From Carboxydothermus hydrogenoformans Z-2901 (GTDB taxonomy: Bacteria; Bacillota; Z-2901; Carboxydothermales; Carboxydothermaceae), in the NCBI RefSeq assembly GCF_000012865.1, contig NC_007503.1, forward strand, positions 2,239,001 to 2,303,000: a stretch of 64,000 nt of DNA, in the 5' to 3' direction. Made by a program: the position numbers and the translations under genes. Of this stretch, positions 1-64,000 are shown piece by piece (the first letter of the stretch is position 1; each line of letters starts with the position of its first letter). The notes beneath the pieces are model-generated. The model had not been told where the DNA came from. It made no database searches and saw nothing but the letters and a program-made list of their open reading frames with translations.

Positions 1-145
1 TGTATGTACAAATTTATGCCAATGGCCAGGCAGTAGAAAAACTCCCTGGCCAAAAAAAGTGAGCAAAATTTGCGTTCACTTAATTTGAGCTAAATGTGGT
101 CAATTAACGTGAGTAGTAACATTTTAATTTAAATGACATTTCTAG

Positions 146-249
146 CTATTTTAAAATCTTTTCAATATTCATTTTTGCATAAAGGATTCTATGGATTTCT
201 ACTTCATCTTCAGTGACCACATAGAACACCAAATAGTTTTTTACCGTAA
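146..249 (-). pseudogene. RelE/ParE-type toxin C-terminal remnant (copy 1)
   Basis: Directly downstream of the antitoxin frame, the minus strand reads VKNYLVFYVVTEDEVEIHRI then LYAKMNIEKILK and a stop. This has the look of the C-terminal beta-strand end of RelE/ParE toxins, where the EIHRILY motif is typical. The first two thirds of the toxin and any start codon are absent, so no active toxin can be made. In this copy the remnant frame is open, whereas the second copy has a stop in the middle. The family assignment is recognition by eye. Confidence 0.6.
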
Positions 250-423
250 TTATACATTATTAGCATCTACCTTATCAGCAAGTCTTGACCTTAAATCCGA
301 AAACACTTCATCATGCGAAAACCGCTTAGTAGTCGTTTTTGCTTCCAACTCTGCTTCCTTAAGTTTGAAATAGATTTCACTTTCAAATAGGATGAAATCG
401 GAAACCGGTCTAATGTGTGGCAT
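250..423 (-). pseudogene. Phd/YefM antitoxin with internal in-frame deletion
   Basis: This 57-codon frame starts MPHIRPVSDF, then jumps straight to LFESEIYFKLKEAELEAK and ends SRLADKVDANNV. Compared with the intact copy at 8665-8952 it lacks 38 codons, exactly 114 bases. Those codons cover most of the Phd/YefM fold that dimerises and binds DNA. The C-terminal toxin-binding tail is kept. Because the deletion is in frame a short peptide could still be made, but it should not repress. The partner toxin just downstream is itself only a fragment. Confidence 0.7.
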
Positions 424-458
424 GTAACCACCCTCTTTTATAATTTATCATGACTTTA

Positions 459-780
459 TCATAATATTGTCTCCAAGAACTCTCTTAACTCTATCGGAAT
501 AGCTACAATTTTCTTCCTTACGACCCGCTATTTTAGCTTTTCCAATAAACACCAGAGCTTTGCCCAGAGCATACCCACCGTTGAAGCAGGTTTTTTTATC
601 CCAATAATAACCATCCTCTTTTGAGAACCAAACTTCCTGGAAACTACCGTAAGTTTGAACCAGCCACCATTATTTAAAAGAAATTTTAAAAGCACTTTTT
701 CTTTTTCCGATAAATCTTTTACTTTTCTTTGCAAATTTTTGCTACTGGTCAGAAAAGAGATAATTTGGCGTTTATTGAAA
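459..780 (-). pseudogene. Decayed gene, several frameshifts
   Basis: Stitching frames on the minus strand gives a coherent protein C-terminus: FNKRQIISFLTSSKNLQRKV, then DLSEKEKVLLKFLLNNGGWF and KLTVVSRKFGS. A frame change leads to EDGYYWDKK, another to PASTVGMLWA, another to KALVFIGKAKIAGRKE, and a last to IVAIPIELREFLETIL and stop. About four single-base shifts are needed, so this is a dead gene. The layout, a basic winged-helix-like stretch before an IPIELREFL end, resembles uncharacterised Firmicute proteins with helicase-associated N-terminal domains, but I cannot name the family with confidence. Confidence 0.55.
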
Positions 781-1205
781 AAATCCTACCAGAGCTAAAA
801 ACTTATCCACAAGTAGAAGCCTAAGCCAGGCTTTTAGTTTGATTTGCCAGCTCGAAAAATTGCAGTGGCCTTATATAAGGATCATGTTCCTTGGGCCAGA
901 GGTTTGCCTCCCAGCATTGGGATTAAGCTTTTACACCCTTTTAAAGTTTTCATCCAGCATAAATTTTGTAGTAAAATTAAAAAAATAAGATATAATATAA
1001 GTAGAAGAGATTTTACCTCAAATATGACAAAACCCGGATCCCTTTGAAAGTAAGCAATAATGTCCAGATAACTTTCTAAGTATATAAGGGATTGGTATAG
1101 GTTTTATCCAAATATGTCACCAATATCTACAAGTTTCGAGATTATTTTAGAGAAATATGCGTGAATCTAAGATTATCTTTTTTTTGAGGAGGTCGCATAA
1201 ATAAA
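781..1205. other. No convincing gene
   Basis: AT-rich sequence with short open frames only. A plus-strand frame at 844-1047 has a plausible-looking stretch (ALYKDHVPWARGLPPSIGIK) but no good ribosome-binding site and an implausible continuation; at most it is another gene scrap. A purine-rich ribosome-binding site (GAGGAGG, 1187-1193) precedes the next gene. Confidence 0.5.
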
Positions 1206-1517
1206 ATGTATAGTATAAAAAAAGTAACAGAAAAAAGTACAAAAAACCCCCGGAAATGGTTTGGGTTCCTAAATGAAGAAAAACAATTCAACAAACAGAA
1301 ATGGTCGCGACGTAGAATATTTATAAATAAAAGGATTAAAGCTGGCAGAATTAGCGGGATAAGTGAGCGTGACATTAGTGCCTATTTTGAAACACGTAAT
1401 TTAGAAAAATTGGCTTCGTTAAGAAAATATACCCGCCAAGAAATTCGCGACTTTTTGGACGCTGATAAATTAACACCAGAAATTGCCCGTAAGATTAAAC
1501 GTTTGCTCAATGAATAA
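1206..1517 (+). CDS. Putative antitoxin partner of PIN-domain protein
   Basis: A small basic protein of 103 residues with no catalytic motif that I recognise. The C-terminal half (from about residue 50) is helical and charged, with RDISAYFETRNLEKLASLRK and a closing IARKIKRLLNE. It is preceded by GAGGAGG about 12 bases before the ATG. Its stop codon lies 8 bases inside the following PIN-domain gene, the tight overlap typical of VapBC-like pairs. The antitoxin role is inferred from that arrangement, not from a recognised DNA-binding domain. The lysine/arginine-rich first 45 residues may be over-extended. Confidence 0.55.
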   Translation: MYSIKKVTEKSTKNPRKWFGFLNEEKQFNKQKWSRRRIFINKRIKAGRISGISERDISAYFETRNLEKLASLRKYTRQEIRDFLDADKLTPEIARKIKRLLNE

Positions 1518-1956
1518 AAAGCCCAAAGTTTTTTTAGATGCATGTTGCTGGATAGCAGCAGCCATTTCTCCTGATGGCGGGTCAGCGAAAATTTTAAAAC
1601 TTGCTAAAGCGGGTTACATCCAAATTGTAGTTACTAAGGAAATTCTAATTGAAGCTCATAGAAACATAAAAGAAGATAAAAAAAATGGGAAAAAAGCCTT
1701 AACGCGTTTTTATTGTGAACTTCAAACAACAAAAATAATTACAGTGGACGAGCCTACTAATGAAGAAAAAGATTGTTGGAGAAGTTTAGTTGCAGAAAAA
1801 GACTGTCATGTACTTGCAGGTGCTTATAAAGCAAATGCGGATTTTTTGGTTTCTTTAGATAAAAAACATATACTCACCGAGAAGGTAAAAAAAGAATTTC
1901 CAATACCTGTTATGGATACCAAAGAATTTTTAACAGAAATACTTTCAAACTTTTAA
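1510..1956 (+). CDS. PIN-domain ribonuclease (VapC-like toxin)
   Basis: A 148-residue protein that starts MNKKPKVFLDACCWIAAAIS, with the first acidic residue of a PIN fold in VFLDACC. Further acidic and helical elements follow (ILIEAHRNI, then KANADFLVSLDKKHI near residue 115). PIN proteins are Mg2+-dependent RNases that act as toxins. The ATG at 1510 overlaps the upstream frame by 8 bases; an in-frame ATG at 1483 would add nine unlikely residues. The spacing SLDKKH replaces the usual T-x-D-x-D, so activity is not certain. It is probably co-transcribed with the upstream gene. Confidence 0.75.
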   Translation: MNKKPKVFLDACCWIAAAISPDGGSAKILKLAKAGYIQIVVTKEILIEAHRNIKEDKKNGKKALTRFYCELQTTKIITVDEPTNEEKDCWRSLVAEKDCHVLAGAYKANADFLVSLDKKHILTEKVKKEFPIPVMDTKEFLTEILSNF

Positions 1957-2149
1957 TAATGTTTTAAAAAATTGGGATAAAACGACTTGCTTAAAATAGC
2001 AGGCCTTTTTTTATGAGAAAGATAACAGACAAAAGCGCTTTCGGTAAAATATAAAATGGCGCGAGATTTTAACTGAAATTTTACTTGTTTCAAGCGCATT
2101 GCTCAAATTTCTTTTGTTAAAACCCCGGGATTTAAGCCGTGGTGTTTAT
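1957..2149. other. Intergenic, no gene seen
   Basis: AT-rich spacer downstream of the PIN gene. A weak hairpin with a T-run at about 1985-2013 might act as a terminator. No reading frame with a ribosome-binding site was found. Confidence 0.4.
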
Positions 2150-2195
2150 GGTAAAATAAAAGTGCAGAGTTTGGTAAGATAAAAATACAGAGTTA
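2150..2195. repeat. Tandem pair of 23-base repeats
   Basis: Two adjacent diverged copies read GGTAAAATAAAAGTGCAGAG (2150-) and GGTAAGATAAAAATACAGAG (2173-). Short tandem motifs like this occur as transposase-binding sites at the ends of IS21- and Tni-type elements, so this could be an orphan element end. No transposase gene sits beside it. Confidence 0.5.
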
Positions 2196-2224
2196 GGAAT
2201 AGTAAAAAAACCATTGCCAGCAGT

Positions 2225-2332
2225 CCCAAATTATGGCCTACTAAAATAATTTGCAATTTTTTGCTGATTACAGCTGCCTTCTATACTAATTTATTTTGAA
2301 AAATAGATGCCAGATTAATTTGCAAGTTCACA
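2225..2332. repeat. Orphan right end of the DDE/ATPase transposon
   Basis: This closely matches the right end of the transposon at 13985-14083: GGCCTAC near the start, then AATTTGCAATTTTT, GATTACAGCT, TTATTTTGAAA, and the same terminal TTTGCAAGTTCACA. No transposase lies next to it here. It is probably the scar of a second, mostly deleted copy. The terminal base run cuts directly into a small gene on the minus strand. Confidence 0.75.
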
Positions 2333-2456
2333 CTAATCCCGTAACAAGTGAAACAACCATTCTCAAAAACGATATTGATTCTTGCTCATTAAATTCTTTA
2401 CTAAGTCTCTTCACCCTTCCTTTTATGTTATCCCAATAAAATCTTTCATAACTCAT
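2328..2456 (-). pseudogene. 5' fragment of an unknown gene, cut by an IS end
   Basis: A strong ribosome-binding site (AGGAGGTG, 6 bases from the ATG) opens a frame beginning MSYERFYWDNIKGRVKRLSK. After about 41 codons it runs into the transposon terminus at 2332 and stops. The good start and abrupt end show a real gene whose 3' part was lost to insertion or deletion. Just upstream on the same strand the tail of another gene (RELSKLLLEKVFETLA then stop) is cut by the IS21-type element. The original function cannot be read. Confidence 0.6.
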
Positions 2457-2521
2457 TCCTCGCACCTCCTATGCCAAAGTCTCAAAAACTTTTTCCAAAA
2501 GTAGCTTTGAAAGTTCTCGAA

Positions 2522-2576
2522 TGTCAATAGCGGATTTAAATTGACCCATTTTCAGCGGTTTTAAATTGACCCACCC
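2522..2576. repeat. IS21 terminal inverted repeat, left
   Basis: Begins TGTCAATAGCGG and holds two direct sub-repeats, GCGGATTTAAATTGACCCA (2529-) and GCGGTTTTAAATTGACCCA (2555-), the multiple transposase-binding pattern of IS21 ends. Confidence 0.8.
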
Positions 2577-2591
2577 TGGCTTTTTTTAAAA

Positions 2592-3361
2592 TTAAGCTTT
2601 GATATGTGGATTACCGTAGAGACCGGTTTTTAACCTGTCTTTTAGGCGGTAGCTGTTGCCTCTTATGTTGATTATATGGGCATGGTGTAATAGCCTATCC
2701 AACACTGCAGTGGCAAGCACCGGGTCTCCCATGAGCTCCCCCCATTCCCCAAAGCCTTTGTTGCTGGTGAGGATAATGCTCCCCTTTTCATACCGGGCAC
2801 TTATTAGCTGGAAAAAGAGGTTTGAGCCAAGGCCATCTAAAGGGAGATAGCCCACTTCGTCGATAACAAGGAGCTTGGGCCTAAGGTAGATCCTCATTCG
2901 CCTTTCCAACCGGCTTTCTTTGTGGGCTGTTTTTAGGTCTTCAATTAGCCTGGAAAGGCTCGTAAAGTAGACTGATATGCCCTGGGATAGGGCTTCTATA
3001 GCAAGGGCTACGGCAAGGTGCGTCTTCCCTACTCCAGGCGGCCCAAGGAATATTACGTTTTCTGCCCGGTGGACAAAGGCCATTGTGGCAAGCTCTTTTA
3101 TCAGTTTTTCATCGATACTGGGCTGGAAGGTAAAGTCAAATTCCTTCAGGGTCTTTTTATACGGAAGCCGGGCAAGTTTTGACCTTACCTCGACATTTCG
3201 CCTTTGCCTTTCGGCAAGTTCAGTTTCAAGCAGATCATTAAGAAATCAAGATACGTGCTGTTTTCCCGCTGGGCCCTTTCAAGGAGGGCGTCAAGAAAAG
3301 CCACTGCGCTTAAAAGCCCAAGTTCTTCAAGGTGGGACCGAGCTTTTTCAAGGTCTATCAT
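2592..3361 (-). pseudogene. istB: IstB ATPase helper of IS21, one-base frameshift
   Basis: IstB is the AAA+ ATPase that assists IS21 transposase in target choice. The minus-strand frame opens MIDLEKARSHLEELGLLSAV at 3361, its ATG overlapping the istA stop as ATGA, the standard IS21 arrangement. Around 3238-3242 one base is missing: the frame must change from STYLDFL to NDLLETELAERQRRNVEV for the protein to continue. The rest is intact, with Walker A GPPGVGKT and Walker B LLVIDEVGYLP. Unless frameshifting or a sequencing error is involved, the element lacks a full helper. Confidence 0.85.
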
Positions 3362-4563
3362 ACTGTGCCCACCTCCAGGAGGCTTTCGTAAACCCCCAGA
3401 GGACGCTTCTCAACTTCCAGGGAAGATAACTTGATCGCCCTCGGCCTGGGATAAAACATGCCCTCGGCTTCTTTTAGACCCTTATACTGGTCTTTGAGGA
3501 AAACGGTGCTCCTTGAGCGGTAATGCTTTTCGTGGGTTGCTATCACCTTCCCATCATAGAGGATTTCGATTTTACCGTTTTTGTCCCTTACAACCACCTC
3601 TTTTCCGCTATACTGCCAGGGAACACCGTATCTTACGCCGTCAAAACTCAAAAAGCCGTCTTTGTGGACTTTCCTTGCTTCTTCCAGGAATTTTTGGTAT
3701 TTATCAAGGGCAGGCAGGGGTTTGAGGTTTTCCTTCTTCAGGCGGTCAATAGGCCTTTCCCCGGTAGTGCCGTGTATTCTCCTGTTTTTCTTTTCGCACC
3801 ACACTATTGCCTGGCGGTTTAAATCACCGTAGTCTACGAACTTCCTACCCGGCAGGAAGTTGTTTTTGACAAAATCTATGCCGCTTTCTACCTTGCCTTT
3901 TGTTTGGGGGCGCCGTGCCCTGCACACTTTAGGAATAAATCCAAGGGTCGCCGCAAGGTCTTCAAAGGTAGGGTTCCATATGGGCTTTTTGTTCTCACCG
4001 GTGCCCAGTATTACGGTTTTCATTCTATCGGTAAGAACTATGTCGGTTACTCCGCCGAAGTATTCAAACCCGTGGATCAAGCAGCGGATGAAGGTATGGA
4101 CGTCGCAGCGGTTTGTGAATTCCACGTATATGGCTCTGGAGTAGCCAAGCACCATGACGAAGACGTAAAGCTTACGTATTTCACCGGTTTCCTCGTCAAT
4201 GTAGGTGTATTCGCCCCAGTCGACCTGGGCTTGCTGGCCGGGCTTGGTTTCATAGCGGCATACGGCAGGGACCTGTTTTGGAGGTCTAAATTGTCTTACA
4301 TAGTCCCTTAAAATAGTGCGACCTCCGGTGTAGCCTTCTTCCTTGATTCTTTCGTAAATGACTTCGCAATTGAATATCCCCAGATTCATGAGCTCTTGAA
4401 TAGTATCTTTGTATGGGTCAAGCTTTGAACCTCTTTTGGGATGGGGCTTCCTTTCAGGAATGCCCTCTGCTCTGAGGTATTTTCTTACCGTATTTCTGGA
4501 ATGGCCTGTTTCTCGTGCGATTGCACGAATACTCTTGCCTCTTGCTTGTAATTCATGTAACAT
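3358..4563 (-). CDS. istA: IS21-family transposase IstA
   Basis: A 401-residue DDE recombinase. An N-terminal helix-turn-helix (GKSIRAIARETGHSRNTVRK) is followed by an integrase-like core with catalytic D in QVDWGEY, D in IVLTDRMK and E in KGKVESGIDF, and then the Mu-type C-terminal beta region. Length and order are complete. The ATG at 4563 has only a weak ribosome-binding site (GGA), and the normal promoter region toward the right inverted repeat is now separated from it by the IS110 insertion, so expression may be altered. It overlaps the start of istB. Confidence 0.92.
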   Translation of the reverse strand: MLHELQARGKSIRAIARETGHSRNTVRKYLRAEGIPERKPHPKRGSKLDPYKDTIQELMNLGIFNCEVIYERIKEEGYTGGRTILRDYVRQFRPPKQVPAVCRYETKPGQQAQVDWGEYTYIDEETGEIRKLYVFVMVLGYSRAIYVEFTNRCDVHTFIRCLIHGFEYFGGVTDIVLTDRMKTVILGTGENKKPIWNPTFEDLAATLGFIPKVCRARRPQTKGKVESGIDFVKNNFLPGRKFVDYGDLNRQAIVWCEKKNRRIHGTTGERPIDRLKKENLKPLPALDKYQKFLEEARKVHKDGFLSFDGVRYGVPWQYSGKEVVVRDKNGKIEILYDGKVIATHEKHYRSRSTVFLKDQYKGLKEAEGMFYPRPRAIKLSSLEVEKRPLGVYESLLEVGTV

Positions 4564-4689
4564 GATAATTGATCCACTCCCTATCTCAATATTTTTTGAT
4601 TAACTAAATTAAGCTCTTAAAATCTTATTTTTTCGCTGAATTTCAGCTATTTCAATGTTGTTTTTTGTAAAGGATTTTTGAGACAAAAC

Positions 4690-4900
4690 AAGACCACCTA
4701 CGACAACTTGCGAATCAAGTTGCCTCACAAACGCTTCACTTATGCCCTCGACTACCCTATCATGTCTCTCGAGGTCCTACGCCCTCATTACATTCCTTCG
4801 TTCTGCCTTAGAGGGTAAGGCGGGGAGCTTTTTTACTAGCATGCAGGGTCTTGCCCCTATGGGAGTGTTAGAGCTTCCCCACCTTACCGGCCAACTCATT
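4690..4900 (-). ncRNA. Candidate bridge/seek RNA of the IS110 element
   Basis: On the minus strand immediately after the transposase stop, a long hairpin pairs 4872-4888 with 4814-4829 (about 16 pairs, GGTAAGG-type arms around a 42-base loop with its own small stem). A second perfect hairpin lies at 4704-4722 (CAACTTG/CAAGTTG). Proteins of this family are guided by a structured RNA encoded next to the gene, downstream in IS1111 members. Placement and folding fit, but guide loops were not matched to donor or target. Confidence 0.45.
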
Positions 4901-4901
4901 T

Positions 4902-6185
4902 TTAGGCTGCTAACTGGTTTATTTGCATAATGCGGTATTCCCCAAGGACTTTCTGGGGATCGTAATTTTCTCTCTTCTTGGCAAGGGCAAACATCACCCT
5001 TACCAGTTTGACTGAAATCGCAATCAATGCCTGCTTAGCTTTCAATGGATTTTTGGGCCTTTTTAGGAAATAGTTGTATAGTGCCTTGAATTCCTTGTTT
5101 TTGGCTACTAGCGTTAGGCTTGCTTTGTAGAGAAGATTCCTCAGCTCAGGACGGCCCCTCTTGGAGATCTTGGCCTTCCCTTTGTGTTTTCCCGATTGGT
5201 TTTCGGCTATATTAAGCCCTGCTAGTTTTTGTATCTGCTTAAAGTGGGTGTAGTTGGCTAAGTCACCTACATCCGCTAGAAATCCAGCTACGGTTATTAC
5301 TCCTATGCCAGGAATGCTGAGGAGGTATTCTGCTATGTCTATTTTTTTGAGCAATTCTTCCATTGTTTTTTCAATCGTTTCGAGCTGACCTTTTAAAAAT
5401 TCTATTTCGTCAAGGTATGAGTGAAGGCGAATATATGCCCCTTTTAACCCTTCTTTTACCCCTACTGACTTTTGTGCTGCTTCGATGAGTTTCTCGGCTC
5501 TTTTTATGCCCACTCTTTTATTGGCGGCTCTCTTCAGGTTTTCTGCCAGCTCTTCTTTGGTGTAGTTTAAGATCATGCTCGGAAACGGACAGTGCCGCAA
5601 TACCCATAAAGCCGCCTTGCCTAAGAGGTTCTTGAATACTTCTTCAAATTCAGGAAAGTATTCATCTATGATAGAAACTAGTTTGTTTTTAGCGCTGTTA
5701 AGCTTACTTATTAACTGCTTTCTTGCGACCGAAAGGTTTCTTAAGTCTGCGTAAATCCCTTCGGGTAAGAGGCAGTTTAGAAACTTACCCTCTTTTACGA
5801 GTTTGGCAATTATTAATGCGTCCTTTCGGTCGTTTTTGGTAGGGCTGTTGTCTTCCTCTTCTTTCCTTTTCTTCACGTGGAACGGGTTCACCAGGACTAC
5901 CCGGTATCCCTGTTGCTTCAAAAACCATGTGAGGGGCTTCCAGTAATGGCCGCTGGGTTCAAGGCCTATTATTACCCTTTCTGCTTTTGTTTTTTCTTTG
6001 GCTTCGAGTATTTTAGAGACTATACGAAAGTAGCCATCTTTGCTATTATTAAACTTGAAAGGTTTTACTGGTTCGAGTCCGATGTGGTTTATGATCCTTG
6101 CATAGTGGTTCTTTTTGGCAACATCGATCCCGACGAAAATTATGTCGGAACCATGAACTAAAAGGAGTTTCTCGATTTTGTTCAT
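4902..6185 (-). CDS. IS110-family transposase (DEDD, RNA-guided type)
   Basis: A protein of about 427 residues. The N-terminal RuvC-like DEDD domain shows GIDVAKKNHYA, GLEPSGHYWKPL and NDRKDALIIAKLV. A coiled-coil middle follows, and then the C-terminal Transposase_20 domain with LLSIPGIGVITVAGFLADVG and the region holding the catalytic serine, AENQSGKHKGKAK. I chose ATG 6185, preceded by GGAGGGCGATAGGC; a longer in-frame start at 6257 has no better signal. IS110 enzymes excise and insert DNA through a circular intermediate. The gene looks intact. It sits inside the IS21 element, on the same strand as istA. Confidence 0.93.
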   Translation of the reverse strand: MNKIEKLLLVHGSDIIFVGIDVAKKNHYARIINHIGLEPVKPFKFNNSKDGYFRIVSKILEAKEKTKAERVIIGLEPSGHYWKPLTWFLKQQGYRVVLVNPFHVKKRKEEEDNSPTKNDRKDALIIAKLVKEGKFLNCLLPEGIYADLRNLSVARKQLISKLNSAKNKLVSIIDEYFPEFEEVFKNLLGKAALWVLRHCPFPSMILNYTKEELAENLKRAANKRVGIKRAEKLIEAAQKSVGVKEGLKGAYIRLHSYLDEIEFLKGQLETIEKTMEELLKKIDIAEYLLSIPGIGVITVAGFLADVGDLANYTHFKQIQKLAGLNIAENQSGKHKGKAKISKRGRPELRNLLYKASLTLVAKNKEFKALYNYFLKRPKNPLKAKQALIAISVKLVRVMFALAKKRENYDPQKVLGEYRIMQINQLAA

Positions 6186-6297
6186 GCCTATCGCCCTCCT
6201 GGTTAAGTGGTTTTGTGTTCCAATTATTCTTTTACCAGGAGGGTTTTGTTTTTGCAAAGGCTATTTTAATTTATTACAGGAATGCTAGCATTTATTT

Positions 6298-6328
6298 CCC
6301 TCCGATCCTTTGCAGTGGTATCAGAGGG
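6298..6328. repeat. Inverted repeat between IS110 and IS21 right end
   Basis: CCCTCCGAT at 6298-6306 pairs with ATCAGAGGG at 6320-6328 around a 13-base loop. It could belong to the IS110 left end or to the original istA leader. Confidence 0.45.
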
Positions 6329-6341
6329 ATATTTCGCCAGA

Positions 6342-6396
6342 GGGTGGGTCATTTACTTTTCGTTGCTCCTGGGTCAATTATATACCGGCGGTGACA
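6342..6396. repeat. IS21 terminal inverted repeat, right
   Basis: Reads GGGTGGGTCATTT...CTGGGTCAATT...GGTGACA, the same length as the complement of 2522-2576 and matching at both outer and inner ends. It defines the outer boundary of the composite element. Confidence 0.75.
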
Positions 6397-6535
6397 TTAT
6401 TAATCTAAAGAAAGCAATCGCTGTTTTTTTAAAGATCTTGCTAGGATTTTTTTATTAGTGGTAACCTTATTTTTTATTTTTTTCGAACTTTATAATTTTA
6501 ACTATCAATTTGATTATTCATTTCATGTATTCATT

Positions 6536-7408
6536 TCATCGCACAAATATAGCCAAATCGTTAATCGCCGCTCGAATTACTTCCAAACAAATTCTACAGG
6601 TATCAATGTCTGGATGTTCTTGTCGGCTAAGCTGCTCCCGAGGATGAATTAGGTTTCGATATTCCCTGAGAATATGAGTAAAATCTTTAGCATCCCGTTG
6701 AATCCATCCACATTCATGCGCGACGTTGATTAAGTTGCTAAGCGTCCAGTCGTTAAAATGCTTAACTTTCCCCGATTTATCTTTCGGAGCACCTGAAGCT
6801 TTATTTGCTTCATGAGGATACTTATGCACAAAAGCATAAAGCAATCCTTCAAGTATACTTCCCATTAGTATTATGGCAGCTAAGGAAGCTCCATTTTTAA
6901 TACAAATAATTGCTTCTTCCCAGCGTTTTTCAAGAATCTCACCGAGATTTTCATCTCCCGTAAGTTGCTTGAAATCAGGTAGTACAATTTCCTCTGTAGT
7001 CACAATAGTTGGAGTAGGAACAATAGGAGCTATTTCCCTTATTTGCGGCTTAACCCCTTCTAGATAAACCTCTAATCCTTCTACACATAGAATCTTGTTA
7101 AGCTTCCCTATTACTTCTTTAACTAATTCTGGATTTTGAGGATATTCACGGGGATCTGCTAATCTTTTTATAACTTTTTGTATATTTGCAGGGTTTAAGT
7201 TATAATCCTTTAGCCTTTCGAGGGTCCACCATTTGCGGGTACTACCGTCATGAGCAGGACAGTTTAAGCCAGCCCGGCGAAAAAAATCCGGAAGTTCCCA
7301 GCCTTTCCTGTACCACTCCGTTGAGTCACCACAAATTAACTCAGCAAGTGCTTCCAGAGTTTTTTCATCAAGTGGTTTCAACGTCTTATCCACTTGAGGT
7401 CCCCCCAA
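6536..7408 (-). CDS. Putative abortive-infection protein with HEPN-like C-terminus
   Basis: A 290-residue protein I cannot name firmly. Residues 10-90 (LAELICGDSTEWYRKGWELP, then FFRRAGL and KWWTLERLKDYN) resemble a small N-terminal domain seen in abortive-infection proteins. The linker is proline-rich. The C-terminal 150 residues are helical with ILMGSILEGLL and ILREYRNLIHPREQ, an R-x6-H pattern like the HEPN RNase motif. The start appears to be TTG at 7408 with a GAGGG-type ribosome-binding site. It stands alone between the IS21 composite and an orphan hicB, a typical place for a phage-defence gene. The defence role is inference. Confidence 0.55.
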   Translation of the reverse strand: MGGPQVDKTLKPLDEKTLEALAELICGDSTEWYRKGWELPDFFRRAGLNCPAHDGSTRKWWTLERLKDYNLNPANIQKVIKRLADPREYPQNPELVKEVIGKLNKILCVEGLEVYLEGVKPQIREIAPIVPTPTIVTTEEIVLPDFKQLTGDENLGEILEKRWEEAIICIKNGASLAAIILMGSILEGLLYAFVHKYPHEANKASGAPKDKSGKVKHFNDWTLSNLINVAHECGWIQRDAKDFTHILREYRNLIHPREQLSRQEHPDIDTCRICLEVIRAAINDLAIFVR

Positions 7409-7409
7409 T

Positions 7410-7700
7410 CCCTATTTCCCTCGGCCTGAGCCATTTTGTATTCCTGTAACCACCTTCAATTTTTTATAATTTTTTCTACAAAATTTTTTCGACTCCTTGT
7501 TCTGTTTTGCCAAATTTTGTCGATAAAATTTTACATAATTCGACTTTTTTATCTAAAAAATGGCCTATCTTTTAAGAACTTGAGCTGGTATTACTACCAA
7601 AAAATAAACTTTCTTAATTTAAGCCCAAGATTTATTTTATCTTAGTTAACCGCGTAGATTTAAAAAAAATTAAACCCATAACTACTGATCCGACAATGTC
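7410..7700. other. Intergenic, no gene seen
   Basis: Very AT-rich, with poly-pyrimidine and TTTT-rich runs. I looked for a short hicA-like frame next to hicB and found none. Confidence 0.5.
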
Positions 7701-7729
7701 TTGACACGTGTATATATACGTATTATAGT
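7701..7729 (+). promoter_or_regulatory. hicB promoter with overlapping palindrome
   Basis: A -35 TTGACA (7701-7706), 17-base spacer and -10 TATAGT (7724-7729). The spacer carries a near-perfect palindrome, ACGTGTATATATACGT, well placed for autorepression by the RHH domain of the HicB protein encoded 40 bases downstream. Confidence 0.7.
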
Positions 7730-7770
7730 TTACTCAGGATCAACTTATTAGAAAACAGAGGTTGTTATTT

Positions 7771-8184
7771 ATGTATAAAGACTTATATGTGTTTCCTGCC
7801 ATCTTTGACTATGCCGAAGATGGTATTTCCGTTGAATTCCCTGACCTTCCTGGATGTTTAACCTGTGGTGATAATACGGAAGAAGCTTTAAAAAATGCTA
7901 AAGAAGCTCTTGAACTTCATCTGTATGGTATGGAAAAAGACAATGAGCCAATTCCTGAACCAACACCTATAGACAAAATTAAGATTGAATCCAATCAAGT
8001 TCTCGTATTGGTAGAAGCCTGGATGCCATTAGTTCGCAGTGAAATGGATAATAAAGCGGTTAAAAAAACATTAACTATACCAAAGTGGTTAAACGACCTA
8101 GCTGAAAAAAAGAAAATTAATTTTTCTCGTGTTCTCCAGCAGGCTTTGAAGGAACAATTAGGTATAAAAGAACGGGAAATATAA
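7771..8184 (+). CDS. hicB: HicB-family antitoxin (orphan)
   Basis: A 137-residue protein. The N-terminal HicB fold reads YVFPAIFDYAEDGISVEFPD then LPGCLTCGDNTEEALKNAKE, the hallmark of partially degenerate RNase H-like HicB proteins. The C-terminus (AVKKTLTIPKWLNDLAEKKK onward) is a ribbon-helix-helix DNA-binding domain. ATG 7771 is supported by AGAGG nine bases upstream. No HicA toxin frame is found on either side, so it is either an orphan repressor or has lost its toxin. The upstream promoter contains a likely operator, and a strong terminator follows at 8305. Confidence 0.85.
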   Translation: MYKDLYVFPAIFDYAEDGISVEFPDLPGCLTCGDNTEEALKNAKEALELHLYGMEKDNEPIPEPTPIDKIKIESNQVLVLVEAWMPLVRSEMDNKAVKKTLTIPKWLNDLAEKKKINFSRVLQQALKEQLGIKEREI

Positions 8185-8304
8185 CTTTAATTTTAATTTA
8201 ACTATCTCATGCCAGGCAGTTAGGCCAATGCCAAGGAAATTTTCTATAAAATTAGCAAATGGTAACGGCAATAAATTCGAAAAGTTTAGCGCAAAAACAT
8301 TAAA

Positions 8305-8338
8305 CCACTTGGTTTTAAAAAAAACCAAGTGGCTTTTT
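8305..8338 (+). terminator. Rho-independent terminator after hicB
   Basis: CCACTTGGTTTT (8305-8316) pairs perfectly with AAAACCAAGTGG (8321-8332) around AAAA, followed by CTTTTT. Confidence 0.85.
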
Positions 8339-8559
8339 ACACGGATACCATTGATAGCTCAGGATATTGACTCCATAATTTCCCATCCAACAACCCGCCA
8401 TTTTTTCTCTTTCGCGTTCCGTATAAAATTATGCCAATGGCCAGGCAGTAGCAAACTCCCTGGCCAAAGAAAGTGAGCAAAATTTGCGTTCGCTTAATTT
8501 GAGCTAAATGTGGTCAATTAACGTGAGTAGTAACATTTTAATTTAAATGACATTTCTAG

Positions 8560-8664
8560 CTATTTTAAAATCTTTTCAATATTCATTTTTGCATAAAGGA
8601 TTCTATGGATTTCTACTTCATCTTAAGTGACCACATAGAACACCAAATAGTTTTTTTACCGTAA
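8560..8664 (-). pseudogene. RelE/ParE-type toxin C-terminal remnant (copy 2)
   Basis: Same remnant as at 146-249 (YLVFYVVT, then DEVEIHRILYAKMNIEKILK and stop), but a TAA replaces the GAA codon after VVT and the T-run upstream is one base longer, shifting frame. The N-terminal part of the toxin is missing here too, so the loss probably predates the duplication. Confidence 0.6.
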
Positions 8665-8952
8665 TTATACATTATTAGCATCTACCTTATCAGCAAGTCT
8701 TGACCTTAAATCAGAAAATACTTCATCATGCGAAAACCGCTTATTAGTCGTCTTTGCTTCCAACTCTGCTTCCTTCAGTTTGAAATAGATTTCACTTTCA
8801 AATAGTTTGCGTTCATAAGCTTCCATGCTCATTACAACCATATCACCGTAACCATTTTTGGTCAAAAACACCGGTTCTCCTGTTTCATGGACAATCCTTG
8901 ATATCTCGGCAAAATTATTTCTTAAATCCGAAACCGGTCTAATGTGTGGCAT
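8665..8952 (-). CDS. Phd/YefM-family antitoxin
   Basis: A 95-residue protein starting MPHIRPVSDLRNNFAEISRI. The Phd/YefM core continues through HETGEPVFLTKNGYGDMVVM and SMEAYERKLFESEI, with an acidic toxin-binding tail ending LADKVDANNV. ATG 8952 is chosen for the family-like start and the GGGGTGGTTAT ribosome-binding site; a longer open frame upstream has no support. The cognate toxin downstream is only a C-terminal remnant, so this is now an antitoxin without a toxin, perhaps kept as a repressor or an anti-addiction module. Confidence 0.8.
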   Translation of the reverse strand: MPHIRPVSDLRNNFAEISRIVHETGEPVFLTKNGYGDMVVMSMEAYERKLFESEIYFKLKEAELEAKTTNKRFSHDEVFSDLRSRLADKVDANNV

Positions 8953-9055
8953 ATAACCACCCCTTTCTTGATTTATCATAATTTTATCGTAATTATGATA
9001 TTTAATCAAGAACGATGCTTCAAACTTTGTGATTATCTTGTGAAAATTCCACAAG

Positions 9056-9217
9056 TCATGGGTTTTCAATATCTGTCCCCCGTTTAACTGCACTCTGCTG
9101 GCAATGATAACAAATAATATTACTTGGTTTAGGGTTCATATTCATTAAGTATTTTGCTACATTAAAATCGCTATCTGCAAAATTAAACCATTCGAAGGCA
9201 ATATCCCAATTATCCAT
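9056..9217 (-). pseudogene. HEPN-domain protein, N-terminal fragment
   Basis: The frame MDNWDIAFEWFNFADSDFNV then AKYLMNMNPKPSNIICYHCQ and QSAVK is the first half of a HEPN-domain protein of the MNT/HEPN type. It then passes into unrelated sequence (RGTDIENP) and stops, so the C-terminal half is missing. Its ATG at 9217 overlaps the stop of the upstream nucleotidyltransferase remnant, the normal operon arrangement. The breakpoint lies about 60 bases from the edge of the repeat copy at 8430-8990. Confidence 0.7.
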
Positions 9218-9345
9218 AAATTTTGATACCTTCCCGGGCAATTTTATACTCTAAGGTTGATTTAAGTTGCGAACGCTTTAAAAATTCCTCATTACTATAA
9301 ATTAAAAGGTCAACCGGAACTTTAACATTTTGGCGCATCCACTTA
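9210..9345 (-). pseudogene. Minimal nucleotidyltransferase, C-terminal fragment
   Basis: The minus strand reads IKWMRQNVKVPVDLLIYSNE, then EFLKRSQLKSTLEYKIAREG and IKIYG and stop. This is the usual end of an MNT-type nucleotidyltransferase, the antitoxin partner of HEPN toxins. The catalytic GSxxxG...DxD half is absent, cut where the Uma2-type gene ends (9343). With the HEPN fragment it marks a dead MNT/HEPN pair, whereas an intact pair exists at 25611-26226. Confidence 0.65.
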
Positions 9346-9918
9346 ATACGCAAACACAGGTTTTAAATCAACGATAAGATCGTCAAAAATGGATACTCTG
9401 ATTACATCATCATCCGTATATATCTCTGGTCTGCCATACCTTTTGTTGGCTTGCAAAGTAAATACACTTATAATTTTGCTGTCAGGCTCTACTATCCAAT
9501 ATTCTTTTACACCAAATTTTTCATATAAATTAAATTTTTCTACTTTATCTTTTCTTGCGGTAGATGGAGATACAATCTCTACAATTAAATCAGGAGCTCC
9601 TTTGCATCCCTCAGCATCAAGTTTTGCTTCATCACATACCACCACTATATCAGGCTCAACAACAGTTTTTATATCTTCATCATTTTTTTCATTACTGGAA
9701 GGAAGCCTAACACCAAAAGGTGCATGATAGACCTTGCATGGCTTATCTTTAAGGTAATTGTAAAACTGATTAAAGATCGCTCCCGAAATTTCCTGGTGAA
9801 TTCTTGACGGCGGTGCCAGCAAATAAACCTGTCCATCAATTAATTCAATTCTTTCCTCTTCCGGCCAGGTCAAATAATCAACATACGTATATATTTTATC
9901 TTTTTTGGGTAATGGCAT
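9343..9918 (-). CDS. Uma2-family (DUF820) PD-(D/E)XK endonuclease-like protein
   Basis: A 191-residue protein with the Uma2 pattern: RIELIDGQVYLLAPPSRIHQ at the N-terminus, VEPDIVVVCD with the first acidic residue, and PDLIVEIVSPSTARKDKVEK, where the glutamate and lysine fall as expected. The last part is KEYWIVEPDSK. These proteins are common in thermophilic Firmicutes and cyanobacteria, often in multiple copies. The fold is nuclease-like but the biological role is unsettled. It is transcribed alone, with a GGAGG-type site before the ATG, and its stop abuts the nucleotidyltransferase fragment. Confidence 0.85.
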   Translation of the reverse strand: MPLPKKDKIYTYVDYLTWPEEERIELIDGQVYLLAPPSRIHQEISGAIFNQFYNYLKDKPCKVYHAPFGVRLPSSNEKNDEDIKTVVEPDIVVVCDEAKLDAEGCKGAPDLIVEIVSPSTARKDKVEKFNLYEKFGVKEYWIVEPDSKIISVFTLQANKRYGRPEIYTDDDVIRVSIFDDLIVDLKPVFAY

Positions 9919-10137
9919 ATTGCCGCCTCCTGTTCCAAGCTTTTACCCCACCAGCATCAGTATATCCTGTGATACTATTATATAGTTAATGTTAATTTTT
10001 TACAATATGTACCTTTTGCTTTGCCACAGTCGCACAAAAAAACCCAGCTTTACAGCCGGGGCGCTTCCTATCCCTTAATTTTGCGGCCAGTTTTCACTAA
10101 AATCATTAAAACCAATTTCTCATTGCTTTTATCTGTT
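9919..10137. other. Intergenic, no gene seen
   Basis: A short GC-richer stretch at 10035-10070 with a weak CCC/GGGG hairpin may be a terminator remnant; otherwise nothing. Confidence 0.4.
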
Positions 10138-10281
10138 TTATTTTTTCTTTTTACAAATTCTTTTTAAAAACTTAACCATCCCGGTAAATCCTTCTATAGT
10201 TGCTTTTATCCTTTCAAAAACAATTACGAAAACTATTGCAAAAAACAGTACTTTGGTTATATAAAAGGAAATTGGGTCCAT
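10138..10281 (-). CDS. Small single-pass membrane protein, unknown
   Basis: A 47-residue protein: MDPISFYITKVLFFAIVFVI, a hydrophobic helix, then a charged tail ending FLKRICKKKK, suggesting an N-out, basic-inside topology. I chose ATG 10281 because AAGGTGAT lies just before it; an upstream in-frame ATG at 10329 lacks a site. No family recognised. It could be a chance frame, though start signal and topology are good. Confidence 0.4.
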   Translation of the reverse strand: MDPISFYITKVLFFAIVFVIVFERIKATIEGFTGMVKFLKRICKKKK

Positions 10282-10368
10282 CCATATCACCTTCGACCGA
10301 GGGAAAATTTCCACCTCATACTGTTTCAATTAAACGCTATCCTCAAAGGTTAGGGATTTTTATTATAA

Positions 10369-11055
10369 TTATTTATCTAATCCTTCAAGGTATTTTACAG
10401 CAAATCCACCATAAGTTTCGCCAAAAATATAAACATATGGTTCAGGTATTTTGTAATGGTAAAGCAAATCAGGTTTTAAGTAATAGTCATAAATTACACC
10501 CTGAGACTGGTCATCCCAAGTTGTGTCTAACGCCAGCCACTGGCCATCAATATACACTTCATTCCACTCATGCCCGCCACCAGCTATACCAACAACAGTT
10601 CTTGTAGGTATACCAACAGCTCTAGCAAGTGCAGCAAAAAGATAGCTGTAATGACGGCATACTCCTTTCTTTGTCAATAACACTTGAACCGAATTCTTTT
10701 CATTCTCCATAGTTAAATTATCTTCATCGCTATTATACTCAACAGTATTCACCACAAAATCATGTAATGCTTTTACTTTATCTTTTAAATCGCTTAAGCC
10801 ACTGGTAATTTTGTTGGCTGTATCAATTATTAAAGGGTCATCCGAATTAACTAACCCTGAAAGCATTATGTATGATTTGTCTTTAATTCCATAAACCGCA
10901 AATTTTATTACTTTAACACCTGACATGCCATTTTTATTAAAACCTAAATAATAAATGCCGCTTCCATGGTTGAAATAAAGTTTTATCTCACCATCAGCCA
11001 AATCATTCTTCCCAATAAGTTGAATAATACCTGCTTCAATACCATTGGGCAACAT
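10369..11055 (-). CDS. Transglutaminase-like protein, probably 5'-truncated
   Basis: 228 residues. The C-terminal half is a transglutaminase core with the Cys in KKGVCRHYSYLFAALARAVG, His in GGGHEWNEVYIDGQW and Asp in LALDTTWDD, the full Cys-His-Asp triad. The N-terminal part is beta-rich and unassigned. There is no ribosome-binding site before the first ATG and no signal peptide, whereas such bacterial proteins are normally exported, so the 5' end was probably lost when the adjacent transposon (left end near 11,100) arrived. The product may be inactive for lack of export rather than lack of catalytic residues. Confidence 0.7.
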   Translation of the reverse strand: MLPNGIEAGIIQLIGKNDLADGEIKLYFNHGSGIYYLGFNKNGMSGVKVIKFAVYGIKDKSYIMLSGLVNSDDPLIIDTANKITSGLSDLKDKVKALHDFVVNTVEYNSDEDNLTMENEKNSVQVLLTKKGVCRHYSYLFAALARAVGIPTRTVVGIAGGGHEWNEVYIDGQWLALDTTWDDQSQGVIYDYYLKPDLLYHYKIPEPYVYIFGETYGGFAVKYLEGLDK

Positions 11056-11189
11056 ATAATATTGTTATTTAGCAAATTATCTTCTCTCAAATCCCCAGAA
11101 ATTTTTCAAAATAAAACAGCGGCTTAACCTTTTTAGACCACAAATATTTTGCTATAATTTTTGCAAAATATTTGGGGTGATTTATTTTG

Positions 11190-11711
11190 ATGATTTTTTA
11201 TGATTTTGGCTTATCTGTCCGGGAATATGCCCGGCGGGGCAAAAAGAATGATTTTCCCGATGTTGACATTTGCCCACATTGTAAAGGGCATATTAGACTG
11301 TTACGGCATGGGTTTTATTTTAGATACGCCGTCACTAATAATAACGTTTTTTCCATCCCTATTTGCCGTTTAAGATGTCCTTCCTGTGGTAAAACCGTCT
11401 CAATTATCCCTTCTTTCTTACTTCCGTACTTTCAGCATACTGTGGCTACTATTTTGATAAAACTTAAACATTACTTCCTTTATCGAAAAGTCATAGGTTA
11501 TCGTCAGTTATTGGAGTTTTTTAATCAAAGGTTTAGGAAAAATCTAACCCGTATCGAGATGTTTTTCCGAGATGTCGGCTTTAGGGGCGTTTTTCCTTTT
11601 AACCCAAAAGAAAAAGCCATAAAGTTGGTGGAAATGCTCCTGGCTTTGGGCAAAACTCCCCTCCTGAAAAGGGGCATCGGACATTTCCCACTTAACTTTA
11701 TGGCAAGTTAA
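11190..11711 (+). CDS. Transposon-associated zinc-ribbon protein (DUF6431-like)
   Basis: 173 residues. Two CxxC pairs, ICPHCKGH and LRCPSCGKT, bracket a region matching a zinc ribbon. A helical part (TILIKLKHYFLYRKVIGYRQ) follows. Such proteins accompany DDE transposase/ATPase elements in Firmicutes and may help in DNA binding. ATG 11190 is preceded by GGGGTGAT; a TTG three bases earlier is in frame. The last 25 residues (KTPLLKRGIGHFPLNFMAS) look unlike a folded end, and a small CCCCT/AGGGG hairpin is embedded, so the 3' end may be altered. Confidence 0.7.
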   Translation: MIFYDFGLSVREYARRGKKNDFPDVDICPHCKGHIRLLRHGFYFRYAVTNNNVFSIPICRLRCPSCGKTVSIIPSFLLPYFQHTVATILIKLKHYFLYRKVIGYRQLLEFFNQRFRKNLTRIEMFFRDVGFRGVFPFNPKEKAIKLVEMLLALGKTPLLKRGIGHFPLNFMAS

Positions 11712-11823
11712 TTCTATCATTTTTTCTCCCTCCTGAAAACTATTTTTTGCTTCCACAAACCTTTTGCGTGGTATTCTTTTTCCTCCCAGGTTAAAATGGT
11801 CTCATGGATGGTTAACCGGTTAG

Positions 11824-11841
11824 CCTCCTTCTAAAAGGAGG
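11824..11841 (+). promoter_or_regulatory. Hairpin sequestering the transposase ribosome-binding site
   Basis: CCTCCTT (11824-11830) pairs fully with AAGGAGG (11835-11841) around CTAA. The right arm is the Shine-Dalgarno of the transposase ATG at 11848. A T-run (GTTTTT) follows, so the same hairpin could also act as a weak terminator. Either way it should keep transposase levels low. Confidence 0.75.
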
Positions 11842-11847
11842 GTTTTT

Positions 11848-13095
11848 ATGGATGAAAAAGTGCGTGAAAAGGTGGCTCTTTTCCGTTATGGCCTTCTGGC
11901 TCCTGTTCTAAATGGCCAGGTGTCTAATCAGCAGGAGTATTTTGCCCAAATTTGCTCTAAGGTTCATGAGGTGCCTTTTTATGGCCCTAAAGAATTTACT
12001 CCTAAAACTCTGGCCGGCTGGCTTCTTTCTTACCGCCGGTTTGGTTTTGATGGCCTTAAGCCTAAAATTCGTTCGGATCGGGGAAAACATCGAGTGCTTT
12101 CCCGGGAGCAGGAAGAGTATTTAATAGCTTTACGAAAAGAGCTCAGGGATTTGCCTGCTTCCGTTTTTTATGAACGCTTAGTGGATAGGGGTGAGATTTT
12201 ACCTAAGGATGTTTCCTATGCTACGGTTTATAGGCTACTGAAAAAGTATGGTTTGGTCGGTAATGAGTCCCCCAAATCCCCTGAACGCAAAAGGTTTTCT
12301 TATGATACGGTTAATGTTCTCTGGCAGGGAGATATGTCTGTTGGTCCGTATATTGTGCAAAATGGCAAAAAGCTAAAGACTTTTCTTTTTGCTTTTATTG
12401 ATGATTGCTCAAGATTGGTTCCTTTTGCCCAGTTTTTCTTTTCAGAAAAGTTTGAGTCTCTACGAACTGTGTTCAAGGAAGCGTTAATTCGCCGGGGTAT
12501 CCCTAAGATGGTTTATGTAGATAACGGCAAAATTTATCGCTCCGATACTTTCCAAATTGCTTGTGCCAGTCTTGGTATTATCCTGACCCATACCCAGCCT
12601 TATGATGCTCCCAGTAAGGGAAAAATAGAACGGTTCTTTGGTACGGTTAAGACCCGCTTTTTCCCTTTGCTGAAAGAAAAACCGGCATCTTCTTTAGAGG
12701 AGCTAAACCGCCGCTTCTGGCAGTGGTTAGAGGAAGATTACCACCGAAAAGTCCATGCCTCTCTGGGTATGACTCCTTTAGATGTTTATTTATCTCAGGT
12801 AAGTCAGGTGCGGATGATTGATGACCCCGCTTCCCTTGACCCGCTGTTTTTGAAAAGGGAAATGCGTAAGGTGAAACATGATGGCACTATTTCCGTTAAT
12901 AATAAGCTGTATGAAGTACCACCCCGGTTTATTGGCCAAAAAATTGAAGTCCGTTTTGATGAAGATGTGGTTTATGTTTATGAAAATGGCATAGCTGTAG
13001 ATAAAGCTATCCCGGTTAATTTCGCTGATAATGCCAAGGTAAAACGCCATCGCTCGCTTTCTTTTCAGGCTATGCTGGCGGGAAAGGAGGAGTAA
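11848..13095 (+). CDS. DDE transposase/integrase (rve plus Mu-type C-terminal domain)
   Basis: A 415-residue protein. The N-terminal helical DNA-binding part includes RFGFDGLKPKIRSDRGKHRV. The integrase core has D in LWQGDMSVG, D in MVYVDNGKIYRS and E in SKGKIERFFGT, followed by a beta-barrel C-terminus (KHDGTISVNNKLYEVPPRFI). The complete catalytic triad and length suggest an active enzyme. Translation starts at ATG 11848 from an AGGAGG site hidden in a hairpin. The ATPase gene follows with a 3-base gap, consistent with coupled translation as in TniA/TniB-like systems. Confidence 0.92.
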   Translation: MDEKVREKVALFRYGLLAPVLNGQVSNQQEYFAQICSKVHEVPFYGPKEFTPKTLAGWLLSYRRFGFDGLKPKIRSDRGKHRVLSREQEEYLIALRKELRDLPASVFYERLVDRGEILPKDVSYATVYRLLKKYGLVGNESPKSPERKRFSYDTVNVLWQGDMSVGPYIVQNGKKLKTFLFAFIDDCSRLVPFAQFFFSEKFESLRTVFKEALIRRGIPKMVYVDNGKIYRSDTFQIACASLGIILTHTQPYDAPSKGKIERFFGTVKTRFFPLLKEKPASSLEELNRRFWQWLEEDYHRKVHASLGMTPLDVYLSQVSQVRMIDDPASLDPLFLKREMRKVKHDGTISVNNKLYEVPPRFIGQKIEVRFDEDVVYVYENGIAVDKAIPVNFADNAKVKRHRSLSFQAMLAGKEE

Positions 13096-13098
13096 TCG

Positions 13099-14049
13099 GT
13101 GTATCGAGCTTTTTATTCTTTGACCAAAGCCCCTTTTACTAAAGAAATCAAAACCGCTGATTCTTTCCTGTCAACTTCTTTTTCCGAAACGATGGCCCGA
13201 CTTGAGTATCTAAAAAAGACCCGTGGCATTGGCCTGATTGCTGGAGAACCAGGAGCCGGTAAAACTTTTGCTCTTCGAGCTTTTGCTGAAAGTCTCAATC
13301 CTTCTCTGTATAAGGTGCTTTATTTCCCCCTATCCACCGGTACAGTTATGGATTTCTACCGGGGGTTGGCTATAGCTCTGGGGGAAGAACCTAAGTTTCG
13401 CAAGGTGGATCTTTTTCACCAGATTCAAACCGCTGTCCTCAGGTTTTTTCGGGAAAGAAAGATTACTCCGGTTTTTATCTTAGATGAGATGCAAATGGCT
13501 AAAGACCTTTTCCTTTGCGATATAAATATCCTCTTTAACTTTAGCATGGATTCGGAAAATCCGTTTATCTTAATTCTCTCTGGCCTTCCGCATCTCTTAG
13601 ATAAGCTTTCCTTAAACCAGAATAGGCCTCTGGCCCAAAGGATTGCCATGAGCTATAAAGTTGAGCCTTTGACCCGGGAAGAGGTAGCAGGCTACATCCA
13701 GCATCAAATGGAGCTTGCCGGAGCCAAACACAGTATATTTTCCGAACAAGCTATCGAAGCTATTGCTTCTTTATCCCGGGGGTGGCCCCGGTTAATCAAT
13801 AAGCTTGCTACCCATTGCTTGCTTTATGGTTTCCAGGCTAAAAAGGAAATCATTGATGCTGAGGTGGTTAGGTTAGCGGCTTTTTGGATGCTGGTTTCTA
13901 ATCTTGCCCGGTCGCACTTTTGCGGCCGGTTTTCTTTTTATTTTTCTTTGCTAAAATTCTGTGATATTTTGCAAAAGGTTTTACTGGCCTACCAAATTAA
14001 TTTGCAATTTTTGCAGATTACAGCTACCTCCTATGCTATTTTATTTTGA
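13099..14049 (+). CDS. Transposon AAA ATPase (ExeA/TniB-like)
   Basis: A protein of 316 residues as read, GTG start with AAAGGAGG just upstream. Walker A is GEPGAGKTFALRAF, Walker B is PVFILDEMQMA, and a later arginine-rich segment (RGWPRLINKLATH) matches the sensor-2 region of ExeA-like ATPases. It likely controls target selection for the adjacent DDE enzyme. The last 45 residues (after DAEVVRLAAFWM) look non-native and run through a rho-independent terminator into the transposon end. A one-base shift at the TTTTT near 13881 would end the protein at about 13894. Confidence 0.85.
   Translation: MYRAFYSLTKAPFTKEIKTADSFLSTSFSETMARLEYLKKTRGIGLIAGEPGAGKTFALRAFAESLNPSLYKVLYFPLSTGTVMDFYRGLAIALGEEPKFRKVDLFHQIQTAVLRFFRERKITPVFILDEMQMAKDLFLCDINILFNFSMDSENPFILILSGLPHLLDKLSLNQNRPLAQRIAMSYKVEPLTREEVAGYIQHQMELAGAKHSIFSEQAIEAIASLSRGWPRLINKLATHCLLYGFQAKKEIIDAEVVRLAAFWMLVSNLARSHFCGRFSFYFSLLKFCDILQKVLLAYQINLQFLQITATSYAILF
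13908..13940 (+). terminator. Terminator at the end of the transposon operon
   Basis: CCGGTCGCA (13908-13916) pairs with TGCGGCCGG (13921-13929) around CTTT, followed by TTTTCTTTTTATTTTT. It lies inside the annotated 3' end of the ATPase frame. Confidence 0.7.
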
Positions 14050-14083
14050 AATATTGGTGCCCAAATAATTTGCAAGTTCACAG
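13985..14083. repeat. Right end of the transposon
   Basis: Contains repeated TTTGCAA motifs and the terminal TTTGCAAGTTCACA; matches 2225-2332 along its whole length. The terminus is inferred from where similarity stops and where the HD-domain frame is interrupted. Confidence 0.75.
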
Positions 14084-14327
14084 AATCCCTTAATAAATAA
14101 TCTGCCCGGTCAGCATCTAACTGGCTTGAAAGTAAATCCCTCCAGATAAGCGCTCCATCTTTTGGCAAACTTCCTTCAATAAATCTGGCAACCTGTTCCG
14201 CAGTAATTTGATAATTTTTTTGATTTATTGGATGTTGTTCAATAACCTCTTTAAAAAAATGTCTAATTATTGCTGCGGAATAATGCTCATGTTTATACGC
14301 TTTATTAGTTTTCGGATTGGTTGGCAT
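14084..14327 (-). pseudogene. HD-domain phosphohydrolase, internal fragment
   Basis: The frame reads PKTNKAYKHEHYSAAIIRHF near its start and LLSSQLDADRADYLLRDS at its end, a recognisable stretch of HD-superfamily phosphohydrolases (metal-binding HE and the DxDRxDYLLRDS segment). The N-terminal region with the HD motif is absent, and translation passes into the transposon end right after RDS. A GGGGGAAG sequence sits before the ATG but is probably fortuitous, because this is the middle of the family. The missing 3' half is not found on the other side of the transposon. Confidence 0.75.
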
Positions 14328-14337
14328 TAAATCTTCC

Positions 14338-14515
14338 CCCGCATGGGAAAAAGGTTATAGTTATGACTTTTTCGGTGATGTTGCCGGAGGTATCTTTTAC
14401 CTGTACCTTAATCGGATTGGGGCCTTCCGATAGTGTTACGATAATGCTCACCTCCGCATTTTTTGTTCCGACCGCAATGACTTTACCAGCGATGCGGTTA
14501 CGGTTTCAGAGTATA
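14338..14515 (-). pseudogene. Fragment of a third S-layer-type Ig domain
   Basis: The minus strand encodes RIAGKVIAVGTKNAEVSIIV then TLSEGPNPIKVQVKDTSGNI and TEKVITITF. This lines up with the last Ig-like domain of the two neighbouring surface proteins, where the segment reads EGKNTITVEAADVAGN and EGDNTIVVEAADLAGN. There is no start, and a stop interrupts the frame upstream. It appears to be the remnant of a third paralog now joined to the HD-domain fragment. Confidence 0.65.
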
Positions 14516-14581
14516 GCAATTTTTTGATACCAGCGATACTTAACCATTTTTAACAACCCCTTGCATTTGATATTTAAAAAA

Positions 14582-14609
14582 GGAGCGGTTAAAAACCCGC
14601 TCCTTTTTT
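14582..14609. terminator. Bidirectional hairpin terminator
   Basis: GGAGCGG (14582-14588) pairs with CCGCTCC (14597-14603), flanked by A-run on the left and T-run on the right. Confidence 0.7.
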
Positions 14610-14651
14610 AAATTTGCTTGTTTCATGACCATAATTTAAATTTACGTAGTA

Positions 14652-14680
14652 AAAAACCCCGGGATTTAACCCGGGGTTTT
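14652..14680 (-). terminator. Terminator of the first S-layer gene
   Basis: AAAACCCCGGG pairs with CCCGGGGTTTT around ATTTAA; on the minus strand it follows the stop codon by a few bases and ends in a T-run. Confidence 0.8.
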
Positions 14681-14684
14681 GGTG

Positions 14685-17600
14685 TTACTGGACGGAGGTT
14701 AAAGTCCAGAAGTTGGGGTCGTAGATGTAACCGGTGTAGGTCTTGTAGCCGCCATTGCTCCAGATGGATACCCGTACTTTGTTCCATACACCTTCGCGGC
14801 CGAGGTAGCGCATCTTGTAACCTTTCTTCAATACAGCTAAGATCTTAGCATTGGCCTGCGGCGCCACCCGGAGGTTGGTCTTGGTGTAGGTAAGTTGCAC
14901 CATCTGTCCTACGTACTTGCTGTATTTGTCACCGGTGTTGGTATTGCCGCCGTTGTTGGCGGGTGGCGGTGTTACCGGTTTTTCGTATTTTACAGTTATA
15001 GTCTTGGAGGCAACGTTACCAGCAAGGTCAGCAGCTTCAACTACGATAGTATTGTCACCTTCAACAAGGTTAACGCGTACTACTTTATTAACTTCTGCTG
15101 CAGGTGCTACAAGAGCTACAGCAGCATTATTAACGGCTAATGCAGCAACCTTATCGTTATCAGTTACTTTAACAGTTACATCAACATAAGGTACTTCAAC
15201 TTTTTCGGGAGCTGTTACGGTAATTACTGGAGCTTGAGTATCTACAAATACATCAGATTTAATTTTTGCTATGGTTTCATTCGCTACATCTTTCAGTTCT
15301 ACGTTAATGTCTCCAGTTGCATTGGATTGGATATAAGTAGTGACCTGACCATTACTATCAAGGGTTAATTCTTGGCTTACACCAGCGCCAGATAATGTAA
15401 CAACATAACCAGCTAGTGCTTTACCATGAGCATCTTTTGCAGTTACCGTTATAGCTTTTGGAACAGCAACAGTTACTTTATCAGAGCTTACAGCTACTAC
15501 AGCAGGTTTTACATCAAAAGTTGCGACTTTTATGCCATTTACTTTTACTTCAAATTGCGGTGCTGCTTTGGCATCTTTATTATATTGTGCTAAAATCACA
15601 AACTCATAAGTTGAAGCACCTTGCTTATCACTATCTGTTGCAATAGTTTTTCCATCTTTTTGATATACGCTTAATACACTCAAGGTATTGGTATTTTCGG
15701 AATCTTTTACAATTGCAAAGTCAATTGGGAGTTTAATTTCTGCATTATTTCTTGGATCATAAATTACTGCCTTGATCGATTCTTTCACACTATCTGTTAT
15801 TACATTATCGCTTGGTGTTAATACAACTTTGGGTGCTACAACATCAATTTTAACTGTTCCAAAGCTCGTTCCGTTGTTTGAGGTTACAGTTATTGTTAGT
15901 GTACCTGGTTTGCTTACATTAAGGTTCCCTAAGGTAAAGCTACCAGTAGAGTCTAATGTTACATTATTCAAATCAGAGAGGCTATTTTGTGAAATGGATG
16001 CTGTTGTGTCAGAATGTTTTAAACTTACTTTGAAACCAGTTCCGGTAACTACATTGGCACCATCTTTAACTGTAATTTTTACATTTTCAGGATAATTAGC
16101 AAGTAGTGCTGTTTTATCAGCAGTTACTGTATACTTTTCATATCCAAGGAATGTATATGGAACTTTAGCCCATGTTTCATATGTTGTTGTTCCATCAGCA
16201 AGTTTCTTCATTACGATAACATAAATATTTGTTGAGCCAGGGGTATCAGCTTTAATCGTTGCGCTATAATTACCGTCAGTAATATTTGTTACTGTTCCAT
16301 CGACTATTGTATCTTTATCATTTACCACAGCAGCATCTTTAAACGTACCATCGCTACCTTTTACTTTAATGTCAGTTTTATCAAAAGCTATAATGGCGTT
16401 ATTGATAGGATTGCCATTTACGTCTTTAACAGTTACAGTAAGTGCGGTTTCCTGATCATAAATTGACTGACTTACCGATACAGTAGGCACAAATCCTTTT
16501 ACTGGAATCGATACTGTTTTTGTTACCCAAGTATCAGTTCCATTTACAGTAACTTTTGCATTTACAGTAATGTTCACGCTTCCACCAATTTTAATAGTAT
16601 TAGTTGTTACCGTCATTGCACCAGCTTTAAGTTCAATATTATTTACAGGAGTCATACCAGCTCCTGATGCACTTACATAAACTGCTTTAATAGCAGAATT
16701 TCCTGAAGTAAAATCATAACCTTTTTGGTCAAAAATAGTTTTGGTATTCAGTGCATAAATAGTAACCTTTGCCGTGCCAGTCCCTTTAAATACAAGGCCA
16801 CTTAAATCTGGATTAGCAGTAAATTTTAAAACAACTTTATCGTATACTTTGTTACCAACTGAATCAGTTCTTACATCTGAGCTAACAAATGGATCAACAG
16901 GAGTTGTAGTATACTTAACAAATTTATTATTTGTCCCAATGCTGTCGGCAACCGGTACTCCTTCTATAACCACATAATAGGTTGATCCTGATACAGAAGT
17001 ATCACCAACTTTTAAGGATTTTAAGGTTAACTTATAATTTCTACCTTCATAGGCAGTAGCAGATTCCAGGGTAGCAGTTGCTGTTTTTCCAGAAACGGTT
17101 AATTCATAATAACCAAGCTCCCTCAATACAAACAAATATTTTCCGGCAACTTTAGGCGTAATGTAGAAGTTAACCGTACCATTAGCCGCAACGCCAACAG
17201 TACCTATCGAAGAATAATAATTAGAATCACCTGTCACCCTATTATAAGGTGTTGCACCATTGCTATAATAAACTTCAAACGCGTTATACGAAGTTTCTTG
17301 TGCAACGACATATTTGCTCGAAGTCTCATCGTATTTAAATACAGTACCGCTTATTTTTACTTCCTGGCCTATCACTGGTGACGCAATAGATTGAGAACCA
17401 TCAAATTTATAGCCATGAGTGATGTATTTGACTGTAGTTCCTTTGCTTGATTTTGCTACTACAGCAAAGATGACATCCTCATTCTTATAGAAGTTGTCAC
17501 TTAAATCCGCGATAAACGTTCCTGTATTAGGATTAACAGTTGCTGAAATAACATCCCAAACAATTGGAGCATTCGTTATTTTTGTATCTTCTGCCAAAAC

Positions 17601-18422
17601 ATAAACATCGACTACTGCATCTTTATCTGTAGTACCTTCAATAGAAGTAACAGACTGACCAACATAGAGATTATTTGACTCAGGTTTGGTAATATTTAAA
17701 GTAGCTTTTCCATCAGCAGAACCAACAGCATTTGCATATGGGTTAATCTTTGGAATTATTCCAGTTGCAAGAACATAATTATTTGAACCAGTGATGTATT
17801 TAACTGTATAGTTGTGATCTCCAGTGGTGCGGTTTACATAAAAGGTAAAACTGGAAACGTTACTTTTATCAATAAATGCCGATTCATAAGTATTGCTATC
17901 CAAATATACTGCTATGACACTGCCTGACGTGATACCATTACTACCATCATATACAACCAAATCCACTTTAGCCTCATTCCAAGCGGTTGGTGTAACAGAA
18001 GCAACAGCTGGAATCACATTAAAGGAAGATGAAGAAGCTATTTCAGTCGCTGTTCCCCCTGAAGGAGTGTACTTTACACTTAAAGAATACCCACTTCCAA
18101 ATGGTACAACATTGCTTGAAGTATCTTTAAAATCACTTATATTAAATACATAATCTTTTCTTCCTGCATCTACATCCGCTTGAGCAATAGTGTAAATCGC
18201 TGTATACGTTGTCGAATTTTTTGTTAGTTCTACCGTTATTACGTCGTTAAGTGCAGGTACATCTCCTAATGTAATAGTAAGAGGCACTGTCGTTGAAATA
18301 TAATTAGTTGGATTTAAAGTAGCCGACGTGACCGCTCCAAACGCAACAGCCGGCAACATGCTGAGAAGAAATGCTACGATGGTCAGGATTGCGATAGGCT
18401 TTTTGTGTTTTAATTTTGCCAT
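14685..18422 (-). CDS. Large secreted S-layer-type protein with C-terminal SH3-like domain
   Basis: 1245 residues. A Sec signal peptide (KKPIAILTIVAFLLSMLPAV then AFG|A) leads to a long threonine/valine-rich series of Ig-like beta domains, the last being a SPAP-like GNVASKTITVKYEKP module. A PP-NNGGNTNTG linker joins an 80-residue SH3b-like end (SKYVGQMVQLTYTKTNLRVA ... YTGYIYDPNFW). No SLH domains are seen, so wall attachment would be through the SH3-like part or another route. It has its own promoter, a 380-base leader and a strong terminator, fitting a highly expressed surface protein. The paralog at 18992-21976 shares the signal peptide style and an almost identical C-terminus. Confidence 0.8.
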   Translation of the reverse strand: MAKLKHKKPIAILTIVAFLLSMLPAVAFGAVTSATLNPTNYISTTVPLTITLGDVPALNDVITVELTKNSTTYTAIYTIAQADVDAGRKDYVFNISDFKDTSSNVVPFGSGYSLSVKYTPSGGTATEIASSSSFNVIPAVASVTPTAWNEAKVDLVVYDGSNGITSGSVIAVYLDSNTYESAFIDKSNVSSFTFYVNRTTGDHNYTVKYITGSNNYVLATGIIPKINPYANAVGSADGKATLNITKPESNNLYVGQSVTSIEGTTDKDAVVDVYVLAEDTKITNAPIVWDVISATVNPNTGTFIADLSDNFYKNEDVIFAVVAKSSKGTTVKYITHGYKFDGSQSIASPVIGQEVKISGTVFKYDETSSKYVVAQETSYNAFEVYYSNGATPYNRVTGDSNYYSSIGTVGVAANGTVNFYITPKVAGKYLFVLRELGYYELTVSGKTATATLESATAYEGRNYKLTLKSLKVGDTSVSGSTYYVVIEGVPVADSIGTNNKFVKYTTTPVDPFVSSDVRTDSVGNKVYDKVVLKFTANPDLSGLVFKGTGTAKVTIYALNTKTIFDQKGYDFTSGNSAIKAVYVSASGAGMTPVNNIELKAGAMTVTTNTIKIGGSVNITVNAKVTVNGTDTWVTKTVSIPVKGFVPTVSVSQSIYDQETALTVTVKDVNGNPINNAIIAFDKTDIKVKGSDGTFKDAAVVNDKDTIVDGTVTNITDGNYSATIKADTPGSTNIYVIVMKKLADGTTTYETWAKVPYTFLGYEKYTVTADKTALLANYPENVKITVKDGANVVTGTGFKVSLKHSDTTASISQNSLSDLNNVTLDSTGSFTLGNLNVSKPGTLTITVTSNNGTSFGTVKIDVVAPKVVLTPSDNVITDSVKESIKAVIYDPRNNAEIKLPIDFAIVKDSENTNTLSVLSVYQKDGKTIATDSDKQGASTYEFVILAQYNKDAKAAPQFEVKVNGIKVATFDVKPAVVAVSSDKVTVAVPKAITVTAKDAHGKALAGYVVTLSGAGVSQELTLDSNGQVTTYIQSNATGDINVELKDVANETIAKIKSDVFVDTQAPVITVTAPEKVEVPYVDVTVKVTDNDKVAALAVNNAAVALVAPAAEVNKVVRVNLVEGDNTIVVEAADLAGNVASKTITVKYEKPVTPPPANNGGNTNTGDKYSKYVGQMVQLTYTKTNLRVAPQANAKILAVLKKGYKMRYLGREGVWNKVRVSIWSNGGYKTYTGYIYDPNFWTLTSVQ

Positions 18423-18610
18423 CTTCTAAATTTTCCCTCCTTAAAAAATTTATTTTGGGCATAAACCCATTTTTGAAACCAGAAAGGTATATTTAATTGG
18501 TCTTCCCTTTCCCGGTCTTTCCCCCCTCTCATATGTAAACTTTCTATTGTTTACACTGTTAGGAACCCTTGAAAGATTTTACAGGGTTCAAAACCTTTTA
18601 AACAATTTAA

Positions 18611-18642
18611 AATTTTGTCAGCCGGAGCTGACCCTACAATAA
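18611..18642. repeat. REP-like hairpin
   Basis: On the minus strand TGTAGGGTCAGCTCCGGCTG then ACAAAAT. It shares the frame TGTAGGGTC..CTCC....GACAAAAT with 27341-27368, with compensating changes in both stem arms. Confidence 0.6.
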
Positions 18643-18806
18643 ATCGTTACCAGTATATGCCTGGAAGTTGTATTTATTACCTATTCGCCATATTTTCTAA
18701 TTTTCCTTCTATTTTATAACATATTTTTTATTTTTTTCTTTGTGTAGAATATTTTTCTTTTTTGCCAATTGACTGGAGAATTTGGAGACAGTTCATCTAC
18801 TTATTA

Positions 18807-18835
18807 ATTTTAGGGGGTCAATCCTTAGATGTCAA
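18807..18835 (-). promoter_or_regulatory. Promoter of the first S-layer gene
   Basis: TTGACA (18835-18830), a 17-base spacer, and TAAAAT (18812-18807) on the minus strand. The same -35, spacing and -10 are found before the second S-layer gene. The transcript would have a leader of roughly 380 bases. Confidence 0.65.
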
Positions 18836-18916
18836 CCATTTTCTTGTATTTTTGTATAAGATTTCCTTTATCTTTTATATCAAAAAAATTATTTTTATCT
18901 TATTTATCTAAAATAA

Positions 18917-18990
18917 AAAACCCTCCAAGTATCCATTCCTGGAGGGTTAAGAAGGAAAAAGCCCCGGGAGTTACCCGGGGCTTTTTAGTA
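18917..18990 (-). terminator. Double terminator of the second S-layer gene
   Basis: Two hairpins in series: GCCCCGGG (18961-18968) with CCCGGGGC (18974-18981), and CCCTCCA (18921-18927) with TGGAGGG (18940-18946), each flanked by A/T runs. Confidence 0.8.
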
Positions 18991-18991
18991 T

Positions 18992-21976
18992 TTAAGCTTT
19001 AGTTAATGCCCAGAAGTAGGGATCGTAAATGTAGCCGGTGTAGGTCTTGTAGCCGCCCTTCATCCAGATGGAGACTCTTACTTTGTTCCAGACACCTTCC
19101 CGGCCGAGGTAGCGCATCTTGTAACCTGTCTTCAAGGTTACCAGGAGCTTGCCGTTAGGCGCTAACCGGAGGTTGGTCCTGGAATAAGTGAGTTTTACCA
19201 TCTGGCCGACAAACTTACTGTATTTGTCGCCAGTGTTAGTATTATCGGCCGGCGGTACAGGCTTGGTGTAAGTTACGTCAGCAGTAGCTGTGGCAATATT
19301 ACCTGCTACGTCGGCAGCTTCGACGGTAATAGTATTCTTTCCTTCCTTCAGGGTTACGGTTACTACTTTGTTTACTTCAACCATAGGAGCTACCAGTTCG
19401 ATCCGCTGGCCGTTCACCAGCAGTCCGGCGACCTTACCTTCGTCGGTAACTTTAATGTTCACATCAACGGTTTCCTTATCGGTGGTAGCCGGAGCTTCAA
19501 TGGTGATTACCGGCTTCTTGTCGTCTACAACAAATTTAGCGGTGATTTCCGGTTTGGTGATATTGGCATAAGCCGGTGCATCAACCACAATCTTGCCGGT
19601 AGCAAAGGGCGTTACGGTAAAGATTACTTTGCCATCGGCATCGGTGGTACCGGTAAGGGCAACTCCGGAGCCGTTTAAGGTTACGGTAGCGTCTTTAATC
19701 GGGTTGCCGTGAGCATCTTTTAAGGTAGCTTCAACGGCATTGTCACTTCCTACCGCTACTTCGGTTTTATTTACGGTGAGAACAGCAGGTTTTACGGTAA
19801 GTTCGGAAACCTTAATGCCGTTTACTGAAAGCTCTAATTTTCCGTCATAGCCATAGGAAGCATTCTTCGTTGCTAAAACGGTAACTTTCGCCGGTGCTCC
19901 GGTGTTATAAGCGCTGCCATCCACAGTCTTTAAAGCGTTGCCGCTTTGGTCGTAGACGCCAAAGGTAGCGGAATTGTCGTAAACGCTTAAGGTTACGGTA
20001 GTGTTGGCAGTAATTTCGGTGTTATCAATTGGGCTGTAGACTGCATAGCTGACCGCTTCTTTCTGGCTGTCGGTGAGGATGCCGTCAGCGGGTGCCAAAA
20101 CTTTAATTACCGGAAGTTTGACATTTACCGTGAAAGTACCGTATTTCTTGCCGTCGGTAGATATTACCTTAAAGTTTATGGTACCCGCTTTGGTCAAGCT
20201 TCCCAGACTTACGGTGTATTTGCCGTTGGTATAGGTGACACCGTTTACGGTTTGGCTATTACCGTCTAAGTCTGTATAGGCAACATTTACATTATCGGTT
20301 ACTCCGTAGGCTCCTTCTTTAACTGTAAAGGACACTTCCGTATCATAACCAGCAATTAAGGTTGCTTTATCCGGAGTTACGGTGTAAACGTTGCTGCCCA
20401 GGACCGGATAGGTAAGCCGGGCTTTCTTACCGCTGGGGTCAACCACATTTACCACAAAGTTTGTTACATCGGTTAAGGCGGCTGCAGAGAAGTTATACTG
20501 GCCGTTTACGATATTGGTAGTCTGTCCGCTAATGCTACCGGTGTAAGGACCGGAAATAGTAACAGTTGCGTTGTTAATGGGCGTGCCGTTTTTATCGGTA
20601 ACGGTTACTTTCGGTGAAACGGTTGCGCCGTAAACTAAATTGGCCACCGTTGCCGCATCAAGGGAAGCTTTTAAGCCATCGACCGGAATGGTCAGGGTTT
20701 TGGTTTCCTGAGTGTTGTCGGTTAAAGTTGCCACAACAGTTACGGTCACATCTCCCGCCTGGGAGGGGTTGACGGTGAAGCTGTATTCAGCTTTATTGCT
20801 ATCGCTGGCGTTGACATCGGGTCCGGTTACGGTGACTTTAACGTCTTTTAAAGTAGAATTGGCATCGCCATAAACCTTATTGTTGACATCCTTGACATAA
20901 ACCGCAAGGGTTGTGGTGGTATCTGCAGCCAGTGAAGTTACATTGGTAAAGACATTTACTTTAGCCGCCGGATTTACCGGAATGTTTAAGGTTCCCAGAA
21001 GCTCAGCGTTTTCAGTATAAAGACCATTGGCAAAATCTACCGAATCTTTCTGATAATAAGCTTTGACCGTTAAGGTTCCGATGGTGTCCAGCAGTTTTAA
21101 GTTAGAAAGATTCAAAACTCCATCGGAGTCGGATACGGCTACTTTGGTGTAATAAGTATTATCAATTACAGTTCCATAAGTGGTTCCGGTAACACTGTTT
21201 TTATCAATTTTTACACCGCTTAACTCGAAGTAATAGGTGCCGCCGGAGACGGTTACAGCCGGCTTGGCGGTAAAGGTAATGTTGTTGTCAAAGCTGCCGC
21301 CGGTAAGGGCGGTTTTATCGGCGGTAACCGCTAAGGTCTGTGGTGCTACAGTAATTTCTTCGTATTTGACAAAGTTAGTGCCATCGGTATTAGCGGTTCC
21401 CAGGGCATAGGTGCCGGCATAGGTGAAAACGGGAACGCTGATGGCAAAGCGGCCGGTGTCGGTGACGGCACTGTTACCAATTACTCCAATGGCATCATTT
21501 TCATGCTTTAAAACCATTTGCCGGCCTGCCGGTAGGCCTTTGATGGTCCCCCCAAGAATTACGTTGGTGTCTCCTACTTTGTAGCTGCCCCGAGCATCGG
21601 GGGTGTAGTCATAGCGTGAAAGGACGGTTACTACGTTGGAAACATCGGTGCCTTCTTTGACCTGGAAGGTGTAGTCTCCTTCTTTGTCAAAGACATAATT
21701 TTTGGCAAAGGTACCATCAGCAAGAGTGCTGGTAAAGGTTTCCTCGGTACCGCCTGCCGGGGTGTAGACAATAGTTACAACCCCTTTGTTGCCGTAAATG
21801 TCCACGACGCTACCGGAGACCAGGGTAGCAGTGGTGCCCGGCCTTACCGTAGTCGGGCTAAGGGTTAAGACGTACTTAGCCGGCGTACTGGCCAGGACAA
21901 AAGCGGGGAGCATGGTGAGTAAGAAAGTTGCCATCGTGATAATCGCAATGGCCTTTTTCCCCTTGAGTCTGATCAT
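18992..21976 (-). CDS. Secreted S-layer-type protein, paralog with SH3-like end
   Basis: 994 residues. The signal peptide (KKAIAIITMATFLLTMLPAF then VLAS) precedes Ig-like domains rich in Val/Thr (for example LNGSGVALTGTTDADGKVIF and GLLVNGQRIELVAPMVEVNK). A PADNTNTGDKYSK linker and an SH3b-like C-terminus (YLGREGVWNKVRVSIWMKGG ... YTGYIYDPYFWALTKA) nearly identical to the neighbouring paralog follow. No SLH or LPXTG anchor is visible. GGAGGGAAAG precedes the ATG. Its GC-rich third positions look better adapted than those of the paralog, so it may be the major layer protein; that is inference. Confidence 0.8.
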   Translation of the reverse strand: MIRLKGKKAIAIITMATFLLTMLPAFVLASTPAKYVLTLSPTTVRPGTTATLVSGSVVDIYGNKGVVTIVYTPAGGTEETFTSTLADGTFAKNYVFDKEGDYTFQVKEGTDVSNVVTVLSRYDYTPDARGSYKVGDTNVILGGTIKGLPAGRQMVLKHENDAIGVIGNSAVTDTGRFAISVPVFTYAGTYALGTANTDGTNFVKYEEITVAPQTLAVTADKTALTGGSFDNNITFTAKPAVTVSGGTYYFELSGVKIDKNSVTGTTYGTVIDNTYYTKVAVSDSDGVLNLSNLKLLDTIGTLTVKAYYQKDSVDFANGLYTENAELLGTLNIPVNPAAKVNVFTNVTSLAADTTTTLAVYVKDVNNKVYGDANSTLKDVKVTVTGPDVNASDSNKAEYSFTVNPSQAGDVTVTVVATLTDNTQETKTLTIPVDGLKASLDAATVANLVYGATVSPKVTVTDKNGTPINNATVTISGPYTGSISGQTTNIVNGQYNFSAAALTDVTNFVVNVVDPSGKKARLTYPVLGSNVYTVTPDKATLIAGYDTEVSFTVKEGAYGVTDNVNVAYTDLDGNSQTVNGVTYTNGKYTVSLGSLTKAGTINFKVISTDGKKYGTFTVNVKLPVIKVLAPADGILTDSQKEAVSYAVYSPIDNTEITANTTVTLSVYDNSATFGVYDQSGNALKTVDGSAYNTGAPAKVTVLATKNASYGYDGKLELSVNGIKVSELTVKPAVLTVNKTEVAVGSDNAVEATLKDAHGNPIKDATVTLNGSGVALTGTTDADGKVIFTVTPFATGKIVVDAPAYANITKPEITAKFVVDDKKPVITIEAPATTDKETVDVNIKVTDEGKVAGLLVNGQRIELVAPMVEVNKVVTVTLKEGKNTITVEAADVAGNIATATADVTYTKPVPPADNTNTGDKYSKFVGQMVKLTYSRTNLRLAPNGKLLVTLKTGYKMRYLGREGVWNKVRVSIWMKGGYKTYTGYIYDPYFWALTKA

Positions 21977-22370
21977 TTCTTTCCCTCCTTAAAAATTTTG
22001 TATATTTATTTAAAAATACGGAACCCTATGTAAGATTTTGGATATATCGGACATTAAGGCTATTATGGATTTTTTAGACTTTTTTTATCACATTTAAATT
22101 TTAAAGCATCACACCTTGACTGTCAATCGCTTTTAGGCATTCAGGCTTATTTTTAGCTTTTAATTAGGCGTAATTTACTTTATTTTTCTCTTTTCTGCGG
22201 TTAATTTGCTTTAAAGATTTTTTTAAGCTAATGGTATTCGACACCATTTTTAATATTTCGATACTTTTAGAGAGTTACTGCCGCTGGTTTTCTCTTCCAT
22301 CATAATATTCGTAAGCTTTGAAAATTTTCGGGGGGTTGTTTGGAGAGAAAGTTAAATTTTGCAGTTGTTT
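21977..22370. other. Leader and promoter region of the second S-layer gene
   Basis: About 390 bases without a gene. It includes the promoter at 22098-22126; from there to 22370 I see only AT-rich sequence. Confidence 0.6.
22098..22126 (-). promoter_or_regulatory. Promoter of the second S-layer gene
   Basis: Minus-strand TTGACA (22126-22121), 17-base spacer, TAAAAT (22103-22098). The leader would be about 115 bases. The architecture is the same as the promoter at 18807-18835. Confidence 0.7.
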
Positions 22371-23174
22371 TCAGGGGAGACTTTCCTGGGTAATTTGGGA
22401 GAGAATCCGTCCGGTTACCCCCGGGGATGGAAGAGATACTTTGGTCAAGGAATTTAACTTCATGGCGGGAAGCTTAGAAAAGATATCCAGTAAAACCGGT
22501 AAGGTAAGGTTGGTTTTTATATTTTGAACGAGAAAGGAAAGATGCCCGGGAACTTTCCACATTTCTCCGGGCAACAATAATTTTTGGACCAGGGCCTTTA
22601 CCAGGTCGGTGTCGTTTAGCCGCCGGCCGGCCAGGGTATCTTCAAAGATGGAAATTACCGGTACCGTTTCGCCTTTAAGGTTTACTTCTCCCAGGCGGCG
22701 GGAAAATTGTTCTACGACAGTTTGGTCAATTACGATGTAGTGAGGGATTTGGGTATTAAAGGCTTTTTCCAGGGTTCTGGTAAAGGTGGATAACCCCTTC
22801 CGGGCATAGATTTCCCCGGTGGTGAGAGTTTCTCCGGGCAGCAGGGTACGGGTAGGCACGGTAAGAAGGGCTGGGATTTTGGTTCTGGGGTTGTAGGTGA
22901 TGATGGTGATGGCTTTTAAGCCGCCCTTTTCGGTCCAAAGCAGCAAAATATTCTGGTTTGGGCAAAAATGGGCCGGAGGAGTAGGCTCGGCGCTGGGAGC
23001 AATGTAGTTTTTAATCCCTTCTTTTACGGAAAGAGGGACGGCAAGGGTAATGCCGGTGGTTTGTTCTTTTTGCCGGGATTTTAGTGGAGTTTTTTTAAGC
23101 TCACCGGTTTTTACCGGATTAAAAATAAAGATGGTAATAAACAGTATTATAATAAATATGAAGAGCCTTTTCAA
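22371..23174 (-). CDS. Short LytR-CpsA-Psr-like membrane protein
   Basis: 267 residues. The N-terminal membrane anchor (LFIFIIILFITIFIF) precedes an extracytoplasmic domain with the LCP layout: ITIITYNPRTKIPALLTVPT, then LTTGEIYARKGLSTFTRTLE and IPHYIVIDQTVVEQFSRRLG. LCP enzymes transfer polymers from lipid carriers to peptidoglycan. The canonical catalytic arginines (DSR/NxR sites) are not clear here, so this is a divergent or structural member. It is followed downstream by the S-layer genes on the same strand, which suggests a role in envelope assembly. Confidence 0.65.
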   Translation of the reverse strand: MKRLFIFIIILFITIFIFNPVKTGELKKTPLKSRQKEQTTGITLAVPLSVKEGIKNYIAPSAEPTPPAHFCPNQNILLLWTEKGGLKAITIITYNPRTKIPALLTVPTRTLLPGETLTTGEIYARKGLSTFTRTLEKAFNTQIPHYIVIDQTVVEQFSRRLGEVNLKGETVPVISIFEDTLAGRRLNDTDLVKALVQKLLLPGEMWKVPGHLSFLVQNIKTNLTLPVLLDIFSKLPAMKLNSLTKVSLPSPGVTGRILSQITQESLP

Positions 23175-23228
23175 AATAAAACCCCCTTTTGGCCTCTAAG
23201 TAATAGCTTGGGCCAAGAGAGGGGAAAA

Positions 23229-23312
23229 TATACGTTATTGGTGGTAAGTGGTAGGTGGTTGGTGGTAAGAAAAAAATCCTCAACCCACAACCTACCACAG
23301 ACAACCGATAAC
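23229..23312. repeat. GGT-patterned palindromic repeat A
   Basis: Left arm GGTGGTAAGTGGTAGGTGGT at 23230- and right arm CCACAACCTACCACAGACAA at 23285- can fold into a long hairpin. It belongs to a dispersed family also at 26507, 27423, 28525, 38639 and 39487. Confidence 0.65.
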
Positions 23313-23397
23313 TTTTTTGTAGGGTTAAGTTCATTCTGTAGAATAAATTGTTTGAAATGCCATATTTATGGTATTATTAAATCAAGAGGTGATAAGC

Positions 23398-23649
23398 ATG
23401 AAAAAAAGCGTAAAAATATTGCAACTAAAGCTTCCTTTTGACCTTGATAAAAAGTTAGCTGAACTTGCAAAAAAGAATCAAACCAGCAAAAATAAGATAA
23501 TTGTAGATTTACTTAATAATCAAATAACGGGATTAGAAGCGAGAAAATTATTAGATGAAATTAAAAACGAAATAAAACCAGAAGATGCACCAGACTGGTT
23601 TAATAAGCCTGCTTCTGAATATATTAAGGAGTTAAGGAGTGATGGATAA
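23398..23649 (+). CDS. RHH-type antitoxin of a VapBC-like pair
   Basis: 83 residues: MKKSVKILQLKLPFDLDKKL then AELAKKNQTSKNKIIVDLLN is a ribbon-helix-helix DNA-binding segment, followed by an acidic/aromatic C-terminus (DAPDWFNKPASEYIKELRSD) likely to clamp the toxin. ATG 23398 has AAGAGGTGAT upstream; the longer open frame from 23368 is ignored. The stop overlaps the following PIN-domain gene by 8 bases. A promoter was not pinned down, but repeat A lies directly upstream. Confidence 0.75.
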   Translation: MKKSVKILQLKLPFDLDKKLAELAKKNQTSKNKIIVDLLNNQITGLEARKLLDEIKNEIKPEDAPDWFNKPASEYIKELRSDG

Positions 23650-24055
23650 CCAAAATACCTTTTTAAAATTTTTAATTGATAGCTGTATTTTTATTGATTT
23701 TTTCGCAGATCGTTTAAGTAGTCTTGAAAAACAAAACTTATACACAATTTTTGAACAAGGTTTAGTTTCTACAAGTGTAATTGTTTGCCATGAAGTATTA
23801 TTTGGAATTCAAAATAAAAAACTAAAATCAAAAGTATTAAGTTTATTTGAAAAGATTGAAATTATACCTGTCACTATTGATATTTCGATTTTAGCATCCG
23901 AAATTAGAAAGCAAAATAAAAATTTGGGACATAATCTTTCATTACCAGATTCGCTTATTGCCGCCTCAGCTCAAATTAATAATTATTGGGTTATAACAAA
24001 TAATAAAAAAGATTTTTCAAGTGTTAAAGCTATAACTCTTCTTGAACTAAAATAA
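23642..24055 (+). CDS. PIN-domain ribonuclease (VapC-like toxin)
   Basis: 137 residues: FLIDSCIFIDFFADR carries the first PIN aspartate, VCHEVLFGI the glutamate, and LSLPDSLIAASAQINNYWVI the third acid. The last motif is TNNKKDF instead of T-x-D-x-D-F, as in some active VapCs. VapC toxins cleave RNA, often tRNA. ATG 23642 is chosen for overlap with the antitoxin; AAGGAG lies right against it, and a GTG three bases earlier is also possible. The pair ends at a strong bidirectional terminator. Confidence 0.8.
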   Translation: MDNQNTFLKFLIDSCIFIDFFADRLSSLEKQNLYTIFEQGLVSTSVIVCHEVLFGIQNKKLKSKVLSLFEKIEIIPVTIDISILASEIRKQNKNLGHNLSLPDSLIAASAQINNYWVITNNKKDFSSVKAITLLELK

Positions 24056-24063
24056 TACTACAA

Positions 24064-24090
24064 AAAAATCTGCCAAGGTGGCAGATTTTT
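24064..24090. terminator. Bidirectional terminator between vapC and mbl
   Basis: AAAAATCTGCC (24064-24074) pairs with GGCAGATTTTT (24080-24090); the gene on each strand ends within 20 bases. Confidence 0.85.
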
Positions 24091-24101
24091 TATTTTACAT
24101 C

Positions 24102-25118
24102 TCAATACTGATTATTTCTTTTGCTGAGCATGTCCCACATGGCTAAAGCTTTTCCTGTGCCAAGGGCAACACAGGATAAGGCATCAGGGGCTACAAAAGT
24201 AGGCAGGCCGGTTTCTTTGGCAATTAGCCGGTCAAGACCGTTTAATAACGAGCCACCGCCGGTCATAACAATGCCGCGGTTGACAATGTCAGCAGAAAGT
24301 TCCGGTGGAGTGCGCTCTAAGACTTCTTTAACGGCATTTACTACAGCAACTAAGGGCTCGGTTATTGCCTCGTGGATATTTAGGCTTGTTACTTCCACAT
24401 TTTTAGGAAGGCCGGTTAAGAGGTCGCGTCCGCGAATTTCCATTTTTTTAATTTCCGTTCCTTCGGGAAAGGCAGTACCAATTTCGATTTTTACTTCCTC
24501 CGCTGTTTTTTCCCCGATTAAAAGGTTAAACTCTTTTCTGATGTACTTGACGATGGCATCGTCAAACTTATCGCCGCCTACCCTTAAGGATTTGCTTACC
24601 ACAATACCTCCCAGGGATAACACGGCCACGTCGGTAGTCCCGCCGCCTATGTCCACCACCATTGAACCGTACGGCTCGGAAATATCAAGCCCCGCTCCCA
24701 AGGCTGCAGCGATGGTTTCCTCGATGACTTCCGCTTCCCGGGCGCCGGCCTGCTTGGCCGCTTGCTTTACCGCCCGTTTTTCTACGTCGGTGACCCCGGC
24801 GGGGATGCTGACCATAATCCGGGGTTTAAAGAAGAGAGGCCTACCGCCTAAGGCTTTGGTAATAAAGTAGCGAAGCATTTTTTCGGTGGTGTCGTAATCG
24901 GCGATAACCCCTTCTTTAAGAGGGCGGATAGCCACGATGTTCCCGGGAGTGCGACCGAGCATTTTTTTGGCTTCTTCGCCGACAGCGATGATCTGTCCCG
25001 TATCCCGGTTTACCGCCACCACCGAAGGCTCGCGTAAAACGATACCTTTACCTTTAACATATACAAGCACATTGGCAGTACCCAAGTCTACCCCGATATC
25101 GGTACTCCAGTTAAACAT
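24102..25118 (-). CDS. mbl: MreB-family cell-shape protein (Mbl)
   Basis: 338-residue actin-like ATPase that polymerises at the membrane and directs side-wall synthesis. Actin signatures are clear: phosphate-1 [14 protein letters not shown], connect-1 [11 protein letters not shown], phosphate-2 [19 protein letters not shown] and adenosine loop [15 protein letters not shown]. Length fits the family. The place directly downstream of spoIIID matches the Bacillus spoIIID-mbl order, so Mbl is preferred to MreB. ATG 25118 is preceded by GAAAGGGG. Confidence 0.92.
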
Positions 25119-25278
25119 TTATATAAAACCCCTTTCGGTAGAATGGTCAATTTTTTATCATAAAAGCAACAGGAGTCGCAACGGCAAATCTGCTTGTCTA
25201 ATAATGAGCTAAAAAATAAGATTTTGTCAAATATTATTTTATTCTACCTCCAGGGGAAAAAATCCTGCAAATTTAGAG

Positions 25279-25533
25279 TTATTTGGCCATGTTTTTATAT
25301 TTTTTGCGGGTAGCCTCACCTCCCCGGATGTGCCGCTCCGCTTTGTTCTGTTCGAGAATTTTTTTTATTTCCCCGGCCAATTTTTTATCTAATGCAGGGA
25401 GGCGCTCGGTTAAGTCTTTATGGACGGTGCTTTTACTGACCCCAAAAACTTCGGCGGTTTTCCGGACCGTTGCTTTATTTTCTAAGACATAATAGGTAAG
25501 CTTTAAAACCCGCTTTAAAATGTATTCCTGCAT
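25279..25533 (-). CDS. spoIIID: Sporulation transcriptional regulator SpoIIID
   Basis: 84 residues. SpoIIID is a monomeric DNA-binding regulator of the mother-cell programme during sporulation. The helix-turn-helix is evident (TVRKTAEVFGVSKSTVHKDL) with a basic C-terminal helix (AERHIRGGEATRKKYK). ATG 25533 has GGGAGGTC five bases upstream; the eight extra upstream residues are unlikely. It strongly suggests a spore-former. mbl lies downstream with a 160-base gap. Confidence 0.95.
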   Translation of the reverse strand: MQEYILKRVLKLTYYVLENKATVRKTAEVFGVSKSTVHKDLTERLPALDKKLAGEIKKILEQNKAERHIRGGEATRKKYKNMAK

Positions 25534-25610
25534 TAAAAGACCTCCCGCGCATGGCATTGGTTAGTAAATACTATGCGGGGAGGTGGGGTTTTAGAAGTTT
25601 TCTTTTTGGC

Positions 25611-25940
25611 CTAAAGGTTTATGTTTTCAATCTTCTTAATTAAATCTGGAATATCTCTTTTAATTGTTTCCCAGATAATTTTTATACTTACCCCAAAATA
25701 CTCATGAACAAGCAAGTTTCTCATTCCAATCATCGATCTCCATGGTATCTCCGGATAAAGGGCTGTTATTTTTTCGGGTATTTTATTCGCTGCTTCCCCA
25801 ATTATTTCTAAATTTCTCACTACTGCATCAATGGTTTTACTGTCTAACATAAATTCATCATAAGTGATATTTTTTGTATAATCCAATATTTTTTTCGCTG
25901 ATTCTAAAATATCAGATAAATATAGCTTATAATCCCTCAA
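25611..25940 (-). CDS. hepT: HepT-type HEPN ribonuclease toxin
   Basis: 109 residues, DUF86/HepT type. The catalytic R-x4-H-x-Y motif is RNLLVHEYFGV (Arg74, His79, Tyr81). Other family parts are DAVVRNLEIIGEAANKIPEK and IPWRSMIGM. HepT toxins are neutralised when MntA adds AMP to the tyrosine of this motif. The apparent start is TTG 25940, with GGAGG nine bases before it, inside the end of mntA; a 14-base overlap suggests coupled translation. All key residues are present, so the pair looks functional. Confidence 0.88.
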   Translation of the reverse strand: MRDYKLYLSDILESAKKILDYTKNITYDEFMLDSKTIDAVVRNLEIIGEAANKIPEKITALYPEIPWRSMIGMRNLLVHEYFGVSIKIIWETIKRDIPDLIKKIENINL

Positions 25941-26226
25941 TGATAATGGCCTCCCGTAAAATATTTTCCATGATTACTGGCTTTATAGCATCAAAAGTTC
26001 CAAGGTCTACTTTCCTTTTAAAAAGTTCTTCGAGGGCGTTTTTTAATTCAACAAATTGAAAGATAGTAACTGGCTCATCGAAATCAATCAATAAATCAAT
26101 ATCACTGGTTTGACTTGCTTCATTCCGGACAAAAGAGCCAAAAAGTCCAATTTTAGATACATTATAGGTTTTTAGTAAATTTTTATTTTCTAAAAGCTTG
26201 TTTAGAATAAAGTTTTTATCTTCCAC
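25927..26226 (-). CDS. mntA: MntA-type nucleotidyltransferase antitoxin
   Basis: 99 residues. The minimal nucleotidyltransferase motif is intact: IGLFGSFVRNEASQTSDIDL then LIDFDEPVTIFQFVELKNAL, with the DxD pair and a later acidic residue in RKVDLGTFDA. MntA proteins AMPylate HepT and so act as antitoxins. It begins at GTG 26226 after AGGTGAT, and lies 25 bases downstream of a small VapB-like frame on the same strand. Confidence 0.88.
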   Translation of the reverse strand: MEDKNFILNKLLENKNLLKTYNVSKIGLFGSFVRNEASQTSDIDLLIDFDEPVTIFQFVELKNALEELFKRKVDLGTFDAIKPVIMENILREAIIIEGL

Positions 26227-26251
26227 AATTAATCACCTACTTACAAACATT

Positions 26252-26428
26252 TTATAAACCCAATTTTTTATATAAATCTTCAAGGCTTTCCGCTTTCATA
26301 ATCTTCCCATTTATAATGTCCTGGGAAACTTTTCGTTCCTCTTCTTGCCAAGTTTTACTCCAAAAGTATATTTGCGATTTAGAAATAAATTTTTTACTTT
26401 TAGATTTAACTTTTAAATTTCTTTTCAT
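26252..26428 (-). CDS. Small VapB-like protein upstream of mntA-hepT
   Basis: 58 residues: MKRNLKVKSKSKKFISKSQI, then YFWSKTWQEEERKVSQDIIN and GKIMKAESLEDLYKKLGL. The second half looks like the tail of VapB/AbrB antitoxins, where a W-x-x-E-x-E-A-x-E-DI-x-GR..S-EDL pattern binds a PIN toxin. The N-terminal DNA-binding half is replaced by a basic stretch. AAGGTGAT precedes the ATG. Co-directional with mntA-hepT (25-base gap), so it may be a third member or a remnant of the PIN locus further right. Confidence 0.55.
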   Translation of the reverse strand: MKRNLKVKSKSKKFISKSQIYFWSKTWQEEERKVSQDIINGKIMKAESLEDLYKKLGL

Positions 26429-26506
26429 AAAATCACCTTACTATAAATTTACCTTTTCTTAATTTTTAGTATATTTTTAAGCCGGTTTGATGTAAAGCCT
26501 GAAAAT

Positions 26507-26520
26507 GGTGGTCGGTGGTA
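26507..26520. repeat. GGT-patterned repeat B (half copy)
   Basis: GGTGGTCGGTGGTA, one arm only, matching the repeat family described at 38639. Confidence 0.4.
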
Positions 26521-26527
26521 AATCATT

Positions 26528-26944
26528 TTATAAAGCGCTTTCGATAAAATATTTAGGTGTTAAAATTTTAATATCTCTAAATTCCTTTAGTTCAAGTAAG
26601 TGCTGATCTCCGGTAACAATAAAATCAGCGTTAGCTGCTGTTGCACATTCTAAGACTTTGTTATCCGCTGGATCTTCTTTAATTACATTAATCGTTTCGA
26701 GAGGATAGATAAAAAGTACCCAGGGAAGTTCAATTAATTTTTGAATGATTAAAAGTTTTTTTTCCACACTACCCAGTATTTTAAATTTATCCCGGGTTAA
26801 GACTACCGAATATTCATTTATTAATTCTCGACTTACAGCAGGAATTATTTTTTGCATGATCCAGGCATCGAGGATTTTAGCGGGATAAGAATGTTTTTTT
26901 AATAATCCGGAAATAAAAACATTGGTATCTATTACTACTCGCAT
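26528..26944 (-). CDS. PIN-domain toxin (PIN_3 type)
   Basis: 138 residues: MRVVIDTNVFISGLLKKHSY opens the PIN fold, RELINEYSVVLTRDK holds the glutamate, and KEDPADNKVLECATAANADF plus IVTGDQHLLEL supply the later acids. This class is usually paired with Phd-like antitoxins, as here. ATG 26944 overlaps the antitoxin stop by 10 bases. RNase activity is inferred from intact acidic residues. Confidence 0.85.
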   Translation of the reverse strand: MRVVIDTNVFISGLLKKHSYPAKILDAWIMQKIIPAVSRELINEYSVVLTRDKFKILGSVEKKLLIIQKLIELPWVLFIYPLETINVIKEDPADNKVLECATAANADFIVTGDQHLLELKEFRDIKILTPKYFIESAL

Positions 26945-27213
26945 TTTCTCGCTTCCTCAATCTCTTTTAATATTTCATCGTCGGAGATTTCATAAGTTGC
27001 TGCTTTTTCCCTAACTTCCTCTATGAGATTTTTTAGTTCCAGCATTTTTAATTTTTCCTGGATTTTTTTAAATTGTTCATATTGCTTGTAACTTAATATT
27101 ACTCCTTTAGGATTGGAACGGTAGGTTATGATAAAAACTTCACCTTTATCAACTTCTTCTAAATATTCTCCTAAACGGGGTCTAAGTTGATCAACCCCAA
27201 TTATTTTTTCCAT
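26935..27213 (-). CDS. Phd/YefM-type antitoxin for the PIN toxin
   Basis: 92 residues: MEKIIGVDQLRPRLGEYLEE, then VDKGEVFIITYRSNPKGVIL and SYKQYEQFKKIQEKL is a Phd/YefM fold; the C-terminal tail is acidic (SDDEILKEIEEARKCE) and should bind the toxin. ATG 27213 is preceded by GAGGTGAGTGG; an in-frame upstream ATG at 27240 is not supported. It forms an operon with the PIN gene that overlaps its end. Confidence 0.85.
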   Translation of the reverse strand: MEKIIGVDQLRPRLGEYLEEVDKGEVFIITYRSNPKGVILSYKQYEQFKKIQEKLKMLELKNLIEEVREKAATYEISDDEILKEIEEARKCE

Positions 27214-27310
27214 TCCACTCACCTCACCTAAGGTATACATTAATCTTAAAATATATGTTTAGCTAATTATAACTTATTTTTTTAGAAAGTTCAAGGTTAA
27301 TGGGGTTTTA

Positions 27311-27510
27311 GTATAGCCGGCTCCTGCCGGCGTAATGTTTCTGTAGGGTCGACTCCCGTCGACAAAATATTTGCGCACAGGAGCCCGCCCTACATAAAAA
27401 AGGCAGCAGGAGCTGCCTTAACGGTGGTAAGTGGTAAGTCGTATGTCGTTGGTAAAAAAGTATGGTCGGTTTTGGCCTACCACAACATAAAGCGGGCTGA
27501 AGCCCGCACA
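27311..27510. repeat. Cluster of short palindromes (REP-like)
   Basis: At least five 6-base-arm hairpins in 200 bases: GCCGGCTCCTGCCGGC (27316-), GTCGACTCCCGTCGAC (27348-), a GTAGGGCGGGCTCC-type palindrome on the other strand (27373-), GGCAGCAGGAGCTGCC (27403-) and GCGGGCTGAAGCCCGC (27492-). Stem bases differ but loops TCCT/TCCC/TCCG are conserved. There is no coding frame here with any support. Confidence 0.65.
27423..27480. repeat. GGT-patterned palindromic repeat C
   Basis: GGTGGTAAGTGGTAAGTCGT, then ATGTCGTTGGTA, and an opposing CCTACCAC arm near 27476. Confidence 0.55.
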
Positions 27511-28461
27511 CTACTTATATTGCACAACTTTTGTCCCGGGGTAGTAGTGGCTTAAAATTTCCCGATAGTTTTTGCCCTTATCCGCCAGAGCCGCCGCTCC
27601 CCGCTGGCAGAGGCCGACCCCGTGGCCATAGCCCCGGGTGGTGAAAATGATTTTATCGCCCCGGGTGCTTACGGTCATGATGGTTGATTTCAAACCCAAA
27701 CGGTAGCGAATTTCTTCGGCTAAGAAAATACGGCTGCCAAGTTTAATCTTCTTCACCCGGCCGGTGCCGGTTCGTTCGCTGATTTTAACAGGCTTTGTAC
27801 CGGTAGATACGGCCAGGGCCTTAAGGTCGGTTCCCAAAACTTTATCGATATAAGAAATTTTAAAAGTTTTAGTTTCCACCGGATAGTCGTTTTCCAGACA
27901 CGTTACCGATTTTAAATAAGGAACATCGTAACCCCAGACATCTTTGGCCGCTTCCGTCTTTTGACCGCCGCAGGAAGCGTGGTAAACCGGATCAATTAGC
28001 TCACCGTTATATACCAGCACTTTACCCTTGGTAGAGTTGACCGCCCACTTAACGCGGGATAAATAATAGTAGTATTTTACCCCCCAGCGCTTTCTCAGCT
28101 CTTCCCCGGAAAGGTAAGCCTGGCTGTGGGTCGGATCGGTACACAGGTCCGCCCCGGGATGGTATCCTCTGGTGTTTTGCGGAGACAAAATCCGCTTCAA
28201 GGTATAAGTTCGTGCCGCTATGGCCTGGGCTTTTAAGGCTTCCAGTGGATAATTTGGCGGCATTTCGCCGGCAACAACCCCCACCAGATATTCTTCCAGT
28301 TCCACCGTCTCGATCTTATCGGTTTGGTGGTTGTACAGCTTTAAGGTTATCCCTTTTTCCGGCTGAATTTTAACCGGCTTCTCCTCTTCCTTCTCCTGCT
28401 TTACCGTATAAGCTGTCCACGCTACCAGCAGGATTAGTATCGCAATTGCAATTTTTTTCAT
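27511..28461 (-). CDS. spoIID: Stage II sporulation protein D
   Basis: 316 residues. SpoIID is a membrane-anchored lytic transglycosylase needed for engulfment during sporulation. The N-terminus holds one membrane helix (IAIAILILLVAWTAYTV). The SpoIID domain has the catalytic Glu66 in VVAGEMPPNYPLEALKAQAI, the cysteine/histidine segments YHASCGGQKTE and VTCLEND, and the end motif YGHGVGLCQRGA. I chose ATG 28461 (GGGTGAG upstream) over the longer frame at 28482. It lies downstream of murA on the same strand, as in Bacillus. Confidence 0.93.
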   Translation of the reverse strand: MKKIAIAILILLVAWTAYTVKQEKEEEKPVKIQPEKGITLKLYNHQTDKIETVELEEYLVGVVAGEMPPNYPLEALKAQAIAARTYTLKRILSPQNTRGYHPGADLCTDPTHSQAYLSGEELRKRWGVKYYYYLSRVKWAVNSTKGKVLVYNGELIDPVYHASCGGQKTEAAKDVWGYDVPYLKSVTCLENDYPVETKTFKISYIDKVLGTDLKALAVSTGTKPVKISERTGTGRVKKIKLGSRIFLAEEIRYRLGLKSTIMTVSTRGDKIIFTTRGYGHGVGLCQRGAAALADKGKNYREILSHYYPGTKVVQYK

Positions 28462-28524
28462 AATACTCACCCAATTTGGCATATTTTTATTAATAGTGTA
28501 TACGCCAGCGGGTGAGTTTATACA

Positions 28525-28556
28525 TCGGTCGTCAGTCGTAAGTGATAAGTGGTCGG
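28525..28556. repeat. GGT-patterned repeat D (single arm)
   Basis: TCGGTCGTCAGTCGTAAGTG then ATAAGTGGTCGG; sits between spoIID and the murA terminator. Confidence 0.5.
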
Positions 28557-28567
28557 AAAAAATATAT

Positions 28568-28595
28568 CGCCGGTACCTTTAAGTACCGGCGTTTC
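28568..28595 (-). terminator. murA terminator
   Basis: CGCCGGTAC pairs with GTACCGGCG around CTTTAA, next to the murA stop; an A-run on the plus strand gives T's on the transcript. Confidence 0.75.
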
Positions 28596-29855
28596 TTAAT
28601 CGCTTACTCGTTCTATTTTCGCGCCCAACCCCCGGAGCTTTTCTTCAAACCGCTCATAACCCCGGTCGATATGGAAGATATGGCCTACTTCGGTGACTCC
28701 ATCGGCAACAAGGCCGGCTATAACCAGAGCGGCTCCGGCGCGTAAGTCGGTAGCCTTGACCCGGGCGCCGGTCAGGCTTTCTACCCCTTCAATAAAGGCG
28801 GACCGACCTTCGATGCGGATTTTTGCCCCCATACGGTTTAATTCGGTAACATGCATAAAGCGGTTTTCAAAGACCGTTTCGGTTACCACGGATATTCCCG
28901 GCACAGTAGCTAAAAGAGCCATCATCTGGGCCTGTAAATCGGTAGGAAAGCCGGGATAAGGCAGGGTTTTTATATCAAGAGGTTTTAATTTTCCGTTACT
29001 TCTTACCAGCAGGGCGTTTTGGTCTTCATCTTCAATAACTTCAGCCCCGGCTTCAATGAGCTTGGCAATGAGCGGGGTTAAGTGGTCGGTAATAACGTTT
29101 TCTACGATCACCTCTCCCTGAGTGGCCACCGCCCCGATCATGAACGTTCCGGCTTCAATGCGGTCTGGAATTACGGTGTGGTTAACGCCATCTAAATCCT
29201 TTACACCGGTAATCCGGATGACTTTGGTTCCCGCACCCTTGATTTTGGCTCCCATGTTGTTTAAAAAGTTGGCCAAATCCACTATTTCCGGCTCTTCAGC
29301 AGCGTTTTCAATAATGGTTTGCCCTTCCGCCAAAACTGCGGCCATCATAATGTTTTCGGTAGCTCCCACCGAGGGAAAGTCGAGATAAACGGTAGTTCCC
29401 TTTAACCTGGGTGCGGTAGCTTCGATGAAGCCATGTCCCATTTCTATTTTAGCTCCCAAAGCTTCAAAACCTTTCAAATGCAGGTCTATGGGCCGAGCGC
29501 CAATGGCACATCCTCCCGGCAGGCTTATCCGGGCCCGTCCGGTTCGGGCTAAGAGCGGTCCCATAACTAAAAAAGACGCCCGCATTTTACGCACCTGCTC
29601 GTAAGGTGCTTCTGCCGACGTTATTTCCGGAGTATGTAAAACCACTTCTCCCTCGGAAAAAGTAACTTTCGCCCCCAATGCTTTTAAGACCTCAAGCATC
29701 GTATAAATATCGGTAAGTTCCGGAACTTCGGTAAGGCGAACGGTACCGCCGGTTAAAAGGGCTCCTGCTAAAATGGGCAATGCTGCATTTTTGGCGCCGC
29801 TTATTTTTACCCGTCCCGTAAGTCGCTGCTTTCCTTCTATGACAAACTTTTCCAT
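28596..29855 (-). CDS. murA: UDP-N-acetylglucosamine 1-carboxyvinyltransferase
   Basis: 419 residues. MurA adds enolpyruvate from PEP to UDP-GlcNAc, the first committed step of peptidoglycan synthesis. The inside-out EPSP-synthase-like fold is complete, with [19 protein letters not shown], the catalytic Cys116 in [17 protein letters not shown], and [17 protein letters not shown]. The Cys (not Asp) means sensitivity to fosfomycin is expected. It lies between a secreted hypothetical and spoIID in the conserved atp-murA-spoIID order. Confidence 0.96.
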
Positions 29856-29869
29856 CTCTTTCCTCCTGC

Positions 29870-30448
29870 TTAATAGTTACCAAGCCACACGGGAATGCCC
29901 AGTTTAACCCCCGCACCCCCCGGCTTACTGGTAATGATAAGCTGATAGTTCACTTTTTCTCCCTTTATCATTATACCGGTATTTAGGGCCGGCGTATAGC
30001 CCAAAACCACAGTATTTTCGCCATTTTTTTCGATTTTTTTCACCGTACCCCCGACTATTTTTTCCGGGTTCCTGCCGGTATAGGTAAACTCTAACAGGTA
30101 ATAGCGTAGCCCCCGTTCTTCGGGTAAAAAAAGGTCCGGCCCGGCAATTAGACGTTCGTACCGGTTTTCCTCCGGCTCATACAATACCCAGTACTTTCTC
30201 CCTTCAGCAAAACACTCGGTTCCGAGGTCGGCAAAAGTAAAGTTATCATTCAACAGGTAAGCGAGCTTTTTTAAATCATCTTCGGGCCTTTTATTTATTT
30301 TACGGCCAAAAATAATTTTTAATTCCGGATTCTTCACCTCCGGTTTACCCATGATTTTCTGACAGAGTACGTACTCCGGATAAGAACCGGTGGAAATAAA
30401 ACTTACCGCCAGTACCGCCAGCAAAAAAGCCGAAAGGATTTTTTTCAT
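29870..30448 (-). CDS. Secreted protein of unknown function
   Basis: 192 residues starting [20 protein letters not shown], a Sec signal peptide, then a soluble domain with [40 protein letters not shown] and a C-terminal beta-rich part ([20 protein letters not shown]). I do not recognise the family. It occupies the position that ywmB has in Bacillus (between atpC and murA) but I see no clear YwmB signature. ATG 30448 is chosen for the signal peptide and GGAGGGATACC upstream; an in-frame start at 30478 is less likely. Confidence 0.6.
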
Positions 30449-30489
30449 CGGTATCCCTCCGGCTAATAGTTTTGCCAAAATTAAGTAAC

Positions 30490-30520
30490 AATAAAAAAGC
30501 GCACCTTTTTTGGTGCGCTC
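30490..30520 (-). terminator. Terminator of the atp operon
   Basis: GCGCACC (30499-30505) and GGTGCGC (30512-30518) pair just after the atpC stop; TTTTTT follows on the minus strand. Confidence 0.85.
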
Positions 30521-30522
30521 TT

Positions 30523-30927
30523 TTACATTTTTCCCGCTGCTTTGAGGCGGTTTAATGCCCGGCGCATGGCCAGTTCCGCCCGGAGCACGTCTATATCGGG
30601 CGTGCGTCTGGCAAGACGCTCCCGGGCCCGCTCTAAAGCTCTCTGGGCCCGCTCCACATCGATCTCCTCACCCCGCTCGGCGGCATTGGCCAGAACCACT
30701 ACCTTGTTGCCCTTTACCTCCAAAAAGCCGCCGGAAAGGGCAATTTTTTCCGTTTTCCCCTCCACCGTATAGCGTAAAATTCCGATATCAAGGGAAGTAA
30801 TTAATGGAGCGTGAAAGGGTAAAATACCAATCTCCCCTTCCACGCCGGGAGCAACCACGAAATCCACGTGTTCGTTCGCCACTACCCGCTCGGGGGTGAC
30901 TACCTCAAGCTTGATTTTATCCGCCAT
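30523..30927 (-). CDS. atpC: ATP synthase epsilon subunit
   Basis: 134 residues. Central-stalk subunit that couples rotation and inhibits ATP hydrolysis. The N-terminal beta-barrel (VVTPERVVANEHVDFVVAPG then EGEIGILPFHAPLITSLDIG) and C-terminal helical hairpin (VERAQRALERARERLAR) are complete. It follows atpD with a 2-base gap and ends the operon at a terminator. The C-terminal helices are arginine-rich, as common in thermophiles. Confidence 0.95.
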   Translation of the reverse strand: MADKIKLEVVTPERVVANEHVDFVVAPGVEGEIGILPFHAPLITSLDIGILRYTVEGKTEKIALSGGFLEVKGNKVVVLANAAERGEEIDVERAQRALERARERLARRTPDIDVLRAELAMRRALNRLKAAGKM

Positions 30928-30929
30928 AT

Positions 30930-33217
<2,288 letters not shown>

Positions 33218-33236
33218 TTTTTCTCACCACCTTCTC

Positions 33237-34748
<1,512 letters not shown>

Positions 34749-34770
34749 TTATCACCTCGCAGTTTTAACC

Positions 34771-35304
34771 TTAACCGTAAATACTACGCTTTAAACGGTA
34801 AAGCTGGTTTTTAATACTGCCGTCATAAACTTTATTACCAACCCGCACCACAATCCCGCCAATTAAATCGGGATTGGTACGGACCTTCATGGTCACTTTC
34901 TTTCCTGTTAACCGGGAAAGCTTTTCTTTTATTAAATCGGAAAGGTCACCTTTTAATTCCCGGGCGGATTCAACTTCTACCAGCATTTCTCCCCGCTCTT
35001 CCCGGAGTTTTTCAGCAAAAAGAGCAATAATTTCCGGAAGATATACTTCCCGCCGTTTATCCACCAAGAGCTTTAAAAAGCTTTTGGTAATGGGATTAAA
35101 ATCGGGAAAAAGCTTTTCCAGAAGCTCTTTTTTGGCGGCAGGAATCAGTACCGGGTTGTCCAGAACCTTTTTTACATCCGGTGTTTCCTGAATAGCTTTT
35201 TCCAGAACTTCGAAGTCGTGGGATATACTGTCAATAGCTCCTTTTTCCCGGGCCAGTTCAAAAAGGGCGGACGCATATCTTTTAGCCACAGCCAAAGATT
35301 TCAT
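34771..35304 (-). CDS. atpH: ATP synthase delta subunit
   Basis: 177 residues. Peripheral-stalk connector between F1 and the b subunit. Typical start LAVAKRYASALFELAREKGA and end KVRTNPDLIGGIVVRVGNKV then YDGSIKNQLYRLK. Its ATG shares bases with the atpF stop (TAATG), so the two are translationally coupled. Confidence 0.95.
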   Translation of the reverse strand: MKSLAVAKRYASALFELAREKGAIDSISHDFEVLEKAIQETPDVKKVLDNPVLIPAAKKELLEKLFPDFNPITKSFLKLLVDKRREVYLPEIIALFAEKLREERGEMLVEVESARELKGDLSDLIKEKLSRLTGKKVTMKVRTNPDLIGGIVVRVGNKVYDGSIKNQLYRLKRSIYG

Positions 35305-35783
35305 TACATTTTCACCTCATTTAAGAACTCGTCCACCAGCTTTTGATGGTCTTCTAAGGTAACCGCCCGGTTTAAAATTTTGCCCGCGGCCAGTACTGCC
35401 AGATTGCCGATTTCCTGGCGAAGCTCTCGAAGAGCCTTTTCTTTTTCCTGGGCAATGGTAGCCTTGGCATCCGCAAGCAAAGACTGCGCTTCCCGCTGGG
35501 CCGTAGCGATAATTTCTTCTTTTTCCGCCTGCGCGGTTTTCTGGGCTTTGGCAATAATTTCCCTTGCCTCTTCCCGGGCTTTGGCGATCATGCCGTCGTA
35601 TTCGGCTTTGATCCTTTCCGCCTCTTCCTGAGCTTTGGCGGCTTTTTCTAACGATTCTTCAATGGATTTTTTCCGGTCTTCTATGGTTTTCAGGACCGGT
35701 TTATATAAAAGGATTTTCAGTATGAACAAAAGGACAAAAAAGTTAATAAGCGTCCAAATAAAATCAGACCAATCAAAATGCAC
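35304..35783 (-). CDS. atpF: ATP synthase b subunit
   Basis: 159 residues. One N-terminal membrane helix (FIWTLINFFVLLFILKILLY) followed by a long alanine/glutamate/lysine-rich coiled coil that forms the peripheral stalk. It overlaps the atpH start by one base. A 55-base spacer with a hairpin separates it from atpE. Confidence 0.95.
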   Translation of the reverse strand: MHFDWSDFIWTLINFFVLLFILKILLYKPVLKTIEDRKKSIEESLEKAAKAQEEAERIKAEYDGMIAKAREEAREIIAKAQKTAQAEKEEIIATAQREAQSLLADAKATIAQEKEKALRELRQEIGNLAVLAAGKILNRAVTLEDHQKLVDEFLNEVKM

Positions 35784-35809
35784 TCATAAGTCCTCCCTTC
35801 AAACGGGAT

Positions 35810-35838
35810 AAAACCGCACCGCGAAAAACAGTGCGGTC
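35810..35838 (-). promoter_or_regulatory. Intercistronic hairpin between atpE and atpF
   Basis: ACCGCAC (35813-35819) and GTGCGGT (35831-35837) pair directly after the atpE stop, with TTTT on the transcript. It could partly terminate or protect the 3' end of the upstream atpB-atpE message and so raise c-subunit output. Confidence 0.5.
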
Positions 35839-36099
<261 letters not shown>

Positions 36100-36126
36100 T
36101 TAAAAATGATTAGAAACTTAAAAATA

Positions 36127-36810
36127 TTAATGATGCTCATCGTGCACGGCTTCGCCGATATACGAACTGGTTAAAAGGGTAAACACCACCGCCTGAATGG
36201 CGCCGGTTAAAACCCCTAAAAGGTTAAATACCACCGGAATTAACATGGGCACCAGACCCATAAAAGTACCTACCACCAGCTCGTGGCCGTAAATGTTTCC
36301 GTACAACCGCATGGAAAGGCTCAAAGGCCGCACCAGCTGCTCCAAAATATTCAAGGGCAGCATAAAGATAAACGGTGAGATGAAGTGTTTAAAGTAGCCC
36401 AGCCCTTTTTCGGCAATGCCGAAAAACTGGGTCGCAAAAAACACAATGATCGCCAAAGCAGCGGTAACACTAATGGTTGAGGTCGGCGGAACGTACGGTC
36501 CTTCATGGCCGGCAAAAGGCAGTAAGCCTATATAGTTGGAAATTAAAATGAATAAGAAGAAAGTCGCAATAAAGGGAAAATATTTCGGTGCTTTTTTCTC
36601 ACCGACAATACCACCGATAAAGTTATAAAGTCCTTCCACAACCATCTCCAAAACATTTTGGAGCCCCCGGGGTACCCGTTCCATTTTTCTTGTCCCAAGG
36701 TAGGAAAGGATCGCCAGGAAAAGGATAATCCCCCAGGAAGTTTTAACATAAAGACTTGGATGCAAAAGGCCTTCTAAAATCCCGGTACTTTCCGCCATGC
36801 TCCCGAACAC
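36127..36810 (-). CDS. atpB: ATP synthase a subunit
   Basis: 227 residues with five to six membrane helices. It holds the half-channels; the essential arginine is in EQLVRPLSLSMRLYGNIYGH and the C-terminal helix reads IPVVFNLLGVLTGAIQAVVF. The likely start is GTG 36810, six bases after GGAGGTGAG; an ATG at 36798 sits too close to a site. It is two bases downstream of the atpI stop. Confidence 0.95.
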   Translation of the reverse strand: MFGSMAESTGILEGLLHPSLYVKTSWGIILFLAILSYLGTRKMERVPRGLQNVLEMVVEGLYNFIGGIVGEKKAPKYFPFIATFFLFILISNYIGLLPFAGHEGPYVPPTSTISVTAALAIIVFFATQFFGIAEKGLGYFKHFISPFIFMLPLNILEQLVRPLSLSMRLYGNIYGHELVVGTFMGLVPMLIPVVFNLLGVLTGAIQAVVFTLLTSSYIGEAVHDEHH

Positions 36811-36812
36811 AA

Positions 36813-37160
36813 TTACTCACCTCCTCCGCCCGGTAATCCCAAGCCTAAAAGGCTCAGTTTAATAAAAGAAAAGCCTAAAAGAAAACCAATAATCTCCCCT
36901 ACACCTTTTCTCACTATAAAGAAAATTAATATGGCTAAAAGGATTAGTCTTAAATAATAACTTATCAGGACTAACCCCTTTCCCCGCCCGATTTTACCGC
37001 CTAACCAAACGGTAAGTGAAATCGCGAGCAAATTTATAAACCCCACAAGACCACCCAGGGCAAAGCCTAAGGCCAAGGAGGGCTGGTTAAGGCGGTAGAG
37101 AAAATAAGTTATTGCTACAAAAAATGCGCCGCTAAAAACAGTAACTATCTTTTTTTTCAT
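36813..37160 (-). CDS. atpI: ATP synthase subunit I-like protein
   Basis: 115 residues, four hydrophobic helices (VFSGAFFVAITYFLYRL, LALGFALGGLVGFINLLAIS, YYLRLILLAILIFFIV, IGFLLGFSFIKLSLLGL). AtpI proteins aid c-ring assembly or Mg2+ uptake. ATG 37160 lies one base after the atpZ stop; the longer frame from a TTG at 37184 would overlap atpZ and is not favoured. Ends GLPGGGGE. Confidence 0.85.
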   Translation of the reverse strand: MKKKIVTVFSGAFFVAITYFLYRLNQPSLALGFALGGLVGFINLLAISLTVWLGGKIGRGKGLVLISYYLRLILLAILIFFIVRKGVGEIIGFLLGFSFIKLSLLGLGLPGGGGE

Positions 37161-37161
37161 T

Positions 37162-37380
37162 TTATTTTTCCCGGGTGAAGTCAAAGATTGCTTTAAAAGC
37201 AGTCATTACGCCAAGCACCAAAAAAATAAAGGTAAGCCAGGGGTAGGTAGAAAATTTTTTATCCAGGATGCCACCCAGCCAAACTCCACCCACCACGGAG
37301 AAAACCATGGTGGTGGCTAACTGCACCGAACGGGCTAAAAAATAATAAGGGTTTTTTTTATCACCGCCGTTATCCGGCAT
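37162..37380 (-). CDS. atpZ: AtpZ/AtpI-family small membrane protein
   Basis: 72 residues with two membrane helices (ATTMVFSVVGGVWLGGILDK and WLTFIFLVLGVMTAFKAIFD). This is the short F0F1 gene-1 family protein that often opens the atp operon in Firmicutes. The next gene starts one base after its stop. A 100-base gap separates it from wecB; no consensus promoter was obvious there, so read-through from wecB is possible. Confidence 0.85.
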   Translation of the reverse strand: MPDNGGDKKNPYYFLARSVQLATTMVFSVVGGVWLGGILDKKFSTYPWLTFIFLVLGVMTAFKAIFDFTREK

Positions 37381-37479
37381 CCCGCCACCCCCGCAAAATA
37401 GACCATTTTACTTTATTCAACACGATAAGGCAAATTCCTTCTTAGTGATAACATTCTCTAACGTAGTTATTAAAGATTT

Positions 37480-38622
37480 TTATAGAGAAAATTCCTCCGG
37501 AGGTGAGGAGTCGATTTTATAATAATACTTTAACGCCCGGTAAATCCGCAAAGAAGCCTTGCCATCACCGTAGGGATTTATGGCATTGGCCATCTTTCGG
37601 TAGGAACTCTCATCAAATAAAAGCTCTTTAAGATTTTTATATACTGCCTCGGTACCGCTACCAATAAGCCTGACCGTTCCTGCCTCAACCGCTTCCGGCC
37701 TTTCGGTAGTGTCCCGGAGCACCAGTACCGGCTTACCAAGGGAAGGTGCTTCTTCCTGGATGCCTCCGGAATCGGTTAAAACTAAATACGAGCGGGCCAT
37801 AAGGTTGGCAAAAGGTTCGTAGTCCAGCGGCTCTACCAGATGAACCCGGGGATGCTCCCCAATTACTTCTCTAACCGCTTCCCGGACCACCGGATTTTTA
37901 TGAACGGGAAAAATTACCCTTACGTCAGCGGCTTCTTCCAGTACTTTTAAAAGACCCCGGTAAATGTTTTTTAACGGTTCTCCCCAGTTTTCCCTGCGGT
38001 GGGTAGTCATTAAAATAATCCTTCCGGGCCGGTTTAAGATTGCCTCCAGCTCCGGGGCAAAACGGTAGTTTTCCCGGACGGTGTAATACAAAGCGTCAAT
38101 TACGGTATTACCGGTGACAAAAATGTTTTCCGGTAAAACCCCTTCTCTCAATAGATTTTCCCGGGAGGTTTTCGTGGGAGCAAAGTGCAGGTCGGTTAAA
38201 GCTCCCGTAAGTCTTCGATTCATTTCTTCGGGCCAGGGAGAATATTTGTTCCTCGTTCTAAGCCCCGCTTCCACGTGACCCACCGGAATTTTTTTATAAA
38301 AAGCTGCCAGAGCTCCCACAAAAGTAGTGGTGGTATCGCCATGGACCAGCACTAAATCCGGTTGACAGTCTTCCAGTACTTCCGAAAGACCCAATAGCGC
38401 CCGGGAAGTTAAGTCCTGAAGGGTTTGGCGCGGGGTCATCAGGTTTAAATCATAGTCCGGGGTAATGTTAAAGAGCTTTAATACCTGGTCTAACATTTCC
38501 CGATGCTGGGCAGTAACCGCAACCTTAGTTTCAAACTCGGAGGAATCTTTTAATATTTTGTATACCGGGGCCATTTTTATTGCTTCCGGTCGCGTACCAA
38601 AGATTAAAAGGATTTTAGGCAT
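37480..38622 (-). CDS. wecB: UDP-N-acetylglucosamine 2-epimerase (non-hydrolysing)
   Basis: 380 residues. Interconverts UDP-GlcNAc and UDP-ManNAc for wall teichoic or secondary polymers. Signatures: ILLIFGTRPEAIKMAPVYKI at the N-terminus, HVEAGLRTRNKYSPWPEEMN, HRRENWGEPL, and YLVLTDSGGIQEEAPSLGKP then VLVLRDTTERPEAVEAGTVR. Full length. It sits upstream of the atp operon, as mnaA does in Bacillus. Substrate for WecG/TagA (62723) would be supplied by this enzyme. Confidence 0.95.
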   Translation of the reverse strand: MPKILLIFGTRPEAIKMAPVYKILKDSSEFETKVAVTAQHREMLDQVLKLFNITPDYDLNLMTPRQTLQDLTSRALLGLSEVLEDCQPDLVLVHGDTTTTFVGALAAFYKKIPVGHVEAGLRTRNKYSPWPEEMNRRLTGALTDLHFAPTKTSRENLLREGVLPENIFVTGNTVIDALYYTVRENYRFAPELEAILNRPGRIILMTTHRRENWGEPLKNIYRGLLKVLEEAADVRVIFPVHKNPVVREAVREVIGEHPRVHLVEPLDYEPFANLMARSYLVLTDSGGIQEEAPSLGKPVLVLRDTTERPEAVEAGTVRLIGSGTEAVYKNLKELLFDESSYRKMANAINPYGDGKASLRIYRALKYYYKIDSSPPEEFSL

Positions 38623-38638
38623 CGCTTCTCCTTTCTAA

Positions 38639-38713
38639 ATGGTGGTCGGTGATAGGTGGTGGGTGGTCGGTTTATTTCTTTTACCCACCACTTAAGACTT
38701 ACCACCAACTACC
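38639..38713. repeat. GGT-patterned palindromic repeat E
   Basis: Left arm GGTGGTCGGTGATAGGTGGT (38641-) with GGGTGGTCGG, right arm CCCACCACTTAAGACTTACC (38684-) then ACCAACTACC. The stop codon of the MazG-like gene (38709-38711) is inside the right arm. Confidence 0.7.
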
Positions 38714-39017
38714 GTTTTAAGTAACCTTTTTCAATTAATTTATCAATATGCTCTCTTAGAGCTTTTTCAATGTCTACACCGTACATTTCTTCCAAAACAA
38801 ACATCATGGATACTGCCGTCTGAGCCACATCGAGGAGTTCTTTGGTGATAAGTTTTGCCACCTCTTCCTCGGACAATCCCTGCTCCCCGGAAAGCCCCCG
38901 AAACTTTCCTATAGCTTGAGCCAGTTCTCCCGCTTCCTCCATAAGTTTTAGAGCAGTGGATTCCAGGGTCGGCGTAAGACCGTTCAGCCGGGGCAGCGCG
39001 ATTATTTTTTGTTCCAC
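38709..39017 (-). CDS. MazG-like nucleotide pyrophosphohydrolase
   Basis: 102 residues, all-alpha NTP-PPase fold: LESTALKLMEEAGELAQAIG and LSEEEVAKLITKELLDVAQT give the E-x-x-E...E-x-x-D metal-binding pattern. Such small MazG proteins hydrolyse NTP or dNTP. Starts at GTG 39017 with GGGTTAAGGGG upstream, immediately downstream of the dCMP deaminase, so a nucleotide-pool role is likely. The gene ends inside a dispersed repeat, so the last residues (YLKR) may have been acquired with it. Confidence 0.85.
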   Translation of the reverse strand: MEQKIIALPRLNGLTPTLESTALKLMEEAGELAQAIGKFRGLSGEQGLSEEEVAKLITKELLDVAQTAVSMMFVLEEMYGVDIEKALREHIDKLIEKGYLKR

Positions 39018-39020
39018 CCC

Positions 39021-39467
39021 TTAACCCTCCCCGTATTTAACTACCTTTATCCCTGCCTCGGTAAACAGGTTAATCGCTAAAGAATCCGGATAATCGCCTT
39101 TGTAAACCACCCGTTCTACTCCGGCATTTATCAGCATTTTGGCGCAGAGAGAGCAGGGTTGATGGGTGATATAAATGGTGCTTCCAGAAGTTGAAACCCC
39201 GTAAACTGCCGCTTGAATGATAGCATTTTGCTCAGCATGCAACCCCCGGCACAGCTCGTGGCGCTGACCGGAGGGCACATGTTCCTGCTCCCTTAAGCAA
39301 CCGACCTCCTCACAGTGGGGCACACCCTTCGGAGCACCGTTATACCCGGTAGCCAAAACCCGGTTATCCTTCACCAGCACCGCGCCTACCTGCCGGCGCA
39401 GGCAGGTAGACCGGGTTTTCACTACCTCGGTTATCTGCATGAAATAATCATCCCAGGATGGACGCAT
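39021..39467 (-). CDS. Deoxycytidylate deaminase (ComEB family)
   Basis: 148 residues. Converts dCMP to dUMP. The zinc and catalytic residues are in [19 protein letters not shown] (His-Ala-Glu) and [20 protein letters not shown] (PCxxC). The N-terminus has [21 protein letters not shown] set the start at ATG 39467 ([11 protein letters not shown]) with GGGGTG upstream; the open frame continues 38 codons further only because repeat F happens to be open. Confidence 0.93.
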
Positions 39468-39486
39468 GGAAACACCCCATTTAACA

Positions 39487-39560
39487 GTGGTCAGTGGTCG
39501 GTCGTGGGTGGTTAGAAAAAGATTTAAAATCAACCACATACCACTGACGACCAACCACCG
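39487..39560. repeat. GGT-patterned palindromic repeat F
   Basis: Left arm GTGGTCAGTGGTCGGTCGTG (39487-) then GGTGGTTAG, right arm CAACCACATACCACTGACGA (39531-) then CCAACCACCG, able to fold over about 28 bases each side. Confidence 0.7.
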
Positions 39561-39614
39561 TTTGGAGGTTGGAAAAATCAACAGGTTTTGCCAATTAAAA
39601 CCGCTCTCCGAAAA

Positions 39615-40880
39615 TTAATCGTTGTACGGAAGTTTATCGTACAGAGGGAAGCGGTTTAAAAGATCCCGTACTTTCCGGGCTGCTTCCCGGTGTTTGTCTT
39701 CGTTTTCAGGATTCTTTAAGACCAGAGCTATTATTTCGGCAATTTCGGCCATTTCTCCTTCTTTCATCCCCCGGGTGGTTACCGCTGGGGTACCAATTCT
39801 AATTCCCGAAGTTACGTTGGGCGACTCGGGGTCGTACGGAATGGCGTTTTTATTTACCGTTACGCCAATTTCATCCAAAAGCTGCTCCGCCCTTTTACCG
39901 GTAAGCCCTACCGGACGCACATCCACTAACATCAGGTGATTATCGGTACCGCCGGAAACTAACCTTAAGCCCTGCTTTTTCAGTTCTTCCGCTAAAGCTT
40001 TAGCGTTATTTACCACCTGCTGCTGGTATTCCCTAAACTCCGGCGATAAGGCTTCTTTAAAAGCTACGGCTTTTGCGGCAATTACGTGCATCAAAGGTCC
40101 ACCCTGTACCCCGGGGAAAACGGTCTTATCGATTTTAGCTGCATGCTCCGCTTTACAGAAAATCACTCCCCCCCGGGGACCGCGTAACGTTTTATGGGTG
40201 GTGGTGGTCACCACATCGGCATAAGGAATGGGTGATGGATGCAATCCTGCTGCCACCAGGCCGGCAATATGGGCCATGTCCACCATAAGATAGGCCCCCA
40301 CTTCATCGGCAATTTCCTTTAAATGCTTAAAATCGATAACCCGGGGATAGGCCGATGCTCCGGCAACAATCATTTTGGGTTTATGCTTGTAGGCAAGCTC
40401 AAAAACTTTTTCATAATTTATTTTTTCGGTATCCGGCTCTACACCGTAACTCACAAAGTTATAAAGCTTACCGGAGAAATTCACCGGACTTCCGTGGGTT
40501 AAGTGACCGCCGTGGGCCAGGTTCATGCCCAAAACCGTGTCCCCCGGCTCCAAAAACGCCATGTACGCAGCCATATTGGCCTGAGCCCCGGAATGGGGCT
40601 GGACGTTAACGTGTTCTGCCCCAAAAAGCTTCTTGGCCCGCTCCCGGGCGAGATTTTCGACCACATCCACGTATTCGCAGCCGCCGTAATACCGCTTTCC
40701 GGGAAGTCCTTCGGCGTACTTGTTGGTAAGGTGGCTGCCCATAGCCTCCATTACCGCTCTACTTACAAAGTTTTCCGAAGCAATGAGTTCAATCTTTTCC
40801 CGCTGCCGGGAAAGTTCCTTTTCCATAGCCTCAAAAATTTCCGGGTCCACGTCTTTTAAGCGTAAGTTCAAATGGGTCAC
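39615..40880 (-). CDS. glyA: Serine hydroxymethyltransferase
   Basis: 421 residues. PLP enzyme that interconverts serine and glycine with tetrahydrofolate. Lysine ligand in [20 protein letters not shown], plus [20 protein letters not shown] and [21 protein letters not shown] chose GTG 40880 ([20 protein letters not shown]), with GGGAG about ten bases upstream and one base after the rpiB stop; the longer frame from 40934 would overlap rpiB. The uracil phosphoribosyltransferase gene often found next to glyA is absent. Confidence 0.96.
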
Positions 40881-40881
40881 A

Positions 40882-41361
40882 TTATTCACGCTCCCTTTTA
40901 TTGGATGTTTGGGGTTTACAATATTTCTCTTCAATACCCGCTATCTTTTCTACCCGGCGGGCGTGGCGGCCACCTTCAAAGGATGCTCCAAGAAAGGTGT
41001 CCACGATATCCAGGGCAAGACCCACTCCCACCACCCGGGCCCCCAGAGCTAAAACGTTGGCATCATTGTGCTCCCGGGCTGAATGGGCGGAAAAAGTGTC
41101 CGAACAAAGGGCTGCCCGGATCCCAGGAACCTTATTGGCGGCGATGGAAATTCCTATCCCGGTACCGCAAATTACAATGCCAAAATCTACTTCCTTTTGC
41201 ACCACCGCCTCGGCCACGGCTTCCCCAAAATCGGGGTAGTCCACCGATTCCGCGGAGTAAGTCCCTTTGTCAATCACAGCAATCCCCTTTTTTTCCAGGT
41301 GCTTTTTTATTTCTTCCTTTAAGTTAAATCCCGCGTGGTCAGCCCCGATGGCTATCTTCAC
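40882..41361 (-). CDS. rpiB: Ribose-5-phosphate isomerase B
   Basis: 159 residues. Interconverts ribose-5-phosphate and ribulose-5-phosphate. The RpiB/LacA signatures are all present: [60 protein letters not shown] and [17 protein letters not shown]. The last ten residues ([12 protein letters not shown]) extend beyond the family norm. Its start overlaps the phosphatase gene by 23 bases. Confidence 0.95.
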
Positions 41362-41818
41362 CGTTTTCAGCTCCTTCCTTTTCCAATCTGGCTATTAATT
41401 TTTGGATTAATTCCTTTAATTCCTGAGCGGTTTGCCGGTAAACCTCGATATCCCCACCAAAAGGATCGGCCACATCTCCTTCTTCGCCCACATATTCTTT
41501 TAAAGTGTATACTTTATTTTCAAGTTCGGGGTAAAGCTGTAAAAGAGCTTCTTTATGTCCTTTCCCCATGGTGAGAATTAAATCTGCCTGCTGGGTAATT
41601 TCGGCAAAAATCCGGGTAGCTTTATGGGGCGAAAGGTCAATTCCTTCCTCCTGCATTGCAATTACCGCGTTTTCCGAAGCCGGGTCCCCATCAAAGGCAA
41701 ACAGTCCAACGGACAGTGCTTCGTGAGGTAAGCCCTTCTCCTCCACAATTTTGTTAAAGAAATACTGGGCCATGGGACTTCGGCAGGTGTTTCCGGTACA
41801 AACAAATAAAACGTTCAT
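41339..41818 (-). CDS. Low-molecular-weight protein phosphatase (YwlE-like)
   Basis: 159 residues. The P-loop CTGNTCRSPMAQYFF gives the C-x5-R-S active site and VADPFGGDIEVYRQ the general acid Asp. In this gene context (with rpiB and Sua5) the Bacillus homolog is the protein-arginine phosphatase YwlE; the Thr in CTGNTCR fits YwlE. ATG 41818 (MNVLFVC) is chosen; the upstream 13 codons are not family-like. Confidence 0.92.
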   Translation of the reverse strand: MNVLFVCTGNTCRSPMAQYFFNKIVEEKGLPHEALSVGLFAFDGDPASENAVIAMQEEGIDLSPHKATRIFAEITQQADLILTMGKGHKEALLQLYPELENKVYTLKEYVGEEGDVADPFGGDIEVYRQTAQELKELIQKLIARLEKEGAENGEDSHRG

Positions 41819-41828
41819 TCTCCCTGGC

Positions 41829-42371
41829 TCACCCCCTGAAAATAAGCTTCCCGGCAATTAAGAGTAAAATAAGCCCTCCGACAATCTGGGCCCGCTCCCC
41901 TAAAACCTTGCTTACCCTCCGGCCCAACAAAAGCCCGGAAAGGGTCATAACGCCGGCAACAATGCCGGTAATTAACGCCACAAACCACAGGTTTACCTTT
42001 ACCGTACCCAGGGTAAAGCCTACCGACAAAGCATCCATGCTAACCGAAAGGCCGATAAGTAAAAGTCCTACCAGGTTATAAGTTACGTGCGGTAGTTCCT
42101 CCTCCTGGGAAATTCCGTGTCTTATCATTTTGTAACCAAGATAGATAAGGATGGCTCCACCAATATAGGTGGCTACTTTTCCCAAAAACCTCCCGGTTAA
42201 ATCTCCAGCAAACCAGCCAAGAATCGGCATCACAATATGATACACCAGTACCGTAAGAGATAAGGCGATAATTTCTTTTCGTTTAATTTTCCCCATTCCA
42301 AGGCCAACACACAGGGAAAAGGAGTCTGTACCAAGGGCAACCGCCAGTAAAAAAATTTCCCAAAGACTCAT
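41829..42371 (-). CDS. mntP: Putative manganese efflux pump MntP
   Basis: 180 residues, six membrane helices. The paired acidic motifs [18 protein letters not shown] and [20 protein letters not shown] mark the MntP (DUF204) family. It removes excess Mn2+. It is located between the Sua5-type gene and the phosphatase, as often in Clostridia. The gene begins at ATG 42371 and ends 10 bases before the next start. Confidence 0.93.
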
Positions 42372-42386
42372 TGGTTCCCTCCTGGG

Positions 42387-43415
42387 TTAAGATAGATACC
42401 TGCCAGCCGCAGCTTTCTTTAACCGGTTCATCAAAGCTAAATAAAGTCCTTCTTCGGGATAGACCTCCGCCAGAATTAGTTCTACATCCCTCCGGTCAAA
42501 CTCCCGGAGTTTCTCATATAAGTTATGTAAAAGCTCTGATGGGTTATTTCTACTTCCCAGAACTAAAAGATTTTGCGAATAATTTGGGAAAAACTGCTCT
42601 TTTGTTTCTTTAGATATTAAAAGCCCAACATTTTTACCGGCTGCCCCCAGCTCCCGCGCTCGCTTTAAAATTTCTTCGGGAGTTTTTACCAGGTACACCG
42701 GCGCTCTGGGAGCATAATGGGGATATTTCATCCCCGGTGCTTTGGGAGCGTCCAAATCTTTGGCGTTAAAGTACCGGACCTCTCCGATAACTTCTTCAAG
42801 CATTTCCGGAGTTATTCCGCCGGGTCTTAAGACCACCGGTGGAGTTACCGTTAAGTCCAATACCGTGGACTCCACCCCTACGCGGCAGTTCCCTCCGGCT
42901 AAAACTACCGGAATAATTCCGGATAAATCGTCAAGGACATGCTCGTAAGATGTAGGGCTTGGCCGACCGGAACGGTTGGCGCTGGGAGCGGCAATGGGAG
43001 TTTGGGCCGCTTCGATCAGCATTACCGCCACAGGATGATCCGGAAGTCTTACAGCAACGGTAGGAAGGCCGGCGGAAACCACCGCCGGAAGATCTTCCCG
43101 GCGGGGCAAAACTATAGTTAAAGGTCCGGGCCAGAATTTTTCCATAAGTTTTTGCGCCCGGACGTCAACCCTGGCAGCTACCCTGTAAATGTCTTCGTGC
43201 CTGGCTATATGAACAATTAAAGGGTTATCCTGCGGGCGACCCTTGGCGGCAAAAATTTTTAACACCGCGGCAGGGTTAAAGGCATCGGCTCCCAAACCGT
43301 AAACCGTTTCGGTGGGAAAGGCTACTAACTCCCCTTTTTTTATGTATTCCGCCGCTTCATTAATAATAGTTTGCTCCGGGTTTTCCGGGTTTACCTTAAA
43401 AATTCTTGTTTCCAT
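42387..43415 (-). CDS. tsaC: Threonylcarbamoyl-AMP synthase (Sua5 type)
   Basis: 342 residues, so the long Sua5 form with an extra C-terminal domain rather than the short TsaC. It forms L-threonylcarbamoyladenylate for the t6A37 modification of ANN-decoding tRNAs. The YrdC domain has GELVAFPTETVYGLGADAFN, KGRPQDNPLIVHI and ANRSGRPSPTSYEHVLDDL; the C-terminal Sua5 domain begins at about residue 215 (APGMKYPHYAPRAPVYLVK). AAAGGAG precedes ATG 43415. Confidence 0.95.
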   Translation of the reverse strand: METRIFKVNPENPEQTIINEAAEYIKKGELVAFPTETVYGLGADAFNPAAVLKIFAAKGRPQDNPLIVHIARHEDIYRVAARVDVRAQKLMEKFWPGPLTIVLPRREDLPAVVSAGLPTVAVRLPDHPVAVMLIEAAQTPIAAPSANRSGRPSPTSYEHVLDDLSGIIPVVLAGGNCRVGVESTVLDLTVTPPVVLRPGGITPEMLEEVIGEVRYFNAKDLDAPKAPGMKYPHYAPRAPVYLVKTPEEILKRARELGAAGKNVGLLISKETKEQFFPNYSQNLLVLGSRNNPSELLHNLYEKLREFDRRDVELILAEVYPEEGLYLALMNRLKKAAAGRYLS

Positions 43416-43564
43416 GGAAACTCCTTTTGTTACTTATATTTTTTCGGAGAGTTTTCATATACAATATCTTACTTCAATTAAGTTTTTCCGGCAAGTTTTC
43501 TTAAAATTCCGTTAAAATTTATGTAAAATATATTATAAACTTTCATCGGCGAAAAAGTACTTGC

Positions 43565-43598
43565 AAAAAAACCGCCCGGGCTTTTTTAGCCCCGGCGG
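43565..43598 (-). terminator. Terminator after prmC
   Basis: CCGCC-CGGGC and GCCCCGGCGG pair across TTTTTTA; T-run on the minus strand (43564-43570). It separates the prfA-prmC unit from the Sua5-type gene. Confidence 0.8.
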
Positions 43599-43605
43599 CT
43601 TTAAG

Positions 43606-44469
43606 CTATCTTTTTCGTAAAATTACCAGCCGGTCATGTCCGGCCAGATCTTTTTTAATTTCCACCCGGTATAATTTTTCGGCCTCGGCGGTAATCGCTT
43701 TTCCCTGGTACGGGGCAATCTCCAGAAGCATTACCCCGTCTTCCGCTAAGAGCTTATGGGCTTCGGGTAAAAGGCGGCGGTAAAGCATCAGGCCATCCTC
43801 TCCCCCATCCAGGGCAATTTGCGGCTCCTTTTGCACCTCCGGCATGAGGGTGGAAAGTTCCTCAGTGGGAATGTAGGGAAGATTGGCGGTAATTAACGAA
43901 AATTTTCCGCTAAAATCGAGTTTGGAAAGGGGCTCTAACAAATCCCCGTGTCCTAAAATCACCCGCTCATCTACTCCGTGATGATGGGCATTAACCCTGG
44001 CAACTTTTAATGCTTCTTCCGAAATATCCAGGAGAAAAAAGAGTCCCAGGGGAATATGGCAGGCAAGTGCTACCCCCACCGCTCCGGAGCCGGTGCCAAC
44101 ATCGGCAACCAGCTTTAACCCCCGGTACTGGCGTAAAAAATTAATACCCTCTTCCACCATGAGCTCCGTCTCCGGCCGGGGGATTAACACTTCCGGAGTT
44201 ACGAAAAAGTCAAGGCCGTAAAACTCCTTTTTACCGATAAGGTACGCTAAGGGAATACGGGAAGCTCGCCTCTCGACATGGTCCACAAACCGTTCCCATT
44301 CGTACTCCGATAAAACCCGCTCGGGCCTGGTGTAAATCGCCACCCGGCTAATACCAAGCACATGGGCCAATAAAAGTTCCGCATCCAAAGCCGGCATTTC
44401 AATACCCGCAGAGGTTAACCGGTTTTTAGCCCAGAGGAGCGCCTCCCGCAGGGTTTTAGGCATTACCAT
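43606..44469 (-). CDS. prmC: Release-factor glutamine methyltransferase
   Basis: 287 residues. PrmC methylates the GGQ glutamine of release factors RF1 and RF2. The N-terminal helical domain and the SAM-binding part are complete: [36 protein letters not shown] and the substrate loop, here [11 protein letters not shown]. The normal motif is NPPY, so a leucine replaces the first proline (Asn196-Leu197-Pro198-Tyr199). Directly follows prfA, its substrate, with a 14-base overlap. Either ATG 44469 or 44463 is possible. Confidence 0.93.
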
Positions 44470-45532
44470 CCACCTGCTTTAACCGTTCCGCCTGATCGGT
44501 GGTAATTAAGGCATCGATAATTTCGTCCAGATCCCCTTCCAAAACCGCATCCAGGCGGTGGAGGGTTAAGCCAATGCGGTGGTCGGTGACCCGGTTTTGC
44601 GGGAAGTTATAGGTTCTAATCCGCTCGCTGCGGTCTCCGGTACCCACCTGGGATTTCCGGGCGGAAGCCAGCTCCGCTTCCTGTTCCTGCCGGGCTTTGT
44701 CCAAAAGCCGGGCCCGGAGTATTTTCATCGCCCGCTCCTTGTTTTTGTGCTGCGACTTTTCGTCCTGGCAGGTTACCACAATACCGGTAGGAATGTGGGT
44801 AATGCGCACCGCCGATTCGGTCTTGTTTACGTGCTGACCGCCTGCCCCCGAGGCGCAGAAGACATCGATCCGCAGGTCGTTGGGGTTTATCTCCACTTCC
44901 ACTTCTTCCGCTTCAGGAAGCACCGCCACCGTCGCGGTGGAAGTGTGAATACGGCCGCCGGATTCGGTGGTGGGAACCCTTTGGACCCGGTGAACACCGC
45001 TTTCAAACTTCATCCGGGAATAAACTCCCTTACCTTCAATGGTAAAAATAACTTCTTTAAACCCACCGAGGTCGGTAGGGTGGCTGTCCATAATCTCAAC
45101 CTTCCAGCCCATCCGGTCGGCATATTTAGAATACATCCTGAAGAGATCACCGGCAAAGAGCGCCGCTTCTTCCCCACCGGCACCAGCTCGAATTTCCATA
45201 ATAACGTTTTTCTCATCGTTGGGGTCCTTGGGAAGAAGAAGAATTTTCAGCTTTGCTTCCAGCTCTTCCCGCCGCTCCTTTAAATCATGCAGTTCGCTCT
45301 GCACCAGCTCCCGGAAATCCGGGTCAAGCTTCTCGTCCAGCATCCTTTCCGCATCTTCTATTTCTTTTACGGTTTTCTTATATTCCCGGTAAACCTGGAC
45401 GATCTCCTCAATTTCCGCATGGGCTTTAACGTACCCCTGCCACCTTTGGGTATCGGCAATCACTTCCGGGTCCGAAATTAACCGGGAAAGTTCTTCATAT
45501 TTTTCTTCCAACTGGTCCAACTTGTCAAACAT
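44456..45532 (-). CDS. prfA: Peptide chain release factor 1
   Basis: 358 residues. RF1 reads UAA and UAG. The decoding motif and the GGQ loop are both visible: [20 protein letters not shown] holds the catalytic GGQ, and [20 protein letters not shown] the anticodon-like part. N-terminal coiled coil and C-terminal [20 protein letters not shown] are normal. It overlaps prmC and abuts the DUF1385 gene by one base. Confidence 0.97.
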
Positions 45533-46398
45533 TAGCTCTTCACCTCATCTTTTATTACCGCTTTTAACGATGTGATGGCTACTTCTAACATGCTGTCATC
45601 CGGCTCCCGGGTGGTAAGTTTTTGCAGCCAAAGTCCCGGTGCCGTCAGGATTTTCCCCAGAAGGGTATGGCTAATTTTCGCCGACCCTTTTAACACTTCG
45701 TAACTTACCCCGGCAACCACCGGAATTAACAGGATTCGGCTAAAAATGCGCCAGAGCAGGTTTTGGTCCCCCAATAAAGAGAAAATGAGAATACTTACCA
45801 CCATTACAATTAAGAGAAAACTCGTCCCGCAGCGGGGATGCAGGGTAGTGTACTTCCTGACCCTTTCTACCGTTAGCTCATCCCCTGCTTCGTAAGCGTG
45901 GATAGTTTTATGCTCCGCACCGTGATAGGCAAACACCCGCTCAATATCTTCCATGCGACCTATTGCCCAGACGTAAAGGAAAAATAAAATTACCCGGATA
46001 ATTCCCTCGACCAGGTTTTGCGCCCAGTACGCTTTTATAACCGGGGCTGAAGCGTGGGCTGCCCAGGTAGGTAGCACCACAAAAAGGCCAATACCAACGG
46101 CAAAGGCTAAAATCATGGATAGGCCAAGTTCACTTTTACTTAATTTTTCCCCTTCTTCCTCTACCGCCTGGTTGGCGGAATAAACCAGCGCCTCAATCCC
46201 CAAAACCAGGGCATCGTACAATGCTACCAGTCCCCGGATAAAAGGTAGCTTGAAAAATGGAGTATTTAGCGCCGAAGCTAACGGGCGCTCTTCAATGACA
46301 ATTTTCCCCGAAGGAGTTCTGACCGCCACGGCCCACTTTTCCGGACCACGCATCATCACTCCTTCTATGACCGCCTGTCCGCCGTAATTAAATTTCAT
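45532..46398 (-). CDS. DUF1385 membrane protein (YqhQ-like)
   Basis: 288 residues with [20 protein letters not shown] at the N-terminus, four to five membrane helices ([47 protein letters not shown]) and the conserved [19 protein letters not shown] and [12 protein letters not shown] segments. Biochemical function is unknown. It is nearly always found between rpmE and prfA in Firmicutes, as here. Confidence 0.92.
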
Positions 46399-46413
46399 CC
46401 TCTCTCCCCATTT

Positions 46414-46448
46414 CTAAAAAAAACGCAGAGCCAAAGATGCTCTGCTTT
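46414..46448 (-). terminator. rpmE terminator
   Basis: GCAGAGC (46425-46431) and GCTCTGC (46439-46445), followed by GTTTTTTTT on the minus strand. Confidence 0.8.
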
Positions 46449-46451
46449 GTT

Positions 46452-46649
46452 TTAGAGACCGTACTTTTTCTTAAACTGCTCGGCACGACCCCGGGCTTCT
46501 ACCGTCCGCTGCGAACCAGTATAGAAAGGATGGCACTTGGAACATATTTCAACCCGGATCTCTTTTTTGGTAGAACCGGTTTCGAATGTCTCGCCGCAGG
46601 CACAAATAACCCGTGCTTTGCCGTACTCCGGATGAATGCCAGGTTTCAT
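46452..46649 (-). CDS. rpmE: Ribosomal protein bL31 (zinc form)
   Basis: 65 residues: [20 protein letters not shown] then [20 protein letters not shown] and [10 protein letters not shown]. The two CxxC-type pairs (CAC and CSKC) bind zinc, so this is the zinc-requiring paralog. ATG 46649 with GGGGTGAT upstream is used; the longer open frame is not real. Confidence 0.95.
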
Positions 46650-46723
46650 TCCTATCACCCCATTTTCGAATATTAACACAAGGTAAATTATAACACACCC
46701 AACTTTAACTGGCAAGTATAAAA

Positions 46724-46774
46724 GTGGGGACGGTTCTTTTTACTATACTTTAAGTATAATTTTAGGGACTGTCC
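46724..46774. repeat. Palindromic GGGACGGTTCT/GGGACTGTCCC element
   Basis: GGGGACGGTTCTTTTTAC is followed by a TATACTTTAAGTATA palindrome and TAGGGACTGTCCCTA. The same AGAACCGTCCCTAAA words occur at the 3' end of the phosphohexomutase gene (57717-57732). It touches the stop codon of the histidine kinase. Confidence 0.5.
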
Positions 46775-48112
46775 CTAAACTACTACTTTGAAGGTGGTGC
46801 CCTGGCCTACGGTGCTTTCGACCCAGATTTTGCCGCCGTGGGCTTCTACCAAACTTTTGGCAATTGCCAGTCCCAGGCCGGAACCTCCGGTGGTTCTGGA
46901 ACGCGACTTTTCCCCCCGGTAAAACCGCTCAAAAATGTACGGCAAATCTTCCGGGGGAATCCCCGGACCGGTATCGGTAACCTCTATTAAAAGTTTTCCA
47001 TCCAGCAGCTTAACCTCAAGTTTAACCTTGCCTCCCTCACCGGTGTATTGAAAGGCATTGGTTAAAAGGTTATATACCACCTGTTTCATCCGGTCGGGGT
47101 CAAAACTGTATTTTTCTCCTTTTGCCGGTAAAGTAGTTTCAAAACTAATACTTTTTGCTTCCGCCAACGAGGTAAAAGGAGCCGCCACCTCCGAGAAAAA
47201 CTGATTTACCTCAACCTCTACCGGCAAAATTTTAAGTTCCCCCGCTTCCGCCAGGGATAATTCTCTTAGCTCCTCCACCAAACGGGACAAACGCTTTACT
47301 TCTTCCGCCAGGGAACGAAGGGTTTCCTCATCCGCCTCAATAACTTTCTCCAGCAGTAGTTCAAAATTTCCCTGCAAAATAGAAAGGGGTGTTCTTAATT
47401 CATGAGCAATATCGGCAATCATCTGTCGGCGCAACTTTTCGTTCCTCTCCAGGGCTTCGGCCATTCTGTTAAAAGCTCTGGCCAGCTCCCCGATTTCATC
47501 GTTGCTCGTTTCCGGTGCCCTTAAGTGCAGATTTTTACTGCTAAACTTGCCCACTACGGCTATTAAAGTTTTAAGGGGGGCAAGCAAGCGCTGGGATAGG
47601 AAAAAACCGAGTACCAGAGCTACCGCTACCGCTAAAAGTCCACCGAAGAAATTGGCCCTTTTTACCGAACTGATAAAACTCTCCTCTAAAAGGCCGTAGA
47701 CGGTAAAGGGCTGATAGTAAAGGGTGCCAATTTTTTGGCCGTTTAAATAAATTTCCTGTCCATTTTTTAAAGGAAGGTCTTTCTCCTTTTGGCCAAGGTA
47801 TTCCCAGTTGTTATCCACAACAACGGTGCCATCGGGGGCAGTAATAATTATCCTCTCCTGCCGGGGACCGCCAGGGCCTCCAGATCTCCTCCCATGGGAC
47901 ATTTGCAGTCCAGCCTGGACGGCCTCCCAGCCTCCGGCAAAATAAAGCTCCCCTATATAGCTCAAAATCATTTTAGCCCGGGCATTTATATTTTGTTTTA
48001 CGTAAAAATCAAAAGAGTCGCTGATTTCCTTTACCGCAAAAAATGACGTGACTAAAACCGATAATACTGCAACAATTAAGAGCGCCGCGGTAATTTTAAC
48101 CGTGATTTTCAT
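46775..48112 (-). CDS. Sensor histidine kinase
   Basis: 445 residues. Two membrane helices (ITAALLIVAVLSVLVTSFFA and FFGGLLAVAVALVLGFFLSQ) flank an extracytoplasmic domain of about 140 residues with a glycine/arginine-rich loop. HAMP follows (RLLAPLKTLIAVV), then the H-box IADIAHELRTPLSILQGNFE, N-box YNLLTNAFQYTGEG and G-boxes TDTGPGIP and GGSGLGLAIAKSLVE. BaeS-like. It overlaps the response regulator end by 17 bases. Stimulus unknown. Confidence 0.95.
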   Translation of the reverse strand: MKITVKITAALLIVAVLSVLVTSFFAVKEISDSFDFYVKQNINARAKMILSYIGELYFAGGWEAVQAGLQMSHGRRSGGPGGPRQERIIITAPDGTVVVDNNWEYLGQKEKDLPLKNGQEIYLNGQKIGTLYYQPFTVYGLLEESFISSVKRANFFGGLLAVAVALVLGFFLSQRLLAPLKTLIAVVGKFSSKNLHLRAPETSNDEIGELARAFNRMAEALERNEKLRRQMIADIAHELRTPLSILQGNFELLLEKVIEADEETLRSLAEEVKRLSRLVEELRELSLAEAGELKILPVEVEVNQFFSEVAAPFTSLAEAKSISFETTLPAKGEKYSFDPDRMKQVVYNLLTNAFQYTGEGGKVKLEVKLLDGKLLIEVTDTGPGIPPEDLPYIFERFYRGEKSRSRTTGGSGLGLAIAKSLVEAHGGKIWVESTVGQGTTFKVVV

Positions 48113-48806
48113 CCTTTTCTCCCCTGGGTTTTAGTTTGTAGCCAATACCAAAGACCGTTTGGATGTACTCCGGATTTGCCGGGTCTTTTTCAATTTTTTT
48201 CCGAAGATTGCTAATATGCGTGTCAATAGTTCTCTCGTACCCCTCGTAAGCTTCCCCAATAGCATATTCTAATAGTTCAAGCCGGCTATAAGCTTTACCC
48301 GGATTTTTTAAAAATGCTTCTAAAAGTTTAAATTCAGTAGGTGTTAAATCAAGAGGTTTCCCTTTTAGAAAAACTTCGCGCTTATGGGGATAAAGGGTTA
48401 AGTCTCCTTCAGTCAGCACAATCTCTTCATTGATAGTTTTAGCTTCCAGACGTTTTAAAATCGTTTTAATACGAGCCGAAAGTTCTCTTAAGCTAAAAGG
48501 CTTTACTACGTAATCATCAACCCCAAACTCAAAACCAATTAACTTATCCACCTCTTCGGTCTTTGCCGTAAGCATGATGATGGGGATTTGGCTTTTCTTT
48601 CTTATTTCCCGTAAAACCTCTATACCACTCATTTCCGGCATCATCCAATCTAAAACTATTAAATCAGGCTTTTCTTTGTAAAATGAATTTAACGCTTCTC
48701 GGCCGTTAAAAGCGGTGATTACTTCGTACCCTTCTTTCAGTAAGTAACTTTTTACCATGGTAACAATTTTCGGCTCATCATCAACAATTAAAATTTTTCT
48801 GGCCAT
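48096..48806 (-). CDS. OmpR-family response regulator
   Basis: 236 residues. The receiver domain has the acidic pair in KILIVDDEPKIV, the phospho-Asp in KPDLIVLDWMMPEMSGIEVL and Lys in VKPFSLREL. A winged-helix C-terminus follows (TPTEFKLLEAFLKNPGKAYS ... YERTIDTHISNLRKKIEKDP). Co-transcribed with the overlapping kinase. A TATAAT-like -10 lies at 48834-48839 on the minus strand. The secreted repeat protein next to it is a candidate target. Confidence 0.95.
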   Translation of the reverse strand: MARKILIVDDEPKIVTMVKSYLLKEGYEVITAFNGREALNSFYKEKPDLIVLDWMMPEMSGIEVLREIRKKSQIPIIMLTAKTEEVDKLIGFEFGVDDYVVKPFSLRELSARIKTILKRLEAKTINEEIVLTEGDLTLYPHKREVFLKGKPLDLTPTEFKLLEAFLKNPGKAYSRLELLEYAIGEAYEGYERTIDTHISNLRKKIEKDPANPEYIQTVFGIGYKLKPRGEKDENHG

Positions 48807-48878
48807 AAAACCCTCTCCATTGCTTTTTTAGTTATTATATCAGTATTTTGTTACAAACGTATAAAGATATCTAAACAT

Positions 48879-48908
48879 AAAAAACCTTACCCTTCAGGGT
48901 AAGGTTTT
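48879..48908 (-). terminator. Terminator after the secreted repeat protein
   Basis: AAAACCTTACCC and GGGTAAGGTTTT pair around a short loop with a T-run on the minus strand. Confidence 0.85.
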
Positions 48909-48918
48909 AGAAATTAAG

Positions 48919-49734
48919 TTATTGAATTACCGGAACCGGGCCAAAGCCCATACCGTGGCCACCTCTACCCCCCATACCCTTAAAACCAAAACCTTTAGGT
49001 CCGGGCATGGTGCTGTTAACCATGTTTTTAACCCTGGTTTCGATGTTCTTTAAGAAGTTATCCGCCTGGGCCTGGGTTATTTTACCGTCTTTTACCAGCT
49101 GGTTAATCTTTTCCTTTTCTTTGGTGACGATAAAGTTTATTAGCTCAGTCTCGGTTTTCCCTTTGGCTTTAGCGATTTCCACCAGGGTTTTTCCGCTGTG
49201 CCGTTCGCTTATTAAGGTGTTGACATCAATTCCCAGGAAGCTTGCTAATTCGTCAGGGGTTACGCCAAAGCCTCTGTGATGCCCAAAACCTTTAGGACCA
49301 AGGTCTACGCTGTTAACCATTTGCTTGGTCCGTTCGGTTATATTCTGCAACATTTGGTCAGCCTGAGCTTGAGTTAATTTTCCGTCTTTCACCAGCTGGT
49401 TAATTTGGGCTTTCTTTTGCTCAACCAGGTAGTTGACCAGTTCTTCTTCAGATTTACCTTTTTCTTTGGCGATTTGGGCTAATGTTTTCCCGCTGTGCCG
49501 TTCGTTAATTAAGGTTGAAACATCAATTCCTAAAAACTTGGCTACATTGTCCATCATGCCACCAAAGGCCCTGCCAAAATGCCTGCCAAAACCGCGGTAG
49601 GTTTGAACTATTTTTGTGGTGGTAGAGGTGGTACCGTCGTTAGTAGTCGCCGCATACACCGCCGGAGCTGCCGCCACTAATAGGCCCGTCAGGGCAATTC
49701 CCGCAATCACTTTCTTACCCCATTCTTTTTTCAC
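48919..49734 (-). CDS. Secreted protein with two tandem 85-residue repeats
   Basis: 271 residues. A signal peptide (KKVIAGIALTGLLVAAAPAV then YA|A) precedes two repeats, each with FLGIDVSTLINERHSGKTLA-type then AKxKGK and INQLVKDGKLTQAQAD, ending NMVNS..GPKGFG. The layout resembles DUF2680-type secreted proteins. Flanks are Gly/His/Phe/Met-rich (GGRGGHGMGFGPVP), possibly metal-binding. It sits just upstream, in transcription order, of the two-component system, on the same strand, with its own terminator. Function unknown; an envelope-stress or metal role is inference. Confidence 0.7.
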   Translation of the reverse strand: MKKEWGKKVIAGIALTGLLVAAAPAVYAATTNDGTTSTTTKIVQTYRGFGRHFGRAFGGMMDNVAKFLGIDVSTLINERHSGKTLAQIAKEKGKSEEELVNYLVEQKKAQINQLVKDGKLTQAQADQMLQNITERTKQMVNSVDLGPKGFGHHRGFGVTPDELASFLGIDVNTLISERHSGKTLVEIAKAKGKTETELINFIVTKEKEKINQLVKDGKITQAQADNFLKNIETRVKNMVNSTMPGPKGFGFKGMGGRGGHGMGFGPVPVIQ

Positions 49735-49842
49735 TTAAATCACCCTCCAGGTTAATTTGTAAACCCCCGTTGGAGCTTTCATTTATATCATAACCGGAGG
49801 GTTTTAAAAAGATTTCAGGGAAATGTTAAAAAGTTGTCAAGA

Positions 49843-50676
49843 TTATAAAAGAGCTTTGGCCAAAGCCCGGGCAAAACGGGATAAGCCGTCAGAAGAATTT
49901 ACTATTTTTATTTCCTCTGGATTGGTGATAAAGCCAATTTCTGCCAAAACCCCCGGCAAGCGTACGTTTTTGATGACATAAAAGGTAGCGGTTTTTAGCC
50001 CACGGTCTTTAAAACCGAATTCATTGATTAGCTGCTTTTGCACTTTAGCGGCCAGGCTTTCGCTGTCCTCCCGCCCTGCTTTAAAGTAGGTCTCAATTCC
50101 CCGGGCGGTATGGTCGGTAGCCGCATTTAAGTGAACCGAAATAAAAGCCCGGGCTCCCGAGTTGTTGGCAATTTTCACCCGCTGGGGCAGGGGAATAAAA
50201 ACATCTTTATCCCGGGTTAGTACCACCTCACCTCCCAGCTTTTCTATTAGTGCCTTGCCCGCCAGGGCAAGCTTTAAGGTAACTTCTTTTTCGGCAATAC
50301 CGCCGGCGCCTACCGCTCCAGGATCCTTCCCGCCATGGCCGGGATCGAGAACAATTTTTTTCCCAGCTAAAAGTTTGGCCCACACTTCTAAAATAACCTG
50401 CCCGCCGTTTACCCTAACCTCGTACAATAACTCCTCTTCGCCCTCAATCACCAAACGTAAAACGTCAGGCTTGTACTGGGCCAGCCGTACTTCTTTTATT
50501 TTATATTTTTTAACCGGTACTTCCTTCTTACCTACCCCCTGGACTTTGGTAATGTCAAGGACAACCCGGTAAGGATTTTTCAGGGTAAAAGATTTGAGCG
50601 AAGGTTTTTGGTCAAATTCCAGGATTATCCGCAAAACCAGTTCGGTTTCCAAGCGAAAATTTTTCAATACCGCCAT
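49843..50676 (-). CDS. N-acetylmuramoyl-L-alanine amidase with AMIN-like domain, no signal peptide
   Basis: 277 residues. The N-terminal 100 residues are an AMIN-like beta domain (RIILEFDQKPSLKSFTLKNP then YRVVLDITKV). The Amidase_3 catalytic domain has zinc ligands in KIVLDPGHGGKDPGAVG, the Glu in GIAEKEVTLKLALAGK, the His in SVHLNAATDHTARGIETYF and the catalytic Glu in PGVLAEIGFITNPEEI. No signal peptide or membrane anchor precedes MAVLKNFRLE, unusual for a wall hydrolase; an upstream start was not found. Confidence 0.88.
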   Translation of the reverse strand: MAVLKNFRLETELVLRIILEFDQKPSLKSFTLKNPYRVVLDITKVQGVGKKEVPVKKYKIKEVRLAQYKPDVLRLVIEGEEELLYEVRVNGGQVILEVWAKLLAGKKIVLDPGHGGKDPGAVGAGGIAEKEVTLKLALAGKALIEKLGGEVVLTRDKDVFIPLPQRVKIANNSGARAFISVHLNAATDHTARGIETYFKAGREDSESLAAKVQKQLINEFGFKDRGLKTATFYVIKNVRLPGVLAEIGFITNPEEIKIVNSSDGLSRFARALAKALL

Positions 50677-50751
50677 GATAATTCCCCCTAAATAGTTTCT
50701 ACTAATTAAAATATGCGGGGGTTTTAAGGAGCGGGATAAAAAACGATGAAA

Positions 50752-50784
50752 AAGGCTCTAAAAGCTAAAAGCTCTTAGAGCCTT
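50752..50784 (-). terminator. Terminator of the Mo-oxidoreductase operon
   Basis: AAGGCTCTAA (50752-50761) and TTAGAGCCTT (50775-50784) pair directly after tatA, with T's on the minus strand. Confidence 0.8.
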
Positions 50785-50788
50785 AAAA

Positions 50789-50950
50789 TTACCCGTTGAT
50801 TTCTTTTTGAATTTCCGTAGCCTCTTTTTTAAATTCCTTAATGGTTTTGCCAAAGGCCCGACCGATTTCCGGAAGCTTGGCCGGACCAAAGATTACCAGG
50901 GCAATTACTAATATGATTAAAAGCTCCGGAATTCCAATTGAGTTAAACAT
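50789..50950 (-). CDS. tatA: Sec-independent translocase TatA
   Basis: 53 residues: [20 protein letters not shown] is the membrane helix, followed by the [20 protein letters not shown] hinge and amphipathic helix and a charged tail ([13 protein letters not shown]). All TatA/E hallmarks (FGP, GR, F) are present. It is two bases after the chaperone stop, so this is a dedicated TatA for the Mo enzyme of the same operon. TatC is not in the window. Confidence 0.93.
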
Positions 50951-50951
50951 T

Positions 50952-51527
50952 TTATCCCTGCTTTCCTAAAAGTAAGTTTTTTTCTTCCTGATAAAACCTG
51001 CCTAAAAATTCCACTATTTCCCGGTAGATTCCCTGAATATTTTCTTCCCGGCTTTTTTCCACCACCCGCTCGATAAAGGAAAGGTGGTCTACCAGAAAAT
51101 CTCTCTGACCGGGATGATTATTTTCCACCAACATCGCCATAAACTCCAGCTCCAATACTAAATGATCGGGCATTCCCGAAAAATCTTCGGGAACGATAAG
51201 CCCCGCTTTTTCGTATAAAGCCGCCACATGCAGGGCGTGGTCGCTCATAAGAAAGCCGCGGCTATTGGCCATAACCGGGTCTACCTCGGGATCCGAAGAC
51301 CACTTGCGGTACACCGATTCTATCAGGCTTACTCTTGGTGCATAGAGCCCAAAGTAATCCTGATACTGCCGCGAAAGTTCCGGGAAACCGGGAAGTTTCC
51401 CGAGGTTAACTCCAAATTTCCCAAAAGCTTTAGCACCGTCACTTTTTAACCAGCGGTAAAGTTCCAGATCCGGTTCGCTTAAGGCATAGGCTAACAGGCG
51501 GTAAATTTCGACCCGGTTATGTTCCAT
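50952..51527 (-). CDS. TorD/DmsD-family maturation chaperone
   Basis: 191 residues, all-helical. Typical: [20 protein letters not shown], an interior [35 protein letters not shown] and [17 protein letters not shown]. Such proteins hold the twin-arginine signal and cofactor state of Mo enzymes until they are ready for export. Immediately followed by tatA and preceded by the NrfD-type subunit, so it serves this operon's enzyme. Confidence 0.88.
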
Positions 51528-51542
51528 AGCCCTTCCTCCCTT

Positions 51543-52400
51543 TTAGTTCATTAAAGTTACGGGAACTGCTGCCAATAAGATTAACGCCCGCAAGGTAAAG
51601 CCTCCTGCCAGTACCAGCAAGGCGTCTAACGCTTTAATCCCTTTTCCCGCTTTCGGGGAAGCGGTAGCTCCAATCACCCCGGGGATGATGATACCCAGAA
51701 ACACCAGTACTCCCCAGAAGTACAGGCTGTATTTCCCGGACACAATCATTTCCGCCGATTGTCTGGCAGCTTCCGGGCCATGGGTTGCAACTATCAAGAG
51801 GAAGAAAAGAAGTAATAGCTCTATTGCCGCAAGGCCAGTGTGCAGGGGCTTAAAGAAATCGGGCAGGGTTTTGCCGCCAAAGACAAAGCTTCCCAAGATA
51901 GCGGTAGCCATTCCGGTAACTAATGCCGATACGACAAAGAGCACCGGAATTACGGCATTGTTCCAGAAGGGTACCGCTTTAACAACTCCTAAAAGCACGC
52001 CGGTGTAAACGGAGGTTGCAAAGGCCAGGACCGCTCCGGCACAGCGCAGCGCTGTATTGGTATAATAGGGATTTTTTAGCTTCATCCAGCCGTAAACAAA
52101 CGATACGGGCATAAACAGGGTTAAAATCCAGGTACCCCAGGTAATCATCGAAGTAAAGTGGGTGTAAAGGTAAAATATCCGCCAGGGTTCAAATTTTCCT
52201 GCCTCCACCCAGGTAAGGTCTAAGACCAGGAATAGGGTGCCAATGGCTACCAGCGGAGCTGCTAAGATCGTTCCGGCTTTAATTAATGCTTCATTATCCT
52301 TATTTATCCCGGAGCGCTCGGTCATGACCGCTATTAAAAAAGCTCCCGCTCCGGCTCCGGCAAGGAAAAGATATATCGCAATTATCATTCCCCAAGCCAT
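51543..52400 (-). CDS. NrfD/PsrC-type membrane subunit
   Basis: 285 residues with eight predicted membrane helices (for example MIIAIYLFLAGAGAGAFLIA and LLLFFLLIVATHGPEAARQS). NrfD/PsrC proteins anchor the FeS and Mo subunits and exchange electrons with menaquinone. The order Mo subunit, FeS subunit, NrfD subunit, chaperone is the standard for polysulfide/thiosulfate-reductase-like complexes. 12 bases after the FeS gene. Confidence 0.92.
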   Translation of the reverse strand: MAWGMIIAIYLFLAGAGAGAFLIAVMTERSGINKDNEALIKAGTILAAPLVAIGTLFLVLDLTWVEAGKFEPWRIFYLYTHFTSMITWGTWILTLFMPVSFVYGWMKLKNPYYTNTALRCAGAVLAFATSVYTGVLLGVVKAVPFWNNAVIPVLFVVSALVTGMATAILGSFVFGGKTLPDFFKPLHTGLAAIELLLLFFLLIVATHGPEAARQSAEMIVSGKYSLYFWGVLVFLGIIIPGVIGATASPKAGKGIKALDALLVLAGGFTLRALILLAAVPVTLMN

Positions 52401-52412
52401 TTAAATCCCTCC

Positions 52413-52952
52413 TTAGCGTACGTAGTAGATGGAGGGTTTGGTGCCCAAATCCCCCCGCAAGGGTTTTGCCTGTTTTTGCTGAATAATCCGGTGAATTTCG
52501 TCGTTGGGATCATCTAAGTCCCCAAAATACCGGGCTTCGCCAATACAGGTAGAGACGCAGGCCGGCTTTTTCCCCTGCTCTACCCGGTGATAGCAAAACC
52601 GGCACTTTTCCGGCACACCTTTTTCGTGATTTATGACCCGGGCCTGGTAAGGACAGGCCACCATGCAGTATTTGCAGCCGGCACAGCGCTTATCATCTAC
52701 CAGCACTATGCCGTCCTCCCTTTTATATGTCGCTCCGGTAGGGCAAACTTCAATACAGGGGGCATTGTCGCAATGCTGGCATTGAATTAATAAAAACTCC
52801 CGCCGAACATTGGGAAAACTGCCCGTTTCCCGTTCTTCCAGCCGGGTAAATTTTTCCCCGGGGGGTAGCCCCCATTCCGCTTCACAGGCAACGGTGCACG
52901 CCTGACAGGCAGCGCATTTGGTCATGTCAATTACCATAGCATACTTAGGCAT
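52413..52952 (-). CDS. Four-cluster ferredoxin-like FeS subunit
   Basis: 179 residues. Four cysteine groups: KCAACQACTVACEAEW, CQHCDNAPCIEVCPTGA, CAGCKYCMVACPYQ and CRFCYHRVEQGKKPACVSTC, the DmsB/PsrB pattern for electron transfer from the quinone subunit to the Mo enzyme. ATG 52952 is used (GGAGGTG upstream); it overlaps the Mo subunit stop by 8 bases. No export signal, so it is carried by the Mo subunit. Confidence 0.95.
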   Translation of the reverse strand: MPKYAMVIDMTKCAACQACTVACEAEWGLPPGEKFTRLEERETGSFPNVRREFLLIQCQHCDNAPCIEVCPTGATYKREDGIVLVDDKRCAGCKYCMVACPYQARVINHEKGVPEKCRFCYHRVEQGKKPACVSTCIGEARYFGDLDDPNDEIHRIIQQKQAKPLRGDLGTKPSIYYVR

Positions 52953-55116
52953 TTGCCCCACCTCCAACTTTTCTTACCTCCACCAGCACTTCACAGTCGG
53001 CCGATGCTCCGGATACCGGTTCCACGTGGCAGGGTATGATAAAGGAAGTACTGGCACCTTTTTTATACGCCTTTTTCTGGTAAGGTGAAAAACCTCCAAA
53101 ACCGTGAACCATGAAAACAGCATCGGGATGAATGGCTTCGGTAACTTTAGCTTTTATGGTAACTTTACCGTAATCCGATTTTACTTCCACTAAATCACCG
53201 TTTTTGATACCGAGCTTTTCGGCCGTCCGGGTATTAATCCAAAGGACGTTTTCCGGCATGAGAGCATGCAGGTACTCGTTATTAAAGGTGGAAGTATGGG
53301 TATGAACCGCAGTATGACCGTGCAGGAAGCGAAGCTTGCCGTTTCCTTCGGTAACACCGGGCGGCACCCAGGTCGGAACTTTTTTGGCACCGGCTTTTTC
53401 AAAAGCACTTGATGCAAGTTCAATTTTGCCGGACTCAGTCTTGATTTCCGGAACTTTGTACTCGGTTTTCCCGTCATCCAGGGCAATAACGCCTTTTTCT
53501 ACAAGTTGTTTAAAGGTTACGTTAAAGGGCTTTAACATCTGGTCCGAAAACTGCTCCAAGGTAAAGTTAAAGTACTGCCCTATCCCCGCTTCATGAGCCA
53601 GTTCTTTGATAATATCATCAACACCCATGGTATTATGAAGCGGTTTTACCGCCGGCTGCCGCAGAGCAACGGCATTACCAGCAATCTGCGGCGGGTCAAA
53701 CCGTTCCAGGTACGTGGATTCGGGTAAAACGTAATGGGCCATCATGGCAGTTTCGCTCATCTGCACATCAATAACTACTAACAGCTCTAATTTCTTTAAA
53801 GCTTCAATCCATTTCTGGGAATTACCGGCCGAGCGCACCGGATTGTGGTGGTTGACAATGTATGCTTTAATCGGATAAGGCTGACCGGACAAAATGTGCT
53901 CCGGTAACATTTGAATCATCCCAAGGCCTTTGGCCAACGGCCATTTTTCCCCACCGGCACCGTCAAACCGTTTAGCCTTCGGTTTTTCTAATTTCGGCCA
54001 GAGACCTTCCCGCTCTTCTACTTTGGTAAATTTATATTTGGGGAATTTCAGGCCACCTTTCATACCAAGGTTACCCATAAGGGCGTTGATTACCGCTCCG
54101 GCTCTTACCATTTCGGTACTGTTCATGTAACGCGAGGTATGCCAGCCGGGATCTACCACCGCTGCCGGTTTGGCCTTGGCAAATTCTTCGGTAATCCGTT
54201 CAATCGTTGCTGCCGGAATACCGGTTATCTCCTCGGCCCACTTCGGAGTGTATTTCTCCACTTCCGCCGCTACTTCTTCAAAGCCAATTGTGTAATTTTT
54301 TACAAACTCTTTATCGTACCATTCGTTTTTAATGATGAGGTGAATCATTGCCAGTAAGAATGCAAGGTCGGTTCCCGGTCTTATCGGCACCCATTCGGAA
54401 GCAAGGGCCGCAAAATTGGAATACCGGGGATCCAGGGCGATAAGTTTGGCCCCTTTTTCCTTGGCCTTCATGATGCCGGTAACCTGGCTTACGTTTATCC
54501 CTTCTACCAGGTTACGCCCGCAGGAAATGTAGTATTTAACATTGCCGTAGTCAACGGTAGGAACTTCTCCGTACATTGTTTTATAAGCCACATTTCGCGG
54601 AGAGTAACAGGTCGGAGCATGGGCACTCAAGTTTGGCGAACCAAACGCCTGATTAAAGATTACTTCATAATCGTAAGCCAGCTCCGGATGGGTACTCCAA
54701 ACCAAAGCTTCCGGGCCGTATTTGGCCTTTATTTCTTTTAGTTTTTCGCCGATTTCACGAAAAGCCTGTTCCCAGGAAATCGGCACAAACCTGTCCCCTT
54801 CTTTCTTTAAGGGCTGCTTTAACCGGTCCGGGTCGTACAAAAGCTTCATACCGGCATTACCCCGGGCACAAATTTTACCCTTACCATTGGGGTGTTCTTT
54901 GTTGCCTTCGATTTTTACCACCCGGCCATTTTTTACTTTAACGATGATGCCGCATTTGGTACCGCACATTTCGCAGATGCTGGGAATCAATTTTACCTCC
55001 CCGGTTTCCGCCGCCTTAGCCGCCCAGCGTTCAAAAGACATCACTCCGCCGGATAAGGCTGCCAGGGCACCGGTAGCAGCAGAAGCTTTTAAAAAGCTCC
55101 TCCGGGTAAGCTTCAT
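52945..55116 (-). CDS. Tat-exported molybdopterin oxidoreductase (PhsA/PsrA-like)
   Basis: 723 residues. A twin-arginine signal (KLTRRSFLKASAATGALAAL) precedes a [4Fe-4S] motif with Cys48, Cys51, Cys55 and Cys83. Cys169 in SAHAPTCYSPRNV is the likely Mo ligand, as in PsrA/PhsA/tetrathionate-type enzymes. The C-terminal domain binds the second cofactor. Substrate is not decidable from motifs; thiosulfate or polysulfide is favoured by the neighbouring sulfur-uptake operon. I chose ATG 55116 (GGGGGAAGG upstream). Confidence 0.9.
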   Translation of the reverse strand: MKLTRRSFLKASAATGALAALSGGVMSFERWAAKAAETGEVKLIPSICEMCGTKCGIIVKVKNGRVVKIEGNKEHPNGKGKICARGNAGMKLLYDPDRLKQPLKKEGDRFVPISWEQAFREIGEKLKEIKAKYGPEALVWSTHPELAYDYEVIFNQAFGSPNLSAHAPTCYSPRNVAYKTMYGEVPTVDYGNVKYYISCGRNLVEGINVSQVTGIMKAKEKGAKLIALDPRYSNFAALASEWVPIRPGTDLAFLLAMIHLIIKNEWYDKEFVKNYTIGFEEVAAEVEKYTPKWAEEITGIPAATIERITEEFAKAKPAAVVDPGWHTSRYMNSTEMVRAGAVINALMGNLGMKGGLKFPKYKFTKVEEREGLWPKLEKPKAKRFDGAGGEKWPLAKGLGMIQMLPEHILSGQPYPIKAYIVNHHNPVRSAGNSQKWIEALKKLELLVVIDVQMSETAMMAHYVLPESTYLERFDPPQIAGNAVALRQPAVKPLHNTMGVDDIIKELAHEAGIGQYFNFTLEQFSDQMLKPFNVTFKQLVEKGVIALDDGKTEYKVPEIKTESGKIELASSAFEKAGAKKVPTWVPPGVTEGNGKLRFLHGHTAVHTHTSTFNNEYLHALMPENVLWINTRTAEKLGIKNGDLVEVKSDYGKVTIKAKVTEAIHPDAVFMVHGFGGFSPYQKKAYKKGASTSFIIPCHVEPVSGASADCEVLVEVRKVGGGANA

Positions 55117-55155
55117 ACACCTTCCCCCTTTATTCGTGCTGTTTTTCACTTTCTA

Positions 55156-55300
55156 TGTTAATTGTAAAACAATTTCGAATTGTGAAGGTAATCGCAAAGA
55201 CTTATGGGGTTATAAAGATAAATTTATACCCATAAAATTATTCTTTGAATTGTTTTTGCTAAAATTAATTTTCAGCAAAGTTATGATATAATAAATATTG
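55156..55300. promoter_or_regulatory. Divergent control region with palindromes
   Basis: Between the Mo operon and the LysR gene: AATTGTAAAACAATT (55160-55174), TTGCTAAAATTAATTTTCAG then CAA (55256-55278), and a TATAAT (55287-55292) for the LysR gene. The second has the T-N11-A spacing expected for a LysR binding site. Confidence 0.6.
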
Positions 55301-55324
55301 ATTTAAGTGACGGGGGAAGAAAGC

Positions 55325-56233
55325 ATGAATTTATACCAGTTTGAACTTTTCTGTCAAATTGCTAAAGTAAGGAGTTTCACAAAAGCAGCGAAATTAATGC
55401 ACCTGACCCAGCCGGCCATTTCCGCTCAGGTGCAGGCAATGGAAAATTTTTATGGCACCAAATTATTTGAGCGCTCGGCCACCGGGGTAAAGCTTACCCC
55501 CGCCGGGGAGCTGGTTTATAAGTATGCCCAGCACTTTTTGGCCGAACACGAAAAGTTAGAAAGGGAGATAGACAATTTACTTGGCACCAATGCCCAGACC
55601 ATTGTCATTGGGGCCAGCTCCACTATCGGTAATTTTGCCCTTCCCTGCAACGTGTGGAGCTTTAAGGAAAAGTACCCGGAAGCCAATATTCGTATCGAAG
55701 TGGATAACTCAAAGAAGGTTATTGATATGGTAATGGAAGATAAGGTGGATTTTGGGCTGGCGGAAGGACCGGAGTTTACCCATCCCGATCTCGAAGTAAA
55801 AAAAGTCGGGGAAAGTCAGGTGGTAATAATCACCTCCCCCGAACTTCCCCTGGCCCGGCAAGATTCCATTACCGTTGAGGAATTAAAAAAGCTTCCTTTG
55901 ATCATGCGGGAACCGGGTTCTTCGGTGCGGGAAGTGTTTTTTGACGCAATAAAAAAAGCCGGGGTCCCGGCCAAGGAGTTAAATATTGTTTTGGAACTGG
56001 GAAGCTTTCAAGGAGTTTTGGAAGCGGTAAAAAAAGGACACGGGGTATCAATTTCCTGTTTGGAAGCGATTAAAAAAGAGTTCCACCGCAAAGAACTCCA
56101 CTACCTTACTTTAAAAGATATGGAACTTACCATGCCGTTTTTGCTGGTTTACCGCAAAGACCGCGCCTTTAGCCCGCTGGCAAAAAGGTTTTTAAGGTTT
56201 ATTATTGGGCCTGCCGCTTTAGAATTTTGTTAA
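55325..56233 (+). CDS. LysR-family regulator (CysL-like)
   Basis: 302 residues. The N-terminal helix-turn-helix is QIAKVRSFTKAAKLMHLTQP then AISAQVQAMENFYGTKLFER. The effector domain follows (TIVIGASSTIGNFALPCNVW). ATG 55325 has GGGGGAAG upstream; a GTG at 55307 is less likely. It is divergent from the Mo operon and convergent, overlapping by 4 bases, with the sulfur-uptake operon, so it is well placed to control either one. Confidence 0.93.
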   Translation: MNLYQFELFCQIAKVRSFTKAAKLMHLTQPAISAQVQAMENFYGTKLFERSATGVKLTPAGELVYKYAQHFLAEHEKLEREIDNLLGTNAQTIVIGASSTIGNFALPCNVWSFKEKYPEANIRIEVDNSKKVIDMVMEDKVDFGLAEGPEFTHPDLEVKKVGESQVVIITSPELPLARQDSITVEELKKLPLIMREPGSSVREVFFDAIKKAGVPAKELNIVLELGSFQGVLEAVKKGHGVSISCLEAIKKEFHRKELHYLTLKDMELTMPFLLVYRKDRAFSPLAKRFLRFIIGPAALEFC

Positions 56234-56733
56234 AGGATATATTTTTTTAAAAACAAGATTCCAAGATACGTACCGATAATCAGAGAACCACCAAAAATCC
56301 AGCCATGCAGCGAAAAAGAAGCGATTCCTCCTACCAGGTTGCCAATATTACAGCCAAGGGCCAGCCTTGCCCCAAATCCCATTAATATACCGCCAAAGAT
56401 CCCCAGGAAAAATTTTCCCGGGGACTTTATTTTTTTAGGTCTAAATTCGTTGTGCCACAGAGCAGCAAATAATCCTCCTAAAATAGTCCCTACCACCAGG
56501 AGATTTTCCTGGGAAAACAAAGTGGTTTTAAAAAAGGCCTCGGGATAAACTTCCTGGTAATACGCCCACTTTTCCGGATGCATGCCCAAAACTTTCAACC
56601 ACCAGGTACCCCAGTCGGTAAGGATGTGGGTAACAACCCAGGGCTTACCCCAGGTTAATAGAAGCAAGATATTCAAAATTCCGAGGACTATGCCGCCCTT
56701 TATCTCCGACCAGCCAAGATCAACTTTTTTCAC
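56230..56733 (-). CDS. YeeE/YedE-type sulfur transporter, half 2
   Basis: 167 residues, membrane protein with ILNILLLLTWGKPWVVTHIL and IFGGILMGFGARLALGCNIG then NLVGGIASFSLHG. The GCN motif matches the third conserved cysteine of YeeE-type thiosulfate transporters (TsuA). The other half is encoded two genes upstream (56961-57554), with a TusA-like gene between them. So the transporter is split into two chains. Substrate is inferred. Confidence 0.85.
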   Translation of the reverse strand: MKKVDLGWSEIKGGIVLGILNILLLLTWGKPWVVTHILTDWGTWWLKVLGMHPEKWAYYQEVYPEAFFKTTLFSQENLLVVGTILGGLFAALWHNEFRPKKIKSPGKFFLGIFGGILMGFGARLALGCNIGNLVGGIASFSLHGWIFGGSLIIGTYLGILFLKKYIL

Positions 56734-56738
56734 TTTTT

Positions 56739-56960
56739 CTACCCCTTAATAACGCTGACTTCCCAAATTCCCGGAGAAATTTCTTCTAAATCGTACTCGT
56801 ACTTTAACCTTACCGCCAGATCAACGATATTGCGCACCGAACGGCTAAAATCGGTAATAACGGTAATCTTATCCCCCGGTTGCAGTTTTTTTAATTCTTC
56901 CTGCACCCGCCAGAGGGGAACCGGGCAAACTTCGCCGGTTAAATCTATTTTTATTTCCAT
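56739..56960 (-). CDS. TusA/YeeD-like sulfur carrier
   Basis: 73 residues: IKIDLTGEVCPVPLWRVQEE carries the CPxP motif with Cys12, and the rest (KKLQPGDKITVITDFSRSVR) is the TusA fold. In YeeE-YeeD systems the YeeD cysteine processes the incoming thiosulfate. It sits between the two transporter halves, with 5-base and 0-base gaps, so the three are an operon. Confidence 0.92.
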   Translation of the reverse strand: MEIKIDLTGEVCPVPLWRVQEELKKLQPGDKITVITDFSRSVRNIVDLAVRLKYEYDLEEISPGIWEVSVIKG

Positions 56961-57554
56961 TTACATTTCCTCCCGTAAGGCTTTAAGTAAAAGGAAAAAT
57001 ATTATTGCATAAATAATAAGTGTCGGGAACCAGCCGATAATGCCGGGCAGCCAGAATTTTTGCGAGGATATTAATATATCCTTCCAGTACCCGTAACCAA
57101 ACGCCCCAAGAACCGAACCAATTACTATTCCCAGTAATACTCCCCAGTAGTGGAAAAATCCCTCTCCCACCCGTACCAAAGTGCTAATCACACAGCCACC
57201 GGCTAAGACCATGCCGGCGCCAAAAATAATGCCGCCAATCACCAGATGCCAGCCCACCGGATTTATTTTCCCGGGAGGTACGTTCCCCTGTAAGACTGCC
57301 AAAAACTGAACGACAAAAAAGCCGGCAGCCGAAACAGCAATTAACACCGTAACTCCCCGGCTCATGGCTTTATCCCGAAACATAATTAAATCCCGAAAGG
57401 CCGAAGCAAAGCAAAAGCGGGAGCGGCTAACGGCATAACCAAAGCCAATGCCGAGAGCAAAGACAGCCGCCCGGGTAAAATTTTGATTTGCAAGAAAATA
57501 CAGTGGAACTATCAAGAAAAAAAATAATAAGCCGTAAGCTACCTTTCTTTGCAC
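56961..57554 (-). CDS. YeeE/YedE-type sulfur transporter, half 1
   Basis: 197 residues, membrane protein. SRSRFCFASAFRDLIMFRDK and GMVLAGGCVISTLVRVGEGF hold the other two conserved cysteines of the YeeE family. The C-terminal helix (TLIIYAIIFFLLLKALREEM) ends the half. First gene of the uptake operon. A pair of chains replaces the usual single polypeptide. Confidence 0.87.
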   Translation of the reverse strand: MQRKVAYGLLFFFLIVPLYFLANQNFTRAAVFALGIGFGYAVSRSRFCFASAFRDLIMFRDKAMSRGVTVLIAVSAAGFFVVQFLAVLQGNVPPGKINPVGWHLVIGGIIFGAGMVLAGGCVISTLVRVGEGFFHYWGVLLGIVIGSVLGAFGYGYWKDILISSQKFWLPGIIGWFPTLIIYAIIFFLLLKALREEM

Positions 57555-57655
57555 CTTTTATCACCTAAGTACATTATATCTTATCCGCTAAATTTTTGCT
57601 TTAAAAAAGTTTTTCCAGAAAATAAAACGCCCAGGAGCGTCGTAATGCCGGCTAA

Positions 57656-57690
57656 ATTTAAAGCGGGCCAAAGCCCGCTTTAAATCTTTT
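57656..57690. terminator. Hairpin terminator between pgm-type and yeeE-type genes
   Basis: TTTAAAGCGGGC and GCCCGCTTTAAA pair (57657-57683) with TCTTTTTT on the plus side; strand of action uncertain. Confidence 0.55.
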
Positions 57691-57713
57691 TTAACCTCCC
57701 TGAAAATGGATGC

Positions 57714-59090
57714 TCACAGAACCGTCCCTAAAACCACCATTTTTATTTCGTTTAAGAGGAGGTCTAATTTTTCTTCGCTTTCAGCTTCGCCGTAGATTCT
57801 AAAGACCGGCTCGGTACCGGAAGCCCGGACCAGAACAAAGCTTCCGCTCGCAAGTTCCCACTTCATTCCATCAACGCGGCTTTCCCGAAGTACTTTTTCT
57901 CCGGCAATTTCTGTTAGTTTTAATGAAGACAGCCGCTTTAAGATTTCTTCTTTTTGTTCGGGGGTTGTTCTGTAATCGTCCCGGCGAGTATAGGACCGGC
58001 CGTAGCGGGTATAAACATCTTCTAAAACTTCAGTTAAAGGCTTTTTAAAGAATTCCCGGATTTTTACCGCCAGTAAATCGGCCAAAATCCCGTCTTTTTC
58101 CGGCACATGTCCGGCAATGGATAATCCTCCCGATTCTTCGCCGCCTAACACCGCTCCTTCCCTCAGGGCTTTACCGATGTACTTAAAGCCAACGGGCGTT
58201 TCAATTACGTTAAAACCATTGGCCCGGGCCATTTTATCTAAAAGGTGGGTGGTAGGAACGGTCCGGGCTACATCTCCTCCCCTGCCGCTTTCAATCAGGT
58301 AATGGTAAGTAAGGATTAAAACTTCGTTAGCAGTAAAAAGCCGCTCACCTTCGACAATTCCAAAGCGGTCGGCATCACCATCTAAAGCAAGGCCCAGGTC
58401 GGCCTTTTTATTTTTTATTGCTTCGACAAGAGGTTTTAGTTCTTTTTGTTTGGGTTCGGGCATGCTCCCGCCAAAAAGGGGATCCCGGTAGTTTCTAATA
58501 GTACTTACGGTATAACCGAAGTCCGTTAAAACTTTTTCCAGATACCCCTGTCCCGCTCCGTACATCGGGTCCACGACTACCGTACCCTGTCCGTAGTTTA
58601 GACCGGTAAGCTTTTTTAGGTGGTCAACGTAGGCACTCTCTAAATTTAACGTTAATTTTTTCCCCTTTTCCTTTAAAGAAGGAACTGCCCCGGCATTTAT
58701 GAGCTGCTCCAGGCGATCGGTTATATCAGGTAACGCCGGTCCTGCGTAATCGGGGATGAATTTAAAGCCGTTGTACTCCGGCGGGTTATGGCTGGCAGTT
58801 AGCATTACCCCGCCTATGGCCTTAAGTTTGTTTATTGCAAAAGCCACGTAAGGTGTCGGCACAAACTTCTCCGGAAGGTAAACATCAAAGCCGCTTTTTA
58901 AAAGAATTTCCGCTACCGTCTCAGCAAAATGCTCCGATAAAAAGCGGCAGTCATAACCCACTACTACCGCTCCAGCTCGATATTTCTCCTGTAAATAAGC
59001 GGCTAATCCCAGGGTTACCTTTTCTAAACTGGCAAAGGTAAAATCTTTAGCAATAATGCCCCTCCACCCATCGGTACCAAATTTAATCAC
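57714..59090 (-). CDS. Phosphoglucomutase/phosphomannomutase family protein
   Basis: 458 residues. The alpha-D-phosphohexomutase layout is complete: MIKFGTDGWRGIIAKDF, the phosphoserine loop VMLTASHNPPEYNGFKFI, Mg-binding GLALDGDADRFGIVE, sugar-binding GGEESGGLSIAGHV, and phosphate-binding VRASGTEPVFRIYGEAE. It supplies glucose-1-phosphate for the galU product nearby. The last codons run into an AGAACCGTCCCTAAA repeat word. Confidence 0.95.
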   Translation of the reverse strand: MIKFGTDGWRGIIAKDFTFASLEKVTLGLAAYLQEKYRAGAVVVGYDCRFLSEHFAETVAEILLKSGFDVYLPEKFVPTPYVAFAINKLKAIGGVMLTASHNPPEYNGFKFIPDYAGPALPDITDRLEQLINAGAVPSLKEKGKKLTLNLESAYVDHLKKLTGLNYGQGTVVVDPMYGAGQGYLEKVLTDFGYTVSTIRNYRDPLFGGSMPEPKQKELKPLVEAIKNKKADLGLALDGDADRFGIVEGERLFTANEVLILTYHYLIESGRGGDVARTVPTTHLLDKMARANGFNVIETPVGFKYIGKALREGAVLGGEESGGLSIAGHVPEKDGILADLLAVKIREFFKKPLTEVLEDVYTRYGRSYTRRDDYRTTPEQKEEILKRLSSLKLTEIAGEKVLRESRVDGMKWELASGSFVLVRASGTEPVFRIYGEAESEEKLDLLLNEIKMVVLGTVL

Positions 59091-59092
59091 TC

Positions 59093-59830
59093 TTATCCCC
59101 CTTTTCTCCTTGGTTTTTTATCGGTAATATCCACCGTCATGGTAAGCTTATCGTGTTTTAAGTCAATATAAACCTGGCCATTAGCATCGATTTGAGCATA
59201 GGCGACATCTTTAATATCGTTTATCCCCTGTTCTTTTAAGTAATGAAAAAACCATTGTTTGGATATTCCATGCTGTTCAAAATTTTGTTCAATTAGTTCT
59301 CCGTCAACCACCAGTTCTGCCGGAATTCCTTCGTATGGCGGATCTAAGCCCAGGTCTTCGGGGGTTAGCGGGCGCTTGGGAGATTTAAGCAATACCGAAA
59401 GCTCTCCGTTGGGTTCCGCAATGGCAAACTCCACGTCAGCAATGTTAAAAGCACCCTTTTCCCGCAGTTGCATCATTAAATCGTCCATCGTATACCGCAT
59501 TAATTTCATGTTATGTTCCAATATTTTTCCGTTGTGAACGACAATAGTCGGCTCGTCCTGTAAAAGTTTTCTAATATTCCGGTTTTTTAAGCTTGCCCAC
59601 TGGACAAAAATCGTCAGCGCCCCAAAGGCTACCATTCCTGTCAGGTAATGAATCACGTTGGTGCGCAAATCCACCGCCACATTGGCAGCAATCGAGCCAA
59701 TGACAATGCCGTTTATATAATCGGAAATGGTAAGCTGCCCCAGCTGGGATTTCCCAATTAATTTGGTAATTACCAGCACTGCTATAAAAGCTGCAATTGA
59801 CCGAAGGATTACTTCTGTTAAGTCGTGCAC
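59093..59830 (-). CDS. DUF421 membrane protein (YetF/YrbG-like)
   Basis: 245 residues. Three N-terminal membrane helices (AFIAVLVITKLIGKSQLGQL then ISDYINGIVIGSIAANVAVD) and two cytoplasmic beta domains with LLQDEPTIVVHNGKILEHNM, MQLREKGAFNIADVEFAIAE and PNGELSVLLKSPKRPLTPED. Found in many spore-formers; role unknown. It is two bases upstream of the phosphohexomutase gene in the same operon. Confidence 0.9.
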   Translation of the reverse strand: MHDLTEVILRSIAAFIAVLVITKLIGKSQLGQLTISDYINGIVIGSIAANVAVDLRTNVIHYLTGMVAFGALTIFVQWASLKNRNIRKLLQDEPTIVVHNGKILEHNMKLMRYTMDDLMMQLREKGAFNIADVEFAIAEPNGELSVLLKSPKRPLTPEDLGLDPPYEGIPAELVVDGELIEQNFEQHGISKQWFFHYLKEQGINDIKDVAYAQIDANGQVYIDLKHDKLTMTVDITDKKPRRKGG

Positions 59831-59855
59831 AGGAACACCTCCACCCCTATTTTGA

Positions 59856-59884
59856 AAAAAACCGACGGATTTTATTCCGTCGGT
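59856..59884 (-). terminator. galU terminator
   Basis: CCGACGGA (59863-59870) pairs with TCCGTCGG (59877-59884); a run of T's on the minus strand (59856-59862). Confidence 0.8.
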
Positions 59885-59932
59885 TGCATAATTTTTGCAT
59901 TAACGGGATAGCCTTACAGTAGAGGTGATCCT

Positions 59933-60034
59933 ATGGATGAACGGGAAAGGGCCCCATTACTAAAGGGAAGCTTTTACGGGGTGGTTTTAAGTCTTCCCTT
60001 CTGGTGGTTATTATTTTATCTCCTTTTCCACTAA
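59933..60034 (+). CDS. 33-residue membrane peptide, unknown
   Basis: [20 protein letters not shown] followed by [13 protein letters not shown] is a charged head and one hydrophobic helix. AGAGGTGATC stands 6 bases before the ATG, one of the best ribosome-binding sites in the window. It is on the plus strand, between minus-strand genes, and its end overlaps the galU stop by 24 bases. No family recognised. It is small, so coding status is uncertain. Confidence 0.45.
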
Positions 60035-60886
60035 TTCTTTTAAGTAAGCTTTAAAACCTTGAGCCAGCTCCTCCCGGTCCAGGGCAAACTCGACAGTTGC
60101 TTTCAAAAAGCCCAGTTTATCGCCCACATCGTAACGCAATCCTTCATAAACATAGCCGTATATAGGTTTCACCTGACAGAGCATTCTTAGAGCATCGGTC
60201 AACTGTATTTCGCCGCCGGCTCCGGGGGGAGTTTTTTCCAGGAACTCAAAAATTTCCGGTTCAATTATGTAGCGCCCCATTACCGCCAGGTTCGAGGGCG
60301 CTTCTTCCGGCTTTGGCTTTTCTACCAGGTCATACACCCGGTACAAACGCTCTCCGACCTCCTCGGCCTTTATAATTCCGTACTTGCTTACTTCCCGGGG
60401 CTCCACGGCCTGTACCGCTACGATACTCGCTTCCACTTTTTCGTATAAGTCGATCATCTGCTTTAAGACCGGAGTCCTGGCCTTCATTAAGTCATCCCCG
60501 AGTAAAACAGCAAACGGTTCATTGCCGATAAATTTCCGGGCGCAGTAAATAGCATGGCCAAGACCTAAAGGCTCTTTTTGCCGCACGTAATGGATGTCCA
60601 CCATATTTCCGATGGAACGGACTATTTCTAAAAGGTCTTCCTTTCCTCTTTTTTCCAGATACATTTCCAATTCCGGCGACTTGTCAAAATGGTCTTCAAT
60701 AGCCCGTTTGTTTTTACCGGTAACGATTAAAATGTCCTCTATCCCCGACGCCACCGCTTCTTCCACGATGTACTGAATCGTTGGTTTATCTACAATAGGA
60801 AGCATTTCCTTGGGCTGAGCTTTAGTTGCCGGCAAAAACCTAACTCCAAGTCCCGCTGCAGGAATAATGGCTTTTTTAATTTTCAT
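60011..60886 (-). CDS. galU: UTP-glucose-1-phosphate uridylyltransferase
   Basis: 291 residues. Makes UDP-glucose for glycans. Signatures: [20 protein letters not shown] then [30 protein letters not shown] with metal aspartates, and [20 protein letters not shown]. Full length. Transcribed after G1P dehydrogenase (65-base gap) and ended by the terminator at 59856. Confidence 0.96.
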
Positions 60887-60951
60887 GTCCCTTACCCCCC
60901 TCGTGAAATTTTTAAACCCTCCACTTTTCTTATTATAATAAAATTACCTTA

Positions 60952-62001
60952 TTATGGCAAATTACCATAGACTTCATCGTAAATTTCTGCCGCTTTTTGC
61001 ACAACATCTTCGTTTAAAACGGTGTAACGCTCCGGTCGCATAGAGGGGGCAAGGTAAACCGCTTCTAAAAATTGCTGTTTGTTAAGGCCGATACTTTGCG
61101 GATTTTCCCATAACCCGAATTTTCGATAAAAGTTTAAAAGTTCTTTGAAGTTTTTCCCCTGCAGGGCAGCGGTAAACAACGCCGCCACCCCTACCTGCTC
61201 ACCGTGAAGGGCCGGACGGTCAAAAAGTTTATCTAAAGCATGGCTGATTAAATGTTCGGCTCCGCTCGCCGGCCGGCTGTTTCCGGCAATCGCCATCGCA
61301 ATCCCGGATAAAACCAAACCTTCCGCTAAAAGCTTTAAAAATTCCGGTGCTAAAAGGTTATCTCCCGAATAATTTAAAATCGATGAAGCCGCTTTTTCCG
61401 AAAGCATGTAAGCAAAACCATCCATTTTATCTTTACCCTTTTGACAGGCCAGCTCCCAGTCGTTTAAGGCAGTTATATTCGAGATTAAGTCCCCGATCCC
61501 CGCTTTTAATAGCTTCACCGGAGAGTTTTTAATGACCTGCAAATCAATCAATACCCCAACCGGCATGTTAACTCCAATACTGCGGAGCTTTTCTCCATCC
61601 CGGATTACCGCCACCGGGCTTACCACCCCGTCATTAGCTAAGGTCGTGGGAAAAGTGATAAGGGGTAACAACTTTTCCGTTGCCACCACTTTTGCCACAT
61701 CGATAACCCGTCCACCCCCTACAGCTACCAGCAAATCGGGGTTCACCGTATTTATTTTTTCCTTTAAGTTACTAATTTCCTGTAAAGAGTTATCCCCTAC
61801 CTGGTAAAAATTATATCTTTCCGCCTCAAAGCCCCGGGAAACTTCTTCCGCAATCCCCCAGGTATTTGCTCCCCCAGTTATAAAGAGAGGGTTTTCAAAA
61901 TAAAAGTTACTTTCCCGGATAACGTTTTTTAAATGATAACGGAGGTTTTCCTCGATACGGATAAAAAGCGGTAAACTTATAAACCGGTTAAATAACGGCA
62001 T
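60952..62001 (-). CDS. sn-Glycerol-1-phosphate dehydrogenase (AraM/EgsA family)
   Basis: 349 residues. Reduces dihydroxyacetone phosphate to sn-glycerol-1-phosphate. NAD-binding LLVAVGGGRVIDVAKVVATE, TTLANDGVVSPVAVIRDG and zinc-binding residues in SGAEHLISHALDKL and ALHGEQVGVAALFTA. This enantiomer is typical of archaeal lipids, and in bacteria is used for unusual polymers. It is 11 bases downstream of a nucleotidyltransferase that could activate the product. Confidence 0.92.
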   Translation of the reverse strand: MPLFNRFISLPLFIRIEENLRYHLKNVIRESNFYFENPLFITGGANTWGIAEEVSRGFEAERYNFYQVGDNSLQEISNLKEKINTVNPDLLVAVGGGRVIDVAKVVATEKLLPLITFPTTLANDGVVSPVAVIRDGEKLRSIGVNMPVGVLIDLQVIKNSPVKLLKAGIGDLISNITALNDWELACQKGKDKMDGFAYMLSEKAASSILNYSGDNLLAPEFLKLLAEGLVLSGIAMAIAGNSRPASGAEHLISHALDKLFDRPALHGEQVGVAALFTAALQGKNFKELLNFYRKFGLWENPQSIGLNKQQFLEAVYLAPSMRPERYTVLNEDVVQKAAEIYDEVYGNLP

Positions 62002-62012
62002 AAAAATCCCTC

Positions 62013-62729
62013 TTACCAGTTGATTTTTTGAGCTATTTCCCGGGCATATTCTAAATCTTTAAAATCATCAATTTCCGTCCATAAATAACCCCGGGTAGAT
62101 ACCGGGCGAATTTTCAGCTCCGGTAAAAGAGTATTTAAGGCAGTTTCGTACCAGCCGTTTACTTCCCCGGCCTCCACCATTTCCCAGCAGCGATTAATTA
62201 CCTTTCGAGCTATATCCCGGCTAAACCTTAAAATTCCTATATATTCTCCCTGCGCTTCGCGGGGATTTACCTTTTTGCTGATATGGGTTATAAAGCCATC
62301 TTCAATAACTACTTTCATATCTTCTTCATCTAACGGGTTAACGTCATCTACCACCAGTACATCGGGATAATTTTCTGAAAAAAGCTCATCCAATATTTGC
62401 GGAGCAAAAACTACATCGGAATTAAAAAGGATAAAACCGTCGGATAAGTGATCTTTTAACAGAGCCACCGAATACACGTTATTTTTGGTATTGTACTCAG
62501 GGTTTTCAATAAGCTTTACCCCGGGCGGCAGTACTTTTTTTAAAGCTTCAATCCGGTAACCCCCAACTACATAAATATCTTCCGCTTTAATTCCCCTTTT
62601 TAGCGCTTGCTCAATTTGTTTTTCAATTATGGTCTTGCCGTTTATCTCAATCATCGCTTTCGGCCGGTCGGAAGTTAAAGGATAAAGCCGACTTCCCACT
62701 CCAGCAGCCAAGATAACCAGTTTCACCAA
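62013..62729 (-). CDS. LicC-like nucleotidyltransferase
   Basis: 238 residues. The N-terminal KLVILAAGVGSRLYPLTSDR then PKAMIEINGKTIIEKQIEQA is the nucleotidyltransferase signature; FNSDVVFAP and WTEIDDFKDLEYAREI give the metal-binding acids. This is the phosphocholine/alditol-phosphate cytidylyltransferase type (LicC). With the adjacent G1P dehydrogenase the product may be CDP-glycerol of the archaeal stereochemistry, but the substrate cannot be read from sequence. It overlaps the WecG gene by 7 bases. Confidence 0.85.
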   Translation of the reverse strand: MVKLVILAAGVGSRLYPLTSDRPKAMIEINGKTIIEKQIEQALKRGIKAEDIYVVGGYRIEALKKVLPPGVKLIENPEYNTKNNVYSVALLKDHLSDGFILFNSDVVFAPQILDELFSENYPDVLVVDDVNPLDEEDMKVVIEDGFITHISKKVNPREAQGEYIGILRFSRDIARKVINRCWEMVEAGEVNGWYETALNTLLPELKIRPVSTRGYLWTEIDDFKDLEYAREIAQKINW

Positions 62730-63457
62730 TCTTTCCTCCCCCGCAACTTGTAATCAACCAGCACTTTCAGGGCAAATTTCGGTAAAACCATCATTCTTTT
62801 GTACCGCCAGGGCTCCTGGATTAACCGCCAGAGCCACTCCAGACCTGCTTTTTGCATGAATTTGGGAGCTCTTTTGGTAACCCCCGCCCAGACATCAAAG
62901 CTTCCGCCAATTCCCACTGCTACCATGGGCTCAGGGGATTTAGCAAGTAAATTTCTGATAAAAATTTCTTGTCTCGGAAATCCCATTCCAACCAAAACAA
63001 GTTCGGGATTGCCTTTAATTATTTGTTCGATTTTTTCCTCATCATTGGTAAAATAGCCGTTTTCAATACCCACAATTTCAACTGTATTGTTAAATTCCAG
63101 TAATTTAATTGCTGCTTTTTCCGCAACACCGGGCTTGGCGCCAATTAAATACACTTTCAAATTGTCTTTTTTTCGGATAACCCCTTCCACAAGCTCAATC
63201 CCCGGTACCCTCTCTTTAAACGATTGGCCTTTTATCTTCCCGGCTAAAACTATCCCCACCCCATCGGGCAGGATTAAGTCGGCGTTTAAAACTAATTGTT
63301 TTAAATCCGGATTATTTAAGGCTGCATAAATCATTTCCGGATTAATAGTGATGATATGGGCTTTCCTTCTTTCTTCTATTAATTTTATCACCTTATTTAC
63401 CGCTTCGTTTAAACTTAAGCTGGCAACCGGAAAATCATAAATTTTTATTACCGCCAT
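62723..63457 (-). CDS. WecG/TagA/CpsF-family glycosyltransferase
   Basis: 244 residues. Transfers ManNAc(A) to a GlcNAc-lipid carrier at the start of wall polymer assembly. INPEMIYAALNNPDLKQLVL, NADLILPDGVGIVLAGKIKG, ELVLVGMGFPRQEIFIRNLL and VAVGIGGSFDVWAGVTKRAP match the family, and RAPKFMQKAGLEWLWRLIQE the end. UDP-ManNAc would come from WecB at 37480. Overlaps the previous gene (DUF5693) by 23 bases. Confidence 0.94.
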   Translation of the reverse strand: MAVIKIYDFPVASLSLNEAVNKVIKLIEERRKAHIITINPEMIYAALNNPDLKQLVLNADLILPDGVGIVLAGKIKGQSFKERVPGIELVEGVIRKKDNLKVYLIGAKPGVAEKAAIKLLEFNNTVEIVGIENGYFTNDEEKIEQIIKGNPELVLVGMGFPRQEIFIRNLLAKSPEPMVAVGIGGSFDVWAGVTKRAPKFMQKAGLEWLWRLIQEPWRYKRMMVLPKFALKVLVDYKLRGRKDW

Positions 63458-64000
63458 TTATCTCACCTTGACTGCCTTTTAAAAATGCCTTTACCATCAC
63501 CATATTTATAGCTATCAAGAAAATCCCCAGGATGCTTCCTAATAATAAACCGTTTCCGGTTCTAATTAAACTTACCCACAGAGGATCGTACTGGTGAGCA
63601 AAAGTATTGATAACCGTAACCGGTGCTAAGCTTCCAATAACCAGAGCTATATACCGTATCTCCGGTCTCACTTTTGTCCATAATCCCCAAAGAAGCAAAG
63701 GATAGCCAATGGCAAATTCTTTAAATCTCGGCCTTACATACAGGTACTTATTTAGCAGGGCGCGAAGCTTTATCTCGCCGGGTAAAACCAGCGATTCCGC
63801 AGCATTTCCCGTCCGCAACAGGTAATAAGCACCAGCCCCGAAAACAATTATTAGCGCAAATAGCTGCCACAATTTTAATTCTAAACCTAAATACTCAAAA
63901 ACCACTTGTTTTAAACTTTTTTCCCGTACTAACAAAACCCTTGCAGCATAGATAGCAAATATTAATACCGGCAGAAGAAAAGATAATTTTACACCCCGAA
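63435..64000 (-). CDS. DUF5693-like membrane protein, partial (runs off the right edge)
   Basis: The open frame continues without a stop to the window edge (GVKLSFLLPVLIFAIYAARV then LLVREKSLKQ), so the start lies outside. The visible part has membrane helices (LWQLFALIIVFGAGAYYLLR, YPLLLWGLWTKV, IRYIALVIGSLAPVTVINTF, GNGLLLGSILGIFLIAINMV). The style and its position directly before wecG fit the C-terminal end of DUF5693 proteins, which in Firmicutes often neighbour csaB. Family assigned with moderate confidence. Confidence 0.65.
   Translation of the reverse strand, partial: RGVKLSFLLPVLIFAIYAARVLLVREKSLKQVVFEYLGLELKLWQLFALIIVFGAGAYYLLRTGNAAESLVLPGEIKLRALLNKYLYVRPRFKEFAIGYPLLLWGLWTKVRPEIRYIALVIGSLAPVTVINTFAHQYDPLWVSLIRTGNGLLLGSILGIFLIAINMVMVKAFLKGSQGEINGGNKNL

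Follow-up and report, generated by a model that had tools for sequence, protein, structure and literature searches.

A structured RNA of about 158 nt is encoded on the minus strand of the window (the whole 64,000-nucleotide stretch of Carboxydothermus hydrogenoformans Z-2901 DNA analysed here), starting about 8 nt after the stop codon of an IS110-family transposase gene, and it is very probable (about 94%) that positions 4736-4893 encode a bridge (seek) RNA guiding this DEDD transposase to both target and donor. The structure is conserved, its loops are complementary to target and donor and co-vary with them, and the dinucleotide core and both ends of the element are defined. The features of the RNA region are as follows.

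4736-4893, minus strand: bridge (seek) RNA core, from covariance model and covariation
4814-4888, minus strand: target-binding hairpin (helix 4872-4888 with 4814-4829), the long hairpin of the original prediction
4862-4867, minus strand: target guide T (CACUCC), complementary to GGAGTG, the six target bases that follow the core on the right
4836-4842, minus strand: target guide B plus core, AUGCUAG, copy of left target (last five bases) plus core
4744-4815, minus strand: donor-binding hairpin (helix 4811-4815 with 4745-4749)
4791-4797, minus strand: donor guide T (AGGAAUG), complementary to CATTCCT of the left end
4757-4761, minus strand: donor guide B, GAUAG, copy of right end GATAG
4704-4722, minus strand: hairpin 2, outside the conserved RNA core and kept only by the closest relatives
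4902-6185, minus strand: intact transposase, 427 aa (DEDD_Tnp_IS110 and Transposase_20)

Structure and conservation of the downstream RNA

The original prediction placed a candidate guide RNA in non-coding DNA on the transposase strand, on the strength of its location and two hairpins, and the region is indeed non-coding and on that strand. The long hairpin is there: on the minus strand GGUAAGGUGGGGAAGCU (4888-4872) pairs with AGCUCCCCGCCUUACC (4829-4814), with a single bulged A and a single G-U pair, and the best stem score of 23 was reached in none of 200 dinucleotide shuffles (16.4 ± 2.2), in agreement with the claim that the stem is too long for chance. Its outer GGU/ACC pairs compete with a second conserved helix, CCCUC/GAGGG, and the conserved stem is about 10-12 bp. 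The second hairpin, described as perfect, also exists, with a stem of 7 perfect base pairs (9 with one G-U), but it lies outside the conserved RNA core. Folding energy was modestly unusual (z of -1.8 for 4690-4900 and -2.6 for 4600-4905); as the total is only mildly low, energy alone is no proof of structure.

Transposase relatives were gathered at 41-93% identity. Almost every one whose downstream side is complete has the same two-loop RNA after its transposase, and this conservation extends to about 41% protein identity. A covariance model built from 14 close members, the window RNA being one of its training set, matches that RNA at 151.6 bits, and the model also detects second-clade RNAs absent from its training set with E values of 1e-10 to 1e-18. 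In a covariance-model search of the phylum the RNA was present in 82 of 399 genomes, and of 30 RNA loci that were retrieved, 26 have a transposase match directly preceding the RNA in the same orientation. A search of Rfam gave no match above threshold and only chance matches below it.

Four loci (L120, L134, L136 and L137) carry the RNA with no transposase match nearby, and L120 and L134 retain a recognisable right end. A left end was looked for near all four and none was found; they were considered as solo guide RNAs, a reading rejected on this ground and on their look of decayed copies. They are probably decayed remnants or, possibly, non-autonomous derivatives relying on transposase in trans.

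In the alignment of 33 RNAs, 84.5% of cells form pairs. Two-sided changes, the check proposed in the original prediction, numbered 148 cells compared to 52.5 ± 6.1 after shuffling (0/500 shuffles as high), and the covariation score was 0.404 compared to 0.145 ± 0.012 (0/500; slid versions at most 0.124), in an alignment that was fitted to the structure and so favours a high score. The alignment used was the covariance-model alignment A3; an initial MAFFT alignment had put the stem arms in the wrong place. Within a single helix, relatives carry the differing arm pairs GGGUGGGG/CCCCACCC, AAAGCGGAGAUA/UAUCUCCGCUUU, GUCAG/CUGAC and GUUAG/CUAAC. Given these arm pairs and the size of the effect, there is little doubt, as judged from the aligned sequences, that the covariation is real despite the structure-fitted alignment.

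The target loop is laid out as guide T, CCAUAAGGGCA..GACCC, guide B and AG, and the donor loop as GAACGAAGGAAUG, AGGGC..GACCC and GAGACAUGAUAGG. In the window RNA (4736-4893) and its relatives, the two loops have a common tip, AGGGCA..GACCC, and a common T-then-B layout, which suggests a duplication as the origin of the RNA's two halves.

Element ends and guide complementarity

The element and its surroundings comprise the following features.

4583-6284, minus strand: IS110-family element between its AG core copies, 1702 bp, from empty IS21 copies and ends common to homologues
6285-6286, minus strand: left core AG, with target left flank AAATGCT ending just outside
4581-4582, minus strand: right core AG, with right flank GGAGTGG just outside
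4561-4580, minus strand: right flank of the IS110 element, comprising a ribosome-binding site (core AG plus GGAGTGG) and the IS21 istA start codon
2520-6396, minus strand: IS21 element interrupted by the IS110 element

The IS110 element is intact and single-copy in the genome (one contig of 2,401,520 bp), and its flanks are the two parts of one IS21 element. The same genome holds IS21 copies without the IS110 element, a second copy (98% identical) and a partial third (L002 and L003), and these give the target as AAATGCT-AG-GGAGTGG. The empty site on the transposase strand reads GGGAAATAAATGCTAGGGAGTGGATC and the target sequence of the element AAATGCTAGGGAGTGG; at the occupied site the sequence is AAATAAATGCTAG/CATTCCTGTAAT across the left junction and TTGAGATAG/GGAGTGGATC across the right one, with an overlap of TAG. 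Relatives have AG in common and not the T on its left, so the core was set as AG, which is CT on the plus strand; the element then spans 4583-6284. The element ends AGCATTCCTGTAAT and TTGAGATAG, or relatives of the latter ending in GGGAG or GAGAG, recur in homologues, and ends were fixed independently by copy-versus-copy comparison inside multicopy genomes. By comparison with the empty sites, insertion was precise, at a specific site and with no target duplication beyond the core. Searches found no near copies in phages and no distant DNA matches in plasmids.

The original prediction proposed looking for loop segments that match the element ends and the IS21 insertion site. Such segments are present for both ends (AGGAAUG for the left, GAUAG for the right) and for the insertion site (CACUCC and AUGCUAG), the latter pattern holding over about 30 lineages. 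The true target scores 11/14 against the guides, a value unmatched among the 6,958 AG sites of the window. Across 31 lineages guide B agreed with the left flank at 4.03 of 6 positions compared to 2.21 ± 0.20 after permutation, and across 33 lineages guide T agreed with the right flank at 4.27 of 8 compared to 3.21 ± 0.17; neither value was reached in 20,000 permutations, in which guides were reassigned among lineages treated as exchangeable. For held-out lineages, retrieved once the guide positions were settled, the counts were 0/20,000 (left) and 90/20,000 (right). Moving the register by one base halved the agreement on the left, from 4.06 to 2.04, and reduced it from 4.32 to 2.79 on the right. 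By position, the share of insertions in which guide and flank agree is 62-94% for guide B (left flank, -5 to -1) and 45-88% for guide T (right flank, +1 to +6).

Individual lineages show this correspondence directly. L033 matches at 6/6 positions on the left and 7/8 on the right, L169 pairs TATTGG with TATTGG on the left, and in L186 the T guide UCUGUCACCU stands against the target complement CCTGTCACCT. Seven copies in one genome (G390) have the T guide AUCCCUC, and their right flanks start with GAGGG or GAGAG (six copies) or GTGGG (one). Guide fit is poor in L021, in L052 and on the left side of L009. On the donor side, guide and right-end pentamer are identical in 77 of 78 elements (70 counted by script, 7 read from printed sequence), in three states (GATAG, GGGAG and GAGAG). 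This is a natural family of presumed programmable recombinases, some of them from thermophiles. Its targets are known and its guide variants numerous, and it would be useful for learning guide rules; the five left and about six right positions weigh most here.

In Fervidicola ferrireducens, a relative (L188/L192 and L190, contigs C60 and C46) lies at the identical site of a related IS21 element that is about 90% identical. The assembled guides of this copy mismatch the site and the contigs break inside the element; repeat collapse, gene conversion or tolerant targeting are possible causes.

Mechanism, alternatives and place in the IS110 family

Transcription, RNA binding, circle formation and catalysis are modelled here on IS621 and ISEc11 (PMC11208160, PMC11187229). 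By this analogy, the RNA would most likely be transcribed with the transposase gene and then processed, and would fold into two guide loops and bind the DEDD transposase. Around the core AG, loop 1 would pair with the two strands of the chromosomal target, and loop 2 would do the same at the right end-AG-left end junction of the excised circle. The DEDD/serine enzyme would then exchange strands between the two AG cores, with precise, oriented insertion without target duplication as the expected outcome.

Other explanations of the structure were weighed against the guide reading. Strong stems placed directly after a stop codon could act as a transcription terminator or an mRNA-stability element of the transposase gene with no guiding role, but no U-run stands behind the long stem, and over about 30 lineages the loops, not the stems alone, follow the insertion sites and the ends, making this very improbable. 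We hold it equally improbable that the structure is a DNA-level element, either a transposase binding site or an end that folds as a single strand. Stem covariation by itself cannot separate RNA from folded DNA; however, the guides match both target and donor strands exactly as in known bridge/seek RNAs, and the structure is set back from the right end by a variable 150-300 bp.

The bridge RNA might also be sought upstream of the gene, where it usually lies in the IS110 group (PMC11187229) and where a stretch of about 320 bp precedes the gene in the genome's other IS110 element. Here only about 100 bp precede the gene, including the left end and a hairpin at the transposase's ribosome-binding site, and every guide found is downstream, so that an upstream RNA is the least credible of these alternatives and can be virtually dismissed. 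The upstream hairpin is a long inverted repeat, CCCTCCTGGT/ACCAGGAGGG, at window positions 6186-6250; it lies over the transposase's own ribosome-binding site and is kept in relatives, and as an mRNA hairpin it probably restrains translation of the transposase.

The element carrying the downstream bridge (seek) RNA is a member of the broad IS110 family (IS110 plus IS1111), with a structured non-coding RNA whose loops are complementary to target and donor. Its transposase has the N-terminal DEDD domain (PF01548) and the C-terminal PF02371 domain, and its DEDD and C-terminal SG positions align with those of IS621. As in the IS1111 seekRNA/bridge RNA of ISEc11, ISKpn4 and ISPa11 (PMC11187229, PMC11208160), a long non-coding region with the guide RNA lies downstream of tnp. 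As also in IS1111 seekRNAs (PMC11187229), the guide matching the top strand is 5' of the guide matching the bottom strand, and both strands of one target are recognised, overlapping at the core. The IS1111-type location proposed originally holds in this respect, but the transposase is atypical of that group, at 427 aa rather than 330-350, and the subterminal inverted repeats of IS1111 elements (sTIR, about 7-17 bp) are not significant here, the best terminal match being equalled in 170 of 500 shuffles. The transposase does not cluster with IS1111, falling in its own clade with 100/100 support in a tree that has a single IS1111-group reference and an unresolved backbone.

The absence of a long sTIR and a transposase length within the 395-455 aa of the IS110 subgroup are features of the narrow IS110 group, whose bridge RNA, unlike this one, is upstream of tnp with the bottom-strand guide first. 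The IS621 bridge RNA (PMC11208160, PMC11208158) is similar in having two loops, one for target and one for donor, one guide per half-site, a conserved dinucleotide core, and an enzyme with DEDD and C-terminal serine domains. In contrast to IS621, the RNA here is downstream rather than upstream with the guide order reversed, the core, CT in IS621, reads AG when taken on the transposase strand and CT on the complementary one, and the transposase is about 100 aa longer. Some IS110-type elements are described in PMC11187229 as exceptions with a downstream non-coding region, and, at the level of that description, the present element resembles them in having such a region without a proper sTIR. The RNA would act as a bridge/seek RNA with the layout and guide order of IS1111, yet the element is a variant and not a proper IS1111: it lacks a long sTIR, and its transposase, at 427 aa, is long and in a clade of its own. 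RNA position and guide order are here uncoupled from the sTIR and short transposase that are their usual IS1111 companions.

Insertion at Shine-Dalgarno sites

The clade tends to insert at Shine-Dalgarno sites. A start codon (of an open reading frame of at least 40 codons) lies 3-20 nt downstream in 49 of 78 insertions, compared to 20.5% for offset control positions that were not matched for intergenic DNA (p ~6e-16, with same-lineage insertions having one guide in common). In several lineages the guides and left flanks read AAGGAG. The window copy follows this pattern: the distance to the istA start codon is 17 nt, and the site, AGGGAGTGG, is kept intact by the insertion. If ribosome-binding sites are preferred, this would account for the ability of a guide-RNA element to settle at tolerable places in whatever genome it enters; a non-exhaustive literature search found no published description of this pattern.

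We would give even odds to a broader proposal, in which the bridge-RNA system of this clade is a mirror image (AG core, RNA downstream, guides in reversed order) and its guides are often set to the Shine-Dalgarno sequence. Landing in sense between promoter and start codon, with the core AG and right flank keeping the ribosome-binding site, such elements would occupy a guide-RNA niche available in every bacterium while sparing coding sequences, and an unrelated IS110 element of the same genome, with an upstream region large enough for such an RNA, sits at this kind of site from the opposite strand.

Finally, this second IS110-family element of the same genome is about 28% identical and has an upstream non-coding region of about 320 bp. 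Its four copies (L091-L094; G000:C1 at ~681.5, 985.0, 1148.5 and 1567.1 kb) all lie at AGGAGG/AGGGAGG, 14-15 nt before opposite-strand open reading frames of 131-222 codons, and its upstream region holds AAATACCTCCT, which matches the left flanks and resembles an anti-Shine-Dalgarno guide.
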